From: Natronobeatus ordinarius | GTDB lineage: Archaea > Halobacteriota > Halobacteria > Halobacteriales > Natrialbaceae | Assembly: GCF_024362485.1 (NCBI RefSeq) | Contig: NZ_CP101456.1 | Coordinates: 1,116,001 to 1,180,000, forward strand | Direction of reading: 5' to 3' | DNA: 64,000 nt | Shown: in pieces, positions 1 through 64,000 of the stretch | How positions within the stretch are numbered: the stretch's first letter is position 1 | Layout: every line of letters starts with the position of its first letter | Made by a program: the position numbers and the translations under genes | Notes under the pieces: generated by a model | Told to the model about the DNA's origin: nothing | The model's input: only the letters and a program-made list of their open reading frames with translations | The model's database searches: none

Positions 1-1
1 C

Positions 2-232
2 AGCGCGAACATCCAGCAGTCGGGTCGGGGCAACGGCGAGGGATTCGTCTTCGAGGTGAACGTCAACGACGATCGGCTCAAAGGCGACGTCTCCGATCGG
101 CTCGCCGCGTACGAAGACGAGGTCGACCGCTGGCACGTCGAGACCGAGAAAGATACCGAGACCGTCGAAGCCATCGAGGGCGTCGAGGCACCGCCGGAGC
201 CCGAGGACAACTCTCGGTCGACGACGAACTGA
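2..232 (+). CDS. C-terminal fragment of an unidentified protein
   Basis: An open frame enters from the left edge and ends at the TGA at 230-232. About 76 codons are visible. The visible part is acidic (many Asp and Glu) with a charged tail ending PEDNSRSTTN, typical of soluble haloarchaeal proteins. I do not recognise the family, and the start lies outside the window. The phosphate permease begins about 100 bases downstream on the same strand. Confidence 0.6.
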   Translation, partial: SANIQQSGRGNGEGFVFEVNVNDDRLKGDVSDRLAAYEDEVDRWHVETEKDTETVEAIEGVEAPPEPEDNSRSTTN

Positions 233-329
233 TCGACCGTGATCGCGCTTGCCGATCCGCAACGCCGATAAGCGGACGATCGTCTCAGGTCGCCACACAC
301 TTGTAGTGGCCGCCGATAGGGTCCCCTAG

Positions 330-1520
330 ATGGTCGACATCGCGACGCTCGGAACGTTCGCCGTGGCCGCGATAGCGAGCTTCTTTATGGCCTGGACGAT
401 CGGCGCCGGCTCGAGCGGGTCGACGCCGTTCGCGCCGGCGGTCGGGGCGAACGCGATCTCGGTGATGCGAGCGGGCTTTCTCGTCGGAATCCTCTGCTTT
501 CTGGGGGCGGTCTTTCAGGGGGCGAGCGTCTCCGAGGCAGTCGGTGGCGACCTCATCGAGGGGGTGACGCTCTCGGCGGAGGCGGCGACGATCGGGCTGA
601 CGATCGCCGCGGTGCTGGTCGCCATCGGCGTCTTCACGGGCTACCCGATCGCCACGGCGTTCACCGTGACGGGGGCCGTGATCGGTGCCGGGTTCGCGAT
701 GGGCGGCGATCCGGCGTGGTGGAAGTACCGGGAGATCGCCGCCCTCTGGCTGCTGACGCCGTTCGTCGGCGGCGCCATCGCGTACGTCACCGCCCGGGCG
801 CTTCGCGAGGAGCCGATCCCCGAACGGAAGGTCGTGCTCGTCCTGGCTGGCATCGTCGGCGCGTTGCTCGCGAACATCGAGTTCGCGATGCTCGGGCCGC
901 CCGACGGGGGCGCGTCCATCGCCGTCACCGTCTCGAACGCGGTCCCGGCGTCGCCGTCCGTCGCCGTCGTCGCCGTCACGCTCGTGATCGCCGTCGCTTG
1001 CGCTGGAGCACTCCGCCTCGACATGCGTAACGGCACGAGCGTCGCCGAACGCCACTTCCTGCTCGTGATGGGCGGGCTCGTGGCCTTCTCCGCCGGCGGG
1101 AGCCAGGTCGGCCTCGCCGTCGGGCCGCTCGTTCCCCTCTCGGACGACGTCGGGCTGACGATCACGGCGTTGCTGCTGGGCGGCGGCGTCGGCCTGCTCG
1201 TCGGGGCCTGGACTGGCGCCACCCGGATGATCAAGGCAATCTCCCAGGACTACTCCTCGCTCGGACCCCGGCGATCGATCGCCGCGCTCATTCCCTCGTT
1301 CGCTATCGCCCAGGTCGCCATCCTCTACGGCATCCCGGTCTCGTTCAACCAGATCGTCGTCAGCGCGATCATCGGCAGCGGCTACGCCGCGGCGGGCGCC
1401 GGCGGGGGCGTCAGCGGCCGGAAGATGGGCTACACGGTCCTCGCGTGGGTGCTCTCGCTCGCGGGCGCGATCGTCGTCACCTACGCGGGCTTTCTCGCGT
1501 TCACCTGGCTGCTCGGCTGA
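330..1520 (+). CDS. PiT family inorganic phosphate permease
   Basis: This 396-residue protein is almost entirely hydrophobic, with about ten predicted membrane segments. It fits the PiT family, ion-coupled symporters that import phosphate. The family signature appears near residues 32-44 (TPFAPAVGANAIS, compare GANDVANAFG), and a related Gly-rich half-site lies near residues 350-365 (GAGGGVSGRK), matching the internal duplication of PiT proteins. The ATG at 330 gives a short hydrophilic N-terminus directly before the first helix. Length fits the family. The substrate is inferred from the family; no phoU-like gene is adjacent. Confidence 0.85.
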   Translation: MVDIATLGTFAVAAIASFFMAWTIGAGSSGSTPFAPAVGANAISVMRAGFLVGILCFLGAVFQGASVSEAVGGDLIEGVTLSAEAATIGLTIAAVLVAIGVFTGYPIATAFTVTGAVIGAGFAMGGDPAWWKYREIAALWLLTPFVGGAIAYVTARALREEPIPERKVVLVLAGIVGALLANIEFAMLGPPDGGASIAVTVSNAVPASPSVAVVAVTLVIAVACAGALRLDMRNGTSVAERHFLLVMGGLVAFSAGGSQVGLAVGPLVPLSDDVGLTITALLLGGGVGLLVGAWTGATRMIKAISQDYSSLGPRRSIAALIPSFAIAQVAILYGIPVSFNQIVVSAIIGSGYAAAGAGGGVSGRKMGYTVLAWVLSLAGAIVVTYAGFLAFTWLLG

Positions 1521-1576
1521 TCGTCGCCCTGACGACGGATCGAACGGCCTTTATTCGCCCGGAAGCGAGTTCGATT

Positions 1577-2242
1577 ATGGACGACTCCCGAACGGTTCAC
1601 TGGCGACGGGACGCCTCGACCTCCCGGACCGTTCGCGTACTCTGGGCGCTCGGGGTCGGGACGTTCCTCGCCGCGATTGCACTCATCGTCTTCGGTCGGT
1701 TCTACGGACTGACGGCCGAGACCGGCGGCCAATCGATCGTCGTCGCCACGCTCGCCGCCGCTGCCGTCGCGATCGTCGCCGTCGTCCTCGCCGGTCAGGC
1801 CGACGACCGACTCGAGCGACTGGGCCGGTACGTCCCGTTCTGGACGCCGAGCGGGGGCAGCTTCAGGCAGGCACTCGACGCCGCCGCCGGCGCGGTCGTG
1901 ATGGGCGCGATCATCTTCGCGCTCGTGCTCTTCGTCGGCCCCGGCATCGGCTTCGGGCTGGCAACCGCCACCATCCCCTTCGCGGTCGTGTTGATCATGC
2001 TCTCTTCGTTTCTCCAGTCGGTCGGTGCACTCGACCTCGAGGAGGGGCGCCTCTACCTCTACGAGCCCGAGGTCTCGGTCGATCTCGACCTGATCGAGGA
2101 CGTCTCGGTTCGTCACGTCGGCGACGCGGCGATGGTAAAACTCGCCTACGAGCAACCGAACGGACAGTACGTTCAGGGCCCACGGCGGCTCGTCGTCCCG
2201 CCGGGAATCGCCCGCGAGCTGCAGGCGATCGTTCGATCGTAG
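1577..2242 (+). CDS. Membrane protein of unknown function
   Basis: The 221-residue product has about four hydrophobic segments (roughly residues 22-42, 50-72, 108-125 and 128-146). A soluble C-terminal third follows, with a beta-rich pattern (RLYLYEPEVSVDLDLIEDVS). I chose the ATG at 1577 because it follows the preceding stop by 57 bases; an upstream in-frame start would run into the permease gene. The C-terminal part could be a PH-like domain as in the 3.3-4.4 kb pair, but that is a guess. Family not recognised. Confidence 0.7.
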   Translation: MDDSRTVHWRRDASTSRTVRVLWALGVGTFLAAIALIVFGRFYGLTAETGGQSIVVATLAAAAVAIVAVVLAGQADDRLERLGRYVPFWTPSGGSFRQALDAAAGAVVMGAIIFALVLFVGPGIGFGLATATIPFAVVLIMLSSFLQSVGALDLEEGRLYLYEPEVSVDLDLIEDVSVRHVGDAAMVKLAYEQPNGQYVQGPRRLVVPPGIARELQAIVRS

Positions 2243-2386
2243 CCGGGTGCGTGTTCGTTCGGGCGGTGGCGACGTGACCGCCCCGTCGCTCGTCGGTTCA
2301 CCGTTCGCTCCGTCTGGGCCGCTCCTTCGCGAAAGCGCGTTCCGCGTCACTTCAGCGTCGAGTCACACGCCACACTCGAGCCGGTT

Positions 2387-3175
2387 TCAGGCGACCTCGA
2401 GCGTCTCGCGATCCGCCCCGGCGAGTTCGACCAGCGCGTCGGCCTCGAGCAGGTGCAACTCGGCGGGGATCACGAGCAGGTGCAGCGGCTCGCCGAAGTC
2501 CCGATCGGCGAGGGCGGACATCGTTCCAGCCTCGATCAGGGGCTCCGGGCTCCCCGCGCGGGCGACGACGACGCCCACGAGGTCGGGGTACGCCTCGGCC
2601 AGGAGCTCGGCGCCGACGTCGGCGGTCATGTACTCGTCGCCCTCGGCTCGCTCGTGGCCGACTTTTATGTCGAGGTAGATGACGGTGTGGACACCGCGCT
2701 CGCGGTTCTCCTCGATGGTCTCGGTGACGCTCGCGGGCAGCCCCTCCGCGCCGTGGGCGTAGGGGAACGGCAGCGTCGTCGCCTTGCCGAAGCGGTAGTT
2801 CTGGAGGCCGGTGAGCGAACTCGTGGCCGTCTGTGCGGTCACCCCGTGGATCACTCGCGTCTCGATCCCCCGCTCGTGGGCGCGCAGGCGGAGGTCGACG
2901 TGGGTCGTCGAGATCATCGTATCGCCCGCGGTGAGAAAGGCCACGTCTTCGGTTTCGGCAGCCTCGAGTACGTCCTCGGGGTGCTGTTCGACGCCCGGCC
3001 GGTCCCGGACCTCGATCTCGATCCCGTGGTGGTCCTCGAGGGACTCGACCGTGGTCCCGATCAGCTTGCTGGTGTAGAACTCGGCGTAGGCGCGGTCGGC
3101 CGCGCGGAGGGCTTCCTGGCCCTCGACCGTGATCGACCGCTCGTCGTAGAGGCCGAGGCCGATGAAGGTGAGCAT
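2387..3175 (-). CDS. dph5: Diphthine synthase (diphthamide biosynthesis methyltransferase)
   Basis: The 262-residue protein begins MLTFIGLGLYDERSITV, the start typical of archaeal Dph5/DphB. It has the tetrapyrrole-methylase fold motifs, including the SAM-binding stretches AFLTAGDTMISTTH (near residue 80) and GVTAQTATSSLTGLQNYRFG (near 110). Dph5 methylates the modified histidine of elongation factor aEF2 on the way to diphthamide. Length and start match the family. It stands alone here: the gene upstream on the minus strand is 85 bases away and unrelated. Confidence 0.93.
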   Translation of the reverse strand: MLTFIGLGLYDERSITVEGQEALRAADRAYAEFYTSKLIGTTVESLEDHHGIEIEVRDRPGVEQHPEDVLEAAETEDVAFLTAGDTMISTTHVDLRLRAHERGIETRVIHGVTAQTATSSLTGLQNYRFGKATTLPFPYAHGAEGLPASVTETIEENRERGVHTVIYLDIKVGHERAEGDEYMTADVGAELLAEAYPDLVGVVVARAGSPEPLIEAGTMSALADRDFGEPLHLLVIPAELHLLEADALVELAGADRETLEVA

Positions 3176-3260
3176 AGCGGTCGTAGCGCCAGCGCGCGCT
3201 ATAACGTTTCGAGTCGAGTCCGCGACGTTCTCGAGATCCAGCCGGGTCGAAAGCGAGGTG

Positions 3261-3818
3261 TCACTCCTCGCTCAGTCGCCGTTCGATCGACTCCATCGCT
3301 TCCCGGGTCGCCCGCAACTCCTCGAGGAGTTCCTCGAGCGCGGCGTCGTCGATCGTGACCGGCTGGCGCCCGCCCCGGTCGGTTCGATCGTCCGTGGGCG
3401 CCCGCTTCGTCGCCGCGCTGTCGAGTCGCGACTGGACCGACAGCGGATCGGGCACGTGGTCGAGGGTCATCTCGACGCCGCTGCCGCCGGCGGTGCTGAT
3501 CTGGACGGTTCCGAACCCAGCGTAGCGACCGAGGACCCCCTGTCGGTAGCCGGTGTCCTGGATATTCTCGTGGCCGATGTCGGTGACCGTTCGGGAGAGC
3601 ACGCCGGTCTTTTTGAACACGCTGTCGGTCGTGATCACGTACGCCGTGTTCTTCAGGTGCAGGTACGTCGAGGCGATGATCACCAGTCCGAGCCCGAATA
3701 GGGGAATCAGCGCGAACCCGACGGCGAACGCCCACGCGTACCCCAGTAACGACGGCTCGCCCGACCAGATGAGTTCCTCGTCGTCCTCGAGTGTCAGCCA
3801 GTCGTACTCGGCGCTCAC
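3261..3818 (-). CDS. PH domain-containing membrane protein (bPH2 type)
   Basis: The 185-residue product has an N-terminal motif DDEELIWSGEPS, two close hydrophobic helices (about residues 25-48), then a bPH2-like segment (VITTDSVFKKTGVLSRTVT ... IGHENIQDTGYRQGVLGRYA) and an acidic C-terminal tail with a short coiled coil. bPH2/YdbS-like proteins are membrane-associated and mostly uncharacterised. It starts with GTG at 3818, overlapping the stop of the upstream paralogue by 4 bases (GTGA), so the two are translationally coupled. Confidence 0.85.
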   Translation of the reverse strand: MSAEYDWLTLEDDEELIWSGEPSLLGYAWAFAVGFALIPLFGLGLVIIASTYLHLKNTAYVITTDSVFKKTGVLSRTVTDIGHENIQDTGYRQGVLGRYAGFGTVQISTAGGSGVEMTLDHVPDPLSVQSRLDSAATKRAPTDDRTDRGGRQPVTIDDAALEELLEELRATREAMESIERRLSEE

Positions 3819-4408
3819 GACAACTCACCTCCCTGCTCGAGTGCCCGGTCGATGCGCTCTGCGGCCGCCCGCATCGTGCGGAGTTCCGTGAGCAGCTCGT
3901 CGACGGTGTCAGTACTCGAGGGACCGTCCCTGCCAGCTGTCCCCTTGCGGGCCTTCGCGACCTGTCTATCGACCTCGACCGTCACCGTCGACGGATCGTC
4001 GACCAGGTGAAACGCGAGCGTCGCCCCTTCTCCGCCGGCGGTACTGAACGAGATCGTCCCGTAGCCGGCGCGCGTTCCGAGGATTCCCTGAGTGAGTGTG
4101 GTGTCCTGGATGTTGTGGAGGCCGATCTGCGTGACCGATCGGCCGAGTATGCCGTACTTGGCGTAGACGTACTTCGTCGAAACGACGTAGTCGATATTCG
4201 TCACGTACACGTACCCCAGGTAGCTGACGGCGGCCCACGCGAGCCCGCCGAGGACGACGCCGGGAAGCGTCGACCAGACCGCCCCCAGCACCACCGGAAT
4301 GGCGAGGGTTGGGATGGCGATCCAGAGTACGACGTGCGGACGGGGGCCTCCCGACCAGACGACCTCCTCGTCGGAGTCGAGAGCTGCCCACGGGAACGAC
4401 GCTGACAT
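3815..4408 (-). CDS. PH domain-containing membrane protein (paralogue of the downstream gene)
   Basis: The 197-residue product has the same order as its neighbour: DSDEEVVWSGGPRPH, two hydrophobic helices, then VVSTKYVYAKYGILGRSVTQIGLHNIQDTTLTQ... and a charged C-terminal helix ending in a Leu-rich stretch. The ATG at 4408 (MSASFPWAALDSDEE) aligns with the paralogue's start; an upstream in-frame codon at 4423 would add five unaligned residues. The pair probably forms a hetero-oligomer in the membrane. Function unknown. Confidence 0.85.
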   Translation of the reverse strand: MSASFPWAALDSDEEVVWSGGPRPHVVLWIAIPTLAIPVVLGAVWSTLPGVVLGGLAWAAVSYLGYVYVTNIDYVVSTKYVYAKYGILGRSVTQIGLHNIQDTTLTQGILGTRAGYGTISFSTAGGEGATLAFHLVDDPSTVTVEVDRQVAKARKGTAGRDGPSSTDTVDELLTELRTMRAAAERIDRALEQGGELS

Positions 4409-4624
4409 ACGTCGACCTTCCATCCGCCGAGGATCAGTGTTGTGATTGCCGTTGAAAACGACTGGATTCGAGTAGCCAGAGCAGTCGAAATTCCTCGTCG
4501 CTCCGAGCGGTCGATGGGGAGCGTGGCCGGTTCTCCCTGCGTCGCCCGTACCGGCTTCACCGCGTTCTGACGAGCAGACCGGGTTCGTTCAGCCGTTTTC
4601 CGAAAGAAGCGTCTTCAGGGCTAA

Positions 4625-5290
4625 TCAAGCGCTCTCGTTGAACCGCCGGTTCGTCGAGTACGGCGCGTCGCCCGGTTCGCCCCGGACGAAGTGACCGGCC
4701 GGGTTGATCTCGCCGTCGCGCTCCATCGAGAGCAACTCGATGAACCACGCCTCGTGTTCGATCTCCTCCTGGAGGATTCTCGAGGCCATGTCGTACGTTC
4801 GCGGGTCTTTCCCGTTAGCGGTCATGTCACAGATTTCCGACCACGTACGGATCGCACAGCGCTCGGCCTCGAGCAACACCTCGAGGATGCCCTCGGCGTC
4901 CAGTCCAGACGTGTCGAAGCCGCCCTCGTCGTCCATCGGTGTCGGTACTTCCGCGTCCGGACACGAGGCGCGGTCGGCGAAGTCCCGAATGTCGTTCGGG
5001 AGCGCGCCGCCCAGCTCGTACACCCGCGGGACGACGAGTTCGAAGTGGGCGCGGTCCTCGAGGCGGGCGTCCTCGGTGATCTCCTTGTAGTCTTCGTTCC
5101 CCGCCATGTGCATCCGGAGGTTGGTGTAGTAGTAGTACGTCGTGAACTCGGCGCCGATCGCGTCGATCAACTTCTCGCGGAGTTCCTCGGGTTCGACGCC
5201 ACGTTCGCGCAGCACTTCCATCCCGACGCGCTGGCTGGTGTCGCCGGGTGAGATGCTGCCGCTGGCGTGAGGTTTGTCACTGTCTGACAT
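4625..5290 (-). CDS. Dps-like ferritin (DPSL/thioferritin-like)
   Basis: The 221-residue protein shows the four-helix ferritin pattern of iron ligands: Glu in [12 protein letters not shown], Glu/His in [10 protein letters not shown], Glu in [12 protein letters not shown], and ExxH in [10 protein letters not shown]. Cysteines in ASCPD and in [12 protein letters not shown] could correspond to the cysteines of archaeal Dps-like (thioferritin) proteins. Such proteins oxidise iron with peroxide and protect DNA. The ATG at 5290 is preferred over a GTG nine bases upstream. A second ferritin-like gene lies about 315 bases upstream, beyond palindromic repeats. Confidence 0.8.
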
Positions 5291-5399
5291 CGGCACCACT
5301 CACCACCACGGACTCCCCTTTAGTCCTTTTAGGTACTCGTCTTATACGTCCGCGAGAAGGAAGCCTCGGCCGGATCGATCCCAGTTCGGTTCGTGGCGG

Positions 5400-5521
5400 T
5401 ATAGTAACCGTTGAAAGTCATTACACACCCGGTCACGACCGTTGGCGGGCACCCTCGCCAACGAGACCGAGGCTGCCCGCTCGGCTGTGACCGGGTGTAA
5501 ATCGTTTCAACGAGTACTATA
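5400..5521. repeat. Palindromic element with TATAGTA termini, copy 1 (MITE-like)
   Basis: The left arm (5400-5436) starts TATAGTAACCGTTGAAA and runs into TTACACACCCGGTCAC. The right arm (5487-5521) is its near-complete inverted repeat, ending TTTCAACGAGTACTATA. A second nested 8-bp palindrome, CGTTGGCG/CGCCAACG, lies at 5440-5447 and 5456-5463. There is no ORF inside. This looks like a short mobile palindrome or MITE. Related copies lie near 41.2 and 58.6 kb. Confidence 0.75.
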
Positions 5522-5555
5522 TCGTAGCGGGGACCCGTCGTTGCACGCCGATCAC

Positions 5556-5592
5556 AGCCGAACGGGTGTAAATCGTTTCAACGAGTACTATA
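5556..5592. repeat. Solo right arm of the TATAGTA palindromic element
   Basis: The sequence GGTGTAAATCGTTTCAACG followed by AGTACTATA repeats the right arm of the element at 5400-5521 exactly, 71 bases further on. This suggests a tandem partial duplication or a second, truncated insertion. Confidence 0.65.
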
Positions 5593-5605
5593 GCTCTCCG
5601 GCTGA

Positions 5606-6061
5606 TCAATCCGTGGGAAACTCCTTCTGGAACCCCCTGAACTCGGTGTGGTGTGCTTCCTCGTCGGCGAGGACAGTGACCGCTACGTCCTCAGTGACCG
5701 GGTCGTTCGCCTCTCCTGCGGCCTCGTAGAGCGCGCGATAGGTCTCCATCGCGTTCTCCTCGGCCTCGAGAACGCCCTCGATGACCGACTGGACGTCGGT
5801 CGTATCAGCCGGCGGCTGGAGGCTCGACTGGCGGGCTTCGAACCCCTCCGAGCCCGGCGGCGACTCGTCGAGTTGTTTCAGTCGCTGACCGAGCAACCGG
5901 GCGTGCTCGAGTTCCTCCTCGACGTCCTCGGCGAGGCTCTCTTTCACCTCTTCGGCGTGGACCCCATCGAGGACGATCGAATTGGTGAGGTAGTTCATTA
6001 CGGTCTCGAGTTCGTCGACGTACGCTTCCGTGAGCAGGTCGATGACTTCGTCCGACGTCAT
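5606..6061 (-). CDS. Ferritin-like diiron protein
   Basis: The 151-residue product is all-helical with ferritin-type ligands: Glu in VDELETVMNYL, ExxH in EEELEHARLLG, Glu in LEAEENAMETY and ExxH in DEEAHHTEFRG. This is the E-ExxH-E-ExxH pattern of bacterioferritin-like diiron sites. The ATG at 6061 (MTSDEVIDLLTEAY) is chosen over an upstream start that would add thirteen arginine-rich residues. Iron storage or peroxide defence is likely, but the exact subfamily is not clear. Confidence 0.8.
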   Translation of the reverse strand: MTSDEVIDLLTEAYVDELETVMNYLTNSIVLDGVHAEEVKESLAEDVEEELEHARLLGQRLKQLDESPPGSEGFEARQSSLQPPADTTDVQSVIEGVLEAEENAMETYRALYEAAGEANDPVTEDVAVTVLADEEAHHTEFRGFQKEFPTD

Positions 6062-6364
6062 TGCGACTCGTAGTACGACGGGCCGACGTATAATGCCCAC
6101 CTGCCCCGTGAGAACTGCGTCCGGACCGACCCCACCGGACGAACGTCCACTCGAGGGTGCGCGCCAGCCGCCGTGAGTATAGATACGAAGATTTTAGAGA
6201 AAAATTTACATCGCGTGTCAACGCCCTGGTGGGCAACAATAGGTATCACACTGGACGAATAGAATGTGTATAATTACCTAATAGCTGTTTATGTCGTGCG
6301 ATTTCCGAACTGGGGTCACGGTTGCGATGGCGAGCTGCCCTCGATCGGCTGTCGCAGCGCCAGT
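6062..6364. other. Spacer between the ferritin-like gene and leuA
   Basis: About 300 bases without a convincing gene. There is an AT-rich stretch at about 6175-6215 with runs such as TTTTAGAGAAAAATTT, unusual for this GC-rich DNA, which may hold the minus-strand promoter of the ferritin-like gene or other control sites. Nothing else recognisable. Confidence 0.5.
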
Positions 6365-6372
6365 TTTATATA
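6365..6372 (+). promoter_or_regulatory. TATA box upstream of leuA
   Basis: TTTATATA ends 27 bases before the ATG at 6400. In haloarchaea this spacing places transcription start at or next to the start codon and gives a leaderless mRNA. This argues that translation begins at 6400 and not at the GTG at 6380 or further upstream. Confidence 0.7.
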
Positions 6373-6399
6373 TCACCCCGTGCCTCGAGTCTCGATACA

Positions 6400-7627
6400 A
6401 TGTCTTCACCAGACACTGCCGGCTCTGATACCAGTCAGGGCGGTCGAGTTCTTCCAGGGCACGTTAGATTCCACTGAAGAGATCGAAACGGCACGAGTCT
6501 TCGATACCACGCTGCGGGACGGCGAACAGTCCCCGGGCACGTCGTTTTCCTACGAAGATAAACGACAGATAGCCGCCGTGCTGGACGAGATGGGCACCCA
6601 CGTCATCGAGGCCGGGTTCCCCGTCAACTCCGACGCGGAGTTCGAGGCGGTGCGCGACATCGCCGAGAGCACGTCCTCGACGACCTGCGGGCTGGCCCGC
6701 GTCGTCGACGGGGACATCGAAGCGGCACTGGATTCTGGCGTCGAGATGGTGCACACGTTCGTGAGCACCAGCGACGTCCAGATCGAGGACTCGATGCACG
6801 CCACGCGAGAGGAAGTTGTACAGCGAGCAGTCGAGTCGGTCGAGCGCATCGTCGAGGCGGGAGCGATCTGCATGTTCTCGCCGATGGATGCGACGCGCAC
6901 GGACGAGGCGTTCCTGATCGAGGTGATCGAAGCGGTCACCGAGGCCGGAACCGACTGGATCAACATTCCGGACACCTGTGGCGTCGCCACGCCGCGTCGG
7001 TACTACGACCTGATCGAGAAGGTCTGTGCACACACCGACGCGCGGATCGACGTCCACACCCACGACGACTTCGGGCTGGCGACCGCGAACGCCCTCTCGG
7101 GGATCGAAGCCGGCGCCGCCCAGGCGCAGGTCTCGGTCAACTCGATCGGCGAGCGCGCGGGCAACGCCGCTTACGAGGAGTTCGTGATGGCCGTCGAGTC
7201 GCTCTACCAGGCCGACACCGGCATCGACACGACGCGCATCAGCGAACTGTCCCAGCTCGTCGAAGCCAAAAGCGGCATGGACGTTCCCGGGAACAAACCC
7301 GTCGTCGGCACGAACGCGTTCTCCCACGAGAGCGGCATCCACGCCGCTGGCGTCATCGAGAACTCCGATACGTTCGAGCCGGGCGTGATGACCCCCGAGA
7401 TGATCGGCGCCCGGCGCCGACTCGTCCTGGGCAAACACACGGGTACCCACTCCGTCCGAAAGCGCTTGGAGGAGCAGGGCTTTGCCCCCTCCGACGACGA
7501 GGTCCGCGCGGTCACCCGCCGCGTCAAGGATTACGGCGCAGAAAAGCGCGACGTGACGGTCACAGACCTCGAGCGCTTCGCCGAGGACGAGGACGTCACG
7601 CGCCAGCAAGAGGAGGTGCGCGCCTGA
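6400..7627 (+). CDS. leuA: 2-Isopropylmalate synthase (LeuA), with apparent +1 frameshift near the N-terminus
   Basis: LeuA condenses 2-oxoisovalerate with acetyl-CoA in leucine synthesis. The main frame (6443-7627) holds the DRE-TIM metallolyase motifs FDTTLRDGEQSPG, the metal site HTHDDFGLATANAL, and GERAGNAAYEE. The expected leaderless ATG at 6400 is out of frame. It reads MSSPDTAGSDTSQGGRV and stops at 6475-6477, whereas the enzyme frame enters at about GTC 6443 (VEFFQGTLDSTEE). Removal of one copy of a GTCGA tandem repeat near 6443 would explain the shift. The GTG at 6380 is in frame but lies before the predicted transcription start. The C-terminus is short, lacking the LeuA allosteric domain. 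ilvB follows 316 bases later. Confidence 0.88.
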
Positions 7628-7743
7628 GTATGTGCCTCCCGTTTTCTCCCGGCGGCGAGCACCCGCTGTCGAAGCGACGGGAGGCGCGGCTGCCCGTCCG
7701 CTCTCGAAAACGTTATAATGGGAGCGAACGCTATCGAGCATAT
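7628..7743. promoter_or_regulatory. Promoter region of the ilv-leu operon
   Basis: TTATAAT at 7713-7719, preceded by a purine-rich BRE-like stretch (CGAAAACG), ends 25 bases before the ATG at 7745. That predicts a leaderless transcript starting with the small leader ORF. A second TATA-like string (CATATAAT at 7738-7745) would instead start transcription inside the leader, so the exact start is open. Confidence 0.6.
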
Positions 7744-7744
7744 A

Positions 7745-7825
7745 ATGACGCGACGCGTCGCATCGCCGGCTCGCACGGCCGACAGCGACGCCGTCGCGAC
7801 GCTCATTATTGTAGGGGCTGCCTAG
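7745..7825 (+). CDS. Putative ilv leader peptide (26 aa) with Leu-Ile-Ile-Val run
   Basis: The ORF starts with ATG 25 bases after a TATA box and encodes MTRRVASPAR, then TADSDAVATLIIVGAA. The codons CTC ATT ATT GTA at 7802-7813 specify the end products of the operon downstream. ATT and GTA are uncommon in this GC-rich genome, where ATC and GTC prevail. The Val codon and the stop TAG (7823-7825) lie within a perfect hairpin (7812-7831). The layout is that of a bacterial ilv attenuator leader. I know of no established archaeal example, so function is inferred. The peptide itself probably has no role beyond sensing. Confidence 0.55.
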   Translation: MTRRVASPARTADSDAVATLIIVGAA

Positions 7826-7833
7826 CCCCTATA
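7810..7833 (+). promoter_or_regulatory. Hairpin overlapping the end of the ilv leader ORF
   Basis: TAGGGGCT (7812-7819) pairs perfectly with AGCCCCTA (7824-7831) around a 4-base loop. The stem extends by a G-U and a U-A pair to 10 bp. It covers the leader's Val codon and stop codon. A pyrimidine-rich tract (CCCTCCTCTCCCC) follows, not a clean U-run, so it may act on translation or mRNA folding and not as a simple terminator. Confidence 0.65.
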
Positions 7834-7943
7834 CCCTCCTCTCCCCGACCCGGATCCGCACCGTTTTCCGAGCGACCAGTTCACCCCCAGATGACACGAC
7901 ACCGTATGCAAAGGCGCTGGCGAGACCCAGCGAGGAGAGACCG

Positions 7944-9725
7944 ATGAGCGAACGCGCCGCACCGATCACCCGAGAGACCGACGAACAGCCCGCCGAGACG
8001 CGACCGGACGACTCGAGCACCGAGACCGACCGACCGCCGGTCACGACCGGCGCCGAGGCGGTCGTCCGCACGCTCGAGAACGCGGGCGTCGAGTACGCCT
8101 TCGGCGTCCAGGGCGGGGCGATCATGCCCGTCTACGACGCGCTGTACGACTCGGAGATCTACCACGTAACGATGGCCCACGAGCAGGGGGCGGCTCACGC
8201 CGCCGACGCCTACGGCATCGTCTCGGGCGAACCGGGACTCTGTCTGGCGACGTCGGGGCCGGGGGCGACGAATCTCGTCACCGGCATCGCGGACGCCGAC
8301 ATGGATTCGGACCCGATGCTCGCGCTGACGGGCCAGGTCCCGACGGCGTTCGTCGGGAACGACGCCTTCCAGGAGACCGATACCACGGGCGTCACGGCGC
8401 CGATCACCAAAGACAACACGTTCTCGAGCGACTCGGCGCGAGTCGGCCAGGACGTCGCCGAGGCGTTCGCACTCGCCCGCGAGGGCCGGCCCGGACCGAC
8501 GCTGGTCGACCTCCCGAAGGACGTGACCAACGGCGAGACCGACCGCGTTCCGGACGAGCTGACGCCACCCGACACCTACGAGGTGCAAGAGGAGGCCGAC
8601 CCCGAGATCGTTCGGGACGCGGCCCGACGGATCGAGGCGTCCAGCCGACCCGTCATGCTGCTCGGTGGCGGCGTCATCAAAGCCGACGCCGCCGAGGAGT
8701 GTCGCGCGTTCGCCATCGAACACGAGATTCCGGTCATCACGACGATGCCCGGCCTCGGCTCGTTCCCCGAGGACCACGACCTCTCCCTCGAGATGGCGGG
8801 GATGCACGGCACGGGCTACGCGAACATGGCCATCTCACTGTGTGACACGCTGATCGGCGTCGGGACCCGGTTCGACGACCGCCTGACCGGCGGCATCGAG
8901 ACGTTCGCCCCGGACGCCGAGGTCATCCACGTCGACATCGACCCGGCCGAGATCAGCAAGAACATCCACGCGGAGTACCCGCTGGTCGGGGATGCCGCGA
9001 CCGTGATGGAGCAACTCGCCGACGAAGTCGACGCCTCGCCCGAGGCCAAAAAGTGGCGCGCCCAGTGTCAGCAGTGGAAGTCGGAGTACTCGATGGCCTA
9101 CCAGGCACCCGAGGACGAACCGGTCAAACCGCAGTTCGTCGTCGAGGCCTTAGACGAGGCCACGAGCGACCAGGCGATCGTGACCACCGGCGTCGGCCAG
9201 CACCAGATGTGGGCCTGCCAGTACTGGACGTACACGGAACCCCGGACCTGGGTCTCGAGTCACGGACTCGGGACGATGGGCTACGGCGTGCCGGCCGCGA
9301 TCGGCGCCCGACTCGCCGCCGACGACGACCAGGAGGTCGTCTGCATCGACGGCGACGCCTCGTTCCTGATGACGATCCAGGAACTGTCGGTGGCCGTTCG
9401 CGAAAACATGGACATCACCGTCGCCGTGCTCAACAACGAGTACATCGGCATGGTTCGCCAGTGGCAGGACGCCTTCTTCGAGGGCCGCCACTCGGCGTCG
9501 GAGTACGGCTGGTGTCCGGAGTTCGACAAGCTCGCCGAAGCGTTCGGCGCAAAGGGCTTCCGGATCGACGAGTACGACGAGGTCGCCGACACGATCGAGG
9601 CCGCACTCGCCTACGACGGCCCCTCGGTGATCGACGTCCACATCGATCCCAGAGAGAACGTCTACCCGATGGTGCCGAGCGGCGGCGACAACAGCCAGTT
9701 CGCACTGACGGAGGACCAGCTATGA
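7944..9725 (+). CDS. ilvB: Acetolactate synthase large subunit
   Basis: This 593-residue thiamine diphosphate enzyme makes acetolactate or acetohydroxybutyrate, the first common step to valine, leucine and isoleucine. The catalytic Glu is in MAHEQGAAHAADAYG (near residue 75). The central FAD-binding-like domain follows, and the ThDP/Mg motif is CIDGDASFLMT ... VLNNEYIGMVRQWQ (near 470-510). The first 35 residues are an acidic haloarchaeal extension. GAGGAGA 6 bases before the ATG is a Shine-Dalgarno site, unlike the leaderless leader ORF. Its last codons overlap ilvN by 4 bases (ATGA). Confidence 0.96.
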   Translation: MSERAAPITRETDEQPAETRPDDSSTETDRPPVTTGAEAVVRTLENAGVEYAFGVQGGAIMPVYDALYDSEIYHVTMAHEQGAAHAADAYGIVSGEPGLCLATSGPGATNLVTGIADADMDSDPMLALTGQVPTAFVGNDAFQETDTTGVTAPITKDNTFSSDSARVGQDVAEAFALAREGRPGPTLVDLPKDVTNGETDRVPDELTPPDTYEVQEEADPEIVRDAARRIEASSRPVMLLGGGVIKADAAEECRAFAIEHEIPVITTMPGLGSFPEDHDLSLEMAGMHGTGYANMAISLCDTLIGVGTRFDDRLTGGIETFAPDAEVIHVDIDPAEISKNIHAEYPLVGDAATVMEQLADEVDASPEAKKWRAQCQQWKSEYSMAYQAPEDEPVKPQFVVEALDEATSDQAIVTTGVGQHQMWACQYWTYTEPRTWVSSHGLGTMGYGVPAAIGARLAADDDQEVVCIDGDASFLMTIQELSVAVRENMDITVAVLNNEYIGMVRQWQDAFFEGRHSASEYGWCPEFDKLAEAFGAKGFRIDEYDEVADTIEAALAYDGPSVIDVHIDPRENVYPMVPSGGDNSQFALTEDQL

Positions 9726-10384
9726 CGTACGGACTCGAGGGACCCGCACCCGAGGATCGACCGGCGCCACAGGGACGACGAACCCCACAGGGGATTCGAA
9801 TCGACCCCGAGGTCGAAGCCGAACACGAGCCCCGACGGACGGTGATCTCTGCGCTCGTGAAACACGAACCCGGCGTGCTCTCTGACGTCTCGGGGCTGTT
9901 CTCGAGACGGCAGTTCAACATCGAGAGCCTGACCGTCGGGCCGACCGAAGACGAGAGCCAGGCGCGGATCACGCTCGTCGTCGAAGAGCCCGACCCGGGG
10001 ATCGCGCAGGTGAAAAAGCAGCTGCGAAAGCTGATCCCCGTGATCTCGGTTCGTGAGCTCCCCGGCGACGCGATGCGCCGGGAACTCGCGCTGATCAAGG
10101 TGAACGCGACGCAACCCGACCGGGTCGCCGCCGTCGCCGACATGTACGGCGCGAAAGCCGTCGACGCCAGCCCGGAGACCGCGACGTTCGAGATCACCGG
10201 CAGCCGCCAGAAGATCGACGCCGCGATCGAGACGTTCGGCCAGTTCGGCATCCGCGAACTGTCGCGGACGGGCACGACCGCGCTCGCCCGGGACACCGAG
10301 GACACCGCCTCGGAAGCGCCGGTCGAACAGCAGGTGAATCGCCAGCAGACTACTTCCCCACACCCAACAGCAAACGATGACTGA
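9722..10384 (+). CDS. ilvN: Acetolactate synthase small (regulatory) subunit
   Basis: The 220-residue protein has an N-terminal ACT domain ([20 protein letters not shown], near residues 40-110) that binds valine for feedback inhibition. A second ALS-type domain ([20 protein letters not shown]) follows. An acidic, Gln-rich tail of about 35 residues is a lineage extension. The ATG at 9722 overlaps the ilvB stop and the end overlaps ilvC by 8 bases, so the three subunits are coupled. Confidence 0.95.
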
Positions 10385-11432
10385 CGCAGACTTCACGACC
10401 GACATCTACTACGACGACGACGCAGACGAATCGCTCCTCGCAGACGTGACGGTAGCCGTTCTCGGCTACGGTAGCCAGGGCCACGCCCACGCACAGAACC
10501 TCGCCGACAGCGGGGTCGACGTGATCGTCGGGCTGCGTGAGGACTCTTCGACGCGTGCGGCGGTGAACGAAGACGGCCTCGAGGTCGCCACCCCCGCCGA
10601 GGCCGCCGCACAGGCCGAGTACGTCTCCGTGCTCGTGCCGGACACGATCCAGCCGGCGGTGTTCGAGGAGATCAAACCCCACCTCGAGGACGGAAACACG
10701 CTCCAGTTCGCCCACGGCTTCAACATCCACTACAACCAGATCGCGCCGCCGGAGAACGTCGACGTGACGATGATCGCGCCCAAGTCGCCCGGCCACCTCG
10801 TCCGACGCAACTACGAGAGCGGCGAGGGGACGCCGGGGCTGCTCGCGGTCTACCAGGATGCGACCGGCGAGGCGAAGCCGAAGGCGCTGGCGTACGGGAA
10901 GGCGATCGGCTGCACCCGCGCGGGCGTCGTCGAGACGACGTTCCGCGAGGAGACCGAGACCGACCTCTTCGGCGAACAGGCCGTCCTCTGTGGTGGCATC
11001 GCCGAACTCATCAAGGCCGGCTACGAGACGCTCGTCGAGGCGGGCTACTCCCCGGAGATGGCCTACTTCGAGTGTCTCAACGAGATGAAGCTCATCGTCG
11101 ACCTGATGTATGAGGGCGGCATCGGCGCGATGTACGACTCCGTCAGCGACACGGCCGAGTACGGCGGACTGACCCGCGGACGGGCCGTCGTCGACGATCA
11201 CGCACGCGAGAACATGAGAGAGATCCTCGCCGAGGTCCAGAACGGCGAGTTCGCTCGCGAGTGGATCGCCGAGAACCAGGCGAACCGGCCGGTCTACACC
11301 CAGCTTCGCGAGGCCGAGAAGGCCCACGAGGTCGAAGCCGTCGGCGAACGGCTCCGCGCGCTGTTCGCCTGGGCCGAAGAACCGGAGGAAGAATCGGAAG
11401 ACGACGAACGAACGCGCGTCCAGGCAGACTGA
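10377..11432 (+). CDS. ilvC: Ketol-acid reductoisomerase
   Basis: The 351-residue enzyme converts acetolactate to dihydroxy-isovalerate with NADPH. The Rossmann motif is [17 protein letters not shown] (near residue 24-40). The substrate motif [13 protein letters not shown] and the knotted C-terminal domain with metal ligands ([10 protein letters not shown] ... [17 protein letters not shown]) are intact. This is a class I (short) enzyme, with an acidic C-terminal tail of about 20 residues. Its stop overlaps the next ATG (TGATG at 11430-11434). Confidence 0.97.
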
Positions 11433-11713
11433 TGACAGAGGACACCACACGGAACCGAGAGCCGATGAAAGCGATCAGCCACGCGAACCCCTACACCGGC
11501 GAGACGCTCGGGCAGGTGTTTAGCCGTGGCCCGATCGTCGCCGCCGACGGCGGTCACGATCCGTCGCGATCGAACGCGCAGTCGGCGGGGACGACGGCCG
11601 CCGACGACCCCCGGCCGACCCGAACGATGAAAGACGTCAGCCACACCCCACCACACGACGCCGACGACGCGAACCGCGTCTTCGAGCGGGGACCGGTAGC
11701 GGAGGACGAATGA
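11432..11713 (+). CDS. Small operon protein with a duplicated motif, between ilvC and leuC
   Basis: The 93-residue, hydrophilic product carries two copies of a motif. Copy one is [20 protein letters not shown] then RGPIVAADG (near residues 12-40). Copy two is [20 protein letters not shown] then RGPVAEDE (near 66-93). The shared pattern is MKxxSHxxP(x)nVFxRGPxV. A low-complexity linker joins them. It overlaps ilvC by one base and leuC by four (ATGA), so it is co-translated with the pathway. Function unknown; possibly a regulatory or scaffold peptide for the pathway enzymes. Confidence 0.75.
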
Positions 11714-13128
11714 GCGAGGGAACGCTGTACGACAAGGTCTGGGATCGCCACAAGGTGACGACCCTGCCGACCGGACAGGATCAGCTGTTCGTCGGCCTCC
11801 ACCTCATCCACGAGGTCACGAGCCCACAGGCGTTCGGGATGCTCGAGGAACGCGACCTCGAGGTCGCCTATCCCGACCTCACGCACGCGACGGTCGACCA
11901 CATCCTGCCGACCTCGAGCACCGAGCGGCCCTACAGCGACGAGGCCGCCGAAGAGATGATGTCCGCACTCGAGCGGAACGTCCGCGAGGCGGGGATCGAC
12001 TTCTCGCACCCGGAGACGGGCGAGCAGGGGATCGTTCACGTCATCGGCCCGGAGCTGGGGCTGACCCAGCCGGGGATGACGATCGTCTGCGGTGACAGCC
12101 ACACGAGCACCCACGGCGCGTTCGGCGCGCTCGCGTTCGGGATCGGGACGAGCCAGATCCGGGACGTGCTCGCGACGGGCACCGTCGCCATGGAGAAGCT
12201 GAAGGTCCGCCGAATCGAGGTCAACGGCGAACTCGGCGAGGGCGTCGAGGCCAAAGACGTCATCCTCGAGATCATCCGCCGGCTCGGCGTCGAGGGCGGC
12301 GTCGGCTACGTCTACGAGTACGCCGGCGACGCCATCGAGAACATGGACATGGAAGGTCGCATGTCGATCTGTAACATGTCGATCGAGGGCGGCGCCCGCG
12401 CCGGCTACGTCAACCCCGACGAGACCACCTACGAGTGGCTCGAGGGCCGCGACGAGGTCCCCGAGGGCGAGGCATTCGAGGAGCGCAAGGCGTACTGGGA
12501 GTCGATCCGCTCGGACGCCGACGCGGCGTACGACGACGTCGTCGAGATCGACGCGAACGAACTCGAGCCCGTCGTCACCTGGGGCACCACGCCAGGACAG
12601 GGCGTCGGCGTCACCGAGCCGATCCCGGACCCCGACGACCTGCCCGCTGACAAACAGGCGACGGCTCGACGCGCCCAGGAACACATGCGCGTCGAGCCCG
12701 GCGAGACGATGGAAGGATACCCGATCGACGTCGCGTTCATCGGCTCGTGTACGAACGCGCGCCTGCCGGACCTCCGGCGAGCCGCGCGGATCGTCAAGGG
12801 TCGGGAGGTCCACCCGGACGTCCGCGCGATGGTCGTCCCCGGCAGCCAGCAGGTCAAAGCCGCCGCCGAGGAAGAAGGCCTCGACGAGATCTTCACCGAG
12901 GCCGGCTTCGACTGGCGCGGTGCCGGCTGTTCGATGTGTCTGGGAATGAACGAGGACCAGCTCGAGGGCGACGAGGCGTCGGCCTCCTCCTCGAACCGGA
13001 ACTTCGTCGGCCGACAGGGGAGCAAGGACGGTCGCACCGTCTTGATGAACCCGCGGATGGTCGCCGCGGCGGCGATCCACGGCGAGGTCACTGACGTCCG
13101 CGAACTCGAGGAGGTGACGCTGGCATGA
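11710..13128 (+). CDS. leuC: 3-Isopropylmalate dehydratase large subunit
   Basis: The 472-residue aconitase-family subunit carries the [4Fe-4S] ligands: Cys in [17 protein letters not shown] (near residue 343) and the CxxC pair in [15 protein letters not shown] (near 405). [20 protein letters not shown] is the typical active-site stretch. With LeuD it isomerises 2- to 3-isopropylmalate. Overlaps its neighbours by 4 bases on each side. Confidence 0.96.
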
Positions 13129-13751
13129 GCGACGAGGTCGAGATTCCGAGCGTCGAGGAGGCTTCGGGCACCGGCGTCGCGATCCGCGGCAACGACATCG
13201 ACACCGACCAGATCATCCCGGCCCGATTCATGAAGGTCGTCACCTTCGACGGCCTCGGGCAGTTCGCCTTCTTCGACCAGCGGTTCACTGAAGACGACGA
13301 GCAAAAAGCCCACCCGATGAACGAGCCAGCCCACCAGGACGCCTCGGTGATGGTCGTCAACGCCAACTTCGGCTGTGGCTCCTCGCGCGAACACGCCCCG
13401 CAGGCGCTGATGCGCTGGGGGATCGACGCGGTGATCGGCGAGTCGTTCGCCGAGATCTTCGCGGGGAACTGCCTCGCACTCGGCATCCCGACGGTCACGG
13501 CCGACACCGAAACGATCGAGGCGCTCCAGGACTGGGTCGAGGCGAACCCCGACGGTGAACTCGAGATCGACGTCGCCGAAGAGACGGTCACCTACGACGG
13601 GACGTCGATCGACGTCGAGGTCGACGACGCCCAGCGAAAGGCGCTCGTCGAGGGCGTCTGGGACACCACGGCGCTGATGAAATCGAACGCGCAGGCGGTC
13701 GAGGAAACCGCCGAGTCGCTGCCGTACGTGGAGGACGGGAAGCGCGTATGA
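13125..13751 (+). CDS. leuD: 3-Isopropylmalate dehydratase small subunit
   Basis: The 208-residue swivel-domain subunit shows [17 protein letters not shown] (near residue 20) and the substrate-binding loop [19 protein letters not shown] (near residue 80). It completes the LeuCD isomerase. The ATG overlaps leuC (ATGA) and its end overlaps leuB (ATGA). Confidence 0.96.
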
Positions 13752-14734
13752 GTTACGAGCTCACCGTCATCCCCGGCGATGGTATCGGCCAGGAGGTCGT
13801 CCCAGCGGCGATTCGGGTCCTCGAGACCCTCGACGTCGACTTCGAGTTCCACGAGGCCGACGCGGGCGACCACGTGAACGCAGAAACTGGCGAGGCGCTC
13901 CCCCAGGAGACGTACGAGCTCGCCGCGTCGACGGACGCGACGCTGTTCGGTGCCGCGGGCGAGACGGCCGCCGACGTCATCCTCCCGCTGCGCGAAGCCG
14001 TCGGCTCGTTCGTCAACGTCCGCCCCGCGAAAGCCTACCCCGGCGTCGAGGCCGTCCGCCCCGAGACGGATCTGGTCTTCCTCCGGGAGAACACCGAAGG
14101 CGTCTACTCTGGCCACGAGGATCGCCTCACGGAAGACGTTTCGACGCTCACCCGCGTCGTTACGGAGTCGGCCTCCCGACAGCTCGCCGAGTACGCCTGT
14201 GAGTTCGTCGACGAGCGCGAGACCGACGGCTTCACCGTCGTCCACAAGGCGAACGTGATGCGCGAGACTGACGGCCTCTTTCGTGACACCGTCACGGCGG
14301 TCGCCGACGACCACGGCGTCGAGACCGACGAGGTACTGATGGACGCGTTCGCGACCCACGTCTGTCTCGACCCCGAACAGTTCGACGTCGTCGTCTGTCC
14401 GAACCTCGCAGGAGACGTCCTCTCTGATCTCGCCGCGGGGCTCGTCGGCGGCCTCGGCCTCCTGCCGAGCGCGAACGTTGGCCCCGACCGCGGGCTGTTC
14501 GAGCCCGTCCACGGCACCGCACCCGACATCGCGGGCGAAGGGATGGCCAACCCGGCCGCAGCGATTCTCTCGGCCGCTTTGATGGTCGAGTATCTCGGCC
14601 ACGACGAGGAGGGTGCAGCCGTCCGGACCGCCGTCGAGGACGTCCTCGAGAACGGCCCTCGGACGCCCGACCTCGGTGGCGACGCCTCGACGGAGGACGT
14701 GACGAGCGCGGTCGTCGATCGACTCTCGAACTGA
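13748..14734 (+). CDS. leuB: 3-Isopropylmalate dehydrogenase
   Basis: The 328-residue decarboxylating dehydrogenase has [14 protein letters not shown] at the N-terminus, the substrate loop [17 protein letters not shown] and the metal/NAD region [20 protein letters not shown] ... [18 protein letters not shown]. It oxidises 3-isopropylmalate to 2-oxoisocaproate. It is the last gene of the overlapping ilv-leu run. Isocitrate dehydrogenase is less likely given the neighbours. Confidence 0.95.
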
Positions 14735-14777
14735 TTCTCGCCGGAGGATTTTACTCGCGGTCGTCGTACGGGGTGAC

Positions 14778-15839
14778 ATGCCTCGCGACGACACGCTCTC
14801 CGGCGTCGACTCCCGACTCGTTTCGACCGACCGCCTCGAGACGCACGTCCTCGAGTCCGGTGATCGAGACGGCCAGCCGATCGCCTTCTTACACGGCAAC
14901 GTCTCCTCCTCGCGGTTCTGGGAGGATTCCCTCGCTGCTCTCGACGACGAGTACTACGCGCTCGCCCCGGACTTGCGCGGCTACGGCGACAGCGAGACGA
15001 AATCGGTCGATGCTACGCAGGGACTCGGAGACTTCTCCGCGGACCTCGCGGCACTGCTCGAGGAACTCGAACTCGAGGCACCGATAACGCTCGTCGGCTG
15101 GTCGAACGGCGGCGGCGTGGCGATGGACTACACCATCTCCGCTCCCGGGCTGGTCGACGCCCTCGTGCTCGTCAACCCGCTCTCGCCGTACGGCTTCGGC
15201 GGGACGAAAGACGTCGACGGAACGCCGTGTTTCCCGGATTACGCTGGCTCCGGCGGCGGTGTCGCCACCGACGACTTCGTCGACGCTCTCGCCGACCGCG
15301 TTCGGGAGGACGACGTGCCGGGGGCGCCGCGAACGGTCCTGCGCTCGTTCTACGTCGACCCGACCTACGACTTCGATCCCGCGCGCGAGGAGTCGTACCT
15401 GTCCGGGATGCTCGACACCGCCACCGGTGAGGGAAACTACCCGGGGTCGGCGGTCGAGAGCGAACACTGGCCCGGCGTCGCCCCTGGCGAGACGGGCGTG
15501 AACAACGCCATTTCGCCGAAGTACTGCGACCTCACCGGCCTCGTCGAGATCGAGCCCAAACCACCAATTCGCTGGCTCCGCGGCGCGAACGACGCCATCA
15601 TCTCGAACGAGTCGCTGTTCGACGTCGGCACGCTCGGCCGGATGGACGAACTTCCCGGCTGGCCCGGCGACGACGTCTTCCCACCCCAGCCGATGGTCGA
15701 CCAGACGCGCGCCGTGCTCAAGTCCTACGCCGACGCTGGCGGCGAGTACGACGAGGTCGTCCTCCAGGGCGTCGGCCACACCCCTCACGTCGAGGTTCCC
15801 GGGGAGTTTCGCAACCAGCTCGCGGCCGTCCTCGAGTGA
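14778..15839 (+). CDS. Alpha/beta-hydrolase fold protein
   Basis: The 353-residue protein has the oxyanion motif FLHGNVSSSRFWED (near residue 38), the nucleophile elbow LVGWSNGGGVAMDY with Ser near 109, a probable acid Asp in WLRGANDAIIS, and a catalytic His in GVGHTPHVE near 334. It is longer than a minimal hydrolase, with a cap insert between the nucleophile and the acid. Substrate unknown. It starts 43 bases after leuB and ends two bases before the convergent NUDIX gene. Confidence 0.8.
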   Translation: MPRDDTLSGVDSRLVSTDRLETHVLESGDRDGQPIAFLHGNVSSSRFWEDSLAALDDEYYALAPDLRGYGDSETKSVDATQGLGDFSADLAALLEELELEAPITLVGWSNGGGVAMDYTISAPGLVDALVLVNPLSPYGFGGTKDVDGTPCFPDYAGSGGGVATDDFVDALADRVREDDVPGAPRTVLRSFYVDPTYDFDPAREESYLSGMLDTATGEGNYPGSAVESEHWPGVAPGETGVNNAISPKYCDLTGLVEIEPKPPIRWLRGANDAIISNESLFDVGTLGRMDELPGWPGDDVFPPQPMVDQTRAVLKSYADAGGEYDEVVLQGVGHTPHVEVPGEFRNQLAAVLE

Positions 15840-15840
15840 G

Positions 15841-16311
15841 CTACAGCGCGTCCCACTCGAGGTCGTGGCCGACGAACGTCGCTTCGTCGAGCGGCCGCCC
15901 ACCCTCGAAGTGAAACTCGCCGACGACAGTCTCGCCCTCGAGGACGCCCGGCAGCCAGAGGCGATCGTCCTCCCACATCCGGTCGTAGGGGACCTCCTCG
16001 ATCGGAATCCACTCGGGGCGCGCCTCGGGTGAGGCCGTCGGCTCGCCCGCGAACTCGTCGGTTCGAAAAACGTGACAGACCGTGTGGACCGCACCGTCGA
16101 GGGTGAACGTCAGCTCGCCAGCGCGCTCGAGGTCGGACACCTCGAGCCCGACCTCCTCGCGGACTTCGCGTTTCGCACACTCGAGCGGCGTCTCGCCGTC
16201 CTCGAGCTTTCCACCGGGGCCGTTGTACCAGCCTGCACCGAGTCCGCGGCGCTTCTCGATCAACAGCACTTCGTCGTCGCGAACGACGAAACACAGTGTC
16301 GCTTCGATCAT
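15841..16311 (-). CDS. NUDIX hydrolase (MutT/8-oxo-dGTPase-like)
   Basis: The 156-residue product has a complete NUDIX box, GKLEDGETPLECAKREVREE followed by VGLEV (near residues 36-60). It starts MIEATLCFVVRDDEVLLIEK. The sequence GWYNGPGGKLE resembles MTH1-type 8-oxo-dGTPases that clean oxidised nucleotides. The ATG at 16311 is preferred over a GTG seven codons upstream, since it begins directly at the first beta-strand. Exact substrate not determined. Confidence 0.87.
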   Translation of the reverse strand: MIEATLCFVVRDDEVLLIEKRRGLGAGWYNGPGGKLEDGETPLECAKREVREEVGLEVSDLERAGELTFTLDGAVHTVCHVFRTDEFAGEPTASPEARPEWIPIEEVPYDRMWEDDRLWLPGVLEGETVVGEFHFEGGRPLDEATFVGHDLEWDAL

Positions 16312-16686
16312 TGGACGGGGTTCGGACGCCACCGAATAAAACGTCTCGACGTACGCGTGTGCGCGCGAACGACCACGACGGTGTCCGTCCTCGAGTGGAG
16401 ACCTCTATACTGGACAATATAACAATTGATGGCTGGTGAGAGTCAGTAGCAGTGGACGATCGATTAAGAGGACTTAAGTACTACCCGGCGACTATGATTG
16501 AATGAAGACGAAGTGAGGATCCCTCCCCTGCGGTCTTCCGTACAGAAGGGATCTGATGTTAGCCTCGACAGTTCGGTGACGCCCAATCGGTCGATCGATT
16601 CGGTCGTCGTCGAACGCGGACCCAACATTACGTGTGAGTATTACGATATTCACCGCCAACACCTCCCTCCATCCGGAGGGAATAGC
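16312..16686 (+). promoter_or_regulatory. rRNA operon promoter and 5' leader
   Basis: Two TATA-like boxes are visible, CAATATAACA at about 16415-16424 and CTTAAGTA at about 16473-16480, consistent with the multiple promoters usual for haloarchaeal rRNA operons. The leader then carries the 5' strand of the 16S processing stem at 16558-16574. No protein gene is supported. Confidence 0.6.
16558..16574 (+). other. 5' strand of the 16S rRNA processing stem
   Basis: GTTAGCCTCGACAGTTC is the exact inverted complement of 18240-18256 downstream of 16S. Outside it, GTGACGCCCAATCGG against CCGATCGGGCACC continues the pairing with mismatches, as expected for a bulge-helix-bulge cut by the archaeal splicing endonuclease. 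Confidence 0.8.
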
Positions 16687-18158
<1,472 letters not shown>

Positions 18159-18239
18159 ACAGAACGGGACCACCCCGACGAGGGTGGCCCACCACGTCCG
18201 CGTCCGACCGACCGCCGATCAGGCCGATCGGGCACCTTT

Positions 18240-18256
18240 GAACTGTCGAGGCTAAC
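18240..18256 (+). other. 3' strand of the 16S rRNA processing stem
   Basis: GAACTGTCGAGGCTAAC pairs perfectly with 16558-16574 upstream of 16S. It lies in the internal spacer 40 bases before tRNA-Ala. Confidence 0.8.
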
Positions 18257-18295
18257 GTTTACTCTCCGTCCCAGCTCCGATGCTGGAACGGGGAT

Positions 18296-18367
18296 GGGCC
18301 CATAGCTCAGTGGGAGAGTGCCTCCTTTGCAAGGAGGATGCCCTGGGTTCGAATCCCAGTGGGTCCA
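18296..18367 (+). tRNA. tRNA-Ala (UGC)
   Basis: A full cloverleaf: acceptor GGGCCCA/TGGGTCC with discriminator A, D-arm GCTCAGTGGGAGAGT, anticodon stem CCTCC/GGAGG with loop TTTGCAA (anticodon TGC), and T-arm CTGGG TTCGAAT CCCAG. CCA is not encoded. It sits in the 16S-23S spacer, the usual archaeal place. Confidence 0.96.
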
Positions 18368-18503
18368 TGACACGGTGCGATCGAACCGTGCCCCTTAAGT
18401 GGGGGACGGCGCTACGATCAAACCGGAAGAAACCGATGCACCACCCCGCGCAAGTGCGGGTGGGAAGGGTCAATGCACGCTGCGTCTACAGCGCTGCAAA
18501 TGA

Positions 18504-18566
18504 GACCGTGTGTACGTGTAGTCCAGGCGTCCACTGGACCCGTTCCCGGGTCACAATTACAGATCC
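18504..18566 (+). other. 5' strand of the 23S rRNA processing stem
   Basis: TACGTGTAGTCCAG, CTGGACCCGTT, CGGGTCACA and CAGATCC occur here in order. Their inverted complements are found in reverse order at about 21498-21570, after 23S. The interruptions fit a bulge-helix-bulge processing site. Confidence 0.75.
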
Positions 18567-18572
18567 GACGAA

Positions 18573-21490
<2,918 letters not shown>

Positions 21491-21497
21491 TATTCAT

Positions 21498-21570
21498 GGA
21501 TCTGCACTGTGACCCGTTTGAACGGGTCCAGGCGCAAACTGGACTACACGTAACATACGGTTTCAGACCA
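21498..21570 (+). other. 3' strand of the 23S rRNA processing stem
   Basis: GGATCTG, TGTGACCCG, AACGGGTCCAG and CTGGACTACACGTA are the complements, in reverse order, of the strand at 18504-18566. The stem encloses 23S. Confidence 0.75.
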
Positions 21571-21610
21571 CCGACGTTGGACGAAATCGCGGTTCGAGTC
21601 CGCGAGTCGG

Positions 21611-21732
21611 CGTTAAGGCGGCCACAGCGGCGGGGTTCCTCCCGTACCCATCCCGAACACGGCAGATAAGCCCGCCTGCGTACCGGCCAGTACTGGAGTG
21701 GGAGACCCTCTGGGAACGTCGGTTCGTCGCCT
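21611..21732 (+). rRNA. rrf: 5S ribosomal RNA
   Basis: It starts TTAAGGCGGCCACAGCGG and contains CCCGTACCCATCCCGAACAC, the conserved loop B/C segment, and ends by pairing GTCGCCTCC with GGCGGCC. About 122 nt, the usual haloarchaeal size. No tRNA-Cys follows, although many haloarchaeal rRNA operons have one. Confidence 0.95.
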
Positions 21733-21746
21733 CCACTCATACTATC

Positions 21747-21777
21747 ATCACCCCCCGAGAGCAACCGCTCCGGGGGG
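21747..21777 (+). terminator. GC-rich hairpin after 5S rRNA
   Basis: CACCCCCCG pairs with CGGGGGGTG (9 bp), a bulged A follows, then GAGC pairs with GCTC around AACC. The sequence after it (GCTGTATTTACGG) is only weakly T-rich. It is probably the end of the rRNA operon. Confidence 0.6.
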
Positions 21778-21790
21778 TGGCTGTATTTAC

Positions 21791-21813
21791 GGACGGCCCG
21801 ATCAGGGCCGTCC
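21791..21813 (+). terminator. Second hairpin after 5S rRNA
   Basis: GGACGGCCC pairs perfectly with GGGCCGTCC around GATCA. It lies 14 bases after the first hairpin, and between the rRNA operon and the convergent helicase operon. It may serve either strand. Confidence 0.5.
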
Positions 21814-22041
21814 TGTCGTCCCCGCCCACCCTCGAGAGACGTCTCTCCGCCGTCCGTTCTTATCACACATAAGTCATAAACCGGTCTGCTCGAGCGACAG
21901 CGCTGGGACTGCGCGTTCGGTAACAACGTATTGGCGGTTGCAACGCGCACACCGCAGTCGGCCATCGTCGACCTCGAGCGCGATAATCTAATTTTGTACC
22001 GACGGGCTCGCGAGCTCGAGGCGGCGACGCTCGAGCGGAGG

Positions 22042-25000
22042 TCAGTCGTCGTCGAGGGTCGCGCCCTCGACGGCCGCTGGGCCCGGCGCACAGCCGAGCG
22101 AGCGGTGCGGACAGTACCGACAGTGATCACCAGGGGTGACGTCCTCGAAGGACGGGTCGTCGACAGCCAGGAGCGTCTCGCGGGCCGACCCCCACGAGGG
22201 GAGCGCCTCGCGAGACAGCAGCTCGACCCGCGGTCCGGCGTCGCCGACGTAGACGTAGCCGGCGCTCGAGATCGGTTCGTCGAACCGGCGCGCGGCGGCC
22301 TCGACGTAGAGCAGGAGCTGGGTCGCGTCGGCGGGATCGATCCGGTTGGCCGTCGTCTTGTAGTCGAGGACGACGAGCTCGCCGCGGGGCGTCCGTCGGA
22401 TCGAGTCGATGGAGCCGACGACCTCGCCGTCGACGCCCTCGAGGGAGTCGAGGACGAACGGGAGTTCCGCGGCCAGGGGCTCCCACTCGTGGACTGGCGC
22501 GTCGATCCCCGGCGCGCAGGCCTCGAAGTAGCGGCCGACGCAGTCGAGGACTGGCTCGCGGTAGGCGGTGTGACCACGGGCGGTCAGGTGTCTGGTCGCG
22601 GCCTCTCGCCACGCTGCTCGTGTGCGGTACTCCCGGTAAAACGCCTCCTCGGCGACGTCGTGGAAGATCGTCCCGACGATCCGCGCGCCCGGATCGCCGC
22701 CGTTCGTGATCGGATCGTCGACTGCACCCACGGCGTGGTCGAGGTAGTGTTTCCTGGCACACTCCTCGTGGGTACGCATCGCGGTGTAGCTGTGGCGAAC
22801 TGCCACCGGGAGCGGAGTCACGGCCGAGAGCGTCTCGACGGGAAACCGGACGGTGTCGCTCGAGAGTGCGCTGGGGCTTCGTCCAGCAGGCGTGTGGATG
22901 CCTTCGTCAGCGTGGTCGGCTGCGTCCGCCGCGGGGAGGAGGGTTCTGCGCCGGAGCTGGCGGCCGAGTCGGTGGACCGTCTCGATCGCCGCCCGCGTCT
23001 CGAGCGGCTCGAGTGAGCGGTCCTCGTAGCCGCCGTAGTAGGTGATCGTTCCCGGGGTCCGGCTCGCAGAGCGTGCAATCTCCTCGGTACAGTCGGCGAC
23101 GGCGTCGGGGTAGTCGTCTTGAACGCGGTCGAACGCGTCGGTGAGCGTCTCCCAGAGATCCATCCGTCGGCCAGCGACGCACCAGTCGATCTCCGACGCC
23201 AGGCACGCCTCAGCGGTCGACGTCGACAATTCTCCGTCGGCACCGTCGTAGTCGTACGCCGACCCGAACAGGAGGAGGTGGTTCTCGGCGCGGGTGAGTG
23301 CGACGTGTAACACCCGCCACTCCTCGGCGACGGTCTCTGCAGCGAGGTCGGCGAGCAGCGGCGAGTCGACCTCGTCGTCGATCGTCGCCGCGAGCAGTCG
23401 GTACCGAACGCGCTCGACGTAATCGGTTTCGACACACCACTCCTCGTCGGAGAGGTACGGGACGAGCACCGTGTCGAACTGCAGCCCCTTCGCCTGATGG
23501 ACCGTCATCACGTCGACGCGACCGGTCGACTGCGTCCCGCGTCCGTCCGTGGTCGAACTGCCCGCGAGTGCGTGCTCGAGCGCGTCGACGAACTCGGTGG
23601 TGAGTGCCGTCAGGACCGAATTGGCGTCGTAGGAGTCAGCGAATCGTTCGACCCGTTCGAGCGTCGAGCGCTCCTCGCCCGTCAGGAACCACTCGAGGCG
23701 CGTGACCTCGAGGAATCGACGGACGAACACCGAGAGCGGGAGCCCATTGTACACCGACGTGAGCGTCTCGAGGTGGGTTCGAGCTCGTTCGAGCCGGTCG
23801 GGGTCGTCGAAGTCGTTCGCGTCGGCGGCGACCAGCACGCCGTACAGCGATCGATCCCGAACGTGGAGACGTTCGAGGTCCGATTCCGACAGTCGGTACC
23901 GGTAGACGAGCACTCGTCTGAGGTGGACGTCGGCCTCCGGATCGACCAGCACTCGCAGATACGAGAGTACCGTCTGGATCCCCGGCGAGAGCTCGCCGTG
24001 GGTCGACCCGGAGCGTTCGTAGGGGATCTGCGCGCGCTCGAGCTCGGCGGCGACCGCCGCTGCGTGGCGATTCGTGCGGACGATCACCGCCAGATCGGAG
24101 AGCGACCTGGCGGGGACTCCCTCGAGTTCGCCGTTGACGAGCCGCGAGACGGTCGTTGCGACCGCTTCGGCAGTCGAGAAGCCGACCTCGTCGGTCTCTA
24201 CCTTCCCGACACGCAGCGGTGTCTCGTCCCCATCGGACACGTTCGGGGATCGGTCGAACTCTCGGAGCGTCTTCGACGACTGGCCGGCGTACGCACAGTG
24301 ATTGGTGAGATCGAGGATCTCCTGGCGGGATCGGAAGTTCAGCTCGAGCGCGACCGATTCGTGGTCATCGTATCTGGCGAGGCGCTCGAGTCCCTCGTGG
24401 TCGGTGCCACGCCAGCCGTAGATCGCCTGGTCGGTGTCGCCGATCGCGAACAGGTCCGGGCGGTCCGGGCCCGCGGTCAGGCGCGTCACGAGGGAAAACT
24501 GCGTCGGATCGGTGTCCTGGAACTCGTCGCAGTAGACCTGCTCCCAGCGGCCCGTGAGTTCGTCGGCGACGCGGTCGTCCTCGAGCAACCGGGTCGCCGT
24601 CCGCACGAGTTCGTCGAAGTCGACGGTCCGGTCGCGCTCGAGCATCGCCCGGTAGTCGGCGTAGACGTCGGTGTAGTGGCGCGCCAGCCGGAGAAACTCG
24701 AGGGAGTGATCGAGCCGGCCAACGGGCGTCTGCTCGATCCGTCCGGTCGCGCCGCCCCGGATCTCGTTGCAAAAGAGCGCCCGTGGGAGGTGTTTCGTCG
24801 TCGGTTCCTCGAGCGAGAGCGCCTCGTGGACGTTCGTCACACACCGTTGCAGCGTCCGGAAGTAGCTCGAGACGTCCCGGACGACGGGGTCGTCGTGGAA
24901 CTCGTCGGGTGCCTCGGCGACTTTCTCTCGGCAGTAGGTGAGCAGTTTTCCGTACTCGACGAGCGACTCGCGGGCCGACTTGAGGTGTTCGGGCCGGTTG

Positions 25001-25623
25001 AAGTATCGGAGGGCCTCGTTGTCGAACGACAGCTGCTCGTCCGCCCGCCGCCTGAGCCGGAGGACGAGCCCACCGAGGAGTTCGAGCGTTCGCGCGTCGG
25101 GGAGCCGGTCGTCGAGCGTCTCGGGGTCGACGTCCGTTCGACTCATCGTGGCGACGAATCGGTCGACGTCGGCGGCGAGGTCGGCCGCGGTGCCGTCGCC
25201 CTGTGTCGAGGCGAAGCCGTAGTCGTTCTCCTCGAGCAGTCGGCGGACGAGCCGTCGGCGGGCCCGTTCGGTGACGACGTCGAACTCGGGGGAGCGGCCG
25301 AGATAGTAGGCGTACTCGCGGACGAGCCGGTGACAGAAGGAGTGGTAGGTGTGGACGTCGATCTCGGCAGCCTCGTCGGGTCCGAGGCGGTCGGCGATCG
25401 CCTCGCGGACGTTTGACGCCGCCTCGTTCGCGAACGTCAACACGAGCACGTCCTCGGGGTCGACGTCGCCGCGCTCGATGGCGCGCTCGATCCGCAGGAT
25501 CATCGTCGTCGTCTTTCCCGTCCCCGCCCCGGCGTCGACGGAGATGCAGGCGGCCCGGCTCTCGAGGGCGGCCGGCTGGTTTCCTCGCGGCTCGATCGGG
25601 TCTCGGTCCCCGTCGTCAGCCAT
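22042..25623 (-). CDS. AddA/RecB-like UvrD-family helicase fused to a Cas4-type Fe-S nuclease
   Basis: The 1193-residue protein has all SF1A helicase motifs: Q16 (Q-motif), Walker A AGAGTGKTT (31-39), motif Ia LTFANEAA, motif II DEFQD (366-370), motif III GDTDQAIYGWRG (395-406), motif IV LELNFRSRQEI, motif V VDVMTVHQAKGLQFD and motif VI LHVALTRAENHLLLF. The last 200 residues form a PD-(D/E)XK nuclease (VGSIDSIRRT, VVLDYKTT, QLLLYVEAA) with four Cys for a [4Fe-4S] cluster (ECARKHY and CRYCPHRSLGC). This is the AddA/RecB plan. The ATG at 25623 overlaps the upstream gene by 8 bases. It likely unwinds and resects broken DNA ends. Confidence 0.85.
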   Translation of the reverse strand: MADDGDRDPIEPRGNQPAALESRAACISVDAGAGTGKTTTMILRIERAIERGDVDPEDVLVLTFANEAASNVREAIADRLGPDEAAEIDVHTYHSFCHRLVREYAYYLGRSPEFDVVTERARRRLVRRLLEENDYGFASTQGDGTAADLAADVDRFVATMSRTDVDPETLDDRLPDARTLELLGGLVLRLRRRADEQLSFDNEALRYFNRPEHLKSARESLVEYGKLLTYCREKVAEAPDEFHDDPVVRDVSSYFRTLQRCVTNVHEALSLEEPTTKHLPRALFCNEIRGGATGRIEQTPVGRLDHSLEFLRLARHYTDVYADYRAMLERDRTVDFDELVRTATRLLEDDRVADELTGRWEQVYCDEFQDTDPTQFSLVTRLTAGPDRPDLFAIGDTDQAIYGWRGTDHEGLERLARYDDHESVALELNFRSRQEILDLTNHCAYAGQSSKTLREFDRSPNVSDGDETPLRVGKVETDEVGFSTAEAVATTVSRLVNGELEGVPARSLSDLAVIVRTNRHAAAVAAELERAQIPYERSGSTHGELSPGIQTVLSYLRVLVDPEADVHLRRVLVYRYRLSESDLERLHVRDRSLYGVLVAADANDFDDPDRLERARTHLETLTSVYNGLPLSVFVRRFLEVTRLEWFLTGEERSTLERVERFADSYDANSVLTALTTEFVDALEHALAGSSTTDGRGTQSTGRVDVMTVHQAKGLQFDTVLVPYLSDEEWCVETDYVERVRYRLLAATIDDEVDSPLLADLAAETVAEEWRVLHVALTRAENHLLLFGSAYDYDGADGELSTSTAEACLASEIDWCVAGRRMDLWETLTDAFDRVQDDYPDAVADCTEEIARSASRTPGTITYYGGYEDRSLEPLETRAAIETVHRLGRQLRRRTLLPAADAADHADEGIHTPAGRSPSALSSDTVRFPVETLSAVTPLPVAVRHSYTAMRTHEECARKHYLDHAVGAVDDPITNGGDPGARIVGTIFHDVAEEAFYREYRTRAAWREAATRHLTARGHTAYREPVLDCVGRYFEACAPGIDAPVHEWEPLAAELPFVLDSLEGVDGEVVGSIDSIRRTPRGELVVLDYKTTANRIDPADATQLLLYVEAAARRFDEPISSAGYVYVGDAGPRVELLSREALPSWGSARETLLAVDDPSFEDVTPGDHCRYCPHRSLGCAPGPAAVEGATLDDD

Positions 25624-26638
25624 CGAACCGCACCTCCGCGGCCACGTGGTCCGCACAGCCGACGGCGTACGCACAGCCCGGACAGCTCCGAGCCGAAATT
25701 CGATCCCAGGCCGGGCCCGGATCGAACTCGCCCGGGACGATCGCGGCGAGCACCTCACGTAGTCGTCGTTCGACCGTCCGGTTTCGGTGCTCGTGAGTCA
25801 GGCCGAAGGTGTGGTGGTCGAGGAAGACGTCCGTCAGGTCGACGACCTCGAGGCTCGTCTCGACGGTCTCCCGGACCCAGTCGACCGCGTCGTTCGACCG
25901 GTCTGCGAGGGGGGCGAGAACGTACCGACAGGTCGACGCCTCGAGTTCCAGCCGGTCGCGGAGGTCGCGCAACCCCTCGAGGACGACCGCCGTCTCGAGG
26001 AGGGAGGCGACGGCGTCGGGCTCGAACCGGTCTGCGTCGGGGTCGAAGTGGTCGACGAACAGTTCGGCCACGTCGCCATCCCACTTCGAGCGGTATCGGA
26101 GGGGGCCAAGCGGCGCGAGCGTCGGCACGAACCGAACCCCCGTGATCGACGGGCCGTCCTCGAAGACGTAGTCCACCGTGGCGTCGACCGTGACCGCGGC
26201 GTTCTCGTCCTCACCTGCGTCAGGCAGCGAAACCGTCGCCGAGAGCGAAAGTGCCGGCCCGATCACGTCTCCGTCGGCCGCGTTCCGGAGTTGCGTGACG
26301 CCCCTCGCGTGGGTTGGCCCGACCGCCTCGACGTACGCCCGGATCGTCGCCTCGAGCGCGCGTCGCTCGTGTCGTCGCTGGGCCATCGAGTGGAATCGGT
26401 CGTCGCGTTCGGGCCACCGCTCCGCGAGGCGGGCGATGGCCGCGTTCGCGAGGGGGCGTGGCTCCGTCTCGCCGGTTCGGAGCGCGTCACAGATCACTGT
26501 TCGGAGGAGTTCGACCTGACGGGTCTCGACGGCCTCCTCGTCGTCGCCTGCGAGACCGTGGACGTGGGCGAACTCGTACTGCCGGGGGCAGTGCAGGTAG
26601 GCCCCGAGGCCGTCGACCGGGAGTCGACGTCCGGTCAT
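25616..26638 (-). CDS. Cas4/RecB-nuclease-like Fe-S protein with a degenerate active site
   Basis: The 340-residue protein starts LPVDGLGAYLHCPRQYEFAH and ends with CPGCAYAVGC, giving the one-plus-three Cys pattern of Fe-S PD-(D/E)XK nucleases. The place of the catalytic core reads TVDATVDYVFEDG then ITGVRFVPT. A beta-hairpin and one Asp remain, but the D-x-K pair seen in the helicase-fused nuclease (LDYK) is missing, so it is probably not catalytic. It overlaps both neighbours (4 and 8 bases) and likely is a structural subunit. Confidence 0.72.
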   Translation of the reverse strand: MTGRRLPVDGLGAYLHCPRQYEFAHVHGLAGDDEEAVETRQVELLRTVICDALRTGETEPRPLANAAIARLAERWPERDDRFHSMAQRRHERRALEATIRAYVEAVGPTHARGVTQLRNAADGDVIGPALSLSATVSLPDAGEDENAAVTVDATVDYVFEDGPSITGVRFVPTLAPLGPLRYRSKWDGDVAELFVDHFDPDADRFEPDAVASLLETAVVLEGLRDLRDRLELEASTCRYVLAPLADRSNDAVDWVRETVETSLEVVDLTDVFLDHHTFGLTHEHRNRTVERRLREVLAAIVPGEFDPGPAWDRISARSCPGCAYAVGCADHVAAEVRFDG

Positions 26639-28791
26639 CGGCGAACCTCCCCGGCGGCGAACTCGAACTGCGACCTGACGGCCTCGCGCAGGTCCTCGTC
26701 GACGTCACCGTCGAGGACGACGGCGAGCTCCTCGAACAGCGCTTCCGTCTCGACGAGGTCGACCTCGCCGCCGGTGCTTGCCTCCCCGAGGACGCGCTCG
26801 AGTTCGCCCCACGGCTGGGCGAGGGCTGCCTCGAGTGCGTTCGCTTCGCCGTAGATCCTCGCGTCCCGACCGCGCGCATCGACGTCCTCGAGGCTCACGT
26901 CCCGCCGTCGCTCGAGTCCCTTCAGATACCGTGACTCCGCGTGCGTGCGCCGGAGCCCGCCTGCCTCGCGCTCGTACGAACAGCAGTACAACCGCGAGCG
27001 GGCCGCCCGAGTTCCGATGGCGAGTTTCCGGCGGGCCCGCTCGGCGTGGTAGGCCTCGAAGGCGGTTCCGAGTTCGGCCGCCGGTGGCGCGGGCGCGAAC
27101 GTCCGTTCGACGTCGACCGGCGAAGGGTCGGTGACGGCCGGATAGTTCGGCATCGACTCGAGCCACGTTTCCGGAAAGAGTCGGGTGAGGTGGTGCTCTC
27201 CGGGGTACTGTCGCTCGACCAGATCGAGCAGGAAGACGGCTTCGCGGCTGTCGTACTTCAGGTCCGCGATCGCACAGACCGTCACGCCGCCGCGCTCGGG
27301 CCGGGTCTCGACCTCGTGGACGTACGGTGCGTCGTATTCGATCGTCCGGCGGAGCATTCTGGCCAGTCCCTCCCAGTTGGGGGCGACGACGTCGGTCTCC
27401 TCGACGAACCGGGCGATCTCGAGCACGCGCCGGACGCCGTCGAAGCTCTCGCGGGCGTCGACGGGCGCTTGCTCGGTGACGATCCGACTCTTGAGGTCGG
27501 TTCGAAGGATCCAGCGCTCGAGCGAGCGCCGGACGCTCGAGCCGGTACACGATTCGACGAGGGCGGGGGAGAAGTCGGGAACGCGAGCGGCCAGCCGGTT
27601 GCGGGCGACCTCGTGGTCCCCATCGCCGTTGTAGGCGACGAACGCGTAGAGTTCGGCGACCGCGGGGTCGTCTGCGAGCGCGGCGGTTCCGATCGTCGCC
27701 GTGGGCACGCCCGCGTTGCGGAGGCGGTCTCGAACGGTGGGAACGCGCTCGACGGTCGGGACGGCGACCGCAACGTCGTCGTATCGCCACCCCTCGTTCC
27801 GGTCGAGTAACGCCTGGATCTCCGTCGCGACCTGCCGTTCCTGCTCGCGGGTCGTCGTCGAGCGGATGCGACGTGCGGTCGCAGTCTCGGTGGACGACTC
27901 CTCGGCCGGTTCGCCGGTCGCGAGCCACCGGGTGATCGCCCGGTGGTCGGAGTTGGGGGCCGTGCGGTCGACGTCCCGGTCGGAAGCCGGGTGGGGGCCT
28001 TCGAGGACCGTCATTTCGAGGCCCGCTGCGAGGTCGTCGACCGATCCGGGTTCGACGCGGGTTCGCTCGACGCTGGCGTGGCGCTCGCCGAGACAGACCA
28101 GTTCCGCGTCGGCGGTCAGCGCGGCGAGGTAGCGCCGGTCGAGCCGGCGACACTCCTCGAACTCGAGGACGAAGACGGCGTCGAACGACGAACAGACGCG
28201 CGAGCGGAGGCCGTCGGCGTCGGCCTCGAGCAGCGCCGTCGCTCGCGGGATCACGTCGGCGCGCTCGAGGAGTCCCCGCGTTCTGAGTTCCTCGTGGAAT
28301 CGGTCGTTCATCGCGTAGAGGAAGTCGAGACACTCGTGGGGATCCTCGAGATCCTCGTGACGGATCGCCTGGCGCGTCGCCTCGAGCAACAGCTGACCCA
28401 CGTCGCGGGCGAAGCTGTCGTGCTCGCGCGCCCGCTCGAGGTAGGGCGGGATATCGCGTTTCGCTCCCGCGATCACCAGCGAGAGCAGCTCGATCCGTTC
28501 CTCGTAGGCCAGTCGATCGAGCGTCGGATCGTACTCCTCGAGCACCTTCGAGGCGTGTTCGGGCAGGGACTCGAGCCGCGGCGAGAGCGGGGTTCCGTTC
28601 GTGGATTCACAGCCGGCGAGTGCCTCGCGAACCCGCTCGAGACCGGCCGGGTGGCGTTTCAGGACGAGCACGTTCCGCGGATCGTACTCGTCGACGAGGG
28701 TGGCGTACTCGGCGGCGACGACCTCGAGGAGGTCGGGGCTGGGCTCGGGGAGGAGTTTGAGGGTCCCCTCGAGGTCCGGGGCGGCGGTCAT
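26635..28791 (-). CDS. AddB/RecC-like inactivated helicase subunit
   Basis: The 718-residue protein has no Walker A motif; the N-terminal strand reads NVLVLKRHPAGLERV. It keeps relics of SF1 helicase motifs: DAVFVLEFEECRRLDRRYL (motif II-like), AVFLLDLVERQYPGEHH (motif V-like, compare GLNEGxFP of AddB), and RRKLAIGTRAARSRLYCCSY (motif VI-like). This loss with a preserved frame is characteristic of AddB and RecC. It is the first gene of the three-gene operon; TTTAAATA at about 28822-28829 gives a near-leaderless start. A role in DNA-end recognition is inferred. Confidence 0.68.
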   Translation of the reverse strand: MTAAPDLEGTLKLLPEPSPDLLEVVAAEYATLVDEYDPRNVLVLKRHPAGLERVREALAGCESTNGTPLSPRLESLPEHASKVLEEYDPTLDRLAYEERIELLSLVIAGAKRDIPPYLERAREHDSFARDVGQLLLEATRQAIRHEDLEDPHECLDFLYAMNDRFHEELRTRGLLERADVIPRATALLEADADGLRSRVCSSFDAVFVLEFEECRRLDRRYLAALTADAELVCLGERHASVERTRVEPGSVDDLAAGLEMTVLEGPHPASDRDVDRTAPNSDHRAITRWLATGEPAEESSTETATARRIRSTTTREQERQVATEIQALLDRNEGWRYDDVAVAVPTVERVPTVRDRLRNAGVPTATIGTAALADDPAVAELYAFVAYNGDGDHEVARNRLAARVPDFSPALVESCTGSSVRRSLERWILRTDLKSRIVTEQAPVDARESFDGVRRVLEIARFVEETDVVAPNWEGLARMLRRTIEYDAPYVHEVETRPERGGVTVCAIADLKYDSREAVFLLDLVERQYPGEHHLTRLFPETWLESMPNYPAVTDPSPVDVERTFAPAPPAAELGTAFEAYHAERARRKLAIGTRAARSRLYCCSYEREAGGLRRTHAESRYLKGLERRRDVSLEDVDARGRDARIYGEANALEAALAQPWGELERVLGEASTGGEVDLVETEALFEELAVVLDGDVDEDLREAVRSQFEFAAGEVRR

Positions 28792-28821
28792 CGGGATGTC
28801 GTAGAGTATGTGACGATCCTG

Positions 28822-28829
28822 TATTTAAA
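28822..28829 (-). promoter_or_regulatory. TATA box of the AddAB-like operon
   Basis: Read on the minus strand, GTTTAAATAC lies about 31 bases before the ATG at 28791, the spacing of a haloarchaeal core promoter with a very short leader. Confidence 0.55.
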
Positions 28830-28839
28830 CCTGTGGCGA

Positions 28840-29360
28840 AGCTGGACGGTGTGGCTCGCGTGATTGTTCGGGGTCCGGCCGCGACGGCGAGCACGGGGAC
28901 CACGAACCGTTGCAACCCGACTTGGGGACACTGTTGCGGTCTGATCCAACTACGGACCGTTGCGATCTGACCCGACCACGGGTCGCGGCGACGCCATCGC
29001 GAGACGTGCCGGCGTCTCGCGCCGGCGCGTCGCGCACGCACTGCGTCGCCGGGGAGGCGTGGTGGCCCTCCTCGAGTGGGGCTCGAGCGACGCGGACGGC
29101 TCCGTGAGGAGCCGTGCGCCCGCGAGGGCCGCACGAGAACGGGCGGACGCATTCGTGTTTCGTGCGAGCAGTGTCGAGTCCGTCCCCTTCTGCCGTTCGA
29201 GCAGTGTCGAGTCCGTTCGCCCCACCGTTCGGTCCCCGTCGGGTTCTGCAGTCGGTTCGAACGCCGTGTCACGAACGGTGCGCCGAGCGATTCGAACGGG
29301 GACGATTCCACGAGGGGACCTCACGTCGAATCGTCACCGGACGCGCCAGATCGCGGCAAT
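28840..29360. other. GC-rich spacer with short tandem repeats, no gene seen
   Basis: No convincing gene. Three imperfect 16-base repeats (ACCGTTGCAACCCGAC, ACTGTTGCGGTCTGAT, ACCGTTGCGATCTGAC) start at 28906, 28930 and 28956. A 19-base exact direct repeat, CGAGCAGTGTCGAGTCCGT, occurs at 29165 and 29198. All frames here give Arg/Ser-rich nonsense. It may be a decayed sequence or a regulatory spacer between divergent genes. Confidence 0.5.
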
Positions 29361-29367
29361 TATTATA
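29361..29367 (+). promoter_or_regulatory. TATA box of the CBS-domain gene
   Basis: TATTATA ends 24 bases before the ATG at 29392, which implies a leaderless transcript. Confidence 0.6.
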
Positions 29368-29391
29368 GCAACTGCTCGAGAAGGGTTCCGT

Positions 29392-29805
29392 ATGGAAGAC
29401 ATTTTTGTGGGACGGCTCATGTCCACGGACCTCCACACCGCATCGCCCGACACGCTCGTCGAGGACGCTGCACAGGTGCTGCTCGAGAACGACGTCGGCT
29501 CGGTGCTCGTCGTCGACGACGAGGGTGGGCTCGAGGGAATCCTCACGCGGACGGACTTTGTCGAAATCGTCGCGAAGAGCCAGCCGAAAGCCCAGACGAC
29601 GGTCTCGCGGTACATGACTGAAGACGTGATCACGACGGATGCTGGGGCCTCGATCCGGGACGTCGCGGACGTGATGATGGAACACGGCTTCCACCACGTT
29701 CCCGTCGTCGACGAGGACGATCGCGTCGTCGGAATGCTCACGACGACGGATCTCGCGGCGTACCTCTCACACGTCCAGACGCCGAGCCCGGGCGGGGACG
29801 CGTAG
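29392..29805 (+). CDS. CBS domain pair protein
   Basis: The 137-residue product is two CBS domains in tandem. The first is VGRLMSTDLHTASPDTLVED then VGSVLVVDDEGGLEGILTRT; the second is VSRYMTEDVITTDAGASIRD then HHVPVVDEDDRVVGMLTTTD. Stand-alone CBS pairs bind adenine nucleotides and regulate partner enzymes. No effector domain is fused. The ATG at 29392 fits the TATA box spacing. Confidence 0.9.
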   Translation: MEDIFVGRLMSTDLHTASPDTLVEDAAQVLLENDVGSVLVVDDEGGLEGILTRTDFVEIVAKSQPKAQTTVSRYMTEDVITTDAGASIRDVADVMMEHGFHHVPVVDEDDRVVGMLTTTDLAAYLSHVQTPSPGGDA

Positions 29806-29808
29806 GAC

Positions 29809-30258
29809 TCATCCACCCCGGTCGGCTTCGACCACGGCCAGGTAGCCCACGTAGCCGAGCGCCGAGACCACGAGCGCGACGGCGAAGACGGTGACGCCGA
29901 CGTAGGCCTCGAGCGCGGCGTCGGGGTTCTCCCAGAGGTAGGCGCCGCCCTCGACCGCGAAGACGAACAGCGCGCCGTAGATCGCGGTGAACGCGAGCGC
30001 GCGGGCGACGCCGAGCGCGCCGAGTCGGCGGCTGTTGAGCAACTCGAGAACGAACAGGAACGCAAACGCGAGGAAGTAAAACGGGTCGGGGATCGCACCA
30101 CCGAGTTCGTGGGTCCCTTCGATGGCGACGACGCCGTAGTACGCGAGCGCGAGCAGGACGGCGGCGACCAGCGTGAGCGTGAGTCCGTAGCCGCTCGCGT
30201 CGTCCGCACTCGGTGGGGTGACCGGAGCGCTCGAGGCGTCTGTGTCGTCACTCGCCAT
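29809..30258 (-). CDS. Four-helix membrane protein of unknown function
   Basis: The 149-residue product has an acidic, Ser/Ala-rich N-terminus (about 22 residues) followed by four hydrophobic segments, near residues 24-44, 56-76, 84-103 and 115-140. The ATG at 30258 (MASDDTDASSAP) is preferred to an upstream start in the promoter zone. It converges with the CBS gene, with stops three bases apart. Family not recognised. Confidence 0.7.
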   Translation of the reverse strand: MASDDTDASSAPVTPPSADDASGYGLTLTLVAAVLLALAYYGVVAIEGTHELGGAIPDPFYFLAFAFLFVLELLNSRRLGALGVARALAFTAIYGALFVFAVEGGAYLWENPDAALEAYVGVTVFAVALVVSALGYVGYLAVVEADRGG

Positions 30259-30353
30259 ACGAGTACGCTCGAGAGTGACCACCCTTAGTTAACGACGACC
30301 TTTCGACGCACGCTCGGGGTCGATCGGGAGCTGGCGTCGACCGCGACCGGGAT

Positions 30354-31514
30354 TCACTGCGAGGCGAGGTCGAACTTCTCGGCTGCGGTCTCCATGTCCT
30401 TGTCGCCCCGGCCGGAGAGGTTCACGAGAATCGTCTCGTGTTCGCCTTCCTCGGCGAGCTGGATCGCTCGCGCGACGGCGTGGCTGGACTCGAGGGCGGG
30501 GATGATCCCCTCGGCTTCGGAGAGTTCACGGAACGCCGCAAGCGCCTCGTCGTCGGTAATACCGGTGTACTCACAGCGGCCGACGGCGCGGAACATGGCG
30601 TGCTCGGGTCCGACGCCGGGGTAGTCGAGGCCTGCCGACACCGAGTGGACCTCGACGTCCTCGTCGATCACGCGCGTCTTCATCCCGTGGATGACCTCGT
30701 CCTCGCCGCTCGCGAGCGGGGCGGCGTGTTTGCTCGAGTCTGCACCCTTCCCGCCGCCCTCGGCACCGTACAGGGCAACGTCGTCGTCGCGGAAGGCGTG
30801 GAACAGCCCGATGGCGTTCGAGCCGCCGCCGACGCAGGCGACCGCCGCGTCCGGCAACCCGCCCGTCCGCGCTCTGAACTGCTCGCGGGCTTCCTCGCCG
30901 ATGACGCTCTGGAAGTCCCGGACCATCCGCGGGAACGGGTCCGGGCCGACGACGCTGCCCACCAGATAGTGGGTGTGATCGACGTTCTGAGCGAAGTCCT
31001 CTAAGGCGGCGTCGACGGCGTCGGCCAGCCCCTCTCCGCCGCGGGTGACCTCGTTGACCGTCGCGCCCAGCAACCGCATGCGGAAGACGTTCATCTGCTG
31101 GCGTTCGACGTCCTTTCTCCCCATGTAAATCTCCGTCTCGAGGTCGAGCAGCGCGCCGATCATCGACGTTGCGACGCCGTGCTGGCCCGCCCCGGTTTCG
31201 GCGATCAGGCGGGGCCTGCCGGCCTTTTTCGCCAGCAGGCCCTGGCCGAGCACGTTGTTGATCTTGTGCGCGCCGCCGTGGAGTAAGTCCTCGCGTTTGA
31301 GGTAGATGTCCGCCCCGTAGCGCTCGCTGAGCGTCTTCGCGTGGGTGATCGGCGTCGGCCGCCCGGCGTACTCCTCGAGTAACTGTCGGAACTCGGTCTG
31401 GAACTCGTCAGTTTGGCTCACCTCGTCGTAGGAGTTGGCCAGTTGCTCGAGTGGGTCCTGCAACGGTTCGGGGACGTATCGCCCGCCGTAGCCTTCGAAC
31501 TCTCCCTGGGACAT
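30354..31514 (-). CDS. trpB: Tryptophan synthase beta chain (orphan copy)
   Basis: The 386-residue PLP enzyme shows YVPEPLQDPLEQL, the PLP-lysine motif LLHGGAHKINNVLGQ (Lys near 86), GAGQHGVATSMIGAL, the phosphate loop CVGGGSNAIGLFHAF (near 228-242) and NLSGRGDKDM. It joins indole and serine to make tryptophan. No trpA or other trp gene is adjacent, so this is either a stand-alone copy (TrpB1-type by sequence) or part of a split pathway. A TATA-like GTATTTTTAC at 31537-31546 predicts a near-leaderless start. Confidence 0.94.
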   Translation of the reverse strand: MSQGEFEGYGGRYVPEPLQDPLEQLANSYDEVSQTDEFQTEFRQLLEEYAGRPTPITHAKTLSERYGADIYLKREDLLHGGAHKINNVLGQGLLAKKAGRPRLIAETGAGQHGVATSMIGALLDLETEIYMGRKDVERQQMNVFRMRLLGATVNEVTRGGEGLADAVDAALEDFAQNVDHTHYLVGSVVGPDPFPRMVRDFQSVIGEEAREQFRARTGGLPDAAVACVGGGSNAIGLFHAFRDDDVALYGAEGGGKGADSSKHAAPLASGEDEVIHGMKTRVIDEDVEVHSVSAGLDYPGVGPEHAMFRAVGRCEYTGITDDEALAAFRELSEAEGIIPALESSHAVARAIQLAEEGEHETILVNLSGRGDKDMETAAEKFDLASQ

Positions 31515-31655
31515 GGACTCCTATATCCGCTGAGGGTAAAAATACGTTCCGTGACGTGCATGGTTGATCATTCAGACCCGACTTCGGCGAGTGTGGCCCG
31601 GAACTCTCCAGAGCGGTTACTCGAGCGGCGCTGCTGGGACGACCTAGTGCTTTGC

Positions 31656-31720
31656 CAAGCCTAGTCTGCAGGGTCGAATTCGTCGCCGAAGGCCGGTTCG
31701 ACCCTGCAGTCGACGCTTGG
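31656..31720. repeat. Long interrupted palindrome after the pilin gene
   Basis: CCAAGC (31656-31661) and CTGCAGGGTCGAA (31666-31678) are mirrored by TTCGACCCTGCAG (31697-31709) and GCTTGG (31715-31720). The two stems total 19 bp around an 18-base loop. It starts 9 bases after the stop of the minus-strand pilin gene, so it may be a terminator or an mRNA-stabilising hairpin. Confidence 0.6.
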
Positions 31721-31728
31721 TGGAGTAC

Positions 31729-32145
31729 TTAGCCGGACACGTCGTAGCTATCGACCAGCGCCGACTGTGACCCGCTGGACCAGATCACCTGGATCGTCTC
31801 CCCTTCCAGGCTGATTCCGCCACAACCGCCACGAGTAACTGTCACAGTGTCGCCGGCCTCGATGTCGTCGCGCCCATCCCAGGCGTCGCAGGTCTGACCG
31901 TCGACGCGGATTTCGGTGTTCGCTTCGGTGAGCCCCTCTGCCGAGGCGACGGCGATCGTGACCTCGAGATCGCTCCCACTGTCGTCCTCGCTGTACACCA
32001 GATCGGCGTCCGGCGTGCGCTCGAACGGAGTGCCGAGGACCATAGTCGAGATGATCGCCATCGAGGCGACCACAATTCCAACGAGGAGGATAACCCCCAC
32101 GACGGGGGACACGGCGTCGTCAGCCGGGAGCCGGCGTACCTGCAT
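31729..32145 (-). CDS. Type IV pilin-like protein
   Basis: The 138-residue product has the archaeal pilin N-terminus: a short charged leader (MQVRRLPADD), then AVSPVVGVILLVGIVVASMA, the hydrophobic helix typical of haloarchaeal type IV pilins. The rest is a Thr/Asp-rich beta-type domain with two Cys (QTCDAWDGRD, RGGCGG) that could form a disulphide. The ATG at 32145 gives a minimal leader peptide, and CTTAAAT at about 32171 fits a leaderless start. A surface filament or anchor is inferred. Confidence 0.85.
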   Translation of the reverse strand: MQVRRLPADDAVSPVVGVILLVGIVVASMAIISTMVLGTPFERTPDADLVYSEDDSGSDLEVTIAVASAEGLTEANTEIRVDGQTCDAWDGRDDIEAGDTVTVTRGGCGGISLEGETIQVIWSSGSQSALVDSYDVSG

Positions 32146-32258
32146 CGCCGATATGATAGGTGGTACGACCATTTAAGCCCTTGTGTAATCGGTCGAACCG
32201 CCAGCAATGAAGGAACGATAGCTCTCGACCAGCCTCGACTCGAGTCACTCGACGGGCG

Positions 32259-33116
32259 TCACGCCTCTTCCCGTTCGACGACGACGGCTACCTCGTCGGC
32301 CAGCGCCTCGAGGTCGGCCCGGAGCGACTCGCGACCTGCCTCGAGGTCGTCGTCGACGCCGGGGAGCTGGTCTGCCAGGAGTTCGGTGTACTCACGGCGG
32401 CGGTCGAGGTCGTCCTCGAAGGACTGCTGGAACGAGCGAACGGTGTCGGCGTGGGACTGCGGATCGCGGTTCGCCCACGCGGTCAGGTAGCCCATGACGG
32501 TGTCGTCGACGTCGCGCTCGACCGGGTCGTCGGCGACCAGGTTGTACCAGTAGTTCACGTAGTTCATCGTCGCGATGCGTCGCGACCAGGAGAGGTCGGC
32601 GACCCGGTCGGCGTCGACCGACAGGACGGTGTCGGCAGTGTACGTGACAGTGACGCCCGCTCCGTCGGCGTCGGATTGCGTTCGCGTTTCGTCGGTCGCC
32701 TCGTCGGTCACGAGAACGCGAACGACGTCACGGCGCTCGAGCGGGAGGTCCATTGGCTTCTCCCGGTAGTAGAAGTACAGCGCGAGCCCCGCGACGAGCA
32801 AGGAGAGAAAAATCGTGGGGATCATGAAGACGAAGCTGACGACGATGACCATCGCACTGTGCGGGCCGTAGGGCCGGTAGGGGATCGCCCCGGCGTCGAC
32901 CGCCGCGCGGCGGGTAACGACGGTGGCATCGGCTTCGCTCGCGTTCTCGGTCGTCTTCGAGGACGATTCGTCCCCGTCGGCGAACGCCGCCAGCGCGCGT
33001 GCTACAGCCCGGCGGAGCGTGTGCGCGTCGACCCCCGCGTACTCCCTCGTCGTCGAGATCGGTGCGTCCCCGGGCGCGTCGCGCGCGTCGGGGTGCCCGG
33101 CGTCGTCCGTTCCCAT
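32259..33116 (-). CDS. Membrane protein of unknown function
   Basis: The 285-residue product has an acidic N-terminal half with a predicted helix, one or two hydrophobic helices at about residues 88-118 (MVIVVSFVFMIPTIFLSLLV), then a soluble domain with VVRVLVTDEATDET and a helical, Asp/Arg-rich C-terminal part likely to form a coiled coil (residues 215-285). The ATG at 33116 is confirmed in the sequence. No family recognised. Confidence 0.72.
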   Translation of the reverse strand: MGTDDAGHPDARDAPGDAPISTTREYAGVDAHTLRRAVARALAAFADGDESSSKTTENASEADATVVTRRAAVDAGAIPYRPYGPHSAMVIVVSFVFMIPTIFLSLLVAGLALYFYYREKPMDLPLERRDVVRVLVTDEATDETRTQSDADGAGVTVTYTADTVLSVDADRVADLSWSRRIATMNYVNYWYNLVADDPVERDVDDTVMGYLTAWANRDPQSHADTVRSFQQSFEDDLDRRREYTELLADQLPGVDDDLEAGRESLRADLEALADEVAVVVEREEA

Positions 33117-33255
33117 TCCATCGACTAGATTCGACCGGCGTCACTAAAGGCTCTCGACACTGTGCTGGGTGCGTTGGGAACCTGGCCTGCCGGCCCGTCG
33201 AGTACGTCGACGAACGCCCGATCGTCGGGAATCACCGACGGCAGACGTTCAGTGG

Positions 33256-34209
33256 CTACGATAGCTCCCCGGCGTCTGTGGTCGACTCGACGTACAGCGA
33301 CAGACACCGTTCGCGGACGTCGATCTCGAGTGCCGTCGCCGAGACCAGTTCGCCGTCGAGGCTGAACGTCACCGGCTCTTCCTCGAGTCCTTCGATCGAC
33401 AGCGACGACACCTCGAGTCGGGTGACAGGCGTCAGGTCGCCTTCGAGGAGTCGTGACAGCCGTCCCTCCTCGAGCGTCTCGGGGTCGGGTCGTTCCTCGA
33501 GGATCGTCACCTCGAGCAGGCCGTCCTCGGTACTCGGCCGGTCCCGGCGGCGGACGCTCGGCAGCCGGAACGCGTTTCCGATCAGGACGAGCAGGGCGTC
33601 GCCACGCCACGTCTCGCTTTCGGGCACGCCGGGCTCGAGCGTCACTCGGAGCGGGATTCCGTCGTACTCCGGGAGCAGCCGGAGCGTCGTCAACACGTAC
33701 GCGAGCGGCCCCAGCCGGCGTTTCAACTCGCCCGGCGTCGACGTGTTCGCCTCGGCCGAGATGCCGGCCAGACAGGTGTTCACGAACGGGCGATCGTCTG
33801 CGAACCCGACGTCGATGCGCCGTCGACGTCCCTGGTCGAGGAGGTCGAACCCTCGGTCGACGTCGTCGATCCCGAGCTGCCGCGCGAAGAGGTTGGCGGT
33901 ACCCGTCGGGATCACCGCGACGTCGACCGCCTCGAGCGCGTCCGCGTCGACGAGTCCGTGAACGACCTCGTTGACCGTTCCGTCGCCGCCAGCGACGGCC
34001 ACCAGTGAGGCGCCGTCGGCCGCGGCCTCGCGTGCGAGTCGCCTGGCGTCGCCCGCCGTCTCGGTTTCGCGGACGTCGAACTCCCGCTCGAGCGCCCGTG
34101 CGCGGATCTCCTCGGCGTGGTCGCCCGATCCGCTCGCGGGGTTGCAGACGAGCACTCGGTCGACGCCGCCTGCACGAGTCGTTCGTCGTTCGTCCGCCTG
34201 ACCGTCCAT
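33256..34209 (-). CDS. Diacylglycerol kinase-family lipid kinase
   Basis: The 317-residue protein has the catalytic-domain motifs of the DAGK/YegS family: LVCNPASGSGDHAEEI (near 20), the nucleotide loop VAVAGGDGTVNEVVHGL (near 68) and VIPTGTANLFARQLG (near 98). A C-terminal beta-sandwich contains EEEPVTFSLDGELV. These kinases phosphorylate lipids, and archaeal members may act on ether lipids. The ATG at 34209 is preferred over an upstream start that adds eight residues. Confidence 0.88.
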   Translation of the reverse strand: MDGQADERRTTRAGGVDRVLVCNPASGSGDHAEEIRARALEREFDVRETETAGDARRLAREAAADGASLVAVAGGDGTVNEVVHGLVDADALEAVDVAVIPTGTANLFARQLGIDDVDRGFDLLDQGRRRRIDVGFADDRPFVNTCLAGISAEANTSTPGELKRRLGPLAYVLTTLRLLPEYDGIPLRVTLEPGVPESETWRGDALLVLIGNAFRLPSVRRRDRPSTEDGLLEVTILEERPDPETLEEGRLSRLLEGDLTPVTRLEVSSLSIEGLEEEPVTFSLDGELVSATALEIDVRERCLSLYVESTTDAGELS

Positions 34210-34322
34210 AGCCGACGTTCGAAGACGGGCCACTATAACGGATCGGTCGTCGACCGCGAGCTACAGCTCGCGATGTCGGGTATCTGGCGTCGGCATCGCC
34301 GGGAGCTGAGCTGGCCCGACGG

Positions 34323-35090
34323 TTACTGGAACATCCCCGTCGCCGGCGGCTGTTGCTGTTGTTGGGCCTGCTGTCCTTCGGCCATCTGCTGGTACTGCTC
34401 GGCGATCTGGTGCATCCGCTGTTGGATCTCGTCCGCCTGTTCTTCGAGCGGCGCCGTGTCGATGTCGAAGTCGACTAGCGGCTCCAGCGCGTTCTCGATC
34501 ACCGACTGGGCCGCCCGCGGGTCGGGGAGGAACGGGTGTGCGCGAACGATCAACAGTGCCGCCGGGACGTCGTGCTGGTAACAGCGCCTGACGAGTGCGC
34601 CGGTGACGCCGCCGACGAGTCCGGTTTCCTCGGGCACGTCGATGCCGGCTTCCTCGAGGTCTGCCCTGATCGCCTCGGTCGTCGCGACGCCGGTCACCTC
34701 ACCGATCTGGTCTTCGGACTCGGCGGGCGCGCCTGCAAGGAAGATCGCTCGGCTGAAGTCGTCGGCGAGTTCCTCGAGCACGCACCGGGAGAGCGGTTCG
34801 AACGCCTGCTGTGGGAGGGCAAGATCGCTCTCGAGGGTCATTATCCCCGAGTCGCCTCCCGCGTAGACGCGCACGAGGTCCTGGACGAGTCCGTCTTCGA
34901 ACGTGACGACGGGTGGAAACTCCTCGGACGCGATATTCCCACAGTGGGTGAGCCCGAGCTGTTCGGTGAGCTGGTCGACGGCGATCGCCGCGACCAGGCC
35001 GTGTCCGGGGAGGCCCTCGATGAGCGTCGGGGCGTCGGCGTCGACTTCACAGAGCTGTTCGAACGACGCGGCTGCGTTCTCCTGGGCCAT
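34323..35090 (-). CDS. PAC2-family protein (proteasome assembly chaperone-like)
   Basis: The 255-residue protein opens with TLIEGLPGHGLVAAIAVDQL and shows the archaeal PAC2/PbaB-type pattern (FLAGAPAESEDQIGEVTGVA ... LVGGVTGALVRRCYQ). It ends in a coiled coil and a Gln-rich tail (MAEGQQAQQQQQPP). Archaeal homologues may assist proteasome assembly. ATG at 35090. Confidence 0.87.
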   Translation of the reverse strand: MAQENAAASFEQLCEVDADAPTLIEGLPGHGLVAAIAVDQLTEQLGLTHCGNIASEEFPPVVTFEDGLVQDLVRVYAGGDSGIMTLESDLALPQQAFEPLSRCVLEELADDFSRAIFLAGAPAESEDQIGEVTGVATTEAIRADLEEAGIDVPEETGLVGGVTGALVRRCYQHDVPAALLIVRAHPFLPDPRAAQSVIENALEPLVDFDIDTAPLEEQADEIQQRMHQIAEQYQQMAEGQQAQQQQQPPATGMFQ

Positions 35091-35154
35091 GGTCGCACGT
35101 GGACTGCCAGTGAGATAGGGTTTTGTGCTGTGTGCCCGATTCGGACGGCCGACG

Positions 35155-35439
35155 TCAGGTGTACTGAGCGACGATCACGAGCAGTGCAACTGCGTGCCAG
35201 GCCACGACCGCCGTCTTGGTGCTCGGAGACGCTTCCGGCAACGGCGGGTTTCGGAACGTGCCGGCGTAGACGAAGAGGGTCGCGGCGACCGTCCCGGCGA
35301 CGATGCCGGCTTCCGTCGACACCGGCGTGACGAGCCCGATCAGAACGCCGGCGAGCATGCTCGCCGCGATTCCTACGAGCACCACGTCGTAGTAGTCGAG
35401 ATCGATCACGTGAAGATACCTCCCGTAACGCACGGGCAT
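35155..35439 (-). CDS. Small three-helix membrane protein
   Basis: The 94-residue product has hydrophobic segments near residues 17-38, 44-60 and 75-92 separated by short polar loops (PPLPEASPSTKT). The start ATG at 35439 (MPVRYGRYLHVIDLDYYDVV) gives the first helix directly; longer forms would overlap the peroxiredoxin region. Unknown family. Confidence 0.65.
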   Translation of the reverse strand: MPVRYGRYLHVIDLDYYDVVLVGIAASMLAGVLIGLVTPVSTEAGIVAGTVAATLFVYAGTFRNPPLPEASPSTKTAVVAWHAVALLVIVAQYT

Positions 35440-35604
35440 CGCGCAGTAAAATGTTGGCGTCAGTCCCCACCGCCCTGGAACGACGAACCCACCTGGGCCC
35501 ACGAGAGACGAACCTGTCTCGCAGGAGGGGTCGCCGCCCGTTCGGAGGCGTCGACTCGAGCGTTCGCCGGGAACGTTTTCCTCACGGAACCACTGGGTCG
35601 GTGT

Positions 35605-36096
35605 ATGGTTCGAGCTGGCGATCCAGCACCCGACTTCACGGTACCGAAAGCGGGCGGTGAGGCGTACAACGACCTCGAGGCGTTCACCCTCTCCGACGCG
35701 CTCGGCGACGGTCCGATCGTCCTCGCCTTTTTCCCCGCGGCGTTCACGAGTGGCTGTACGGCGGAGATGTGCGCGTTTCGCGACTCGATGGACGCGTTCG
35801 AGGAACTCGACGCGCAGGTGTACGGCGTCAGCGTCGACCTGCCGTTCGCCCAGAACGTCTGGATCGACGACCACGAGCTTTCGTTCCCGATGCTCTCGGA
35901 CTGGGACCACGAGGTGATCCACGCCTACGACGTCGTCCTCGAGGACATGTACGGCTCGATCGAGGTCGCCCAGCGGAGCGTCTTCGTCCTCGACGCCGAG
36001 GGGACGGTCACCTACCGCTGGGTTCGTGAGGGTGAGAACCCCGACTTCGAGGCGTTCGTCGAGGAGGTCCGGGAGGCCGTCGCGGCTGCGCGCTGA
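35605..36096 (+). CDS. Peroxiredoxin (AhpC/TSA family)
   Basis: The 163-residue protein has the thioredoxin-fold peroxidase motif FFPAAFTSGCTAEMCAFRDS. The peroxidatic Cys is at SGC and a possible resolving Cys four residues later. DFTVPKAGG opens the domain. It reduces peroxides and could work with the ferritin-like proteins in oxidant defence. ATG at 35605. Resembles BCP/AhpE-type peroxiredoxins. Confidence 0.92.
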   Translation: MVRAGDPAPDFTVPKAGGEAYNDLEAFTLSDALGDGPIVLAFFPAAFTSGCTAEMCAFRDSMDAFEELDAQVYGVSVDLPFAQNVWIDDHELSFPMLSDWDHEVIHAYDVVLEDMYGSIEVAQRSVFVLDAEGTVTYRWVREGENPDFEAFVEEVREAVAAAR

Positions 36097-36144
36097 CCGG
36101 CGGGAGACGACACTGGCCCCCTGGTCAGACCACGGCGTCGAAGG

Positions 36145-36816
36145 TCAGACCACGACATCGAACTCCTCGAGCGAGGCGAGTTCGTACGTCGGCTCGTGTT
36201 CGGAGGAGTTCTCGTAACCGAGGGTGATCCAGGCCGAGTCCATCCCCATGGCGTTCGCGCCGGCGACGTCGGCGTAGAGGTTGTCGCCGATGTGGACCGT
36301 GTTCTCGGGTTCGACCCCGAGTCCCGAGAGCGCCAGTTCGAACGGCTTGGCGTGGGGCTTCGGCGGGACGCCGTTTCGAGGATCGACGAAGACGGAGACG
36401 TCGAAGTCGTCGACGATCTCGAGCGCCTCGAGTTTCTGGGTCTGTGTCTCACGGGTGCCATTCGTGATGAGGCCGATCGGGGCGACCTCGCGGGCGACCT
36501 CGAGGGCGGCCTCCGCACCGGCGCGAAACCGAACGCGGGCCGGGTCGACCGTCGAGAGGTACGCCTCGGCGAGGTCGGGCGCGACCGTGGGATCGACGTC
36601 GGCGTTGCGGGCGGCCTCGGTGAACAGCGCCTCGAAGAACTCCTCGTCGGTTTCGGCGTCGTTCACCTCTCGAGCGGCGACCCGGAGGCCGCCGACGGTG
36701 CAGAACTGCTCGATTCCGGCGCGCTCGAACGTCGTCTCGAGCAGCTGCTCGCGACCCTGGATCGGCTCGCAGAGGGTACTGTCGAGATCGAAGTAGATGG
36801 CGTCATATGGAGACAT
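36145..36816 (-). CDS. HAD-superfamily phosphatase
   Basis: The 223-residue protein carries HAD motifs: I, IYFDLDSTLCEP (catalytic Asp near 10 and 12); II, IGLITNGTRETQTQ (near 115); III, Lys in GVPPKPHAKPFELAL; IV, VHIGDNLYADVAGANAMG (near 185). A helical cap follows motif I, as in phosphoglycolate phosphatase-like enzymes. Substrate unknown. Confidence 0.9.
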   Translation of the reverse strand: MSPYDAIYFDLDSTLCEPIQGREQLLETTFERAGIEQFCTVGGLRVAAREVNDAETDEEFFEALFTEAARNADVDPTVAPDLAEAYLSTVDPARVRFRAGAEAALEVAREVAPIGLITNGTRETQTQKLEALEIVDDFDVSVFVDPRNGVPPKPHAKPFELALSGLGVEPENTVHIGDNLYADVAGANAMGMDSAWITLGYENSSEHEPTYELASLEEFDVVV

Positions 36817-36892
36817 GTCGGTGTCTAGTGGTGGGAGTTGCCTGAACGTTTCGGCTGGTGGGTCGGCCGCGATCGACCGAGGACGAGCTCGA

Positions 36893-37795
36893 TCAGGACC
36901 GCTCGACGGCCGTCTCGAGGACGTCGAGGTCGTCGTCGAGGGTCACGCGGAGTTCGTCACCGGCGAGCGGGATGCGGACGTCGAGGACGTACGGATCGCG
37001 CTCGAGCACGCGCGCGTATTCGTCGCTGACGCACCACGGGAGCGTCCAGTAGGGCCGTTCGTCGAGGTGGACGCCGCGCTCGCGGTGAAAACTCACGGTC
37101 TCGGAGTGGTCGAGCAGCCGTAGGCTGGCGGTCGAACAGAGGGTGTGTCCGCACTGTTGGCACTCGTGGTCGAGTCTGACGGCGACGCCGAGACAACACT
37201 CGCCCTCCTCGCGGACGTGGGTCTCCATGCGCCCGCCACACTCGGGACAGACGCCGTCGGCGGCGAGACAGTGCAGGTGGCGCACTCGGTGGTCGAACGC
37301 CTCGGCGACCTCCTCGTGCGTGCGGTCGTTTAACCCGCCGGGTGGGAACGAGTACTCGCCGTGGCCGGCCCGGCAGTCGGTACACTCGATAGCGAGGCGC
37401 TCGTCCTCGTAGACCGCCTGCAGCGGCCCCCCACAGGAGTAACACGCGCCCTGGACGGGGAAAGGCTCGAGCGTCGGATGCTCGTTGAACGAGCCGGCGA
37501 TCACCGAGCGGACGACCTTCTCCCCGGCGTGTTTGAAGTCGTAGCCGCCCTCGACCTGGGCCACGAAGTGGCCCGAAAGCTTCTGGAGGTGGTAGTTGAA
37601 CTGCGCGGAGTCGCGCATCCCGACCTCGCGACGGAGGTCGGAGAACGAGACGGGGCGTTCCTCGGCCGCCCACAGCGCCTCGAGGATCGCCAGCCGCGTC
37701 TCGTTGCCGATCAACGCGAACGCTTCGGCGGGAGCGAGACAGTCGGAGCACTCGAAGAGTCCGTCCGAGTCGCTCGAGACGTCGGATCTGCTCAT
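36893..37795 (-). CDS. ArsR-type winged helix regulator with zinc ribbons
   Basis: The 300-residue protein has an N-terminal HTH (ALIGNETRLAILEALWAA ... SFSDLRREVGMRDSAQFNYH), then zinc-binding CxxC pairs (GACYSCGGP, IECTDCRAG, GVCPECGGR, DHECQQCGHTLC). A C-terminal domain (LPWCVSDEYARVLERDPYVL) follows. The pattern is that of a metal- or ligand-responding transcription regulator of unknown target. ATG at 37795; an upstream GTG adds five residues. Confidence 0.87.
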   Translation of the reverse strand: MSRSDVSSDSDGLFECSDCLAPAEAFALIGNETRLAILEALWAAEERPVSFSDLRREVGMRDSAQFNYHLQKLSGHFVAQVEGGYDFKHAGEKVVRSVIAGSFNEHPTLEPFPVQGACYSCGGPLQAVYEDERLAIECTDCRAGHGEYSFPPGGLNDRTHEEVAEAFDHRVRHLHCLAADGVCPECGGRMETHVREEGECCLGVAVRLDHECQQCGHTLCSTASLRLLDHSETVSFHRERGVHLDERPYWTLPWCVSDEYARVLERDPYVLDVRIPLAGDELRVTLDDDLDVLETAVERS

Positions 37796-38121
37796 GGAAG
37801 CATGTACCACGCCCCCCGGCTAAAACGTTCGCAGAACTGGATTTTTGTAACACGAACGACCATATTGTGGTCACTGCTCGCCCGCCCCAGCTGAAACGGG
37901 GTACACACCGCGAGCAGGTGGCCACTGACGGGAAGCGGCTCCGAAATCGTCGACGGGTGACGTTCGAGGGTGGTCGCGTCTAACGGCCGTCCGTGGGTGC
38001 CAATCGTTCGGGTCGGGCGACCATTTCGTCTCCGTGTGAATTCCGGCCGGTGGGTCGATGACAGAACAGTAGGTTTATCAAGCGCACGGCGGAAGAATCA
38101 CCTAAGATTACTCATCGTCTT
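37796..38121. other. Spacer before the aIF2-gamma operon, with a palindrome
   Basis: No gene seen. GTGGTCACTGCTCGC (37867-37881) is nearly mirrored by GCGAGCAGGTGGCCAC (37910-37925). The part between, CTGAAACGGGGTACACACC, resembles an arm of the TATAGTA palindromic family at 58.6 kb, so it may be a degraded copy. TTTATCA at about 38073-38079 is a likely TATA box for aIF2-gamma, giving a leader of roughly 20 bases. Confidence 0.5.
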
Positions 38122-39354
38122 ATGGCAGGAACTCAACAACCGGAGGTGAACATCGGACTCGTCGGCCACGTCGACCACGGCAAGACGACGCTGGTCCAGG
38201 CACTGAGCGGTTCGTGGACAGACCAGCACTCAGAGGAGATGAAACGCGGTATCTCCATCAGGCTGGGCTATGCTGACGCAGCGTTCCGTCGCTGTCCCGA
38301 CGTGGACGAGCCCGAGTGTTACACCGTCGAGGAGGAGTGTCCGGACGGTTCCGAAAGCGAACCGCTCCGAACCGTTTCGTTCGTCGACGCGCCGGGGCAC
38401 GAGACCTTGATGGCGACGATGCTGTCGGGGGCTGCACTGATGGACGGCGCCGTGCTGGTCGTCAGCGCGAGCGAATCCGTTCCCCAGCCCCAGACCGAAG
38501 AGCACCTGATGGCGCTCGACATCATCGGCATCGAGAACATCGTCATCGCCCAGAACAAAGTCGACTTAGTCGACGCCGAGACGGCCCGGGAGAACTACGA
38601 AGAGATCCAGGCGTTCGTGGAGGGGACCGTCGCCGAAGACGCACCCGTCGTCCCGATCAGCGCGGGGCAGAACGTCAATATCGACCTGCTCATCGCGGCG
38701 ATCGAAGAGCACATCCCGACCCCCGAGCGCGACTCAGACGCCGATCCACGGATGCACGTCGCCCGCAGCTTCGACATCAACAAGCCGGGCACCACGTGGG
38801 AGAACCTCCACGGCGGCGTCCTCGGCGGGAGCCTGGTCGAGGGCCAACTCGAGGTCGGCGACGACCTCGAGATCCGCCCCGGCCGTGAGGTCGAAACGGG
38901 TGGCCAGACCCAGTACGAGCCGATCCAGACGTCGGTTCGCTCGCTCCAGGCCGGCGGTGAAGGCGTCGAGACGGCCACGCCCGGCGGACTGCTGGGCGTT
39001 GGTACGGCGCTCGATCCATCACTCACGAAAGGTGACGCCCTCGCCGGCCGCGTGGCTGGCCCACCGGGAACGCTCCCCCCGACCTGGGAGGAGTTCACCA
39101 TGGACGTCGACTTACTCGAACGCGTCGTCGGCGCTGACGGCACCACCGAGGTCGACGAGATCAGCACGGGCGAGCCGCTGATGATGACCGTCGGGACGGC
39201 GACGACCGTCGGCGCGGTGACGTCAGCACGTGCCGACGAGTGTGAGGTCCGGCTCAAACGCCCCATCTGTGCCGAGCCGGGCGCGAAGATCGCGATCAAC
39301 CGCCGCATCGGCGCACGCTGGCGACTGATCGGCGTCGGACAGCTCAACGAATAG
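38122..39354 (+). CDS. eif2g: Translation initiation factor aIF2 gamma subunit
   Basis: The 410-residue GTPase has G1 [16 protein letters not shown] (near 12), a zinc-knuckle-like Cys set ([20 protein letters not shown]), G3 [15 protein letters not shown] and G4 AQNKVDL. EF-Tu-like domains II and III follow. With alpha and beta it delivers initiator tRNA to the small subunit. It heads an operon: the next gene starts directly after its stop. ATG at 38122. Confidence 0.97.
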
Positions 39355-39744
39355 ATGACGCGGCGCGTAGCCCTCGATACGAGCGCACTCATGATGCCGG
39401 TCGAACTCGACGTGCGACTGTTCGACGAACTCGATCGCGTACTCGACGGTGCACTCGAGCTGGTTACGCCACAGCCGGTCGTCGAGGAGCTTCGGCGACT
39501 CTCCGAGAAGGGCGGTACCGAGGGAACGGCGGCGTCGGTCGGCCACGACCTGGCGACCGAGCGCTGTCTCGCCGTCGACACCGAAGCCTCCTACGCCGAC
39601 GATGCGCTGGTCGAACTCGCCTACGAGGGCGTCGTCGACTACGTCGCCACCAACGACGTCGGGCTACGAGACCGGGTGCTCGCGGAGAACGTACCGGTAA
39701 TTGCATTACGCGGGAGAAACAAACTAGGGATTACTCGACCATAG
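39355..39744 (+). CDS. PIN-domain nuclease (FCF1/Utp24-like)
   Basis: The 129-residue protein has the acidic residues of PIN nucleases: Asp in VALDTSALMMPVELDV, Glu in PQPVVEELRRLS, Asp in SYADDALVELA and Asp in VATNDVGLRDRV. It resembles the archaeal PIN proteins linked to Fcf1/Utp24, which cut pre-rRNA. It starts on the base after the aIF2-gamma stop and ends on the base before Rpo7, so it is fully operonic. Confidence 0.9.
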   Translation: MTRRVALDTSALMMPVELDVRLFDELDRVLDGALELVTPQPVVEELRRLSEKGGTEGTAASVGHDLATERCLAVDTEASYADDALVELAYEGVVDYVATNDVGLRDRVLAENVPVIALRGRNKLGITRP

Positions 39745-40317
39745 ATGTACAAACGGGTTAGATTGAAAGACACGGTGGAAGTACCGCCGCGGGAGCTGGG
39801 CGACGTCTCGCCCGACCTCGTCAAGCGACTGCTCCAGGACAAACTCGAAGGACGGATGGACGAGGAGGTGGGAAGCGTCGTCTCCGTCACCGAGGTCCAC
39901 GACATCGGTGAGGGGACGGTCCTGCCGAATCGGCCGGGCGTCTACTACGAAGCGGAGTTCGACGCGGTGACGTTCGACCCCCAGATGCAGGAGGTCGTCG
40001 ACGGCACCGTCGTCGAAGTCGTCGAGTTCGGCGCCTTCGTCGGCATCGGCCCCGTCGACGGGCTGTTGCACGTCTCCCAGATCTCGAACGAGTACCTCGC
40101 CTTCGACGGCGAGAACCAGCGACTGGCCTCGAACGAGTCCGACCGATCGCTCGACGTCGACGACGCCGTTCGCGCGCGAATCGTCACCAAGAGCATCGAC
40201 GAGCGCAACCCTCGCGACTCGAAGATCGGTCTCACGGCCAAACAGCCCGGGCTCGGCAAACACGGCTGGCTGCGAGAAGAGCGCGACGAGCCCGAAGAAG
40301 CCACCGCAGGTGAGTAA
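39745..40317 (+). CDS. rpo7: RNA polymerase subunit Rpo7 (E')
   Basis: The 190-residue subunit begins MYKRVRLKDTVEVPPRELGD, the Rpb7-type N-terminal domain. An S1 domain with GTVVEVVEFGAFVGIGPVDG then LLHVSQIS follows at about residues 83-112. With Rpo4 it forms the stalk of archaeal RNA polymerase. The acidic tail is typical for this group. Two bases separate it from spt4. Confidence 0.97.
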   Translation: MYKRVRLKDTVEVPPRELGDVSPDLVKRLLQDKLEGRMDEEVGSVVSVTEVHDIGEGTVLPNRPGVYYEAEFDAVTFDPQMQEVVDGTVVEVVEFGAFVGIGPVDGLLHVSQISNEYLAFDGENQRLASNESDRSLDVDDAVRARIVTKSIDERNPRDSKIGLTAKQPGLGKHGWLREERDEPEEATAGE

Positions 40318-40319
40318 CG

Positions 40320-40517
40320 ATGGCCGCAAAGCGCCTCGTCTGTCGCGAGTGTCACCGGGTGAACGACGCGGACGCCGATATCTGCGTGTCGTGTGGCTCC
40401 TCGTCGCTCACCGAGGACTGGGCCGGCTACGTCGTCATCGCTCACCCCGAAGAGAGCGAGATCGCTACCGAGATGCAGGTCACGGAACCGGGCGCGTACG
40501 CGCTCAAAGTCCGCTGA
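40320..40517 (+). CDS. spt4: Transcription elongation factor Spt4 (Rpo E'')
   Basis: The 65-residue zinc protein has CRECHRVN and CVSCGSSSL, the two CxxC pairs, and ends GAYALKVR, as in archaeal Spt4. It binds Spt5 and helps RNA polymerase elongate. One base separates it from the next gene. Confidence 0.96.
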   Translation: MAAKRLVCRECHRVNDADADICVSCGSSSLTEDWAGYVVIAHPEESEIATEMQVTEPGAYALKVR

Positions 40518-40518
40518 C

Positions 40519-41106
40519 GTGTCCCGAGACGTAGCCGACGACGCCGGCAGGGACGACGAGCCGCTGCTGGTTCTTCCCGACGAGCTTCGAAGCGAGCTGA
40601 AAGAGCCATTCGGCCCTATCGAGACCGACGCCGAAACGCTCCTCGAGCGCGCCGACCCGCCGATCGTTGCCGTCGGCGACGTCGTCACCTATCACCTGCT
40701 CCAGGCCGACTACCCACCGGACGTCGCCGTCGTCGACGGCCGAACCAAACGCCAGGCCGTCGATGCCGAGATCCGCGAGGCCGTAACCACGGGCGCGAGC
40801 CTCGAGGTCGAAAACCCGCCCGCGACGATCACCGAAGCCCTCGTCCGTGCACTCTGTACCGCGCTCGAGGCCGACGAACCCACGACGATCCTCGTCGACG
40901 GGGAAGAGGACCTCGCCGCACTGCCGGCGATCGTCGCTGCCCCCGAGGGCGCGAGCGTCGTCTACGGCCAACCCGACGAGGGGATGGTGCTCGTACGCGT
41001 CGCAGCGCCCGTCCGAACCGACGTTCGGGAACTGCTCGAGCGACTCGAGGGTGACTGCGACCGGCTGTGGACGCTGCTGTCCGAGGACTGTTCTCGGAGT
41101 CACTGA
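40519..41106 (+). CDS. GTP-dependent dephospho-CoA kinase (DUF359 family)
   Basis: The 195-residue protein contains the motifs of the archaeal enzyme: AVGDVVTYHLLQADYPPDVA (near residue 55), VVDGRTKRQ and ILVDGEEDLAALPAIVAAP then VVYGQPDEGMVLV (near 140-165). It makes coenzyme A from dephospho-CoA using GTP. The start is a GTG at 40519, one base after the spt4 stop; ATG starts lie too far in. It is often beside spt4 in archaea. Confidence 0.92.
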   Translation: MSRDVADDAGRDDEPLLVLPDELRSELKEPFGPIETDAETLLERADPPIVAVGDVVTYHLLQADYPPDVAVVDGRTKRQAVDAEIREAVTTGASLEVENPPATITEALVRALCTALEADEPTTILVDGEEDLAALPAIVAAPEGASVVYGQPDEGMVLVRVAAPVRTDVRELLERLEGDCDRLWTLLSEDCSRSH

Positions 41107-41161
41107 ACGGCAGTGTCTCACCTGTTTCAGGTTGTTTCGATAGCGGTGACTCCATCGCGTC

Positions 41162-41189
41162 TATAGTAACCGTTGAAACGAGTACTGTA
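41162..41189. repeat. Minimal TATAGTA palindromic element (internal deletion)
   Basis: TATAGTAACCGTTGAAA joins directly to the end CGAGTACTGTA, i.e. the outer 17 bases of the left arm of the 5.4 kb element meet the outer bases of its right arm. The inner part is gone. One mismatch is present (CTGTA for CTATA). Confidence 0.65.
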
Positions 41190-41287
41190 GCGGTATCCGG
41201 TCCGGTATCGAGCGATCGCGGTATCGTCGTCGGCACAGCGAGGTAGCGCCGAGCCACCGCGAACGGAGTGAGCGATGACGTCGCGAA

Positions 41288-41314
41288 AAGGTCCGGGTGC
41301 GAGAATTGAACCCG
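41288..41314. repeat. Duplicate of the tRNA-His 3' end (direct repeat)
   Basis: This 27-base sequence is identical to 41395-41421, the 3' part of tRNA-His (acceptor and T arm). Such duplications mark integration sites of archaeal mobile elements. An inverted copy of 12 bases (GGTTCAATTCTC at 41346-41357, against GAGAATTGAACC at 41301-41312) lies in between, forming a large hairpin. No integrase is seen, so this is probably a scar. Confidence 0.6.
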
Positions 41315-41396
41315 ACTGCGAGACTCGCGTTCGCTCGTCTCGCGTGGTTCAATTCTCTGCGGACTGCTGTGGCTCACGGAGTTGTTCGCCACAGAA

Positions 41397-41471
41397 GGTC
41401 CGGGTGCGAGAATTGAACCCGCGTCTCAGCCTCCACAAGGCTGAAGGATAGTCCACTACCCCAACCCGGAC
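41397..41471 (-). tRNA. tRNA-His (GUG)
   Basis: Read on the minus strand: acceptor GTCCGGG/CCCGGAC with discriminator C, anticodon arm CAGCC-TTGTGGA-GGCTG (anticodon GTG), and T arm with GGTTCAATTC. The 5' extra G typical of mature tRNA-His is not encoded (a T stands there), so it must be added after transcription. CCA is not encoded. Confidence 0.93.
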
Positions 41472-41612
41472 ACGCTTGCAAGGATATCTAAATCGGTACG
41501 CCTGAAATACGTTACGTTCTCGAGTCCGGTGTGCGACGCTGTGCCGGTCGTTCGGCCAGCCCGTCCCTATCCGTGGCGCTTTTGTCACCGGCCCGACTAC
41601 GGTTGCCAACGC

Positions 41613-42068
41613 GTGGCCATCACCGACAAGATCTACCTCAAAAACCACCGCCAGATCAGCTCCCAGCTCGAGACGAACATCCCGAAGGGAGCGTTCAAGG
41701 GCGCGACGCTCGACGTCCTGTTCCAGGGCGACGGGCTCGAGAAACTCGACGACGCCACCCGCGAGCGAGTACTCGACTTCGCGTCGGACTTTCTCGACTG
41801 TGACTGTCAGGACAACCCCTACTGTGGCTGTCCAGAACGGAAGTTCATGCGCTACCTCCTCGAGTTGCGTGCTCAGGGGCTCGGCCCCGACGCCATCGTG
41901 GACGTGATGAGCGACGACTACATGCTCTACGCTTACCCCGGGGACGTCCTCTCGTTTCTCGACGATGCCGTCCGGACGCTCGAGGCGGCCGAAGGGCTGG
42001 CACGAGTCGACGGCGCCGAGGCAAAACGTGAGGAGATCAGTCGAACGAAGCAGAATCTTTCGCGGTGA
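41613..42068 (+). CDS. Cys-rich conserved protein (DUF5814-like)
   Basis: The 151-residue product reads VAITDKIYLKNHRQISSQLE at its GTG start (41613). It has a Cys cluster FLDCDCQDNPYCGCPERKFM (near residues 68-87) that could bind a metal or Fe-S cluster. The stretch GPDAIVDVMSDDYMLYAYPG and a helical C-terminal end follow. From memory it resembles a domain found at the N-terminus of some haloarchaeal helicases, here alone. I rate this assignment as tentative. Confidence 0.75.
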   Translation: MAITDKIYLKNHRQISSQLETNIPKGAFKGATLDVLFQGDGLEKLDDATRERVLDFASDFLDCDCQDNPYCGCPERKFMRYLLELRAQGLGPDAIVDVMSDDYMLYAYPGDVLSFLDDAVRTLEAAEGLARVDGAEAKREEISRTKQNLSR

Positions 42069-42089
42069 CCGGCCGGGAGTCGCGACGAC

Positions 42090-42494
42090 TCACCGCAACT
42101 GTCGTGGTTCGTCGGCCTCGTCGAGGTCGTCGAGGAGCAACACCTCTTCTCCATCTTCCTCGAGTCGGTCCCTGAGGTCGGTGGCGTACGCCTTGTACTC
42201 CTCGAGTTGCTCGCGGAGGTGTTCGGCCTCGAGTTCGAGTCGTTCGTGCTCGCGGACGAAACTCTTTGGCACCTCCACGGTCGGGGGGAACGCGTGGTCG
42301 GCGTCGGCTCGGTCGAGTTTCTCGAGTTCGGACTCGGGGACGACCGACACCTGGCCGTCGTGGTCGACGAGCATGTCGACGTAGTCCCGGAAGACCGCGG
42401 ACAACGAGATGTCGCGTTCCTCGGCGATCTCCTGGAGTGCCTCGAACGCGTCCTCGTTCACCCGGAAGGAGATCGTCTTGTTCTTGTTGCCCAT
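42090..42494 (-). CDS. Ribbon-helix-helix DNA-binding protein with coiled coil
   Basis: The 134-residue protein starts MGNKNKTISFRVNEDAFEAL, the CopG/Arc-type ribbon, with the following helices EIAEERDISLSAVFRDYVDM. A long coiled coil (residues 80-115) and an acidic tail complete it. ATG at 42494 starts the ribbon directly. It converges with the preceding gene. It may act as a repressor of unknown target. Confidence 0.85.
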   Translation of the reverse strand: MGNKNKTISFRVNEDAFEALQEIAEERDISLSAVFRDYVDMLVDHDGQVSVVPESELEKLDRADADHAFPPTVEVPKSFVREHERLELEAEHLREQLEEYKAYATDLRDRLEEDGEEVLLLDDLDEADEPRQLR

Positions 42495-42639
42495 GTCGCC
42501 TCTAGTCGGTGTCCGAGACACTTAACAATTCGTCAGACGGTTGGCCTCGAGTGTTCGCCCGGTGAGGCGCAACCGTCGCTCGCCTCCAGAAACGATCGTC
42601 GAAAATCGGTCGGTGGTGTGCCCGGTGGAGGCGGTGTGA

Positions 42640-43266
42640 TTACGGTGCCGCTTCGATCTCCTCGAGACTCTCGAGCGCCTGGATCACGTCCCGGCGGTAG
42701 TTCTCCACGGGGGCGTCGTAGCGCTCGTGAGCCATCTGAGCGTACTCGTTGCTGGGGGCCGTCGATCCGCTCTCGGGCGCTTCTTGCTCGGCCTCCCACT
42801 CGCGGAAGGACTCGATGCGCTCGAGGGTGCGTTCGGCGGTCTCGACCACCCAGCGGTCGCGGGTGGCCTCGTCGACGACGGCGATCGACTCCGGTCGAAC
42901 GGAGACGTTGATCGTGCCTTCCTCGGGCTCGTAGGTGCGGGGCTTGCCGACCACGGCGACGTACGCTGGGGGTTCCGTGTCCCGGAGAACCGAGGCGGCC
43001 TCGGGCTGGTACTGGCCGGCGTAGACGAAAAAGGTCCCCGTCGGGTCGACGACCCGGCCGCGCCAGTACTCGCTCTCCTCACCGACGTCCTCGGTTTCGG
43101 TGAGGGTGCCGACGAAGTACACGCGGTTCGCGCGGTCGCCCGTCGGGAGCAGTGCGTAGTTCGGTGCGCGTTCGTCGTCGGACTCCTTGAACGCGTACGT
43201 CGAGTCGTTGAATTCCGAAGCGAAGACGCGGCGGGCGACCTCGCGGGTGAGTTGTGCCTGACTCAT
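42640..43266 (-). CDS. rpap3: RPA-associated protein (Rpap3-like)
   Basis: The 208-residue protein belongs to the RPA-associated family (COG3390). It starts MSQAQLTREVARRVFASEFN and has an OB-fold core (RVYFVGTLTETEDVGEESEY, WRGRVVDPTGTFFVYAGQYQ). A helical C-terminal half follows. It starts two bases after the rpa3 stop codon, and the pair is operonic as in Haloferax. The partner is the RPA protein. Confidence 0.9.
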   Translation of the reverse strand: MSQAQLTREVARRVFASEFNDSTYAFKESDDERAPNYALLPTGDRANRVYFVGTLTETEDVGEESEYWRGRVVDPTGTFFVYAGQYQPEAASVLRDTEPPAYVAVVGKPRTYEPEEGTINVSVRPESIAVVDEATRDRWVVETAERTLERIESFREWEAEQEAPESGSTAPSNEYAQMAHERYDAPVENYRRDVIQALESLEEIEAAP

Positions 43267-43267
43267 G

Positions 43268-44197
43268 TCACATCGACCTCGCTTTGATCAGCAGTTCTTC
43301 CGGATCGGCCGGCGCCTCGAGTTCCTCGATGTCGTCGGCCAGCACGTAGCGACCGAACGTCGGTCCCTCGACGCGGTAGTAGGTGCCGATGACCTGATCC
43401 GCGATCTCGTCCGCAACCACCGTCGTGTCGAGGGCGTCCATCGCCATCTCCTTGGCCTCCTCGAGGCTGATGCCCGTCAGTTCCTCGGTCGCCTCGGCGT
43501 CGAAGATGACCTCGTGGGCGTCGAGCCCGTCGTCGACGACGCCCTTGATCCGGAGGTCGAACTCGCCCTCGACCTCACCGTGCTCGGGACAGCGACCGTT
43601 CTGGAGGACGTAGGTGCAGTCCTCGTGCGGGCAGCGCTTGATCAGCCCGCTGCCGCTTTGCATGTCGACCATCGCGCCTTCGATTTCGGAGGTGTCGTCG
43701 CCGACCTCGATGTCCTCCTCGAGCTCCTCGATGACGGTCGTGCTGTTGAGCTTGACCGAGTACCGTCCCTCGTACTCATCGGTGACGACGTTGCGAAGCC
43801 GGTAGACGCCGCCTTCGTCGAGCGTGGGGAGTTCGGATTTCGCCCACTTGGTGAACTTGATCGTGCCCGTCGGATCGCCGAGGAGCCCGACCTGTGCGAT
43901 GGAGTCGCTTCGGGGCTCCCAGAGTTCGATCACTTTCGCCGTGAGGTCAACCCACTGTTCGTCTTCGTCGATCTCCTCGATCTCGACGGTTTCGCTCGAA
44001 CTCGAAGCGATGTCCTCGCGCTCTAAGCCGGCCTCCTCGAGGTAGTGGTTGGTGACGCTCCGCCGGGCCTCTCCCATCGGTACCTTGTACTCGTCGACGA
44101 GCGTGGTCAGGCGCTCCTCGACGTCGTCGACTGAGACGTCGACGTGCTCTGAAAACTGGTCGTGTATGTCTTCCGCGTGCTGTCGTACGTCGCTCAT
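43268..44197 (-). CDS. rpa3: Replication protein A (single-stranded DNA binding), Rpa3-like
   Basis: The 309-residue protein has an OB-fold (WVDLTAKVIELWEPRSDSIA, QVGLLGDPTGTIKFTKWA) at about residues 80-130 and a zinc site (CPHEDCTYVLQNGRCPEH) at about residues 185-205. Length and pairing with rpap3 fit Rpa3 more than Rpa1 or Rpa2 of Haloferax. The ATG at 44197 is preceded by a Shine-Dalgarno site (GGAGGAGG), and TATTTAAA near 44256-44263 gives a leader of about 35 bases, in contrast to the mostly leaderless genes here. Confidence 0.9.
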   Translation of the reverse strand: MSDVRQHAEDIHDQFSEHVDVSVDDVEERLTTLVDEYKVPMGEARRSVTNHYLEEAGLEREDIASSSSETVEIEEIDEDEQWVDLTAKVIELWEPRSDSIAQVGLLGDPTGTIKFTKWAKSELPTLDEGGVYRLRNVVTDEYEGRYSVKLNSTTVIEELEEDIEVGDDTSEIEGAMVDMQSGSGLIKRCPHEDCTYVLQNGRCPEHGEVEGEFDLRIKGVVDDGLDAHEVIFDAEATEELTGISLEEAKEMAMDALDTTVVADEIADQVIGTYYRVEGPTFGRYVLADDIEELEAPADPEELLIKARSM

Positions 44198-44459
44198 GGT
44201 GTCACGCCTCCTCCTGGGTTTCACTGGGAGGCATACCGTGGTTCGCGCTCGATAGTATTTAAACTGCCGTAACCGGGGTGAAAGTGAACGGCCGTCGATC
44301 GCGTCGAAACCGCCAGCTGTACCGGGGTTCCGGCGCACGCGCGCAGGTGAGACTGAAACCGCGGGTCTGGTGACACTCGCCGGCCTGACGAAACAGTAGC
44401 CCGAACGGCTCGCGGCGACGGGACTATGTGGGCCGCCATCGAACACGGGACAGACACGA
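44198..44459. promoter_or_regulatory. Divergent promoter region of rpa3 and the 103-aa gene
   Basis: The spacer carries TATTTAAA for rpa3 on the minus strand (near 44256-44263) and its Shine-Dalgarno site (near 44205-44213). For the plus-strand gene at 44460 no clear TATA box is seen. No gene is supported inside. Confidence 0.5.
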
Positions 44460-44771
44460 ATGGCTGACCGACGTCGACTCGAGCGCTTCCTCCGATCGAA
44501 GTTTCAGGAGGCCGGTGAGCGGTACGAGGAGCTTCGTCACTCGTCGGGCGAACAGTTCGAGGAAGCCCGCGAGGCCTACGAGGCGGCGCGCAACGCTCGT
44601 GCGCTCCCGACCGACGAGGCGGATCGCGCGAAGATCGTCTGTCGTCGGTTCGCCGAACGGCGGGCGGCGCGGCTGGACGAGGCGTATCGGCCGGCGTGCT
44701 ACGAGGCCGACCACCCCGACTGCGAGGGTTGCGTCGAGGACGTCCACGAGGGGCGGATCGAAACCTGGTAG
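44460..44771 (+). CDS. Small conserved-looking protein with C-terminal Cys motif
   Basis: The 103-residue product is helical and charged, with a coiled-coil-like first half (RFLRSKFQEAGERYEELRHS) and a Cys-containing end (CYEADHPDCEGCVEDVHEGR). The CxxxxxxxCxxC arrangement might bind a metal. The ATG follows the rpa promoter zone. Family not recognised; the radical SAM gene starts 52 bases later. Confidence 0.7.
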   Translation: MADRRRLERFLRSKFQEAGERYEELRHSSGEQFEEAREAYEAARNARALPTDEADRAKIVCRRFAERRAARLDEAYRPACYEADHPDCEGCVEDVHEGRIETW

Positions 44772-44823
44772 CGCCGATCGCTTTCGCACGCCTTTTGGGT
44801 CTCGGGCCGGTACCTACGTTCGA

Positions 44824-45819
44824 ATGATCTCGAAGGGCTGTGAGCAGTGCGCGGAAGGCGGCAAGATGGTCCTGTTCGTCTACGGTTACTGTGACCAGCG
44901 CGACTGCTTCTACTGCCCGCTCGGCGAGACTCGCAAGAACGTCACCGACGTCTACGCCAACGAGCGGCTCGTCGAATCCGACGCCGACGTCTTAGCGGAA
45001 GCTCACCGAATGGACGCTCTCGGGACCTCGATCACGGGCGGCGAACCCCAGGAGGCCCTCGAGCGGACCTGTCACTACCTTTCGCTGTTGAAAGACGAGT
45101 TCGGCGAGGATCACCACACCCACCTCTACACGGGAATTACGGGCGGTCGGGAGAACATGCGCCGGCTCTCGGAAGCCGGCCTCGACGAAATTCGCTTCCA
45201 CCCGCCACTCGAGCAGTGGGGCGAGCTCCACGGCACCGAGTGGGAGGAGATCCTCTACATTGCCCGTGAGGAGGGGCTCACCCCGGCGTTCGAGATCCCC
45301 GGCATCCGCCCCGAACCCGAGTTCCTCGACTTTCTCGACGAGGGGGCCGCGGACTTCTGCAACGTGAACGAGTTCGAGATGAGCCACGGCAACTTCCGGC
45401 GGATGCAAGAGAAAGGCTACGAACTCAAGGAGGGCCACATGAGCGCCGTCGAGACCGATCGCGAAGAGCTCCTCGACGTAATGGGCGACCATCCGAGGGT
45501 GTACTTTTGCACGTCGGTGTTCAAAGACGCCGCCCAGCACCGTCGCCGGCTCAAGCGGATGGCCCGGATCGTCCGCCGAGAGTTCGACGACGTCACCGAC
45601 GACGGCACACTCGTCTACGGAAAGACGTACGCCGACCCCGTGCGGTTCGAGGAACTCGGCGTTCCCGAGGAGTTCTACACCGTCAAGGCGAACCACGTCG
45701 AGGTTGCCTGGTGGCTACTCGAGGAGATGATCGAAGAGGGCGACGTCGCGGACGGCGAGATCGTCGAGCAGTATCCGACGTATGACGGGCAGGTCGTCGA
45801 GCGGACGCCGCTGGCATAA
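44824..45819 (+). CDS. Radical SAM protein
   Basis: The 331-residue protein has the SAM-radical [4Fe-4S] motif in YGYCDQRDCFYCPLGE, that is C-x4-C-x2-C instead of the usual C-x3-C-x2-C. An extra CxxC pair lies in KGCEQCAEGGKM at the N-terminus. ITGGEPQEALERTCHYLSLL matches the GGEP motif. The remainder is a partial TIM barrel. The reaction is unknown. ATG at 44824. Confidence 0.88.
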   Translation: MISKGCEQCAEGGKMVLFVYGYCDQRDCFYCPLGETRKNVTDVYANERLVESDADVLAEAHRMDALGTSITGGEPQEALERTCHYLSLLKDEFGEDHHTHLYTGITGGRENMRRLSEAGLDEIRFHPPLEQWGELHGTEWEEILYIAREEGLTPAFEIPGIRPEPEFLDFLDEGAADFCNVNEFEMSHGNFRRMQEKGYELKEGHMSAVETDREELLDVMGDHPRVYFCTSVFKDAAQHRRRLKRMARIVRREFDDVTDDGTLVYGKTYADPVRFEELGVPEEFYTVKANHVEVAWWLLEEMIEEGDVADGEIVEQYPTYDGQVVERTPLA

Positions 45820-45944
45820 CCGCGAGTGAGCGTAGCGAACGAGCGGCTTTTTGGCGTAGATTTTTCGAGGAGGGGTGAGCGAGTGAAGCGAGCGAACCCG
45901 ACGAGAAAAAGGTACGTGTGGCAGGTCGTCGAGCGGACGCCGCT
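45788..45944. repeat. Direct repeat of the radical SAM gene 3' end
   Basis: GGCAGGTCGTCGAGCGGACG plus CCGCT (25 bases) occurs at 45788-45812 inside the gene and again at 45920-45944 after it. In the second copy the codons still read QVVERTPLA followed by TAG. The 107 bases between the two copies are repetitive (GCGAGTGAGCG, AGCGAACGAGC types) and hold no gene. It looks like a tandem or insertion-type duplication. Confidence 0.65.
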
Positions 45945-46036
45945 CGCGTAGCCCGACTCGCGATCGGACGGAGAACTGTCCAGATTATCGGGTGTGACGA
46001 TCGAAATCCATATGAGCCGTACAGACCGCGTACCGC

Positions 46037-47248
46037 TCACTCGATCTCGGTCAGGTCGATCTCGGGGAGCGTGATGAGGTTCTCGCGGCCGATCCGGAGT
46101 TTTTCGATCTCGTCGTCTTCGTCCATCTTCGAGAGCAGTTGGGACACCTTGGCGTTCGACCAGCCGGTCTCTTTGACGATCATCGCCTGTTTCATCCGGC
46201 CACCGTTCTGATGGAGCAGTCGGAGGACGCGCTCTTCGTCGCTCAGGAGTTCGACGTCGACTTCCTCCGCCTCCTTGACGCTCGAGTCGTCGAACTCGAC
46301 CGACGAAGCGGCTGCCTCGCCGGTCGGTGGCTCGTCCGACGTCGGTTCGGATGCGGTTGTGTCGAGACCGGCGCGTCGGATCAGGTCGGCTAGCCGTTCA
46401 CGGGAGGCGAGAAGGTAACCACCGATCCCGACGACGGCGAGGAGCACGAGCAGACCGAACCCGGCGACGATCGACGTCGGAGACAGGAGTCCGTCGAAGA
46501 AGCTAGTCGGTGGCGTCTCCGACCCGTTGCCGTCGCCGCCTCCGGCTCCGTTGTTGCCGATCTGGAACGTGACCTGAAGTTCGTTCTCGTCGAATTCGTA
46601 CGGTCCGATCCAGACGAGTGCACCGTCCTCGAGACCGCGTGGAACGTCTTCGAACGTGGAGTTCGCCGGCCGTTCGATCACGAGCCGTTGCTCCTCGGTC
46701 AACTCCGGAAACCACGTCCCGTCCCCGGACTGGAACGCGTCACCGAGATAGACGTACCCCCCGTCGACGACGGTGAAGTTCGACCACGTCGCGGAGTAGG
46801 AGATGACGCCGAGTTCGTGGTCGCCGTCGTCGACGGATTCGATTCGAGGATCGTCCCAGCCGGCGTCTTCGAGGTGCATCTCCCGATCCGTCGACGCCGC
46901 TGCGAGCTGCCGGAACTGCTCGAGCGTTTCCGTGTCGTATCCGGCGTCCCGATCACCAGCGGTGATCGCGTCGGCGTACGCCTCGAACTCATCGCGGTCG
47001 GTTTCGCTCTGGAGGTGGAATCGACTCTCGATCGTCCAGATCGCATCGCCGTCGTCGGTGACGGCGATTCGGATCACCTGCCGAGGCTCGGCAGGCTCGA
47101 GGGGTGCTCCCGAAGCGGTTTCGGTGTCTACTTGCGTGTACGCCGAACCAGTCGGTAGAGGGGCCGACGGTGTGGCGGCGACCACACCCATGGGGGCAAC
47201 GACGAGGAGGACTGCGAGGGCGAGGACGATGGCGGCTGATAACCGCAT
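46037..47248 (-). CDS. Membrane-anchored winged-helix regulator with secreted domain
   Basis: The 403-residue protein has a signal sequence (MRLSAAIVLALAVLLVVAPM), an extracytoplasmic domain of about 240 residues with Ser/Thr/Asp-rich beta character, and a single membrane helix (SIVAGFGLLVLLAVVGIGGY, about 285-305). A linker and a cytoplasmic winged helix (DEERVLRLLHQNGGRMKQAM, IVKETGWSNAKVSQLLSKMD) follow. This topology suggests a one-component membrane sensor. ATG at 47248; it is divergent from the secreted-protein gene, a possible target. Confidence 0.82.
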   Translation of the reverse strand: MRLSAAIVLALAVLLVVAPMGVVAATPSAPLPTGSAYTQVDTETASGAPLEPAEPRQVIRIAVTDDGDAIWTIESRFHLQSETDRDEFEAYADAITAGDRDAGYDTETLEQFRQLAAASTDREMHLEDAGWDDPRIESVDDGDHELGVISYSATWSNFTVVDGGYVYLGDAFQSGDGTWFPELTEEQRLVIERPANSTFEDVPRGLEDGALVWIGPYEFDENELQVTFQIGNNGAGGGDGNGSETPPTSFFDGLLSPTSIVAGFGLLVLLAVVGIGGYLLASRERLADLIRRAGLDTTASEPTSDEPPTGEAAASSVEFDDSSVKEAEEVDVELLSDEERVLRLLHQNGGRMKQAMIVKETGWSNAKVSQLLSKMDEDDEIEKLRIGRENLITLPEIDLTEIE

Positions 47249-47435
47249 ACGTCTCAAGGGTGTATCCTCTGTGGAAAAAACCCTTTCCATCCTAAAACAA
47301 CCGGTAACAGATTTTCCAGATCCCTGTCTGCAATAGGGGAGACAGGCTAGCGACGTCTGGGCTGTCGACGCAGCGACGATCGTCACTGCACGTCACGATC
47401 GCCGTAGCGGGAACTGGATCGTTTGTCGACCAGTT

Positions 47436-47441
47436 TTTATA
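47436..47441 (+). promoter_or_regulatory. TATA box of the secreted-protein gene
   Basis: TTTATA within AGTTTTTATACC ends 23 bases before the ATG at 47465, predicting a leaderless transcript. The 216-base interval to the divergent regulator gene could hold operator sites for it. Confidence 0.6.
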
Positions 47442-47464
47442 CCTGGAACGTAGAGTATCGAAAG

Positions 47465-48805
47465 ATGAAGAACGCGGTTTCCGCTGCCCTCCTCGCGTTG
47501 CTTCTGGTCTGTTCTCTCCCTGCGATCGCCCTCGCCACGGTCGATCCAGCGGGAGACGAGACGCTGCCAGCTGCCGACATCGATCACGGTGAACCGACCG
47601 CCGTGGACTGGCTTGGGTACGAGTCCCGGTCGACGAGCGAGCCGGGGGTGCTCCGAGAACTGACCCCCGTAACCGTCGACGACGCATCGATGCGAGGGGT
47701 CGTCGAAGCAGATGCGACGACGAACCGACTCGTTCTCGAAGGTGACGTCCGAAGCAGCTACGTCGAGACGTCACCTAACCTCGGAGCGACGCTCGCAGCA
47801 CAGGACGACGCGGTACGGATCGATAACGAACGCTTTGTAGTCGACCGAGCGATCACCGACGGCTCGACCGTCGAACGACAGGAGGCGATCGAAGCGGCGT
47901 ACGATCGAATCCAGACTCGAGTCGACGCCCTCGAGAGCCGTGAGCACGAGGCAGTGAGCGCCCACGTCAGTGGCCAGCTGTCGGACGAGGCGCTCTTGAC
48001 CGTGCTGCGGCGAAACTACGAGGAAGCGAACGCACTCGATGAGGCTCTGGAGCAGTTGGAAGCTGGTGCCGATCAGACGATCGGTATCTCGATCGACACC
48101 AAACCCGACCAGATGTTTCTCGAGCAGTACCGGGGTCCAGTTCGCTCGCAGTTCGAAGTGGGTGGATCCGGTCCTCAAACGACGGCGGACGTTCGCCTCG
48201 AGACGTCCGCCGACGGCGTGAGCCTCGCGATGATCGCCGGAGACGAATACGTTACTGAAACGATTCGGTTCGACAATCGAGAGCTCGACCGATCGCCAGA
48301 GGTCGAAAGTCTCTCGGCTGCCGAGGAGTACGCCGAGCTGTACTACCCGTGGACGGTCAACGAACAGCCGGTCGGCGTTAGAATGGGGCTGAACACGATC
48401 AGCGACTACTCACCGGTTCGGCTGCACTGGGTCGAGATGCGGACCGTACAGGGAGACCTCGAGGTCAGTCTGGACACGGGCTCGACCGGCGTCTACCGAG
48501 AGGTGCAGTCGCTGTCGATCGAGAGTGTACCCTCGACGTCCCAGGAAGAAACGTGGACGAACGACACGCTCGAGCTCTCGATCAATCGAACGGCTGTCGA
48601 CGGGCCGATGGAAGTCGTCGTCACCGACCAGGAAACCGGTGACCCGGCAGACGTCACGGTCGTCGTCGATGGTCGCGAGCTCGGTCAAACGGGCGAGGAC
48701 GGAACGCTGTGGATCCTGCCGCCGGTCGGCGAGTTCGAACTGTCTGCACAGACGCCGGACGAAACGGTGAACGCGACCGTTTCGGGCTGGGCGAGCACGA
48801 TCTGA
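47465..48805 (+). CDS. Secreted or surface protein of unknown function
   Basis: The 446-residue product begins with a signal peptide (MKNAVSAALLALLLVCSLPA IALATVD). A helical region with coiled-coil character (QEAIEAAYDRIQTRVDALES) is in the middle, followed by beta-rich parts and a C-terminal Ig-like or carboxypeptidase-regulatory-like fold (TVVVDGRELGQTGEDGTLWI). There is no obvious anchor. It is divergent from the membrane HTH gene and 185 bases before a pilin-like gene. Function not known. Confidence 0.75.
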   Translation: MKNAVSAALLALLLVCSLPAIALATVDPAGDETLPAADIDHGEPTAVDWLGYESRSTSEPGVLRELTPVTVDDASMRGVVEADATTNRLVLEGDVRSSYVETSPNLGATLAAQDDAVRIDNERFVVDRAITDGSTVERQEAIEAAYDRIQTRVDALESREHEAVSAHVSGQLSDEALLTVLRRNYEEANALDEALEQLEAGADQTIGISIDTKPDQMFLEQYRGPVRSQFEVGGSGPQTTADVRLETSADGVSLAMIAGDEYVTETIRFDNRELDRSPEVESLSAAEEYAELYYPWTVNEQPVGVRMGLNTISDYSPVRLHWVEMRTVQGDLEVSLDTGSTGVYREVQSLSIESVPSTSQEETWTNDTLELSINRTAVDGPMEVVVTDQETGDPADVTVVVDGRELGQTGEDGTLWILPPVGEFELSAQTPDETVNATVSGWASTI

Positions 48806-48809
48806 TCCG

Positions 48810-48890
48810 GATCGGTATACCGTTTTACCGGTGATCGCTGCCCCGCTCGAGCGATCACCGGTAGCGAATTACAACAGACCGTATGAGCCG
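48810..48890. repeat. Palindromic element with TACCGGTGATCGC core, copy 1
   Basis: TACCGGTGATCGCT (48826-48839) is mirrored exactly by AGCGATCACCGGTA (48850-48863), loop 10 bases. The flanks (TACAACAGACCGTATGAG on one side, GGATCGGTATACCG on the other) match copy 2 at 61.2 kb in inverted orientation. It overlaps no gene. Confidence 0.7.
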
Positions 48891-48959
48891 CCGGCGACTG
48901 ACGATCGACCGGGATTGCTTTGACGGGGAACGATTCGGACGGATTGCTGTAGCCGTGGG

Positions 48960-48964
48960 TATAT
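48960..48964 (+). promoter_or_regulatory. TATA box of the pilin-like gene at 48991
   Basis: GGGTATATC lies about 27 bases before the GTG at 48991. The spacing decides for a leaderless GTG start. Confidence 0.5.
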
Positions 48965-48990
48965 CTACGGTGAGTCGGCGATGACCGTTC

Positions 48991-49479
48991 GTGTCATCGA
49001 CAGTCGAACTCGAGGACGGGTGTCGTGGGGTCGGCCCGCTCGTCGGTGTCGTCCTCCTGGTCGCGATTACGGTCTGTCTGGTCGCTGTGGTCGCAGCGGT
49101 CGTCGGTGCGTGGTCGCTCGAGCCGGCGGGTTCGACCGCCGCGTTCGCTCTCGACGTCGACGCCGACCGAAACGCGGTGACGATCGAGCACGTCGCTGGC
49201 GACCCGGTCGACGTCGCGGCGCTCACGGTGTGGGTCGAAGTCAACGGCGAGCCGCTCGCGGACCAGCCACCGGTTCCGTTCGTCGGGGCCGAGGGGTTCT
49301 ACGGGACGCCGGAGGGACCGTTCAACGCCGAGGCCGAGCCTCGCTGGATAGCGGGAGAGCGTGCGACGTTTCGAATCGCCGAGACGAACGCGCCGACGGT
49401 CGAGGCGGGCGACGAAGTGGTCATTCGGCTCGCGGTCGACGGACGAACGATCGCGGAACTCTCGGCGACGGCCGGCTGA
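48991..49479 (+). CDS. Type IV pilin-like protein
   Basis: The 162-residue product has a short leader (VSSTVELEDGCRG) then VGPLVGVVLLVAITVCLVAV, the hydrophobic helix of haloarchaeal pilins, and a beta-type C-terminal domain. It starts with GTG at 48991, matched by a TATA box 27 bases upstream. It is probably processed by the pilin peptidase and may be exported with the secreted protein upstream. Its end is 9 bases from the convergent methyltransferase. Confidence 0.8.
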   Translation: MSSTVELEDGCRGVGPLVGVVLLVAITVCLVAVVAAVVGAWSLEPAGSTAAFALDVDADRNAVTIEHVAGDPVDVAALTVWVEVNGEPLADQPPVPFVGAEGFYGTPEGPFNAEAEPRWIAGERATFRIAETNAPTVEAGDEVVIRLAVDGRTIAELSATAG

Positions 49480-49488
49480 GCACCTGAC

Positions 49489-50112
49489 TTACTCGGGAGC
49501 GCGGCCGATCGTCGTGATCGCGATGTCGGGGTCGTACGACGGCCCCTGGAACAGATGTTTGACGTCCTCGAAGCCGGCGGTCTTGAACATCCGATCGGCC
49601 TCGTACTCGTCGTAAAAGAGCATGATTGCGTCGGCGAGCCGTCGCGTCACGGGGTTGTCCGGGGTGTTCGGTCCGACGACGAGCACCTGTCCGCCGGGTT
49701 TGAGCACGCGGCGAAACTCCCGGAGCGTCCGGACGGGGTCGGGCCAGTACTCGATCGAGCCCGACGACCAGACGATATCGAAGGTGTTCGTCGCGAAGGG
49801 GAGGCGTTCGGCGTCGCCGCGGTGAAAGTGCACCGGGCCGTCGGTCCTGCCGAACTTGGCGTACGCCTGCTCGAGCTGGTGTTCGCTCTGGTCGATCGCG
49901 TACACCTCGTCGACGCACTCGAGCAGTCCTTCGGTGGCGAAGCCGGTGCCACAGCCGACGTCGAGAACCGTCGCATCGTCGGGAAACTCGAGTAACTCGA
50001 GTGCCTCGGTTCGCATCTCTTCGGTCCAGATGAAGGGGTTGACCTGATCGTAGACCCGAGAGAGGTACTTGTAGAACAGCCGGGCGCGGGCCTTGTTCTC
50101 GAGGATACCCAT
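49489..50112 (-). CDS. SAM-dependent methyltransferase (quinone-type, VTE3-like)
   Basis: The 207-residue enzyme has VLDVGCGTGFATEGLLE (motif I, near 50), FHRGDAERLPFATNTFDIVW and VLKPGGQVLVVGP. The N-terminus KARARLFYKYLSRVYDQVNP and WTEEMR resemble the plant plastoquinone/tocopherol methyltransferase VTE3 group. Quinone methylation, perhaps of menaquinone, is likely but not proven. ATG at 50112; divergent from the ATP synthase operon. Confidence 0.82.
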   Translation of the reverse strand: MGILENKARARLFYKYLSRVYDQVNPFIWTEEMRTEALELLEFPDDATVLDVGCGTGFATEGLLECVDEVYAIDQSEHQLEQAYAKFGRTDGPVHFHRGDAERLPFATNTFDIVWSSGSIEYWPDPVRTLREFRRVLKPGGQVLVVGPNTPDNPVTRRLADAIMLFYDEYEADRMFKTAGFEDVKHLFQGPSYDPDIAITTIGRAPE

Positions 50113-50231
50113 TAACCGGTGGTTCCAACCGAACGGTGATAGGTTTGCTGTTCTCGATCGGGGTCGAACGACGGCTTTCGGCTCTCCGGGGCTCGCGCGT
50201 GAAAGATGCAGCATTCGCTTTCGCAACTACC

Positions 50232-50237
50232 TTATAC
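50232..50237 (+). promoter_or_regulatory. TATA box of the ATP synthase operon
   Basis: CCTTATACGG lies 30 bases before the ATG at 50268, giving a transcript start about 5 to 8 bases before the start codon. Confidence 0.55.
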
Positions 50238-50267
50238 GGACCTCACAAACCATCGCGTGCTTAGAGT

Positions 50268-50600
50268 ATGCCGAGGCCAAAGGTTCTTGAACGACTCCAG
50301 TCGGCGGAGGAAGAGGCCGACGAAATCGTCGCATTGGCAGCAAACGACCGCGACGAGCGCATAGCCGAGGCCCGGGAACGAGCCGAGGAGATCCGCTCGC
50401 AGGCGGAACAGGAGGCGCGCGAGCTCAAAGAGCAGCGCCTCGAGGAGGCTCGTGAGGAGATCGATGCCGAGTGTGAACGGCTCCTCGAGGAGGGCGAGGC
50501 CGAACGCGAGGCACTCGAGGGACGCGCCGCGGACCGGGTCGACGAGGTGACAGAGTACGTCGTTACCCTGTTCCAGGAGGACGTCCATGCTCAGACCTGA
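50268..50600 (+). CDS. atpH: A-type ATP synthase subunit H
   Basis: The 110-residue protein is a long charged coiled coil (residues 8-80; EEEADEIVALAANDRDERIA, EARERAEEIRSQAEQEAREL). This is the AhaH type peripheral stalk subunit that pairs with E. First gene of the operon. It overlaps atpI by 14 bases. Confidence 0.9.
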   Translation: MPRPKVLERLQSAEEEADEIVALAANDRDERIAEARERAEEIRSQAEQEARELKEQRLEEAREEIDAECERLLEEGEAEREALEGRAADRVDEVTEYVVTLFQEDVHAQT

Positions 50601-52791
50601 GCGGATGAGCAAGGTCTCGGTGACCGGCTCCAAGGGCGTCATGCCCACGGTCATCGAGACGATCCACGAGCTGAACCTGGTCCACCTCTCGGACTACGAC
50701 GGCACCTGGGAGGGCTTCGACAACGGCAACCCGATCGAGGGTGCCGACGAAGTCTCCGAAAAGCTGGTGACCGTCCGGGCGCTCGAGAGTACGCTCGACC
50801 TCGACCCCGACGACGCCGTCCCCGGCCGCCTCGAGGACGACTGGGAAGCACGCCTCGAGGGGATCCGGACCCGGGTGAACGAACTCGACGACGAGCGCAG
50901 CGAGATCCGCGAACAGCTCCGACAGGTCGACGAGGAGATCGACCGCGTGGCTCCCTTCGCCGAACTCGCGATCGACCTCGACTTGCTGTCTGGCTACGAC
51001 AGCGTCGAGGTGCTCGTCGGCGAAGGCTCGCTGTCGGCCGTCGAGGACGCCCTCGAGTCCGAAGCGGCGATCCGGGCCTACGAGACGTTCACCGGCGGGG
51101 ACGTCGTGGCCATCGTGGCTGCACCCGCCGATGACGAGGAAGACGTCATCGACGACGCGCTCGTGGGTATCGAGTTCACCCGTCACGCGGTGCCGGAGAC
51201 CGACCAGAGTCCACGGCAGTACGTTGGGCGACTCGAGGACAGAAAGCGTGACCTCGAGGACGATCTCCAGGAGATCGACGCCGAACTCGAGCACGTCAAA
51301 CGCGAGGAGGGCGGCTTCCTGCTGGGGCTGGAAGCGGAGCTGACGATCGAGTCCCAGCGCGCCGACGCGCCGTTGCAGTTCGCGACGACCCGTCGAGCGT
51401 TCATCGCCGAGGGTTGGATCCCTGCGAGCCAGTACGACGAGTTCGTCGCTGCGCTCGAGGGTGCCGTCGGCGACAGCGTCGAGATCGAACAGCTCGAGGT
51501 CGCCGACTACGACGACCACGAGCACGGTGCCGAGGCGCACACGGGTGCCGGCGACGACGAGGAAGAAGACGCCGCAGAGCGAACTCGAGAGGAGCCGCCG
51601 AAGGCCGCCACCGACGGCGGGACGAGCCAGCGCCGTGGCGCCGTCACGATGGACGACCAGCCGCCGGTTATCCTCAACAACGTCACCCCGGCGAAGCCGT
51701 TCGAGCTGCTGGTCAAGATGGTCAGTCAGCCCAAGTACAGCGAACTCGATCCCACGCTGCTCGTCTTCCTCACCTATCCGTTCGCGTTCGGGTTCATGAT
51801 CGGGGACATCGGTTACGGGCTCCTCTACATGCTGATGGGCTGGGGTTGCTGGAAGGTGTTCGATTCGGACGCCGGGAAGGCGCTCGGGACCATCGGCATC
51901 TGGGCCGGTGCGTTCACCGTCATCTTCGGCTGGCTGTACGACGACATCTTCGGCGTCCACATGTCCGACCTCGGACTGGCACTCCCGCTCGCAGGATCGC
52001 TCGACAAGGGCCTGCAAGCCACCGAGTGGGCGATGCTCTGGATCATCCTCAGCCTGGTCTTCGGGCTGATCCACCTGAACATCGGCCTGATCATGGGCTT
52101 CGTCAACGAGCTCAGCCACGGCCTCAAGGCGGCCGTCTACGAGCGCCTGTCGTGGCTGCTCGCGATGAACGGGCTGTTCCTCTGGATCTTCAGCCTGCAC
52201 CTGGTCGAGGAGAAGCCCGGATTCCTGGTTGGAGCCGGTGAGGAGGCTATCCTCTACCAGTTCATGGGCTTCGCCGGCCTGCCGGAGGTCGTCGGTCAGG
52301 TCGGACTCGTGATGGTGCTCGTCGGCGCCATCCTCGTCGGCGTTGGCGAAGGGATCGCCGGCATCTTCGAGATCCCGGCGTGGGCGTTCGGTCACGTCCT
52401 CTCGTACCTGCGGATGGTCGCCGTCCTGCTCGCGAAGGGTGGGATGGCGTTCGCAGTGAACCTGCTGGTGTTCGGCGCCTACGACACGCCGGAGGGCTAC
52501 ACCTACTTCAACCTGCCCGGCATCCCGATCGAGACCATCTCGGGTTACGAGTACGAAGCGCTCGAGCCCGGGTTCGCTGGCCTCGTTCACATCGATCCGC
52601 TGATCGTGACGATCCCGATCGCGATCCTCGTGTTCGTGCTGGGACACATCCTCGTGCTCCTGCTCGGCATCACCGCGGCGGGCATCCAGATGCTCCGCCT
52701 CGAGTACGTCGAGTTCTTCCAGAAGTTCTACGAGGGCGGCGGTGAGGAGTACGAACCGTTCGGCCAGGAACGGTCGATCCAGGCCGACTGA
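50587..52791 (+). CDS. atpI: A-type ATP synthase subunit I (a subunit, rotor-stator channel)
   Basis: The 734-residue protein has a soluble N-terminal half (about 375 residues) with coiled coils and an acidic insert, and a membrane half with about eight helices. The essential Arg of the ion channel lies in VLSYLRMVAVLLAKGGMA (near 610). It carries the proton or sodium path beside the K ring. ATG at 50587. Confidence 0.96.
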   Translation: MLRPERMSKVSVTGSKGVMPTVIETIHELNLVHLSDYDGTWEGFDNGNPIEGADEVSEKLVTVRALESTLDLDPDDAVPGRLEDDWEARLEGIRTRVNELDDERSEIREQLRQVDEEIDRVAPFAELAIDLDLLSGYDSVEVLVGEGSLSAVEDALESEAAIRAYETFTGGDVVAIVAAPADDEEDVIDDALVGIEFTRHAVPETDQSPRQYVGRLEDRKRDLEDDLQEIDAELEHVKREEGGFLLGLEAELTIESQRADAPLQFATTRRAFIAEGWIPASQYDEFVAALEGAVGDSVEIEQLEVADYDDHEHGAEAHTGAGDDEEEDAAERTREEPPKAATDGGTSQRRGAVTMDDQPPVILNNVTPAKPFELLVKMVSQPKYSELDPTLLVFLTYPFAFGFMIGDIGYGLLYMLMGWGCWKVFDSDAGKALGTIGIWAGAFTVIFGWLYDDIFGVHMSDLGLALPLAGSLDKGLQATEWAMLWIILSLVFGLIHLNIGLIMGFVNELSHGLKAAVYERLSWLLAMNGLFLWIFSLHLVEEKPGFLVGAGEEAILYQFMGFAGLPEVVGQVGLVMVLVGAILVGVGEGIAGIFEIPAWAFGHVLSYLRMVAVLLAKGGMAFAVNLLVFGAYDTPEGYTYFNLPGIPIETISGYEYEALEPGFAGLVHIDPLIVTIPIAILVFVLGHILVLLLGITAAGIQMLRLEYVEFFQKFYEGGGEEYEPFGQERSIQAD

Positions 52792-52999
52792 TCGGCCCGG
52801 ATTTTAGCTCGCGGTCCCGTTCTCGGTTCTCGAACCTCTCTCATATCTGGTAGTACGGAATATTGCTACTATCTCTCATACGGCGGCGAAATCTAGTAGT
52901 CTACCTTAGCTATGTCGAATTCTTTCGAGAGTTTTATGAGGGCCGCAACGACAGATACGACTGTTCGGAGCAATCAAGCTCACAGTGAGCAAATTAGCC
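52792..52999. promoter_or_regulatory. AT-rich spacer and possible internal promoter before atpK
   Basis: The spacer of about 200 bases is the largest in the operon and AT-rich for this genome. TTTTAT at 52932-52937 could start a transcript around 52960. Subunit K is needed in many copies per complex, so an extra promoter is plausible. A short dyad (TAGTACGGAATATTGCTACTA) also lies near 52850. Confidence 0.45.
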
Positions 53000-53263
53000 A
53001 TGATCGAAACCCTACCTGAATTCGCCAACGTCGCACTGCAGAACGGAGTCAACGAGTCGCCGATCCTGACCGACCACGGGGCAGCCGCCCTCGGTGTGGG
53101 TCTGGCCGCACTCGCCGCCGGATACGCAGAGCGTGGTATCGGCGCCGCCGCTGTCGGCGCTATCGCAGAGGATGACGACATGTTCGTTCCTGGGATCGTT
53201 ATGACGGTGTTGCCCGAAACACTCGTCATTTTCGCGATCGTCGTCATCTTCCTGATGCCCTAA
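53000..53263 (+). CDS. atpK: A-type ATP synthase subunit K (rotor ring proteolipid)
   Basis: The 87-residue protein has two membrane helices (ALGVGLAALAAGYAERGIGA and MTVLPETLVIFAIVVIFLM). The ion-binding Glu is in LPETLVIF, and GIGAAAVGAIAEDD is the polar loop. The ATG at 53000 is preferred over a GTG five codons upstream. It forms the ring turned by ion flow. Confidence 0.93.
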   Translation: MIETLPEFANVALQNGVNESPILTDHGAAALGVGLAALAAGYAERGIGAAAVGAIAEDDDMFVPGIVMTVLPETLVIFAIVVIFLMP

Positions 53264-53281
53264 CGCCTCCTTCTTTCACCA

Positions 53282-53863
53282 ATGAGTTTGGATACAGTCG
53301 TTGAGGACATTCGAGAAGAAGCTAGCGCGCGTGCGGAGGAGATCCGCGAAGCAGGCGATGCGCGCGCCGATGAGATCGTCTCGGCGGCCGAAGACGACGC
53401 AGACGCGATCCTCGACGCGGCGGAAACGGAGGTCGGACGAGAGATCGACCAGCTGGAAGAACAGCGACTCTCCAGTGCGAAGCTGGAGGCGAAACAGAAG
53501 CGTCTCGAGGCACGCCGTGACGTTCTCGGCGAGGTCCGCGAGCAAGTCGAGCGCGAACTCGTCGAACTCGACGAGGGCACCCGTGAGGAGCTCACCCGGA
53601 CCCTGCTCGACGCCGCGAGCGTCGAGTTCGAGGCGGGCGACGACGTCAGCGTCTACGGCCGTGGCGACGACGCCGACCTCCTCGAGTCGATCCTCGGCGA
53701 GTACGACGGCTACGAGTACGCCGGGGAGTACGACTGTCTCGGCGGCGTCGTCGTCGAGAGCGAGCAGTCCCGCGTCCGGGTGAACAACACGTTCGACTCG
53801 CTCCTCGAGGACGTCTGGGAAGAGAATCTCCGAGAGATCAGCAACCGACTCTTCGAGCAATGA
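53282..53863 (+). CDS. atpE: A-type ATP synthase subunit E
   Basis: The 193-residue peripheral stalk subunit has a coiled N-terminal half (EDIREEASARAEEIREAGDA) and a globular C-terminal domain (YDCLGGVVVESEQSRVRVNN). ATG at 53282, 18 bases after atpK. Overlaps atpC by 4 bases (ATGA). Confidence 0.95.
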   Translation: MSLDTVVEDIREEASARAEEIREAGDARADEIVSAAEDDADAILDAAETEVGREIDQLEEQRLSSAKLEAKQKRLEARRDVLGEVREQVERELVELDEGTREELTRTLLDAASVEFEAGDDVSVYGRGDDADLLESILGEYDGYEYAGEYDCLGGVVVESEQSRVRVNNTFDSLLEDVWEENLREISNRLFEQ

Positions 53864-54912
53864 GTGCAGGTGCCTCGAATCCGGAGTTCGTGAACGCCCG
53901 CGTGCGGTCCCGTCGAGCGTCGCTGTTCGCAGACGAGGACTATCGGAAGCTGATCCGGATGGGGCCGAGCGGGATCGCACGGTTCATGGAGGAGACGGAG
54001 TACGAACGCGAGATCAACCAGCTCGGGACGCGCTTTTCGGGCGTCGACCTGATCGAGTATGCGCTGAACCGCAATCTCGCAAAGCACTTCCACGACTTAC
54101 TCGACTGGTCGGAGGGCCGCCTCTACGACCTCATCGCCCGGTACCTCCGGAAGTTCGACGTCTGGAACGTCAAGACGATCATCCGTGGCATCTACACGGA
54201 GACGCCAGCCGAGGATATCCAGACGGACCTCATCCGCGCCGGCGAACTCGACGACGCGCTGCTCAACCGGCTGGTCGAAGCCGACGAGATCGAGGACGTC
54301 GTCGACATGCTCGAGGGGACGATCTTCCACGCGCCGCTCGAGGTGGCCTACGAGGAGTACGAACAGACGGGGATGCTCATCCCACTCGAGAACGCACTCG
54401 ACCGGGAGTTCTACGAGAACTTACTCGGTGACCTCGGCCGGCCCCAGGAGGGCCCTGAAGCGCTGTACGTCGAGTTCCTCGAGGCCGAGATCGACTTCCG
54501 GAACGCCCGGAACGCGCTGCGGCTCGCCCGCAGCGGCGCCGATCTCGACCCGGCGGAGTTCTACATCGAGGGTGGCGTCCTCTTTACCGAGGCGGAACTC
54601 TCACGGTTGGTCAACGACTACGACGAACTCGTGAGCCACATCGCCGACAACCGCCGCTACGGTAATCGACTGTCGACGGCGCTGACCAGGCTGCGCGAGG
54701 CAGAGAGCCTCATCCAGTTCGAACACGCGCTGGACGCCGCGTTGCTCGAGTACGCCGATCGGCTCTCGAGCATCTACCCGGTGTCGGTGTCGGCGGTGCT
54801 GTCGTACATCCTCGCGAAAGAGCGGGAGGTCGAGAATATCCGCGCGATCGCGCGCGGTCGCGAGGTCGGCCTCACCGAGAGCGAAATCGAAGACGAACTG
54901 GTGGTCCTATGA
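53860..54912 (+). CDS. atpC: A-type ATP synthase subunit C
   Basis: The 350-residue protein has the helical, threefold repeat of V-type d / A-type C subunits (YEREINQLGTRFSGVDLIEY, AVLSYILAKEREVENIRAIA) and connects the rotor axle to the K ring. It overlaps its neighbours by 4 bases on both sides. Confidence 0.94.
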   Translation: MSAGASNPEFVNARVRSRRASLFADEDYRKLIRMGPSGIARFMEETEYEREINQLGTRFSGVDLIEYALNRNLAKHFHDLLDWSEGRLYDLIARYLRKFDVWNVKTIIRGIYTETPAEDIQTDLIRAGELDDALLNRLVEADEIEDVVDMLEGTIFHAPLEVAYEEYEQTGMLIPLENALDREFYENLLGDLGRPQEGPEALYVEFLEAEIDFRNARNALRLARSGADLDPAEFYIEGGVLFTEAELSRLVNDYDELVSHIADNRRYGNRLSTALTRLREAESLIQFEHALDAALLEYADRLSSIYPVSVSAVLSYILAKEREVENIRAIARGREVGLTESEIEDELVVL

Positions 54913-55238
54913 GCCAGGAGATCGCGGTCGTCGGCAGTCCGGAGTTCACCACTGGATTCCGGCTCGCCGGCGTCAGACGGTTCGAGAACGTCCCGGACGC
55001 CGAGAAAGCAGACGCGTTAGACGATGCGGTGACGGAGGTTCTCGACGACGACGGCGTCGGCATCGTCGTCATGCACGACGACGACCTCGAGCACCTCTCG
55101 CGGAACGTCAGACAGGACGTCGAGACGAGCGTCGAACCGGTCGTCGTCACGATCGGCAGCGGAACCGGTGGTGGCGGCCTGCGCGACCAGATCAAGCGCG
55201 CGATCGGTATCGACCTGATGGAAGAAGACAACGAGTAA
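54909..55238 (+). CDS. atpF: A-type ATP synthase subunit F
   Basis: The 109-residue protein has [20 protein letters not shown] (the N-terminal Rossmann-like part), [20 protein letters not shown] and [11 protein letters not shown]. It sits in the central stalk. Four-base overlap with atpC. Confidence 0.95.
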
Positions 55239-55242
55239 AACT

Positions 55243-57006
55243 ATGAGTCAGGCACAGGAAACGGAGACCGTCCGCGAGGACGGTGTCATCGAAAGCGTGA
55301 GCGGTCCGGTCGTGACCGCCGCGGACCTCGACGCCCGGATGAACGACGTCGTCTACGTCGGCGACGAAGGGCTGATGGGCGAGGTCATCGAAATCGAAGG
55401 GAACCTGACCACGATTCAGGTGTACGAGGAGACCTCCGGGGTCGGCCCCGGCGAACCCGTCGAGAACACGGGCGAGCCCCTGAGCGTCGACCTCGGACCG
55501 GGCCTGCTGGACACCATCTACGACGGCGTCCAGCGCCCGCTCGACGAACTCGAGGAGAAGATGCAGTCGGCGTTCCTCGACCGCGGGGTCGACGCGCCGG
55601 GCATCGACCTCGAGCGAACCTGGGAGTTCACCCCGTCCGTCGAGGAAGGCGACGCGGTCGAGCCAGGGGACGTCATCGGCGAGGTTCCCGAGACCGAGAG
55701 CATCACCCACAAAGTGATGGTCCCGCCGGATTACGAGGGCGGTGAGATCACGTCGATCGAAGCCGGTGAGTTCACGGTCGAAGAGACCGTCGCGGAACTG
55801 TCCTCCGGCGAAGAGATCTCGATGCACCAGGAGTGGCCGGTCCGAAAGGCCCGCCCCGCAGCCGAAAAGGAGACGCCAACGGTCCCGCTGCAGTCGGGCC
55901 AGCGTATCCAGGACGGACTGTTCCCGATCGCCAAGGGTGGGACCGCAGCGATTCCCGGTCCGTTCGGTTCGGGGAAGACGGTCACCCAGCACCAGCTCGC
56001 GAAGTGGTCCGACGCGGACATCGTCGTCTACGTCGGCTGTGGCGAGCGTGGAAACGAGATGACCGAGGTCATCGAGGACTTCCCGAACCTCGAGGATCCG
56101 ATGACGGGCAAGCCGCTGATGAGCCGAACGTGTCTCATCGCGAACACCTCGAATATGCCTGTCGCCGCCCGTGAGTCCTGTATCTACACGGGAATCACGA
56201 TCGCGGAATACTTCCGTGACATGGGCTACGACGTCGCGCTGATGGCCGACTCCACCTCCCGGTGGGCGGAAGCCATGCGTGAAATCTCGAGCCGACTCGA
56301 GGAGATGCCCGGCGAGGAAGGCTACCCCGCCTATCTCGCGGCGGCGCTCTCCGAGTTCTACGAGCGCGCTGGCCTGTTCCAGAACGTAAACGGCACCAAG
56401 GGATCGGTGACGGCGATCGGCGCCGTCTCGCCACCGGGCGGAGACTTCTCCGAGCCGGTCACCCAGAACACCCTGCGGATCGTCAAGACGTTCTGGGCGC
56501 TCGACGCGGACCTCGCCGAACGGCGACACTTCCCGTCGATCAACTGGAACGAGTCGTACTCGCTGTATCGCCAGCAACTCGACCCCTGGTTCCGCGAGAA
56601 CGTCGCCGAGGACTTCCCGGAGGTCCGCCAGTGGGCCATCGACGTCCTCGACGAGGAAGACGAGCTCCAGGAGATCGTTCAGCTCGTCGGCAAGGACGCC
56701 TTGCCCGAGGACCAGCAGCTGACCCTCGAGGTCGCCCGCTACCTGCGTGAAGCGTGGCTCCAGCAGAACGCGTTCCACGACGTGGACACCTACTGCGAGC
56801 CGAAGAAGACCTACCGGATGCTCGAGGCGATCAAGACGTTCAACGACGAGGCCTTCCAGGCGCTCGAGGCGGGCGTCCCGGTCGAGGAGATCCAGAACGT
56901 CGACGCCGCACCGCGGCTCAACCGGATGGGAACGGCCGACGAGTGGCGCGAGTTCATCGAGGAACTCGAGGCAGACCTCAAAGAACAGATTCGGGGGCTG
57001 TACTGA
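55243..57006 (+). CDS. atpA: A-type ATP synthase subunit A (catalytic)
   Basis: The 587-residue subunit has the Walker A motif [15 protein letters not shown] (near residue 238), the A-type insert before it, Walker [17 protein letters not shown] (near 330) and [16 protein letters not shown]. The arginine-containing region [20 protein letters not shown] follows. No intein is present. It hydrolyses or makes ATP. ATG at 55243. Confidence 0.98.
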
Positions 57007-57008
57007 AC

Positions 57009-58415
57009 ATGAAAGAATACCAAACTATTACGGAGATTAGCGGTCCGCTGGTGTTCGCCGAAGTCGACGAGCCCGTCGGCTACGACGAGATCGTCGAGAT
57101 CGAGACGCCACAGGGAGAGACCCTGCGCGGACAGGTGCTCGAGTCCTCCGAGGGGCTGGTCTCGATCCAGGTCTTCGAGGGCACGGGCGGTATCGACCGC
57201 AACGCCTCGGTTCGCTTCCTGGGCGAGACGATGAAGATGCCCGTCACCGAGGACCTGCTCGGACGGGTGCTCGACGGCTCCGGCCGACCGATCGACGGCG
57301 GCCCGGAGATCGTCCCCGAGGAGCGCCAGGATATCGTCGGCGCGGCGATCAACCCCTACTCGCGTGAGTACCCCGAGGAGTTCATCCAGACCGGTGTGAG
57401 CGCCATCGACGGCATGAACACCCTCGTTCGTGGCCAGAAGCTGCCGATCTTCTCCGGGTCGGGGCTGCCCCACAACGACCTCGCACTCCAGATCGCCCGG
57501 CAGGCGACGGTGCCGGAAGAAGACGAAGGAGGCGAGGGCTCGGAGTTCGCAGTCATCTTCGGCGCGATGGGGATCACCCAGGAAGAGGCCAACGAGTTCA
57601 TGGCCGACTTCGAGCGGACGGGCGCACTCGAGCGCTCTGTCGTCTTCATGAACCTCGCGGACGACCCCGCAGTCGAGCGGACGGTCACCCCGCGACTTGC
57701 CCTGACCACGGCGGAGTACCTCGCCTTCGAGAAGGACTACCACGTGCTCGTCATCCTCACCGACATCACGAACTACTGTGAGGCGCTGCGTGAGATCGGT
57801 GCCGCGCGTGAGGAGGTTCCGGGTCGGCGTGGCTACCCCGGCTACATGTACACCGACCTGGCCCAGCTCTACGAGCGTGCAGGTCGACTCAAAGACCGTG
57901 ACGGGTCGGTCACCCAGATCCCGATCCTCACGATGCCCGGCGACGACGACACCCACCCGATCCCCGACCTGACCGGTTACATCACCGAGGGTCAGATCGT
58001 GATGGACCGTGACCTCCACAGCCAGGGTATCGAGCCGCCGGTGAACGTCCTGCCAAGCCTCTCGCGGCTGATGGACGACGGGATCGGTGAGGGGCTGACC
58101 CGCGCCGACCACGCCGACGTCTCCGATCAGATGTACGCCGGCTACGCGGAAGGTGAGGACCTCCGTGACCTGGTGAACATCGTCGGTCGCGAGGCGCTGT
58201 CCGAGCGTGACAACAAGTTCCTCGACTTCGCCGACCGCTTCGAAGACGAGTTCGTCCAGCAGGGCTACGACACGAACCGCTCGATCGAGGAGACCCTCGA
58301 GATCGGCTGGGATCTCCTCTCTGACCTGCCGAAAGAAGAGCTCAACCGTATCGACGAGGACTTCATCGCGGAACACTACCGCGAGGACGAAGCCGAAGCC
58401 GTCCAGGCTGACTGA
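57009..58415 (+). CDS. atpB: A-type ATP synthase subunit B (regulatory nucleotide-binding)
   Basis: The 468-residue subunit reads [20 protein letters not shown] at the ATG (57009). [20 protein letters not shown] takes the place of a Walker A loop, as usual for B. The arginine finger region [20 protein letters not shown] is present. It alternates with A in the head. It is the last operon gene seen; subunit D, expected next, is missing in the window. Confidence 0.98.
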
Positions 58416-58723
58416 GCACCGATCGCTCGAGCCGTCGTCTCGGTTCGATCTCTCCGTGCGCTTTCGGTTTGCTCCGTTTCTGTGACCGCCGACGTGGCGC
58501 TCCAGTCCGTGCTCGGTCACAGCCACCACTGAGACGGGTTGTACACTGACGTTCAGTGGCTACTGAAGGTGACCTGCTGCTCGAGCGAACGGTGTTCCAA
58601 TCTGGCTGGCCGAGGGCGAGTTATAGTAACAACTGAAACGGTTTACACACAGCTCGCAGGTGTGCAATGACTTTCAGTGGCTACTATATCAACCCCGGTC
58701 GCGGTGACGCTCGCCGACTCGCG
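58416..58723. other. Spacer after atpB with two palindromic elements
   Basis: No gene seen and no subunit D. A degraded element lies at about 58518-58566 (AGCCACCACTGAGACGGG against TTCAGTGGCTACTGA) and a clearer one at 58622-58688. Transcription of the ATP synthase operon probably ends here. Confidence 0.55.
58622..58688. repeat. Palindromic element with TATAGTA termini, copy 3
   Basis: TATAGTAACAACTGAAAC then GGTTTACACAC is mirrored by GTGTGCAATGACTTTCAGTG then GCTACTATA. The loop is AGCTCGCAG. The termini agree with the elements at 5.4 and 41.2 kb, with the variant TGAAA core preceded by AC instead of GT. No coding content. Confidence 0.7.
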
Positions 58724-58855
58724 TCAGCGCCCCTCCATCCCTTCGCGGAACTCGAGGATCGTCCGGCGGAGGAGGAGATACGTAAAGAAGATCAACGAGA
58801 GCAGGATCAGGACGATCGCGATGATAACGGGATCGTCGGGAATGAATCCTCGCAT
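58724..58855 (-). CDS. 43-residue single-helix membrane protein
   Basis: The ORF encodes MRGFIPDDPVIIAIVLILLS then LIFFTYLLLRRTILEFREGM EGR. It has a short N-terminus, one membrane helix (residues 8-30) and a basic, amphipathic end. ATG at 58855. Coding-like third-position bias is seen. It may be a small accessory membrane protein; the ATP synthase proximity may be chance. Confidence 0.55.
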   Translation of the reverse strand: MRGFIPDDPVIIAIVLILLSLIFFTYLLLRRTILEFREGMEGR

Positions 58856-59345
58856 TGCAGACGGGTACACGATGGGTCGGCAAAACCGTTTCGACGCCGG
58901 GCTCGACGCGACGGCCGCCGGTTTGCGTTCACCGGCCTCGCCGCCTCGAGCGGCCGATGGCGACGCTCGAGGGGCGGCCGTCCACACGGGCGTCGGTCAC
59001 ACCTCCCTAGCTAAAACCAGTGTTTCACCTTGCGGTGACTATTTTTCACACAGGAACGTAGCTGCATGTGCGCCCCGGTCTTCGGCCCTCCACGACCCGT
59101 CGTGCGTCGAGGCTGGGGCCTGTCCCCACAACCGGTGGTCTCCCGTCGCGTCCCCCTGGCGGCTCCGGTTCGGGCTCCCCCTCCACGAACCGGACGACAC
59201 CCGCTGACCAATCCGTGTTCGGGTCCCCCACCCGAACCGTCCCCATTGACCACTCGAACTGTCCCCACTGACTTCGCTGCCCGTCCTCCAGCGACTTTTT
59301 CACCGGTGTTCGTTCCCGTTCACGACAATCCGAGTTGCACCCCGG
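58856..59345. other. Low-complexity spacer with short direct repeats
   Basis: About 490 bases with no supported gene; possible frames are Pro/Arg/Thr-rich. CGAACCGTCCCCATTGAC (59233-59250) is repeated with two changes as CGAACTGTCCCCACTGAC (59255-59272), spaced 22 bases. It may be a decayed remnant. Confidence 0.5.
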
Positions 59346-59855
59346 TTACCGTTCGTACTCGAACGGCTCGATGAGCGTTCCGTCCGGCTCGAGCAGCTGG
59401 CCGACGATGCCCTCGTCGGTCGGCTCGAGGATCGCAAAGCCCGGCCGGTTCCCCCGCGGCTGGGCGTGGCTGCCGGGGTTGAGAAGGAGGACGTCCCCGG
59501 CGTCGACGATCGTCGGCCGGTGGGTGTGTCCCGAGACGACGACGTCTGCGTCGTGTGCCCGGCCGAACATCGCCAGTCCCGTCTCGCCGCCGTCGCGCCG
59601 GTGTGTGACGGCGAACCGAATCCCGCGTTCGTCGACGACTCGTTCGGCCGGAAGCTGCTCGCGAACCGCCGGCTCGTCTGCGTTTCCGTGAACGGCGAGG
59701 AGCGTCGAACACTCCTCGCGGAACGCCTCGAGTGCCGCCTGGCTGGTGAAGTCGCCTGCGTGGATCACGACGTCCGCTTCCCGTGCCGCCGCGAGCGCCT
59801 CGTTCTCGAGTTCGTGTCCCTGCCTGCTGTGTGTATCAGAGAAAAGGGCAATCAT
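59346..59855 (-). CDS. Metallophosphoesterase (YfcE/MJ0936-type phosphodiesterase)
   Basis: The 169-residue protein has all metallophosphoesterase motifs: MIALFSDTHSRQG, VVIHAGDFTS, VHGNADEPAV, FAVTHRRDG and VVSGHTHRPT. These bind two metal ions. Length and order fit the small YfcE/MJ0936 group. Substrate not known. ATG at 59855. Confidence 0.93.
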   Translation of the reverse strand: MIALFSDTHSRQGHELENEALAAAREADVVIHAGDFTSQAALEAFREECSTLLAVHGNADEPAVREQLPAERVVDERGIRFAVTHRRDGGETGLAMFGRAHDADVVVSGHTHRPTIVDAGDVLLLNPGSHAQPRGNRPGFAILEPTDEGIVGQLLEPDGTLIEPFEYER

Positions 59856-59940
59856 GACCGTTGCTTTTCTTCCAGGGGTGACGAGACTTTCGACTGGAGA
59901 ATCCTGACGCCGATCGCCGCTCGTCCTCGTCGGCGGTCGA

Positions 59941-60363
59941 TCACTCGTCGGTCGACGACGCCGTCTGGTAGTGGATCGCGACCAGCGTCGTCCCCGCCGG
60001 CCGCTCGGTCGTCGTCGCCGTCACCGTCGCGTCCTCGAGGTCGACGTCCGAATTCAGCGACTCCCACCCCGCGTCGGTTTCGACGGCAACGGCCACCTCG
60101 GTCGGGCTCGCTCCCGGTGGCAGTTCGGTGGGATCGTACGCGAGTTCCACCTGGAGCACGTCGAGTCCCTCGAGTCCGTCGACGCCGGTCAACTCGACGG
60201 GATCGCTCAGCGCGCCCGACGGCGCCTCGGCGGGGCACTCTTCGAGTCCGAACTCGTCGGGGACGACCGTCGCGACGACCGACACGTTCCCGTCTACGTC
60301 GCCCGGTTCGCGCTCGAGCAGTGCCTGTTCGACGTCTTCGGGATCGTAGCCAGGGATGGCCAT
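59941..60363 (-). CDS. Unidentified acidic protein, possible beta-sandwich domain
   Basis: The 140-residue product starts MAIPGYDPEDVEQALLEREP (ATG 60363), with beta-strand patterns such as DVLQVELAYDPTELPPG, ASPTEVAVAVETDAGWESLN and ATVTATTTERPAGTTLVAIH. The domain looks like part of a haloarchaeal surface or PGF-type protein, but there is no signal peptide, so it may be cytoplasmic or a truncated copy. Family not recognised. Confidence 0.55.
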   Translation of the reverse strand: MAIPGYDPEDVEQALLEREPGDVDGNVSVVATVVPDEFGLEECPAEAPSGALSDPVELTGVDGLEGLDVLQVELAYDPTELPPGASPTEVAVAVETDAGWESLNSDVDLEDATVTATTTERPAGTTLVAIHYQTASSTDE

Positions 60364-60467
60364 AGTCGAGGTGAGGGGCTCGATCCACGTAGAACTAGGC
60401 CGCGCGCTCGCCACCTGCGACGGCGACGGTCACACCACCGCCCGCGTCGCGCCCAGCGGGGCCGCCG

Positions 60468-60776
60468 TCATCGCCGGACGATCCGGAAGCGATCGCCCGG
60501 CCGTCGCTCGAGGATGGACTGCTCGCGCATCCTGACGACGCGACCCGTGGGATTTCGGTCGATCTCGGCGCGGGCGTCGACCGACTCGAGGGTCCCGAGC
60601 AGCTGTGCCGAGGGCGGTTTCTGGGCTGCGCCACAGTCGTAGATGGTGAGCAGGCCGCGCTGGTCGCCGTCGCCGTCGTCATCGTCGCCGCCGTCCCCCT
60701 CGCGCTCGTAGATCACGAGGTGGGCGTGTCGCGGGAGCTTCCACCGGTTCTCGGCCGCGGGCTCGAGGTGGTTCAT
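60468..60776 (-). CDS. Small unidentified protein
   Basis: The 102-residue product starts MNHLEPAAENRWKLPRHAHL (ATG 60776), has an acidic Gly/Asp run in the middle (GDGGDDDDGDGD), then LLTIYDCGAAQKPP and a basic end (SILERRPGDRFRIVRR). No family recognised. Longer forms extend into Arg-rich noise, so this ATG is favoured. Confidence 0.55.
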   Translation of the reverse strand: MNHLEPAAENRWKLPRHAHLVIYEREGDGGDDDDGDGDQRGLLTIYDCGAAQKPPSAQLLGTLESVDARAEIDRNPTGRVVRMREQSILERRPGDRFRIVRR

Positions 60777-61135
60777 AGCTATGTGATCGTCCGCGACGGT
60801 AACGACTGTTGGGGTCGTCGACGTTCGTCGGACCGAGTGTTTTCCGTGCCGATCGAGTCGAGCCCAGACGTCGTCGTGCTCGCACGAAACACGGTGGGAG
60901 CTCGCCCGTCCTCGCGCGGACCTCGCCGTGGCTCGGTCCGCACTCGGGTGGAGTCGTCCCCACACCTCCCCTGGCTCACGGCTCACTCCGTTCGCCGTTC
61001 GCTCGTCGCGGTTCTCGCCGTTGGCTCCGAACCGCGCATCCGACGGCGCGGCGGCGTGTTCGTCGCGCCGTCGGCGCGACTCACGGATGCGCCGCTACCT
61101 GTGGCTCGGTCGTGGATTCAGAACCCGCAGCTGCT
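60777..61135. other. GC-rich spacer, no gene seen, with a hairpin
   Basis: No gene supported. An imperfect long hairpin pairs CGCATCCGACGGCGCG (61035-61050) with CGCGCCGT (61064-61071) and CGGATGCG (61084-61091). Its composition resembles the 28.9-29.3 kb spacer. The palindromic element of the next entry follows. Confidence 0.45.
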
Positions 61136-61142
61136 GGCCTCG

Positions 61143-61225
61143 AGTCATACGTTCTGTTGTGATTCGTTACCGGTGATCGCCGTCCCGTTCGAGCGATCAC
61201 CGGTAACACGTTACAACGATCCGTC
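61143..61225. repeat. Palindromic element with TACCGGTGATCGC core, copy 2
   Basis: TTACCGGTGATCGC is mirrored by GCGATCACCGGTAA around CGTCCCGTTCGA. The flanks TCATACGTTCTGTTGTGATT and ACGTTACAACGATCCG match copy 1 (48.8 kb) in reverse complement, over about 80 bases. It lies at the 3' end of cofH. Confidence 0.7.
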
Positions 61226-62599
61226 TCAGTCGTCCGCCGGAAGCGGCCGCTCGTCCGGTTCGAGCAGCGGCGTCCCGTCGGCTTTCGGGCCGAGTTGAGG
61301 GCCAAATGGCGGGTCGTCGGGGTCGATGACGCGTCGTTCCTCGTAGTCGGTCGAGCGTTCGACCGGAACGCGCCCGATCGAGGTGATGAGCTCGACGTAG
61401 TCGTCGAACGAGCGGAACTCGCCGTACTGGCCGCCGGCGCGCTTGGTGATCTCCTCGGAGAGGATCGTCCCCATGAAGTCGTCCGCGCCGCAGGTGAGCA
61501 TCTTCAGCCCGCCTTCGTCGCCGTACTTGACCCACGAGGACTGGACGTGGTCGATGTTGTCGAGGAAGAGCCTCGAGACGGCGATCATGAGTTCGTCCTC
61601 GTCGCGGGTCGCCCCGCCAGAGACGACGCCGTGTTCGTAGAGGGGTGTGTTCTGGTGGACGAACGAGAGCGGGACGAACTCGGTGATCGCGCCGTCGACG
61701 CGCTCCTGGAGCCGGCGGATCTCCGCTAAGTGCATGACGCGGTGGGCCTCGTTCTCGACGTGGCCGTACATGATCGTCGCCGTCAGCCCCAACCCCACCG
61801 AGGCGGCCGCCTCCATCGCCTCGAGCCAGCCCGCCGTGTCGATCTTGCCGGGACAGATGACGTCCCGAACCTCGTCGACGAGGATTTCGGCGGCCGTCCC
61901 GGGAACGGTGTCCAGTCCCGCCGCTTTCAGCCGGCGGTAGACCTCCTCGTAGCTCCAGTCGGTCCCGCGGCGAGCATGGGCGGCCTCCTCGGGCGTCATC
62001 GAGTGGACGTGGACGCCGTCGACGCTCATCGCCCGGAGCTGGTCGACGTAGGTGCCGGGGTCGGTTTCGTAACGGTCTGGCGGGACGTAATCGATCTGCC
62101 TCGGGGCGTCGTGGGCCTCGAGCGCCTCGCGGTGTTCCTCGTCGAGCACCAGTGCGGGGTGGAGTCCGGAGACGGACGTGACCTCGTAGATGCCGCGGGA
62201 GACGGCGTCGCGGACGATCTCGCGCGAGTCGGCGGGCGTCTTGGTGAAGCCAGCGGTCTCGCCGTCGTACTCGTGCTCGAAGGTGTGCGCCGAATCCTTG
62301 AAGTTACAGAACAGACAGCCGACGGTGCAGGCCGTCGTCACGTTGTTGTTCAGGTTCGCGACGAAGGTCACCTCGTCGCCGACGACCTCCTGGCGTCGCC
62401 TGTCGGCGGCCTCGAGTACCTGCTCTTTTCGTCGCCAGTCGATCCCCGCCACGTCGGTTCCCGTCGTCAGCAGCTCGACGCCGTCTTCGACCGTTAGCCG
62501 GTCGCCGTTTCGTGCCTTCTCGAGGGCGTTCTCGAACGACTGGTCGGTTTCCGGTCGGTGGTCGAACTCGAGATCCGTCTCCGCCACCGGTCGGTCCAT
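61226..62599 (-). CDS. cofH: FO synthase subunit 2 (CofH)
   Basis: The 457-residue radical SAM enzyme has CTVGCLFCNFKD (C-x3-C-x2-C, near residue 90) and the CofH pattern of downstream stretches (YEVTSVSGLHPALVLDEEHR, GTAAEILVDEVRDVICPGKI, ATIMYGHVENEAHRVMHLAE). It joins a tyrosine-derived group to the riboflavin precursor for the deazaflavin FO of coenzyme F420. CofG is not in the window. ATG at 62599. Acidic C-terminal extension of about 25 residues. Confidence 0.94.
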   Translation of the reverse strand: MDRPVAETDLEFDHRPETDQSFENALEKARNGDRLTVEDGVELLTTGTDVAGIDWRRKEQVLEAADRRRQEVVGDEVTFVANLNNNVTTACTVGCLFCNFKDSAHTFEHEYDGETAGFTKTPADSREIVRDAVSRGIYEVTSVSGLHPALVLDEEHREALEAHDAPRQIDYVPPDRYETDPGTYVDQLRAMSVDGVHVHSMTPEEAAHARRGTDWSYEEVYRRLKAAGLDTVPGTAAEILVDEVRDVICPGKIDTAGWLEAMEAAASVGLGLTATIMYGHVENEAHRVMHLAEIRRLQERVDGAITEFVPLSFVHQNTPLYEHGVVSGGATRDEDELMIAVSRLFLDNIDHVQSSWVKYGDEGGLKMLTCGADDFMGTILSEEITKRAGGQYGEFRSFDDYVELITSIGRVPVERSTDYEERRVIDPDDPPFGPQLGPKADGTPLLEPDERPLPADD

Positions 62600-62735
62600 C
62601 GTGGATACGAATCCGTCACAGGGGCAAAAACGTGATGGATCGTCGGCCGTCGGCGGTCGAACTCGAGCGCGCTCCGGAACAGACCGAAAGCTTGTCGATG
62701 GAACAGGAGAGTAAGGGAAAGTGAGGAGAGTCATA

Positions 62736-62861
62736 ATGGCCAAAACGTACAACGGCATGCGAATGCCGGAGACGCAGGATAGCATACTGTTGTTCATCGC
62801 GACGCTCGTCGTCGGCATTCTGTACGCGCTCGCGATCCTGACGATGGCGGGAGCCTTCTAA
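62736..62861 (+). CDS. 41-residue single-helix membrane protein
   Basis: The ORF encodes MAKTYNGMRMPETQDSILLF then IATLVVGILYALAILTMAGA F. One membrane helix lies near residues 17-40. A Shine-Dalgarno site (GAGGAG) lies about 7 bases before the ATG at 62736. Third-position bias supports coding. Function unknown. Confidence 0.6.
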   Translation: MAKTYNGMRMPETQDSILLFIATLVVGILYALAILTMAGAF

Positions 62862-63021
62862 CGGCTCGTCACGCCCGAACGGCTGACAGAGCGAGGGTCG
62901 AACGGATCCGACGCTCCGTCCATCGAACTACATCCCAGGGTGAACCGACCGTCACGGAGCCGCCGGCAACGTCCGACCCGGGCAGAAAACCTATCCGTCG
63001 CGACTCACATGGATACGCCTA

Positions 63022-63750
63022 ATGACGGACGCCCGGATCGCCGTGCTGATCGCCGCCCACGAGGACCGGAACACGACGCGGAACTTCCGGCGCGAACTCG
63101 AGGGCTCCGTGAGCGAATTCCACGTCACCGAGGGGCAACTTCCGGCCGACTACGCCTACGACGCCGTCGTCGTCTCCGGCTCGCGGTCGTCGGTGTACGA
63201 CGACGAGGCGTGGATCCAGCCCACAAAGGCGTGGGTTCGCGGCGCGATCGACCGCGATCTGCCGTGTCTCGGCGTCTGCTGGGGCCACCAGCTGCTCGCG
63301 GACGTCCTCGGCGGCGAGGTCAGACACATGGGCGCCTACGAGATCGGCTACAGCGAGATCGAACGCCTCGGCGAGTCGCGACTCCTCGAGGGGATCGGCC
63401 GTCGGTTCTCCTGTTTTACCTCTCACGAGGACGCGGTTGTCGAGCTCCCACCCGGTGCGCGACCGCTGGCCGAGAACGAATACTCGAACCACGGATTCCG
63501 AAAAGATCGCGTCTTCGGCGTCCAGTTTCACCCCGAGTACGATCAGAAGACGGCGCGCGAACTGACGCTGCGTAAGGAGTTATCCGACGAGCGCCGCGAC
63601 CGGGTCCTCGCGAGCATCACCGAGGAGAACTACCGGGCGGCGTGTGCGGCGAAACTCGTCTTCGAGAACTTCCTCGAGTACGTTCGCGAGGTTCGGACGC
63701 TCGAGGTCGCAGCCGACGGTGATTCCGACGGCAAGGTCGTCGAATCGTAA
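63022..63750 (+). CDS. Class I glutamine amidotransferase-like protein
   Basis: The 242-residue protein has the triad motifs of the GATase class I family: the nucleophile Cys in LGVCWGHQLLADVLGG (near 90) and the His/Glu in GVQFHPEYDQKTA (near 175). The rest resembles GMP synthase GATase-type proteins without an ATPase partner domain, so it may be a stand-alone glutaminase or gamma-glutamyl hydrolase. ATG at 63022. Confidence 0.85.
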   Translation: MTDARIAVLIAAHEDRNTTRNFRRELEGSVSEFHVTEGQLPADYAYDAVVVSGSRSSVYDDEAWIQPTKAWVRGAIDRDLPCLGVCWGHQLLADVLGGEVRHMGAYEIGYSEIERLGESRLLEGIGRRFSCFTSHEDAVVELPPGARPLAENEYSNHGFRKDRVFGVQFHPEYDQKTARELTLRKELSDERRDRVLASITEENYRAACAAKLVFENFLEYVREVRTLEVAADGDSDGKVVES

Positions 63751-63791
63751 CAGCCGTCGTTCCGTTACGATCTCCTCGGTGTGTCGACGAT

Positions 63792-64000
63792 TTACAGGAA
63801 GGAGACGTCCAGGAGATCGCGGGTCGGAACTTCGCCTTCGATTCGGGCGACCTCCTCGTCGATCTCGATCTCGATGTCCCGCCAGAAACGGAATACGTCA
63901 GCTTCACGCGTCCAGTCTTCGATGTCGCGTTCGCGTGGGTCTCGTTCGTCCAGGAACGTCAACACCAGTTCGGCCGTCGAGTCGTCTTCTCCGAGTGTGA
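63792..64000 (-). CDS. C-terminal fragment of an unidentified protein
   Basis: An open minus-strand frame enters from the right edge and stops at TAA (63792-63794). About 68 codons are visible, ending WRDIEIEIDEEVARIEGEVP then TRDLLDVSFL. It is strongly acidic with the usual third-position G/C. The start is outside the window; I do not recognise the family. Confidence 0.65.
   Translation of the reverse strand, partial: TLGEDDSTAELVLTFLDERDPRERDIEDWTREADVFRFWRDIEIEIDEEVARIEGEVPTRDLLDVSFL

Follow-up and report, generated by a model that had tools for sequence, protein, structure and literature searches.

TATAGTA-ended palindromes of Halobacteria, a probable MITE family of IS630 kind

Several bacterial MITEs that target TA, among them RUP, ERIC and Nezha, are short palindromes held to be mobilised in trans, and the elements described here resemble them by description. 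The Correia repeat of Neisseria is gene-free, with TATAGT-type ends and a TA target; its host and interior are unrelated to those of the present elements, and its end is not known to have a stop codon in the frame that is read here. It has been listed as a MITE (PMC10969869). The haloarchaeon Haloquadratum walsbyi has SMR-A, a repeat of about 110 bp whose inverted repeats are prominent and which reaches as many as 54 copies in a genome (PMC3119063). SMR-A is reported to make no target duplication, to have ends unlike known transposons and to show a preference for IS605-type elements and PATEs (PMC3119063); the word IS630 was not found in that text.

The window, which is the whole 64-kb stretch of DNA analysed here and spans G000:C1:1116001-1180000 of a haloarchaeal genome, contains several copies of a palindromic element. 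The end motif, searched across the whole window with up to 3 mismatches, has 8 matches compared with 0.45 expected, and 0 of 100 shuffles reach 8. The copies are the following:

5400 to 5521, no strand assigned: full-length copy of subfamily I, 122 bp including the TA at both ends (5400-5401, 5520-5521); the left arm is arm A (TATAGTAACCGTTGAAAGTCATT...) and the right arm is arm B; profile E 1e-40, the copy itself being part of the profile.
5518 to 5592, no strand assigned: probable second copy, internally deleted and decayed, chained to the first through a common TATA; the right arm (5560-5592) is intact, with a profile E of 7.8e-7.
33244 to 33263, minus strand: degraded single arm of subfamily II; end-motif match and shuffle alignment, with a profile E of only 0.18.
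37888 to 37929, plus strand: decayed copy like the 67-bp deleted form; alignment against shuffles, with a profile E of only 0.11.
41162 to 41189, plus strand: minimal 28-bp form made of the two termini joined; family extraction.
58525 to 58564, no strand assigned: decayed copy like a 48-bp deleted form; profile E 0.0004 and shuffle alignment.
58622 to 58688, no strand assigned: subfamily II copy of 67 bp with an internal deletion, left end B-type and right end A-type; extraction and profile.

A sequence-only reading of the window had described a nearly perfect 122-base palindrome with a solo arm next to it, a 28-base version and a 67-base version. The palindrome and both short versions are borne out, and the hairpin at 5400-5521 has a z-score of -8.9 folded as RNA and -8.4 folded as DNA (0 of 200 shuffles in each case). 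The supposed solo arm is intact, but it probably belongs to a shortened, decayed second copy; this is not certain, as the trace of the other arm in 5518-5559 is weak (0.75% of shuffles score as high). Decayed copies had been suspected near 37.89 and 58.54 kb. Both score above all 2000 mononucleotide shuffles, the first when aligned to the 67-mer and the second when aligned to a 48-mer at another place in the genome; the profile match of the second is significant, but that of the first is not.

The sequence-only reading had called all copies intergenic and gene-free. No ORF of at least 110 aa overlaps 5400-5592. The ORF before the 41162 copy ends at 41106 and a tRNA follows at 41398; the 58622 copy is downstream in coordinates of an ORF ending at 58415. 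However, other-frame ORFs of 187, 115 and 176 aa overlap the 41162 and 58622 copies, and a minus-strand ORF (56811-58529) touches 58525; the ORFs overlapping these three copies are assumed to be spurious. At gathering scores, Rfam finds only rRNA and tRNA in the window, which has an archaeal rRNA operon. The 5400 copy separates two minus-strand ORFs (4625-5299 and 5606-6100), both ferritin-like by eye, which are adjacent in none of the relatives' matches listed. The flanks of this copy were searched in 61 genomes, of which 50 (own included) match somewhere, often over a short length; besides the own genome, none among the matches listed spans both flanks (at most 7 candidates per genome were scored). 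Blastn against plasmids and phages gave nothing for the 122-bp window copy. For a subfamily II copy there were matches in 13 plasmid records, in 12 of them through one arm only.

In the whole host genome the end motif (TATAGTARYNRNTGAAA) has 47 exact matches compared with 1 for the reversed control, and a looser motif with 2 mismatches has 223 compared with 37. At least 67 copies were extracted, at least 53 of them 121-123 bp long and 14 others from 28 to 128 bp. The 67 copies are a lower bound, among the matches listed, from which spans of e.g. 37, 55, 77, 86, 95, 100, 116, 119, 137 and 146-148 bp were excluded by eye as composite, chance or too decayed. Further 28-bp forms are at C1:428486 and C1:511600. 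There are two subfamilies (CGTTGAAA vs ACTGAAA). A full-length copy consists of an A arm (...TGAAAGTCATTGCACACC) and a B arm (...TGAAACGATTTACAC), and the terminal inverted repeats are TATAGTA...TACTATA plus further matching arm sequence. The elements are short and multi-copy, and contain no transposase gene. Three pairs of copies in the host genome are identical; therefore, some of the amplification is recent.

The sequence-only reading named further copies and target-site duplications as the points on which it would stand or fall, and both are found. The joined flanks of eight insertion sites in one genome of the class (G107) were searched against 29 congeneric genomes (G107 included), and 16 orthologous stretches were fetched from three congeners. 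The element is missing in 11 of these and present in 3, and 2 are unalignable. Six of the 11 empty stretches (L261, L248, L251, L249, L253, L254) have exactly one TA, with both flanks aligned base by base. Two have CA at the junction (L260, L252), and the other three, all of the L217 site, keep the TA next to a diverged right flank (L259, L258, L250). The 84-bp form therefore inserts at TA and duplicates it, and since the empty sites have a single TA, the 84-bp element is 80 bp plus the duplicated TA. The clean sites concern the 84-bp form only, and by analogy with these relatives the 5400-5521 copy is presumed to have duplicated its TA as well.

The target context is C-TA-G at 49 of 98 insertion sites compared with 25 of 1118 TA sites in the window, and the interiors of genes are avoided (9 of 98 vs 575 of 1118). 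The 98 sites are from 58 of the 67 own copies, 19 of 20 loci from relatives and 21 of the 24 G107 copies; the own 28-, 48-, 82-, 83-, 98- and 128-bp forms, one locus with no pairable right end (L129) and the chained copies of L209 and L215 were left out. Head-to-tail chained copies with one common TATA occur at C1:428368-428513 (428368/428486), C1:1611738-1611903 (1611738/1611782), L209:1421-1584 and 5400-5592 of the window. A common TATA is not readily produced by separate insertions with TA duplication; recombination between ends is a possible source of the chains.

Of 391 genomes in the class, 109 have the end motif, as do 32 of 86 genera, with control motif counts of 0 or 1 per strand among the rows listed; some of the genomes with a single match are likely to be chance. 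Families f1 and f3 contain most of the matches, and 50 of 101 f1 genomes have at least 6. Most f4 genomes have few or no matches to the motif, yet a number of them have the related IS630 element described below. The version found in relatives is 84 bp long and has the same two arms; among the named carriers of the 82-84-bp form are Natrinema, Natronorubrum, Natronosalvus, Natrialba and Halovenus. Within genus g2 the number of matches per genome varies from 1 to 99. The 24 copies in G107 include three groups of identical 84-bp copies (four, three and two) at different sites (L188-L217), a sign of recent activity. The A-type end pattern was not found in any viral contig searched.

Arms A and B are distinct, and pair into one long hairpin. 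In an alignment of 59 copies of 84 bp (50 distinct), 90.4% of the cells pair. Both sides have changed at 13 of 34 pairs and in 66 cells, compared with 23.7 in shuffles (0 of 500) and at most 22 with the partner slid; 16 of the 17 copies from a pattern scan are in this alignment, and the pattern requires bases that are unusual at positions 31 and 32, which favours changes there. When these copies are removed, the remaining 43 (35 distinct) have such changes at 9 of 34 pairs and in 39 cells, compared with 15.0 in shuffles (0 of 500) and at most 15 slid, with the qualification that taking the pairing structure from the consensus works in its favour, and that relatedness can lift sequences above shuffles even where there is no structure. 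In the 43 copies, pair types are as many as in shuffles (217 of 500). A 4-by-4 internal mismatch (GTCA vs ATCG) is kept in both the 84- and the 122-bp forms; it may be a left/right mark for the transposase, or an RNA loop.

The excess of paired changes in both alignments and the conserved mismatch would also fit copies maintained because their RNA or DNA hairpin serves the host, for example as a terminator or an mRNA processing site, with mobility as their origin only. However, presence is patchy within genus g2, the element is missing from 11 orthologous stretches and the window has no Rfam match to it at gathering scores. The shuffles can be exceeded by kinship alone, the pair types show no excess, and correction of the palindrome at replication could be a source of paired changes without selection. 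A host function is an unlikely explanation for the copies. The earlier suggestion that the repeats are RNA-structured is right in that the hairpin varies by paired changes, but causes at the DNA level can give the same pattern.

The arms also have a stop codon. Both MITE arms of each subfamily read TAT AGT Axx xxx TGA when translation runs in from an interrupted TAG or TAA, so a gene with its stop interrupted in this way ends four codons later. At 100 termini of distinct full-length copies in the host genome, codon 5 from the terminal TA is TGA in 98, TAA in 1 and TGC in 1. Both ends of the IS630 element described below read TAT AGT Axx xxx TAG, which is a different stop from that of the MITE; among 29 IS loci its T is present at all 29 left ends and at 28 of the 29 right ends, and its A and G at every end. 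Every gene ending in TAG or TAA has a TA site at its stop. The 98 sites divide into 78 intergenic, 11 on stop codons and 9 inside genes, whereas the window TAs divide into 532, 11 and 575. The genes were called with a home-made, crude caller by which 68% of the window is coding, and the background is this one 64-kb window while the sites are from several genomes; on that basis the stop-codon odds are 6.8 with the rRNA operon counted as intergenic, and the excess is 4.1-fold (p 0.002) with the operon removed from the background (323 intergenic). A looser earlier test gave 16 of 98 sites on stop codons compared with 15 of the 1121 TAs in the window and none of its 25 CTAG sites.

Insertion on TAG or TAA would be tolerated since either arm brings a new stop after four codons. 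It is conceivable, though on balance doubtful, that the termini are portable stop codons and that the family is shaped to land harmlessly on stops, adding four codons and an mRNA hairpin. The stop in the arms may be selected or may be a by-product of a binding motif. If the stop-codon reading is true, the family would be a simple example of a mobile element whose design spares the host gene.

The host genome has nine DDE_3 matches, six of which are one 1059-bp IS (length including the flanking TAs); Haloferax volcanii, too, gives one DDE_3 match or more. Four of its copies are identical, one has two differences and one is decayed (926 of 1059 positions, ungapped). The ends are TATAGTAACCGTTAGAATT... 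and TATAGTAAAAATTAGAAATAATTGCTCAC..., with TATAGTA as the first seven bases, as in the MITE. The IS has two ORFs, of 174 aa and 163 aa, which overlap close to seven consecutive A; NCBIfam NF033545 (IS630) is above cut-off in both ORFs, and there are matches to Pfam PF13358 (DDE_3; E 4.7e-39) and to a Pfam HTH. At L034:1440-1520 a run of seven A stands before GCGG and the transposase is split in two overlapping ORFs, which suggests a likely frameshift site. DNA related to the IS occurs in 72 plasmid records, 48 of which contain most of its length, and some are annotated ISNma7 or ISNpe3. The IS is present on a plasmid of Haloferax lucentense (NZ_CP104743) and missing from one of H. alexandrinus (NZ_CP106968), where flanks 99.6% identical enclose the empty site CTGC-TA-GCCG; this is a TA duplication at CTAG. 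TATAGTA is at both ends in 29 of the 30 best-matching IS loci of the class. A different IS630-type DDE_3 ORF of 163 aa (L037, G000:C1:2519043-2519291) is some 0.8 kb away from a full-length element, and a single arm-like motif is further upstream.

Beyond TATAGTA, arm A matches the right end of the IS at 16 of 25 positions (shuffles 6.0; 0 of 20000) and arm B matches the left end at 13 of 25 (shuffles about 6). The crossed comparisons are nearly equal (A with left 14 of 25, B with right 13 of 25), and the pairing of arm A with the right end and arm B with the left end is only suggested. There are fixed terminal differences (TTAGAA in the IS vs TTGAAA in the MITE; positions 20 and 26 of arm A). 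Three MITE interiors have no resemblance to the IS, with 200, 229 and 45 of 300 shuffles scoring as high.

Among f1 genomes (101 of the 391), 41 of 51 with an IS hit have at least one motif match compared with 30 of 50 without (Fisher p 0.03), where a hit means E 1e-20 and also admits IS630 elements more distant than ISNma7. There is no such relation for f1 genomes with at least 20 matches (13 of 51 vs 15 of 50). Six of 12 motif-rich genomes (G193, G377, G004, G005, G025, G041) have no DDE_3 match, and the 16 DDE_3 loci in the other six have no paired ends of the expected kind. One scan of the collection for elements with A-type ends found 17 MITEs only; the pattern excludes most known MITEs, so an autonomous element with the excluded bases or other ends would be missed. 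An autonomous element with exactly the MITE ends was not found at the DDE_3 loci of motif-rich genomes or in that scan. The sequence-only reading had proposed a search for an autonomous transposon with the same termini; the IS630 element has TATAGTA ends and a TA duplication, but its inner ends are only related.

The TATAGTA termini, TA duplication and related inner ends that the two have in common would be consistent with the MITEs having arisen simply by internal deletion from the ISNma7-type IS in their own genome. The fixed terminal differences, the unlike interiors of the three copies tested and the high MITE numbers in genomes with no DDE_3 match argue against this; a better fit is an IS630 lineage that is ancestral or has been lost, and direct derivation seems slightly less probable still than a host function. 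The ends and the target mode are of IS630 type, from which we infer that the mobiliser is either an IS630 lineage that is lost, rare or unseen, or the 1059-bp IS despite the sequence difference.

It is very improbable that the family belongs with SMR-A, which would imply a route without target duplication. By the published description size, inverted repeats and copy number are alike, but the MITE family here duplicates TA and has ends that resemble an IS630 element. REP/REPIN-type palindromes moved by a Y1 (IS200/IS605-type) transposase are hardly worth considering, for although the present elements are short, palindromic, mostly intergenic and multi-copy, they duplicate TA and their terminal inverted repeats are related to those of a DDE transposon, whereas Y1 elements make no target duplication (PMC3119063, where this is said of IS605-type transposons).

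The palindromes are very probably a MITE family, non-autonomous and gene-free, of the IS630/Tc1-mariner kind. Their earlier description as MITE-like is upheld by the further copies, the TA duplication at the empty sites of the 84-bp form and the transposon with related termini. An IS630-type transposase would bind both arms, excise the element and paste it into a new TA, and the short forms (28, 48, 67 and 78-103 bp) may result from deletion inside the hairpin. The chained copies with one TATA speak against this reading, as does the fact that the empty sites are all from the 84-bp form. No name or description of the family was found in the open-licence literature, and ISfinder or subscription papers may describe it; by the available searches it is a new mobile MITE family of known IS630 kind in part of the Halobacteria. 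Mostly intergenic haloarchaeal hairpins that the Rfam scan of the window leaves unnamed are now explained and tied to a named IS family. The 84-bp element, with its TA target and its filled and empty orthologous sites, is a clean system in which trans-mobilisation could be tested in archaea.

The small elements of Haloquadratum are also transposase-free and haloarchaeal, and also outnumber transposons (PMC3119063). They differ in that the SMRs are reported to be without target duplication and the PATEs are without terminal repeats (PMC3119063). The absence of target duplication and the transposon-unrelated ends that define SMR-A are not seen in the MITE family here. ISNma7/ISNpe3 differs from the MITE in its length of 1059 bp, its transposase in two overlapping frames, its TTAGAA termini where the MITE has TTGAAA, and its unrelated interior; common to both are the TATAGTA ends, the TA duplication at CTAG and the related inner termini.

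Follow-up and report, generated by a model that had tools for sequence, protein, structure and literature searches.

A putative split AddAB-type helicase-nuclease encoded by three overlapping haloarchaeal genes

Three overlapping genes and their products

Three genes, here called B1, B2 and A, lie on the minus strand at positions 22042-28791 of the window, the 64,000-nucleotide stretch of Natronobeatus ordinarius DNA that was analysed. B1 (26635..28791) encodes an AddB-like N-terminal subunit of 718 residues with an inactive helicase fold, which lacks a Walker A motif and matches AddB by both profile and fold. B2 (25616..26638) encodes 340 residues that match PDDEXK_1 and carry four cysteines, best read as a detached, catalytically degenerate Fe-S nuclease-like domain from the C terminus of an AddB. 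A (22042..25623) encodes a 1193-residue fusion of an SF1A (UvrD-like) helicase with an intact Fe-S PD-(D/E)xK nuclease, matching UvrD, UvrD_C and PDDEXK_1. The stop of B1 and the start of B2 overlap by 4 nt (26635..26638), and B2 and A overlap by 8 nt (25616..25623). The frame listed for A is longer, 1238 residues, with a GTG further upstream as its start; preference is given here to the ATG at 25623, which fits the overlap seen in relatives. The B1/B2 overlap is 4 or 8 nt in 73 of 79 relatives, and the B2/A overlap is present in nearly all of them. Neither the window operon nor the annotated relatives examined contained a RecD-type gene.

B1, B2 and A occur together and in the same order in all 79 haloarchaeal loci that were testable, meaning those in which the contig does not end there. 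The recurrence of the triad in ~80 named haloarchaeal loci rules out a chance arrangement. A sequencing or annotation artefact was also rejected as the source of the split, which is common to ~80 genomes with short overlaps; no fused B1-B2 copy was seen among them. No relatives of B1 were found in the phage collection.

Profile search and predicted fold indicate that B1 is a homologue of AddB with the fold of an SF1 helicase. The Walker A motif is absent from 98 of 99 B1 rows, the single exception carrying a chance-like ADTSSGKS. Searched against the PDB, the B1 profile finds AddB from B. subtilis as its top match (3u44_B, E = 4.7e-8), with a collinear alignment. The AF2 monomer model (pLDDT 84.8) has its highest TM-score to AddB (0.66 to 3u4q_B, 0.48-0.56 to UvrD, 0.46 to RecC), but the Foldseek E-values of UvrD and AddB are on a par (2e-21 and 1.5e-20, respectively), so that the lead of AddB over UvrD is one of TM-score and profile search only. 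Sequence similarity to AdnA is weak (E = 0.0024), and B1 gave no match to the curated NCBIfam addB. In the alignment of B1 to B. subtilis AddB, the Chi-locus residue F68 is replaced, as are R70 and W73; conservation is seen at F210 and at the latch residue E129.

A matches UvrD (E = 4e-52), UvrD_C and PDDEXK_1 (E = 1e-21) above cut-off, and all 93 of its relatives retain both Walker A and the DYK motif. Residues H988, D1073, D1087, K1089, Q1102 and Y1106 are invariant, as are the cysteines C955, C1168, C1171 and C1178. The A profile matches AdnB (E = 1e-65), AddA and RecB, whereas against NCBIfam addA_Gpos the protein scores 141.5, far under the cut-off of 707.65. The nuclease of A carries four cysteines, which bacterial AddA is not known to have. 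Judged from its sequence, A appears to be the sole motor of the set and, in the window lineage, also its sole intact nuclease.

Several proposals of an earlier note on this DNA are confirmed by these results. It had described overlapping genes, an AddB-like 718-residue protein without Walker A and a full UvrD helicase fused to an Fe-S nuclease; the gene ends, the 3u44_B match and the family matches with invariant active site and cysteines agree with all three. The fold check suggested for the 718-residue protein came out in favour of AddB, and co-conservation, named beforehand as a point on which the proposal could fail, was complete.

B2, its two clades and their genomic settings

The fold, cysteine pattern and operon position of B2 and its match to PDDEXK_1 (E = 1.3e-6) are best explained if it is the Fe-S nuclease domain from the C terminus of AddB, encoded by a gene of its own. 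The top Foldseek match of the monomer model (pLDDT 91) is AddB (4cej_B, E = 1.3e-4), compared with E-values of 0.03-1.6 for Cas4, and the ranked structural matches run from AddB to AdnA and again to AddB. Placed after the 718 residues of B1, Cys 17 of B2 would be position 735, and in P0004, a fused AddB of methanogen type (1052 residues), the first cysteine lies at ~740, which puts the split at the boundary between the helicase and nuclease parts of AddB. Since hhalign aligned only the N-terminal 46 columns of B2 with fused AddB (E = 9e-4, probability 22), the assignment is based on the four features named above. Searched against PDB sequences, the B2 profile gave spurious matches only.

Two clades of B2 differ in their active sites. 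In the window clade, five of the six PD-(D/E)xK catalytic residues (H, D, K, Q and Y) are lost in 61 of 61 rows, whereas the Fe-S cysteines C17, C319, C322 and C328 are kept in every one. The sister clade keeps the same five residues in 35-36 of 36 rows (D and K in all 36) and the four cysteines too. In the tree, one branch (SH-aLRT 100) separates the rows with a dead B2 from all others. The dN/dS of B2 is 0.16-0.34, and the Fe-S cysteines of the window clade appear to be under purifying selection. The degenerate active site had gone unmentioned in the earlier note, which was made from the sequence only.

The settings of the two clades differ as well. The window clade is confined to Natrialbaceae, is widespread there (27 of 37 genomes) and mostly occupies one conserved chromosomal CBS/NUDIX site. 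The sister clade forms a cassette found on plasmids, in many families and in defence islands, with pAgo-PLD, TmtA-like, Mrr and AAA-DUF4143 genes as neighbours, and its gene contexts indicate that it is mobile and defence-linked. Conserved pAgo-PLD-B1-B2-A operons occur in this clade; pAgo flanks 7 of 27 active-clade loci but 0 of 47 dead-clade loci. One report remarks that a helicase gene neighbours some haloarchaeal pAgo-PLD (APAP) defence operons (PMC11442185). In the 7 loci, B1-B2-A lies directly downstream of the pAgo and PLD genes, although the passages of that report consulted here describe no AddAB-type unit and pAgo is absent beside the window copy.

Of 31 genomes searched, 29 carry a NurA-family gene, as does the window's genome, so that the idea of B1-B2-A as a replacement for a missing NurA was not supported. 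The same genome holds a second AddAB-like pair (L032), in which profile comparison detects no homology to B1 or B2; it is thus not treated as a paralogue of B1-B2-A.

Interpretation and proposed working

We consider it likely that the three genes specify an AddAB-type helicase-nuclease in split form: B1 and B2 would jointly take the place of a single AddB polypeptide, with A as their AddA-like partner. The AddAB/RecBCD-like layout foreseen by the earlier note holds, with an inactive helicase-fold B, an intact UvrD-nuclease A and strict co-conservation.

That note had, however, taken the small subunit for a Cas4-type protein foreign to the bacterial complexes; it would have been acquired separately and have joined an AddAB-like pair, giving a new three-subunit machine. 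The nuclease domain of AddB and Cas4 do have their fold and Fe-S pattern in common, and active-clade B2 matches PADLOC Cas4 models at 8e-9. Yet B1 ends where the nuclease domain of AddB starts, and a set lacking B2 would have no nuclease domain on the B side. AddB and AdnA, rather than Cas4, are the top structural matches, and window B2 (P0002) lacks the catalytic residues and matched none of the Cas4 families of NCBIfam and PADLOC. Profile comparison linked A to AddA and B1 to AddB but not window B2 to Cas4. The ranking of fold matches, the position of the split and the loss of the active site led to the rejection of B2 as a separate Cas4-type third subunit, and such an origin seems improbable. 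The loss of the active site from every window-clade member could also mean that B2 is a decaying relic of the AddB nuclease domain with no present role. This is very hard to reconcile with four cysteines that are invariant in 61 of 61 rows, with the dN/dS values and with a gene that is never deleted and overlaps both neighbours tightly.

The defence neighbours of the sister clade on plasmids and in islands raise another alternative, in which all copies are primarily antiviral modules that degrade invader DNA and the window copy, instead of serving recombinational repair, is a defence unit that became domesticated and fixed; the NurA-family protein of N. ordinarius could then serve resection. 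We regard this as rather unlikely, as such neighbours are missing from the window clade (0 of 47) and its conserved site and wide spread in Natrialbaceae look housekeeping. Tentatively, the split AddAB-type set may instead lead two lives: a mobile two-nuclease cassette would complete the destruction of invader DNA that pAgo-PLD or another partner has cut, and the fixed Natrialbaceae set, its B nuclease inactivated once with the Fe-S ligands kept, would serve end processing in recombination. If true, archaea would show their own counterpart of the AddB-to-RecC transition, at a stage where the cluster has not been lost.

The predicted B1-B2-A complex would bind a double-strand end, which the Fe-S fold of B2 may help to grip or gate. 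A would pull the 3'-ended strand, moving 3'-to-5', B1 would part the duplex and scan the 3'-ended strand, and the nuclease of A would cut the emerging DNA; some recombination hotspot response is conceivable. Sister cassettes with an intact B2, for instance downstream of pAgo-PLD, would be used in mobile defence loci, where they probably open up cut invader DNA and break it down. In the operons that join pAgo-PLD to an AddAB-like set, Argonaute defence may have a specific partner, of which earlier mention went no further than a helicase gene nearby.

Archaeal end resection is commonly credited to Mre11-Rad50 and HerA-NurA. An AddAB-type machine widespread in haloarchaea would add a bacterial-style route that can be tested in cultivable, transformable hosts. 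Work on bacterial AddAB has raised the question of the structural role of the Fe-S cluster as against catalysis, and an active site lost once with the ligands kept suggests that the two are separable.

Comparison with known systems

Like bacterial AddAB (B. subtilis, PDB 3u44/3u4q/4cej), the set combines an AddB-like helicase-fold subunit with an AddA-like helicase-nuclease, has an Fe-S nuclease-like domain with a C-terminal C-X2-C-X5-C and is encoded by adjacent genes, B before A. It differs in that AddB is split over two genes in all loci, the B nuclease domain is dead in the window clade (both sites are intact in the sister clade), A carries four cysteines, B1 lacks Walker A and scores come nowhere near the cut-offs that NCBIfam has curated for addA/addB.

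RecC has no motor function and an inactivated nuclease-like domain in which even the metal ligands are missing (PMC1185551). By analogy, window-clade B2 would parallel RecC, except that it retains the cluster ligands. The set shares with RecBCD a non-motor helicase-fold subunit with an inactivated nuclease-like domain, and a single nuclease located in the motor subunit. Unlike RecC, a single polypeptide, B1 and B2 are two and retain the Fe-S ligands; there is no RecD-type second motor, and B1 is nearer to AddB than to RecC (TM-scores of 0.66 and 0.46). Mycobacterial AdnAB is similar in the strong profile match between A and AdnB, the structural match between B2 and AdnA and the presence of one dead-motor subunit, but it consists of two fused subunits, whereas B1 lacks a nuclease domain and is weakly similar to AdnA.

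The earlier note had named Mre11-Rad50-HerA-NurA as the normal resection route of archaea. Methanogen-type archaea (L161, L162 and L165) have an unsplit, two-gene addB-addA with an AddB of ~1050 residues, in which A matches AddA at E = 4e-106 and B matches AddB families. Both archaeal forms have the addB-addA order, a B without Walker A and an Fe-S C-terminal domain; the methanogen-type form differs in its unsplit AddB with an intact DYKTG site and in an A nearer to bacterial AddA. Among open-licence papers on archaeal AddAB, no description of a B1-B2-A operon was found. The UvrD-Cas4 fusion family has been treated as stand-alone or in varied contexts (PMC5704561); A has its domain layout, but always occurs with B1 and B2 as partners.

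The three genes and their relation to AddAB

B1, B2 and A are overlapping genes, all on the minus strand of the window, which spans 1116001-1180000 of a haloarchaeal chromosome. B1 (28791-26635) encodes 718 residues with no Pfam match above the cut-off, B2 (26638-25616) encodes 340 residues matching PDDEXK_1 at 29 bits (cut-off 22), and A (25623-22042) encodes 1193 residues matching UvrD, UvrD_C and PDDEXK_1. A GTDB genome scan with the B1 alignment gave 80 named loci, all 80 haloarchaeal, and among 295 searched genomes from the phylum, full-length B1 was confined to the window's own order. B1 adjoins B2 in most genomes of the window's family. Order and strand are kept in all 79 loci without a contig end, 73 of which have B1 overlapping B2 by 4 or 8 nt, and B2 overlaps A in nearly all loci. 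The earlier note's three genes thus stand, as does their co-conservation, on which it had let its proposal depend, and A is the full UvrD helicase and nuclease it described.

With a 48-sequence profile searched against all PDB sequences, the top match of B1 is Bacillus subtilis AddB (3u44_B, E = 4.7e-8; profile columns 59-352 against AddB residues 51-369), with UvrD1 and AdnA ranked below. Among the matches listed for the AlphaFold2 model of B1 (pLDDT 84.8), the TM-score is highest for AddB (0.66), followed by UvrD (0.48-0.56) and RecC (0.46); by E-value, UvrD is level with AddB. Walker A is absent from 98 of 99 B1 rows, the one pattern match being ADTSSGKS. Of the AddB residues that bind Chi (F68, F210) or form the latch (E129; PMC4824097), E129 and F210 are the same in B1 and F68 is not. 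Sequence and predicted fold thus agree with the earlier proposal that B1 is AddB-like and lacks Walker A. Deposited plasmid records label its homologues 'DNA helicase UvrD' despite this lack.

An unsplit archaeal system provides a reference for B2. Beyond the window's order, three genomes of the phylum (probably Methanomicrobiales, though the taxon is a guess) encode a ~1050-residue AddB that lacks Walker A and then a 1080-residue AddA, matched to AddB families at up to E = 8e-21 and to AddA at 4e-106. The B1 profile aligns with this fused AddB over residues 15-366 (E = 4.6e-9) and B1 ends where the fused protein's nuclease domain begins; for the B2 profile the alignment is weak and limited to 46 columns around the first cysteine. 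The B2 model (pLDDT 91) best matches AddB (4cej_B, E = 1.3e-4), with AdnA and a second AddB match next and Cas4 chains lower (E = 0.03-1.6); its cysteines are C17, C319, C322 and C328 (C-X2-C-X5-C). B2 is accordingly predicted to be the AddB nuclease domain, detached as a separate gene. A split of the fused addB-addA order at the domain boundary therefore matches the order addB(N)-addB(C)-addA, with AddB as one polypeptide in the fused form and divided over B1 and B2 in haloarchaea. The three-subunit machine proposed earlier holds in its gene number, but the origin it gave the small subunit, an extra Cas4-type protein, was wrong.

Because the B protein is not a single polypeptide, only one nuclease is intact in the window's clade and scores fall below the curated AddAB cut-offs, the system falls short of strict AddAB membership. 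B1-B2-A is a new variant of an AddAB/RecBC-like machine.

Loss of the B2 active site and a possible mechanism

The 97 aligned B2 rows, a few of them the same locus taken from two collections, fall into an active clade and a dead clade. In 36 the active site is intact (H in 35 of 36; D, D, K, Q and Y in all). In the other 61, including the window, H, the second D, K, and the Q and Y of QxxxY are all replaced, leaving the first D as the sole active-site residue. All four cysteines are nevertheless kept in 61 of 61 dead rows, and one active row misses one. A keeps its catalytic residues and four cysteines in both clades. In a tree of A, made by a quick method that gave long-branch warnings, a single branch (SH-aLRT 100) has all dead rows on the same side. 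As fused AddB has an intact site, a single loss would be the simplest account. That dead B2 is a relic was rejected, since its dN/dS in close pairs is 0.16-0.34, slightly above B1 and A.

In AddAB, the 3' strand is scanned for Chi by the N-terminal region of AddB before it reaches the AddA nuclease, and it is this region that recognizes the site (PMC4027173). By analogy, and beyond what the sequence itself states, the window system may work like AddAB/RecBC: A would pull the 3' strand, B1 would split the duplex and scan the strand, and B2 would grip the DNA end. Yeeles reportedly found in 2009 that the AddAB Fe-S cluster is required for binding broken ends. With B2 dead, A would be left as the sole nuclease. 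Cutting of the 5' strand must then fall either to A, as in RecBCD, or to a different enzyme, which is a sharp prediction.

Chromosomal and mobile loci

Dead-clade operons occur in 27 of the 37 same-family genomes sampled, and their usual Natrialbaceae site, flanked by a divergent CBS-domain gene and a NUDIX gene, fits vertical inheritance of a chromosomal locus. In the window, a 16S-tRNA-23S-5S rRNA operon (16687-21735) separates A from the NUDIX gene, which directly follows A in the closest relative (L099). Four active-clade operons (L113, L123, L125, L126) likewise terminate beside the 3' end of an rRNA operon that has a tRNA-Cys. Operons of the active clade are spread across several haloarchaeal families and also across plasmids, and sometimes share a genome with a dead-clade operon, as in Natribaculum breve and Natronolimnohabitans innermongolicus.

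Within 8-kb flanks, which make these counts lower bounds, at least 7 of 27 active-clade loci carry a Piwi-domain pAgo gene followed by a PLD gene that ends a few bases before B1. The resulting operon, pAgo (Piwi)-PLD-B1-B2-A, occurs at L128:3097-14457, at L106, L109, L112, L118, L123 and L125, and on plasmid NZ_CP100464.1 (L166:4151-15421); one deposited record lists the genes as Piwi, phospholipase D, DNA helicase UvrD, PD-(D/E)XK nuclease, ATP-dependent DNA helicase. Other active-clade neighbors are TmtA-like, AAA-DUF4143 and Mrr genes; each of these, like pAgo-PLD, is found at 0 of 47 dead-clade loci in the same flanks. This pAgo-PLD pair has been published as APAP, and its authors mention a neighboring helicase gene (PMC11442185). 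The open-licence papers searched yielded no description of that gene as an AddAB-type unit. By gene order, the operon links an AddAB-like unit with a predicted intact B2 site to APAP Argonaute defense. In the mobile clade as a whole, two intact nucleases would suit degrading invader DNA after a partner's cut. A 1644-residue TmtA-like protein, encoded divergently upstream of B1-B2-A in four genomes (L113:2040-6971, L115, L126, L130), is from its context a candidate alternative defense partner.

Other helicase and nuclease genes in the genome

The same genome carries a second AddAB-like pair at ~3526068-3531595 (L032:2069-7596), between Fic-like and HTH genes, in which an 862-residue protein with an intact PD-(D/E)xK nuclease at its C-terminus overlaps a 994-residue UvrD-nuclease; this pair has no detectable homology to B1 or B2. 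A NurA-family protein (PF09376) is encoded at 927109-928059, and a search found the family in 29 of 31 genomes and also in the control, Haloferax volcanii, a species from which HerA and NurA were stated to be absent (PMC7776575). A Dna2-like protein at ~1024725-1027508 (L031:1726-4509) joins a Cas4-type Fe-S nuclease at its N-terminus to an SF1 helicase.
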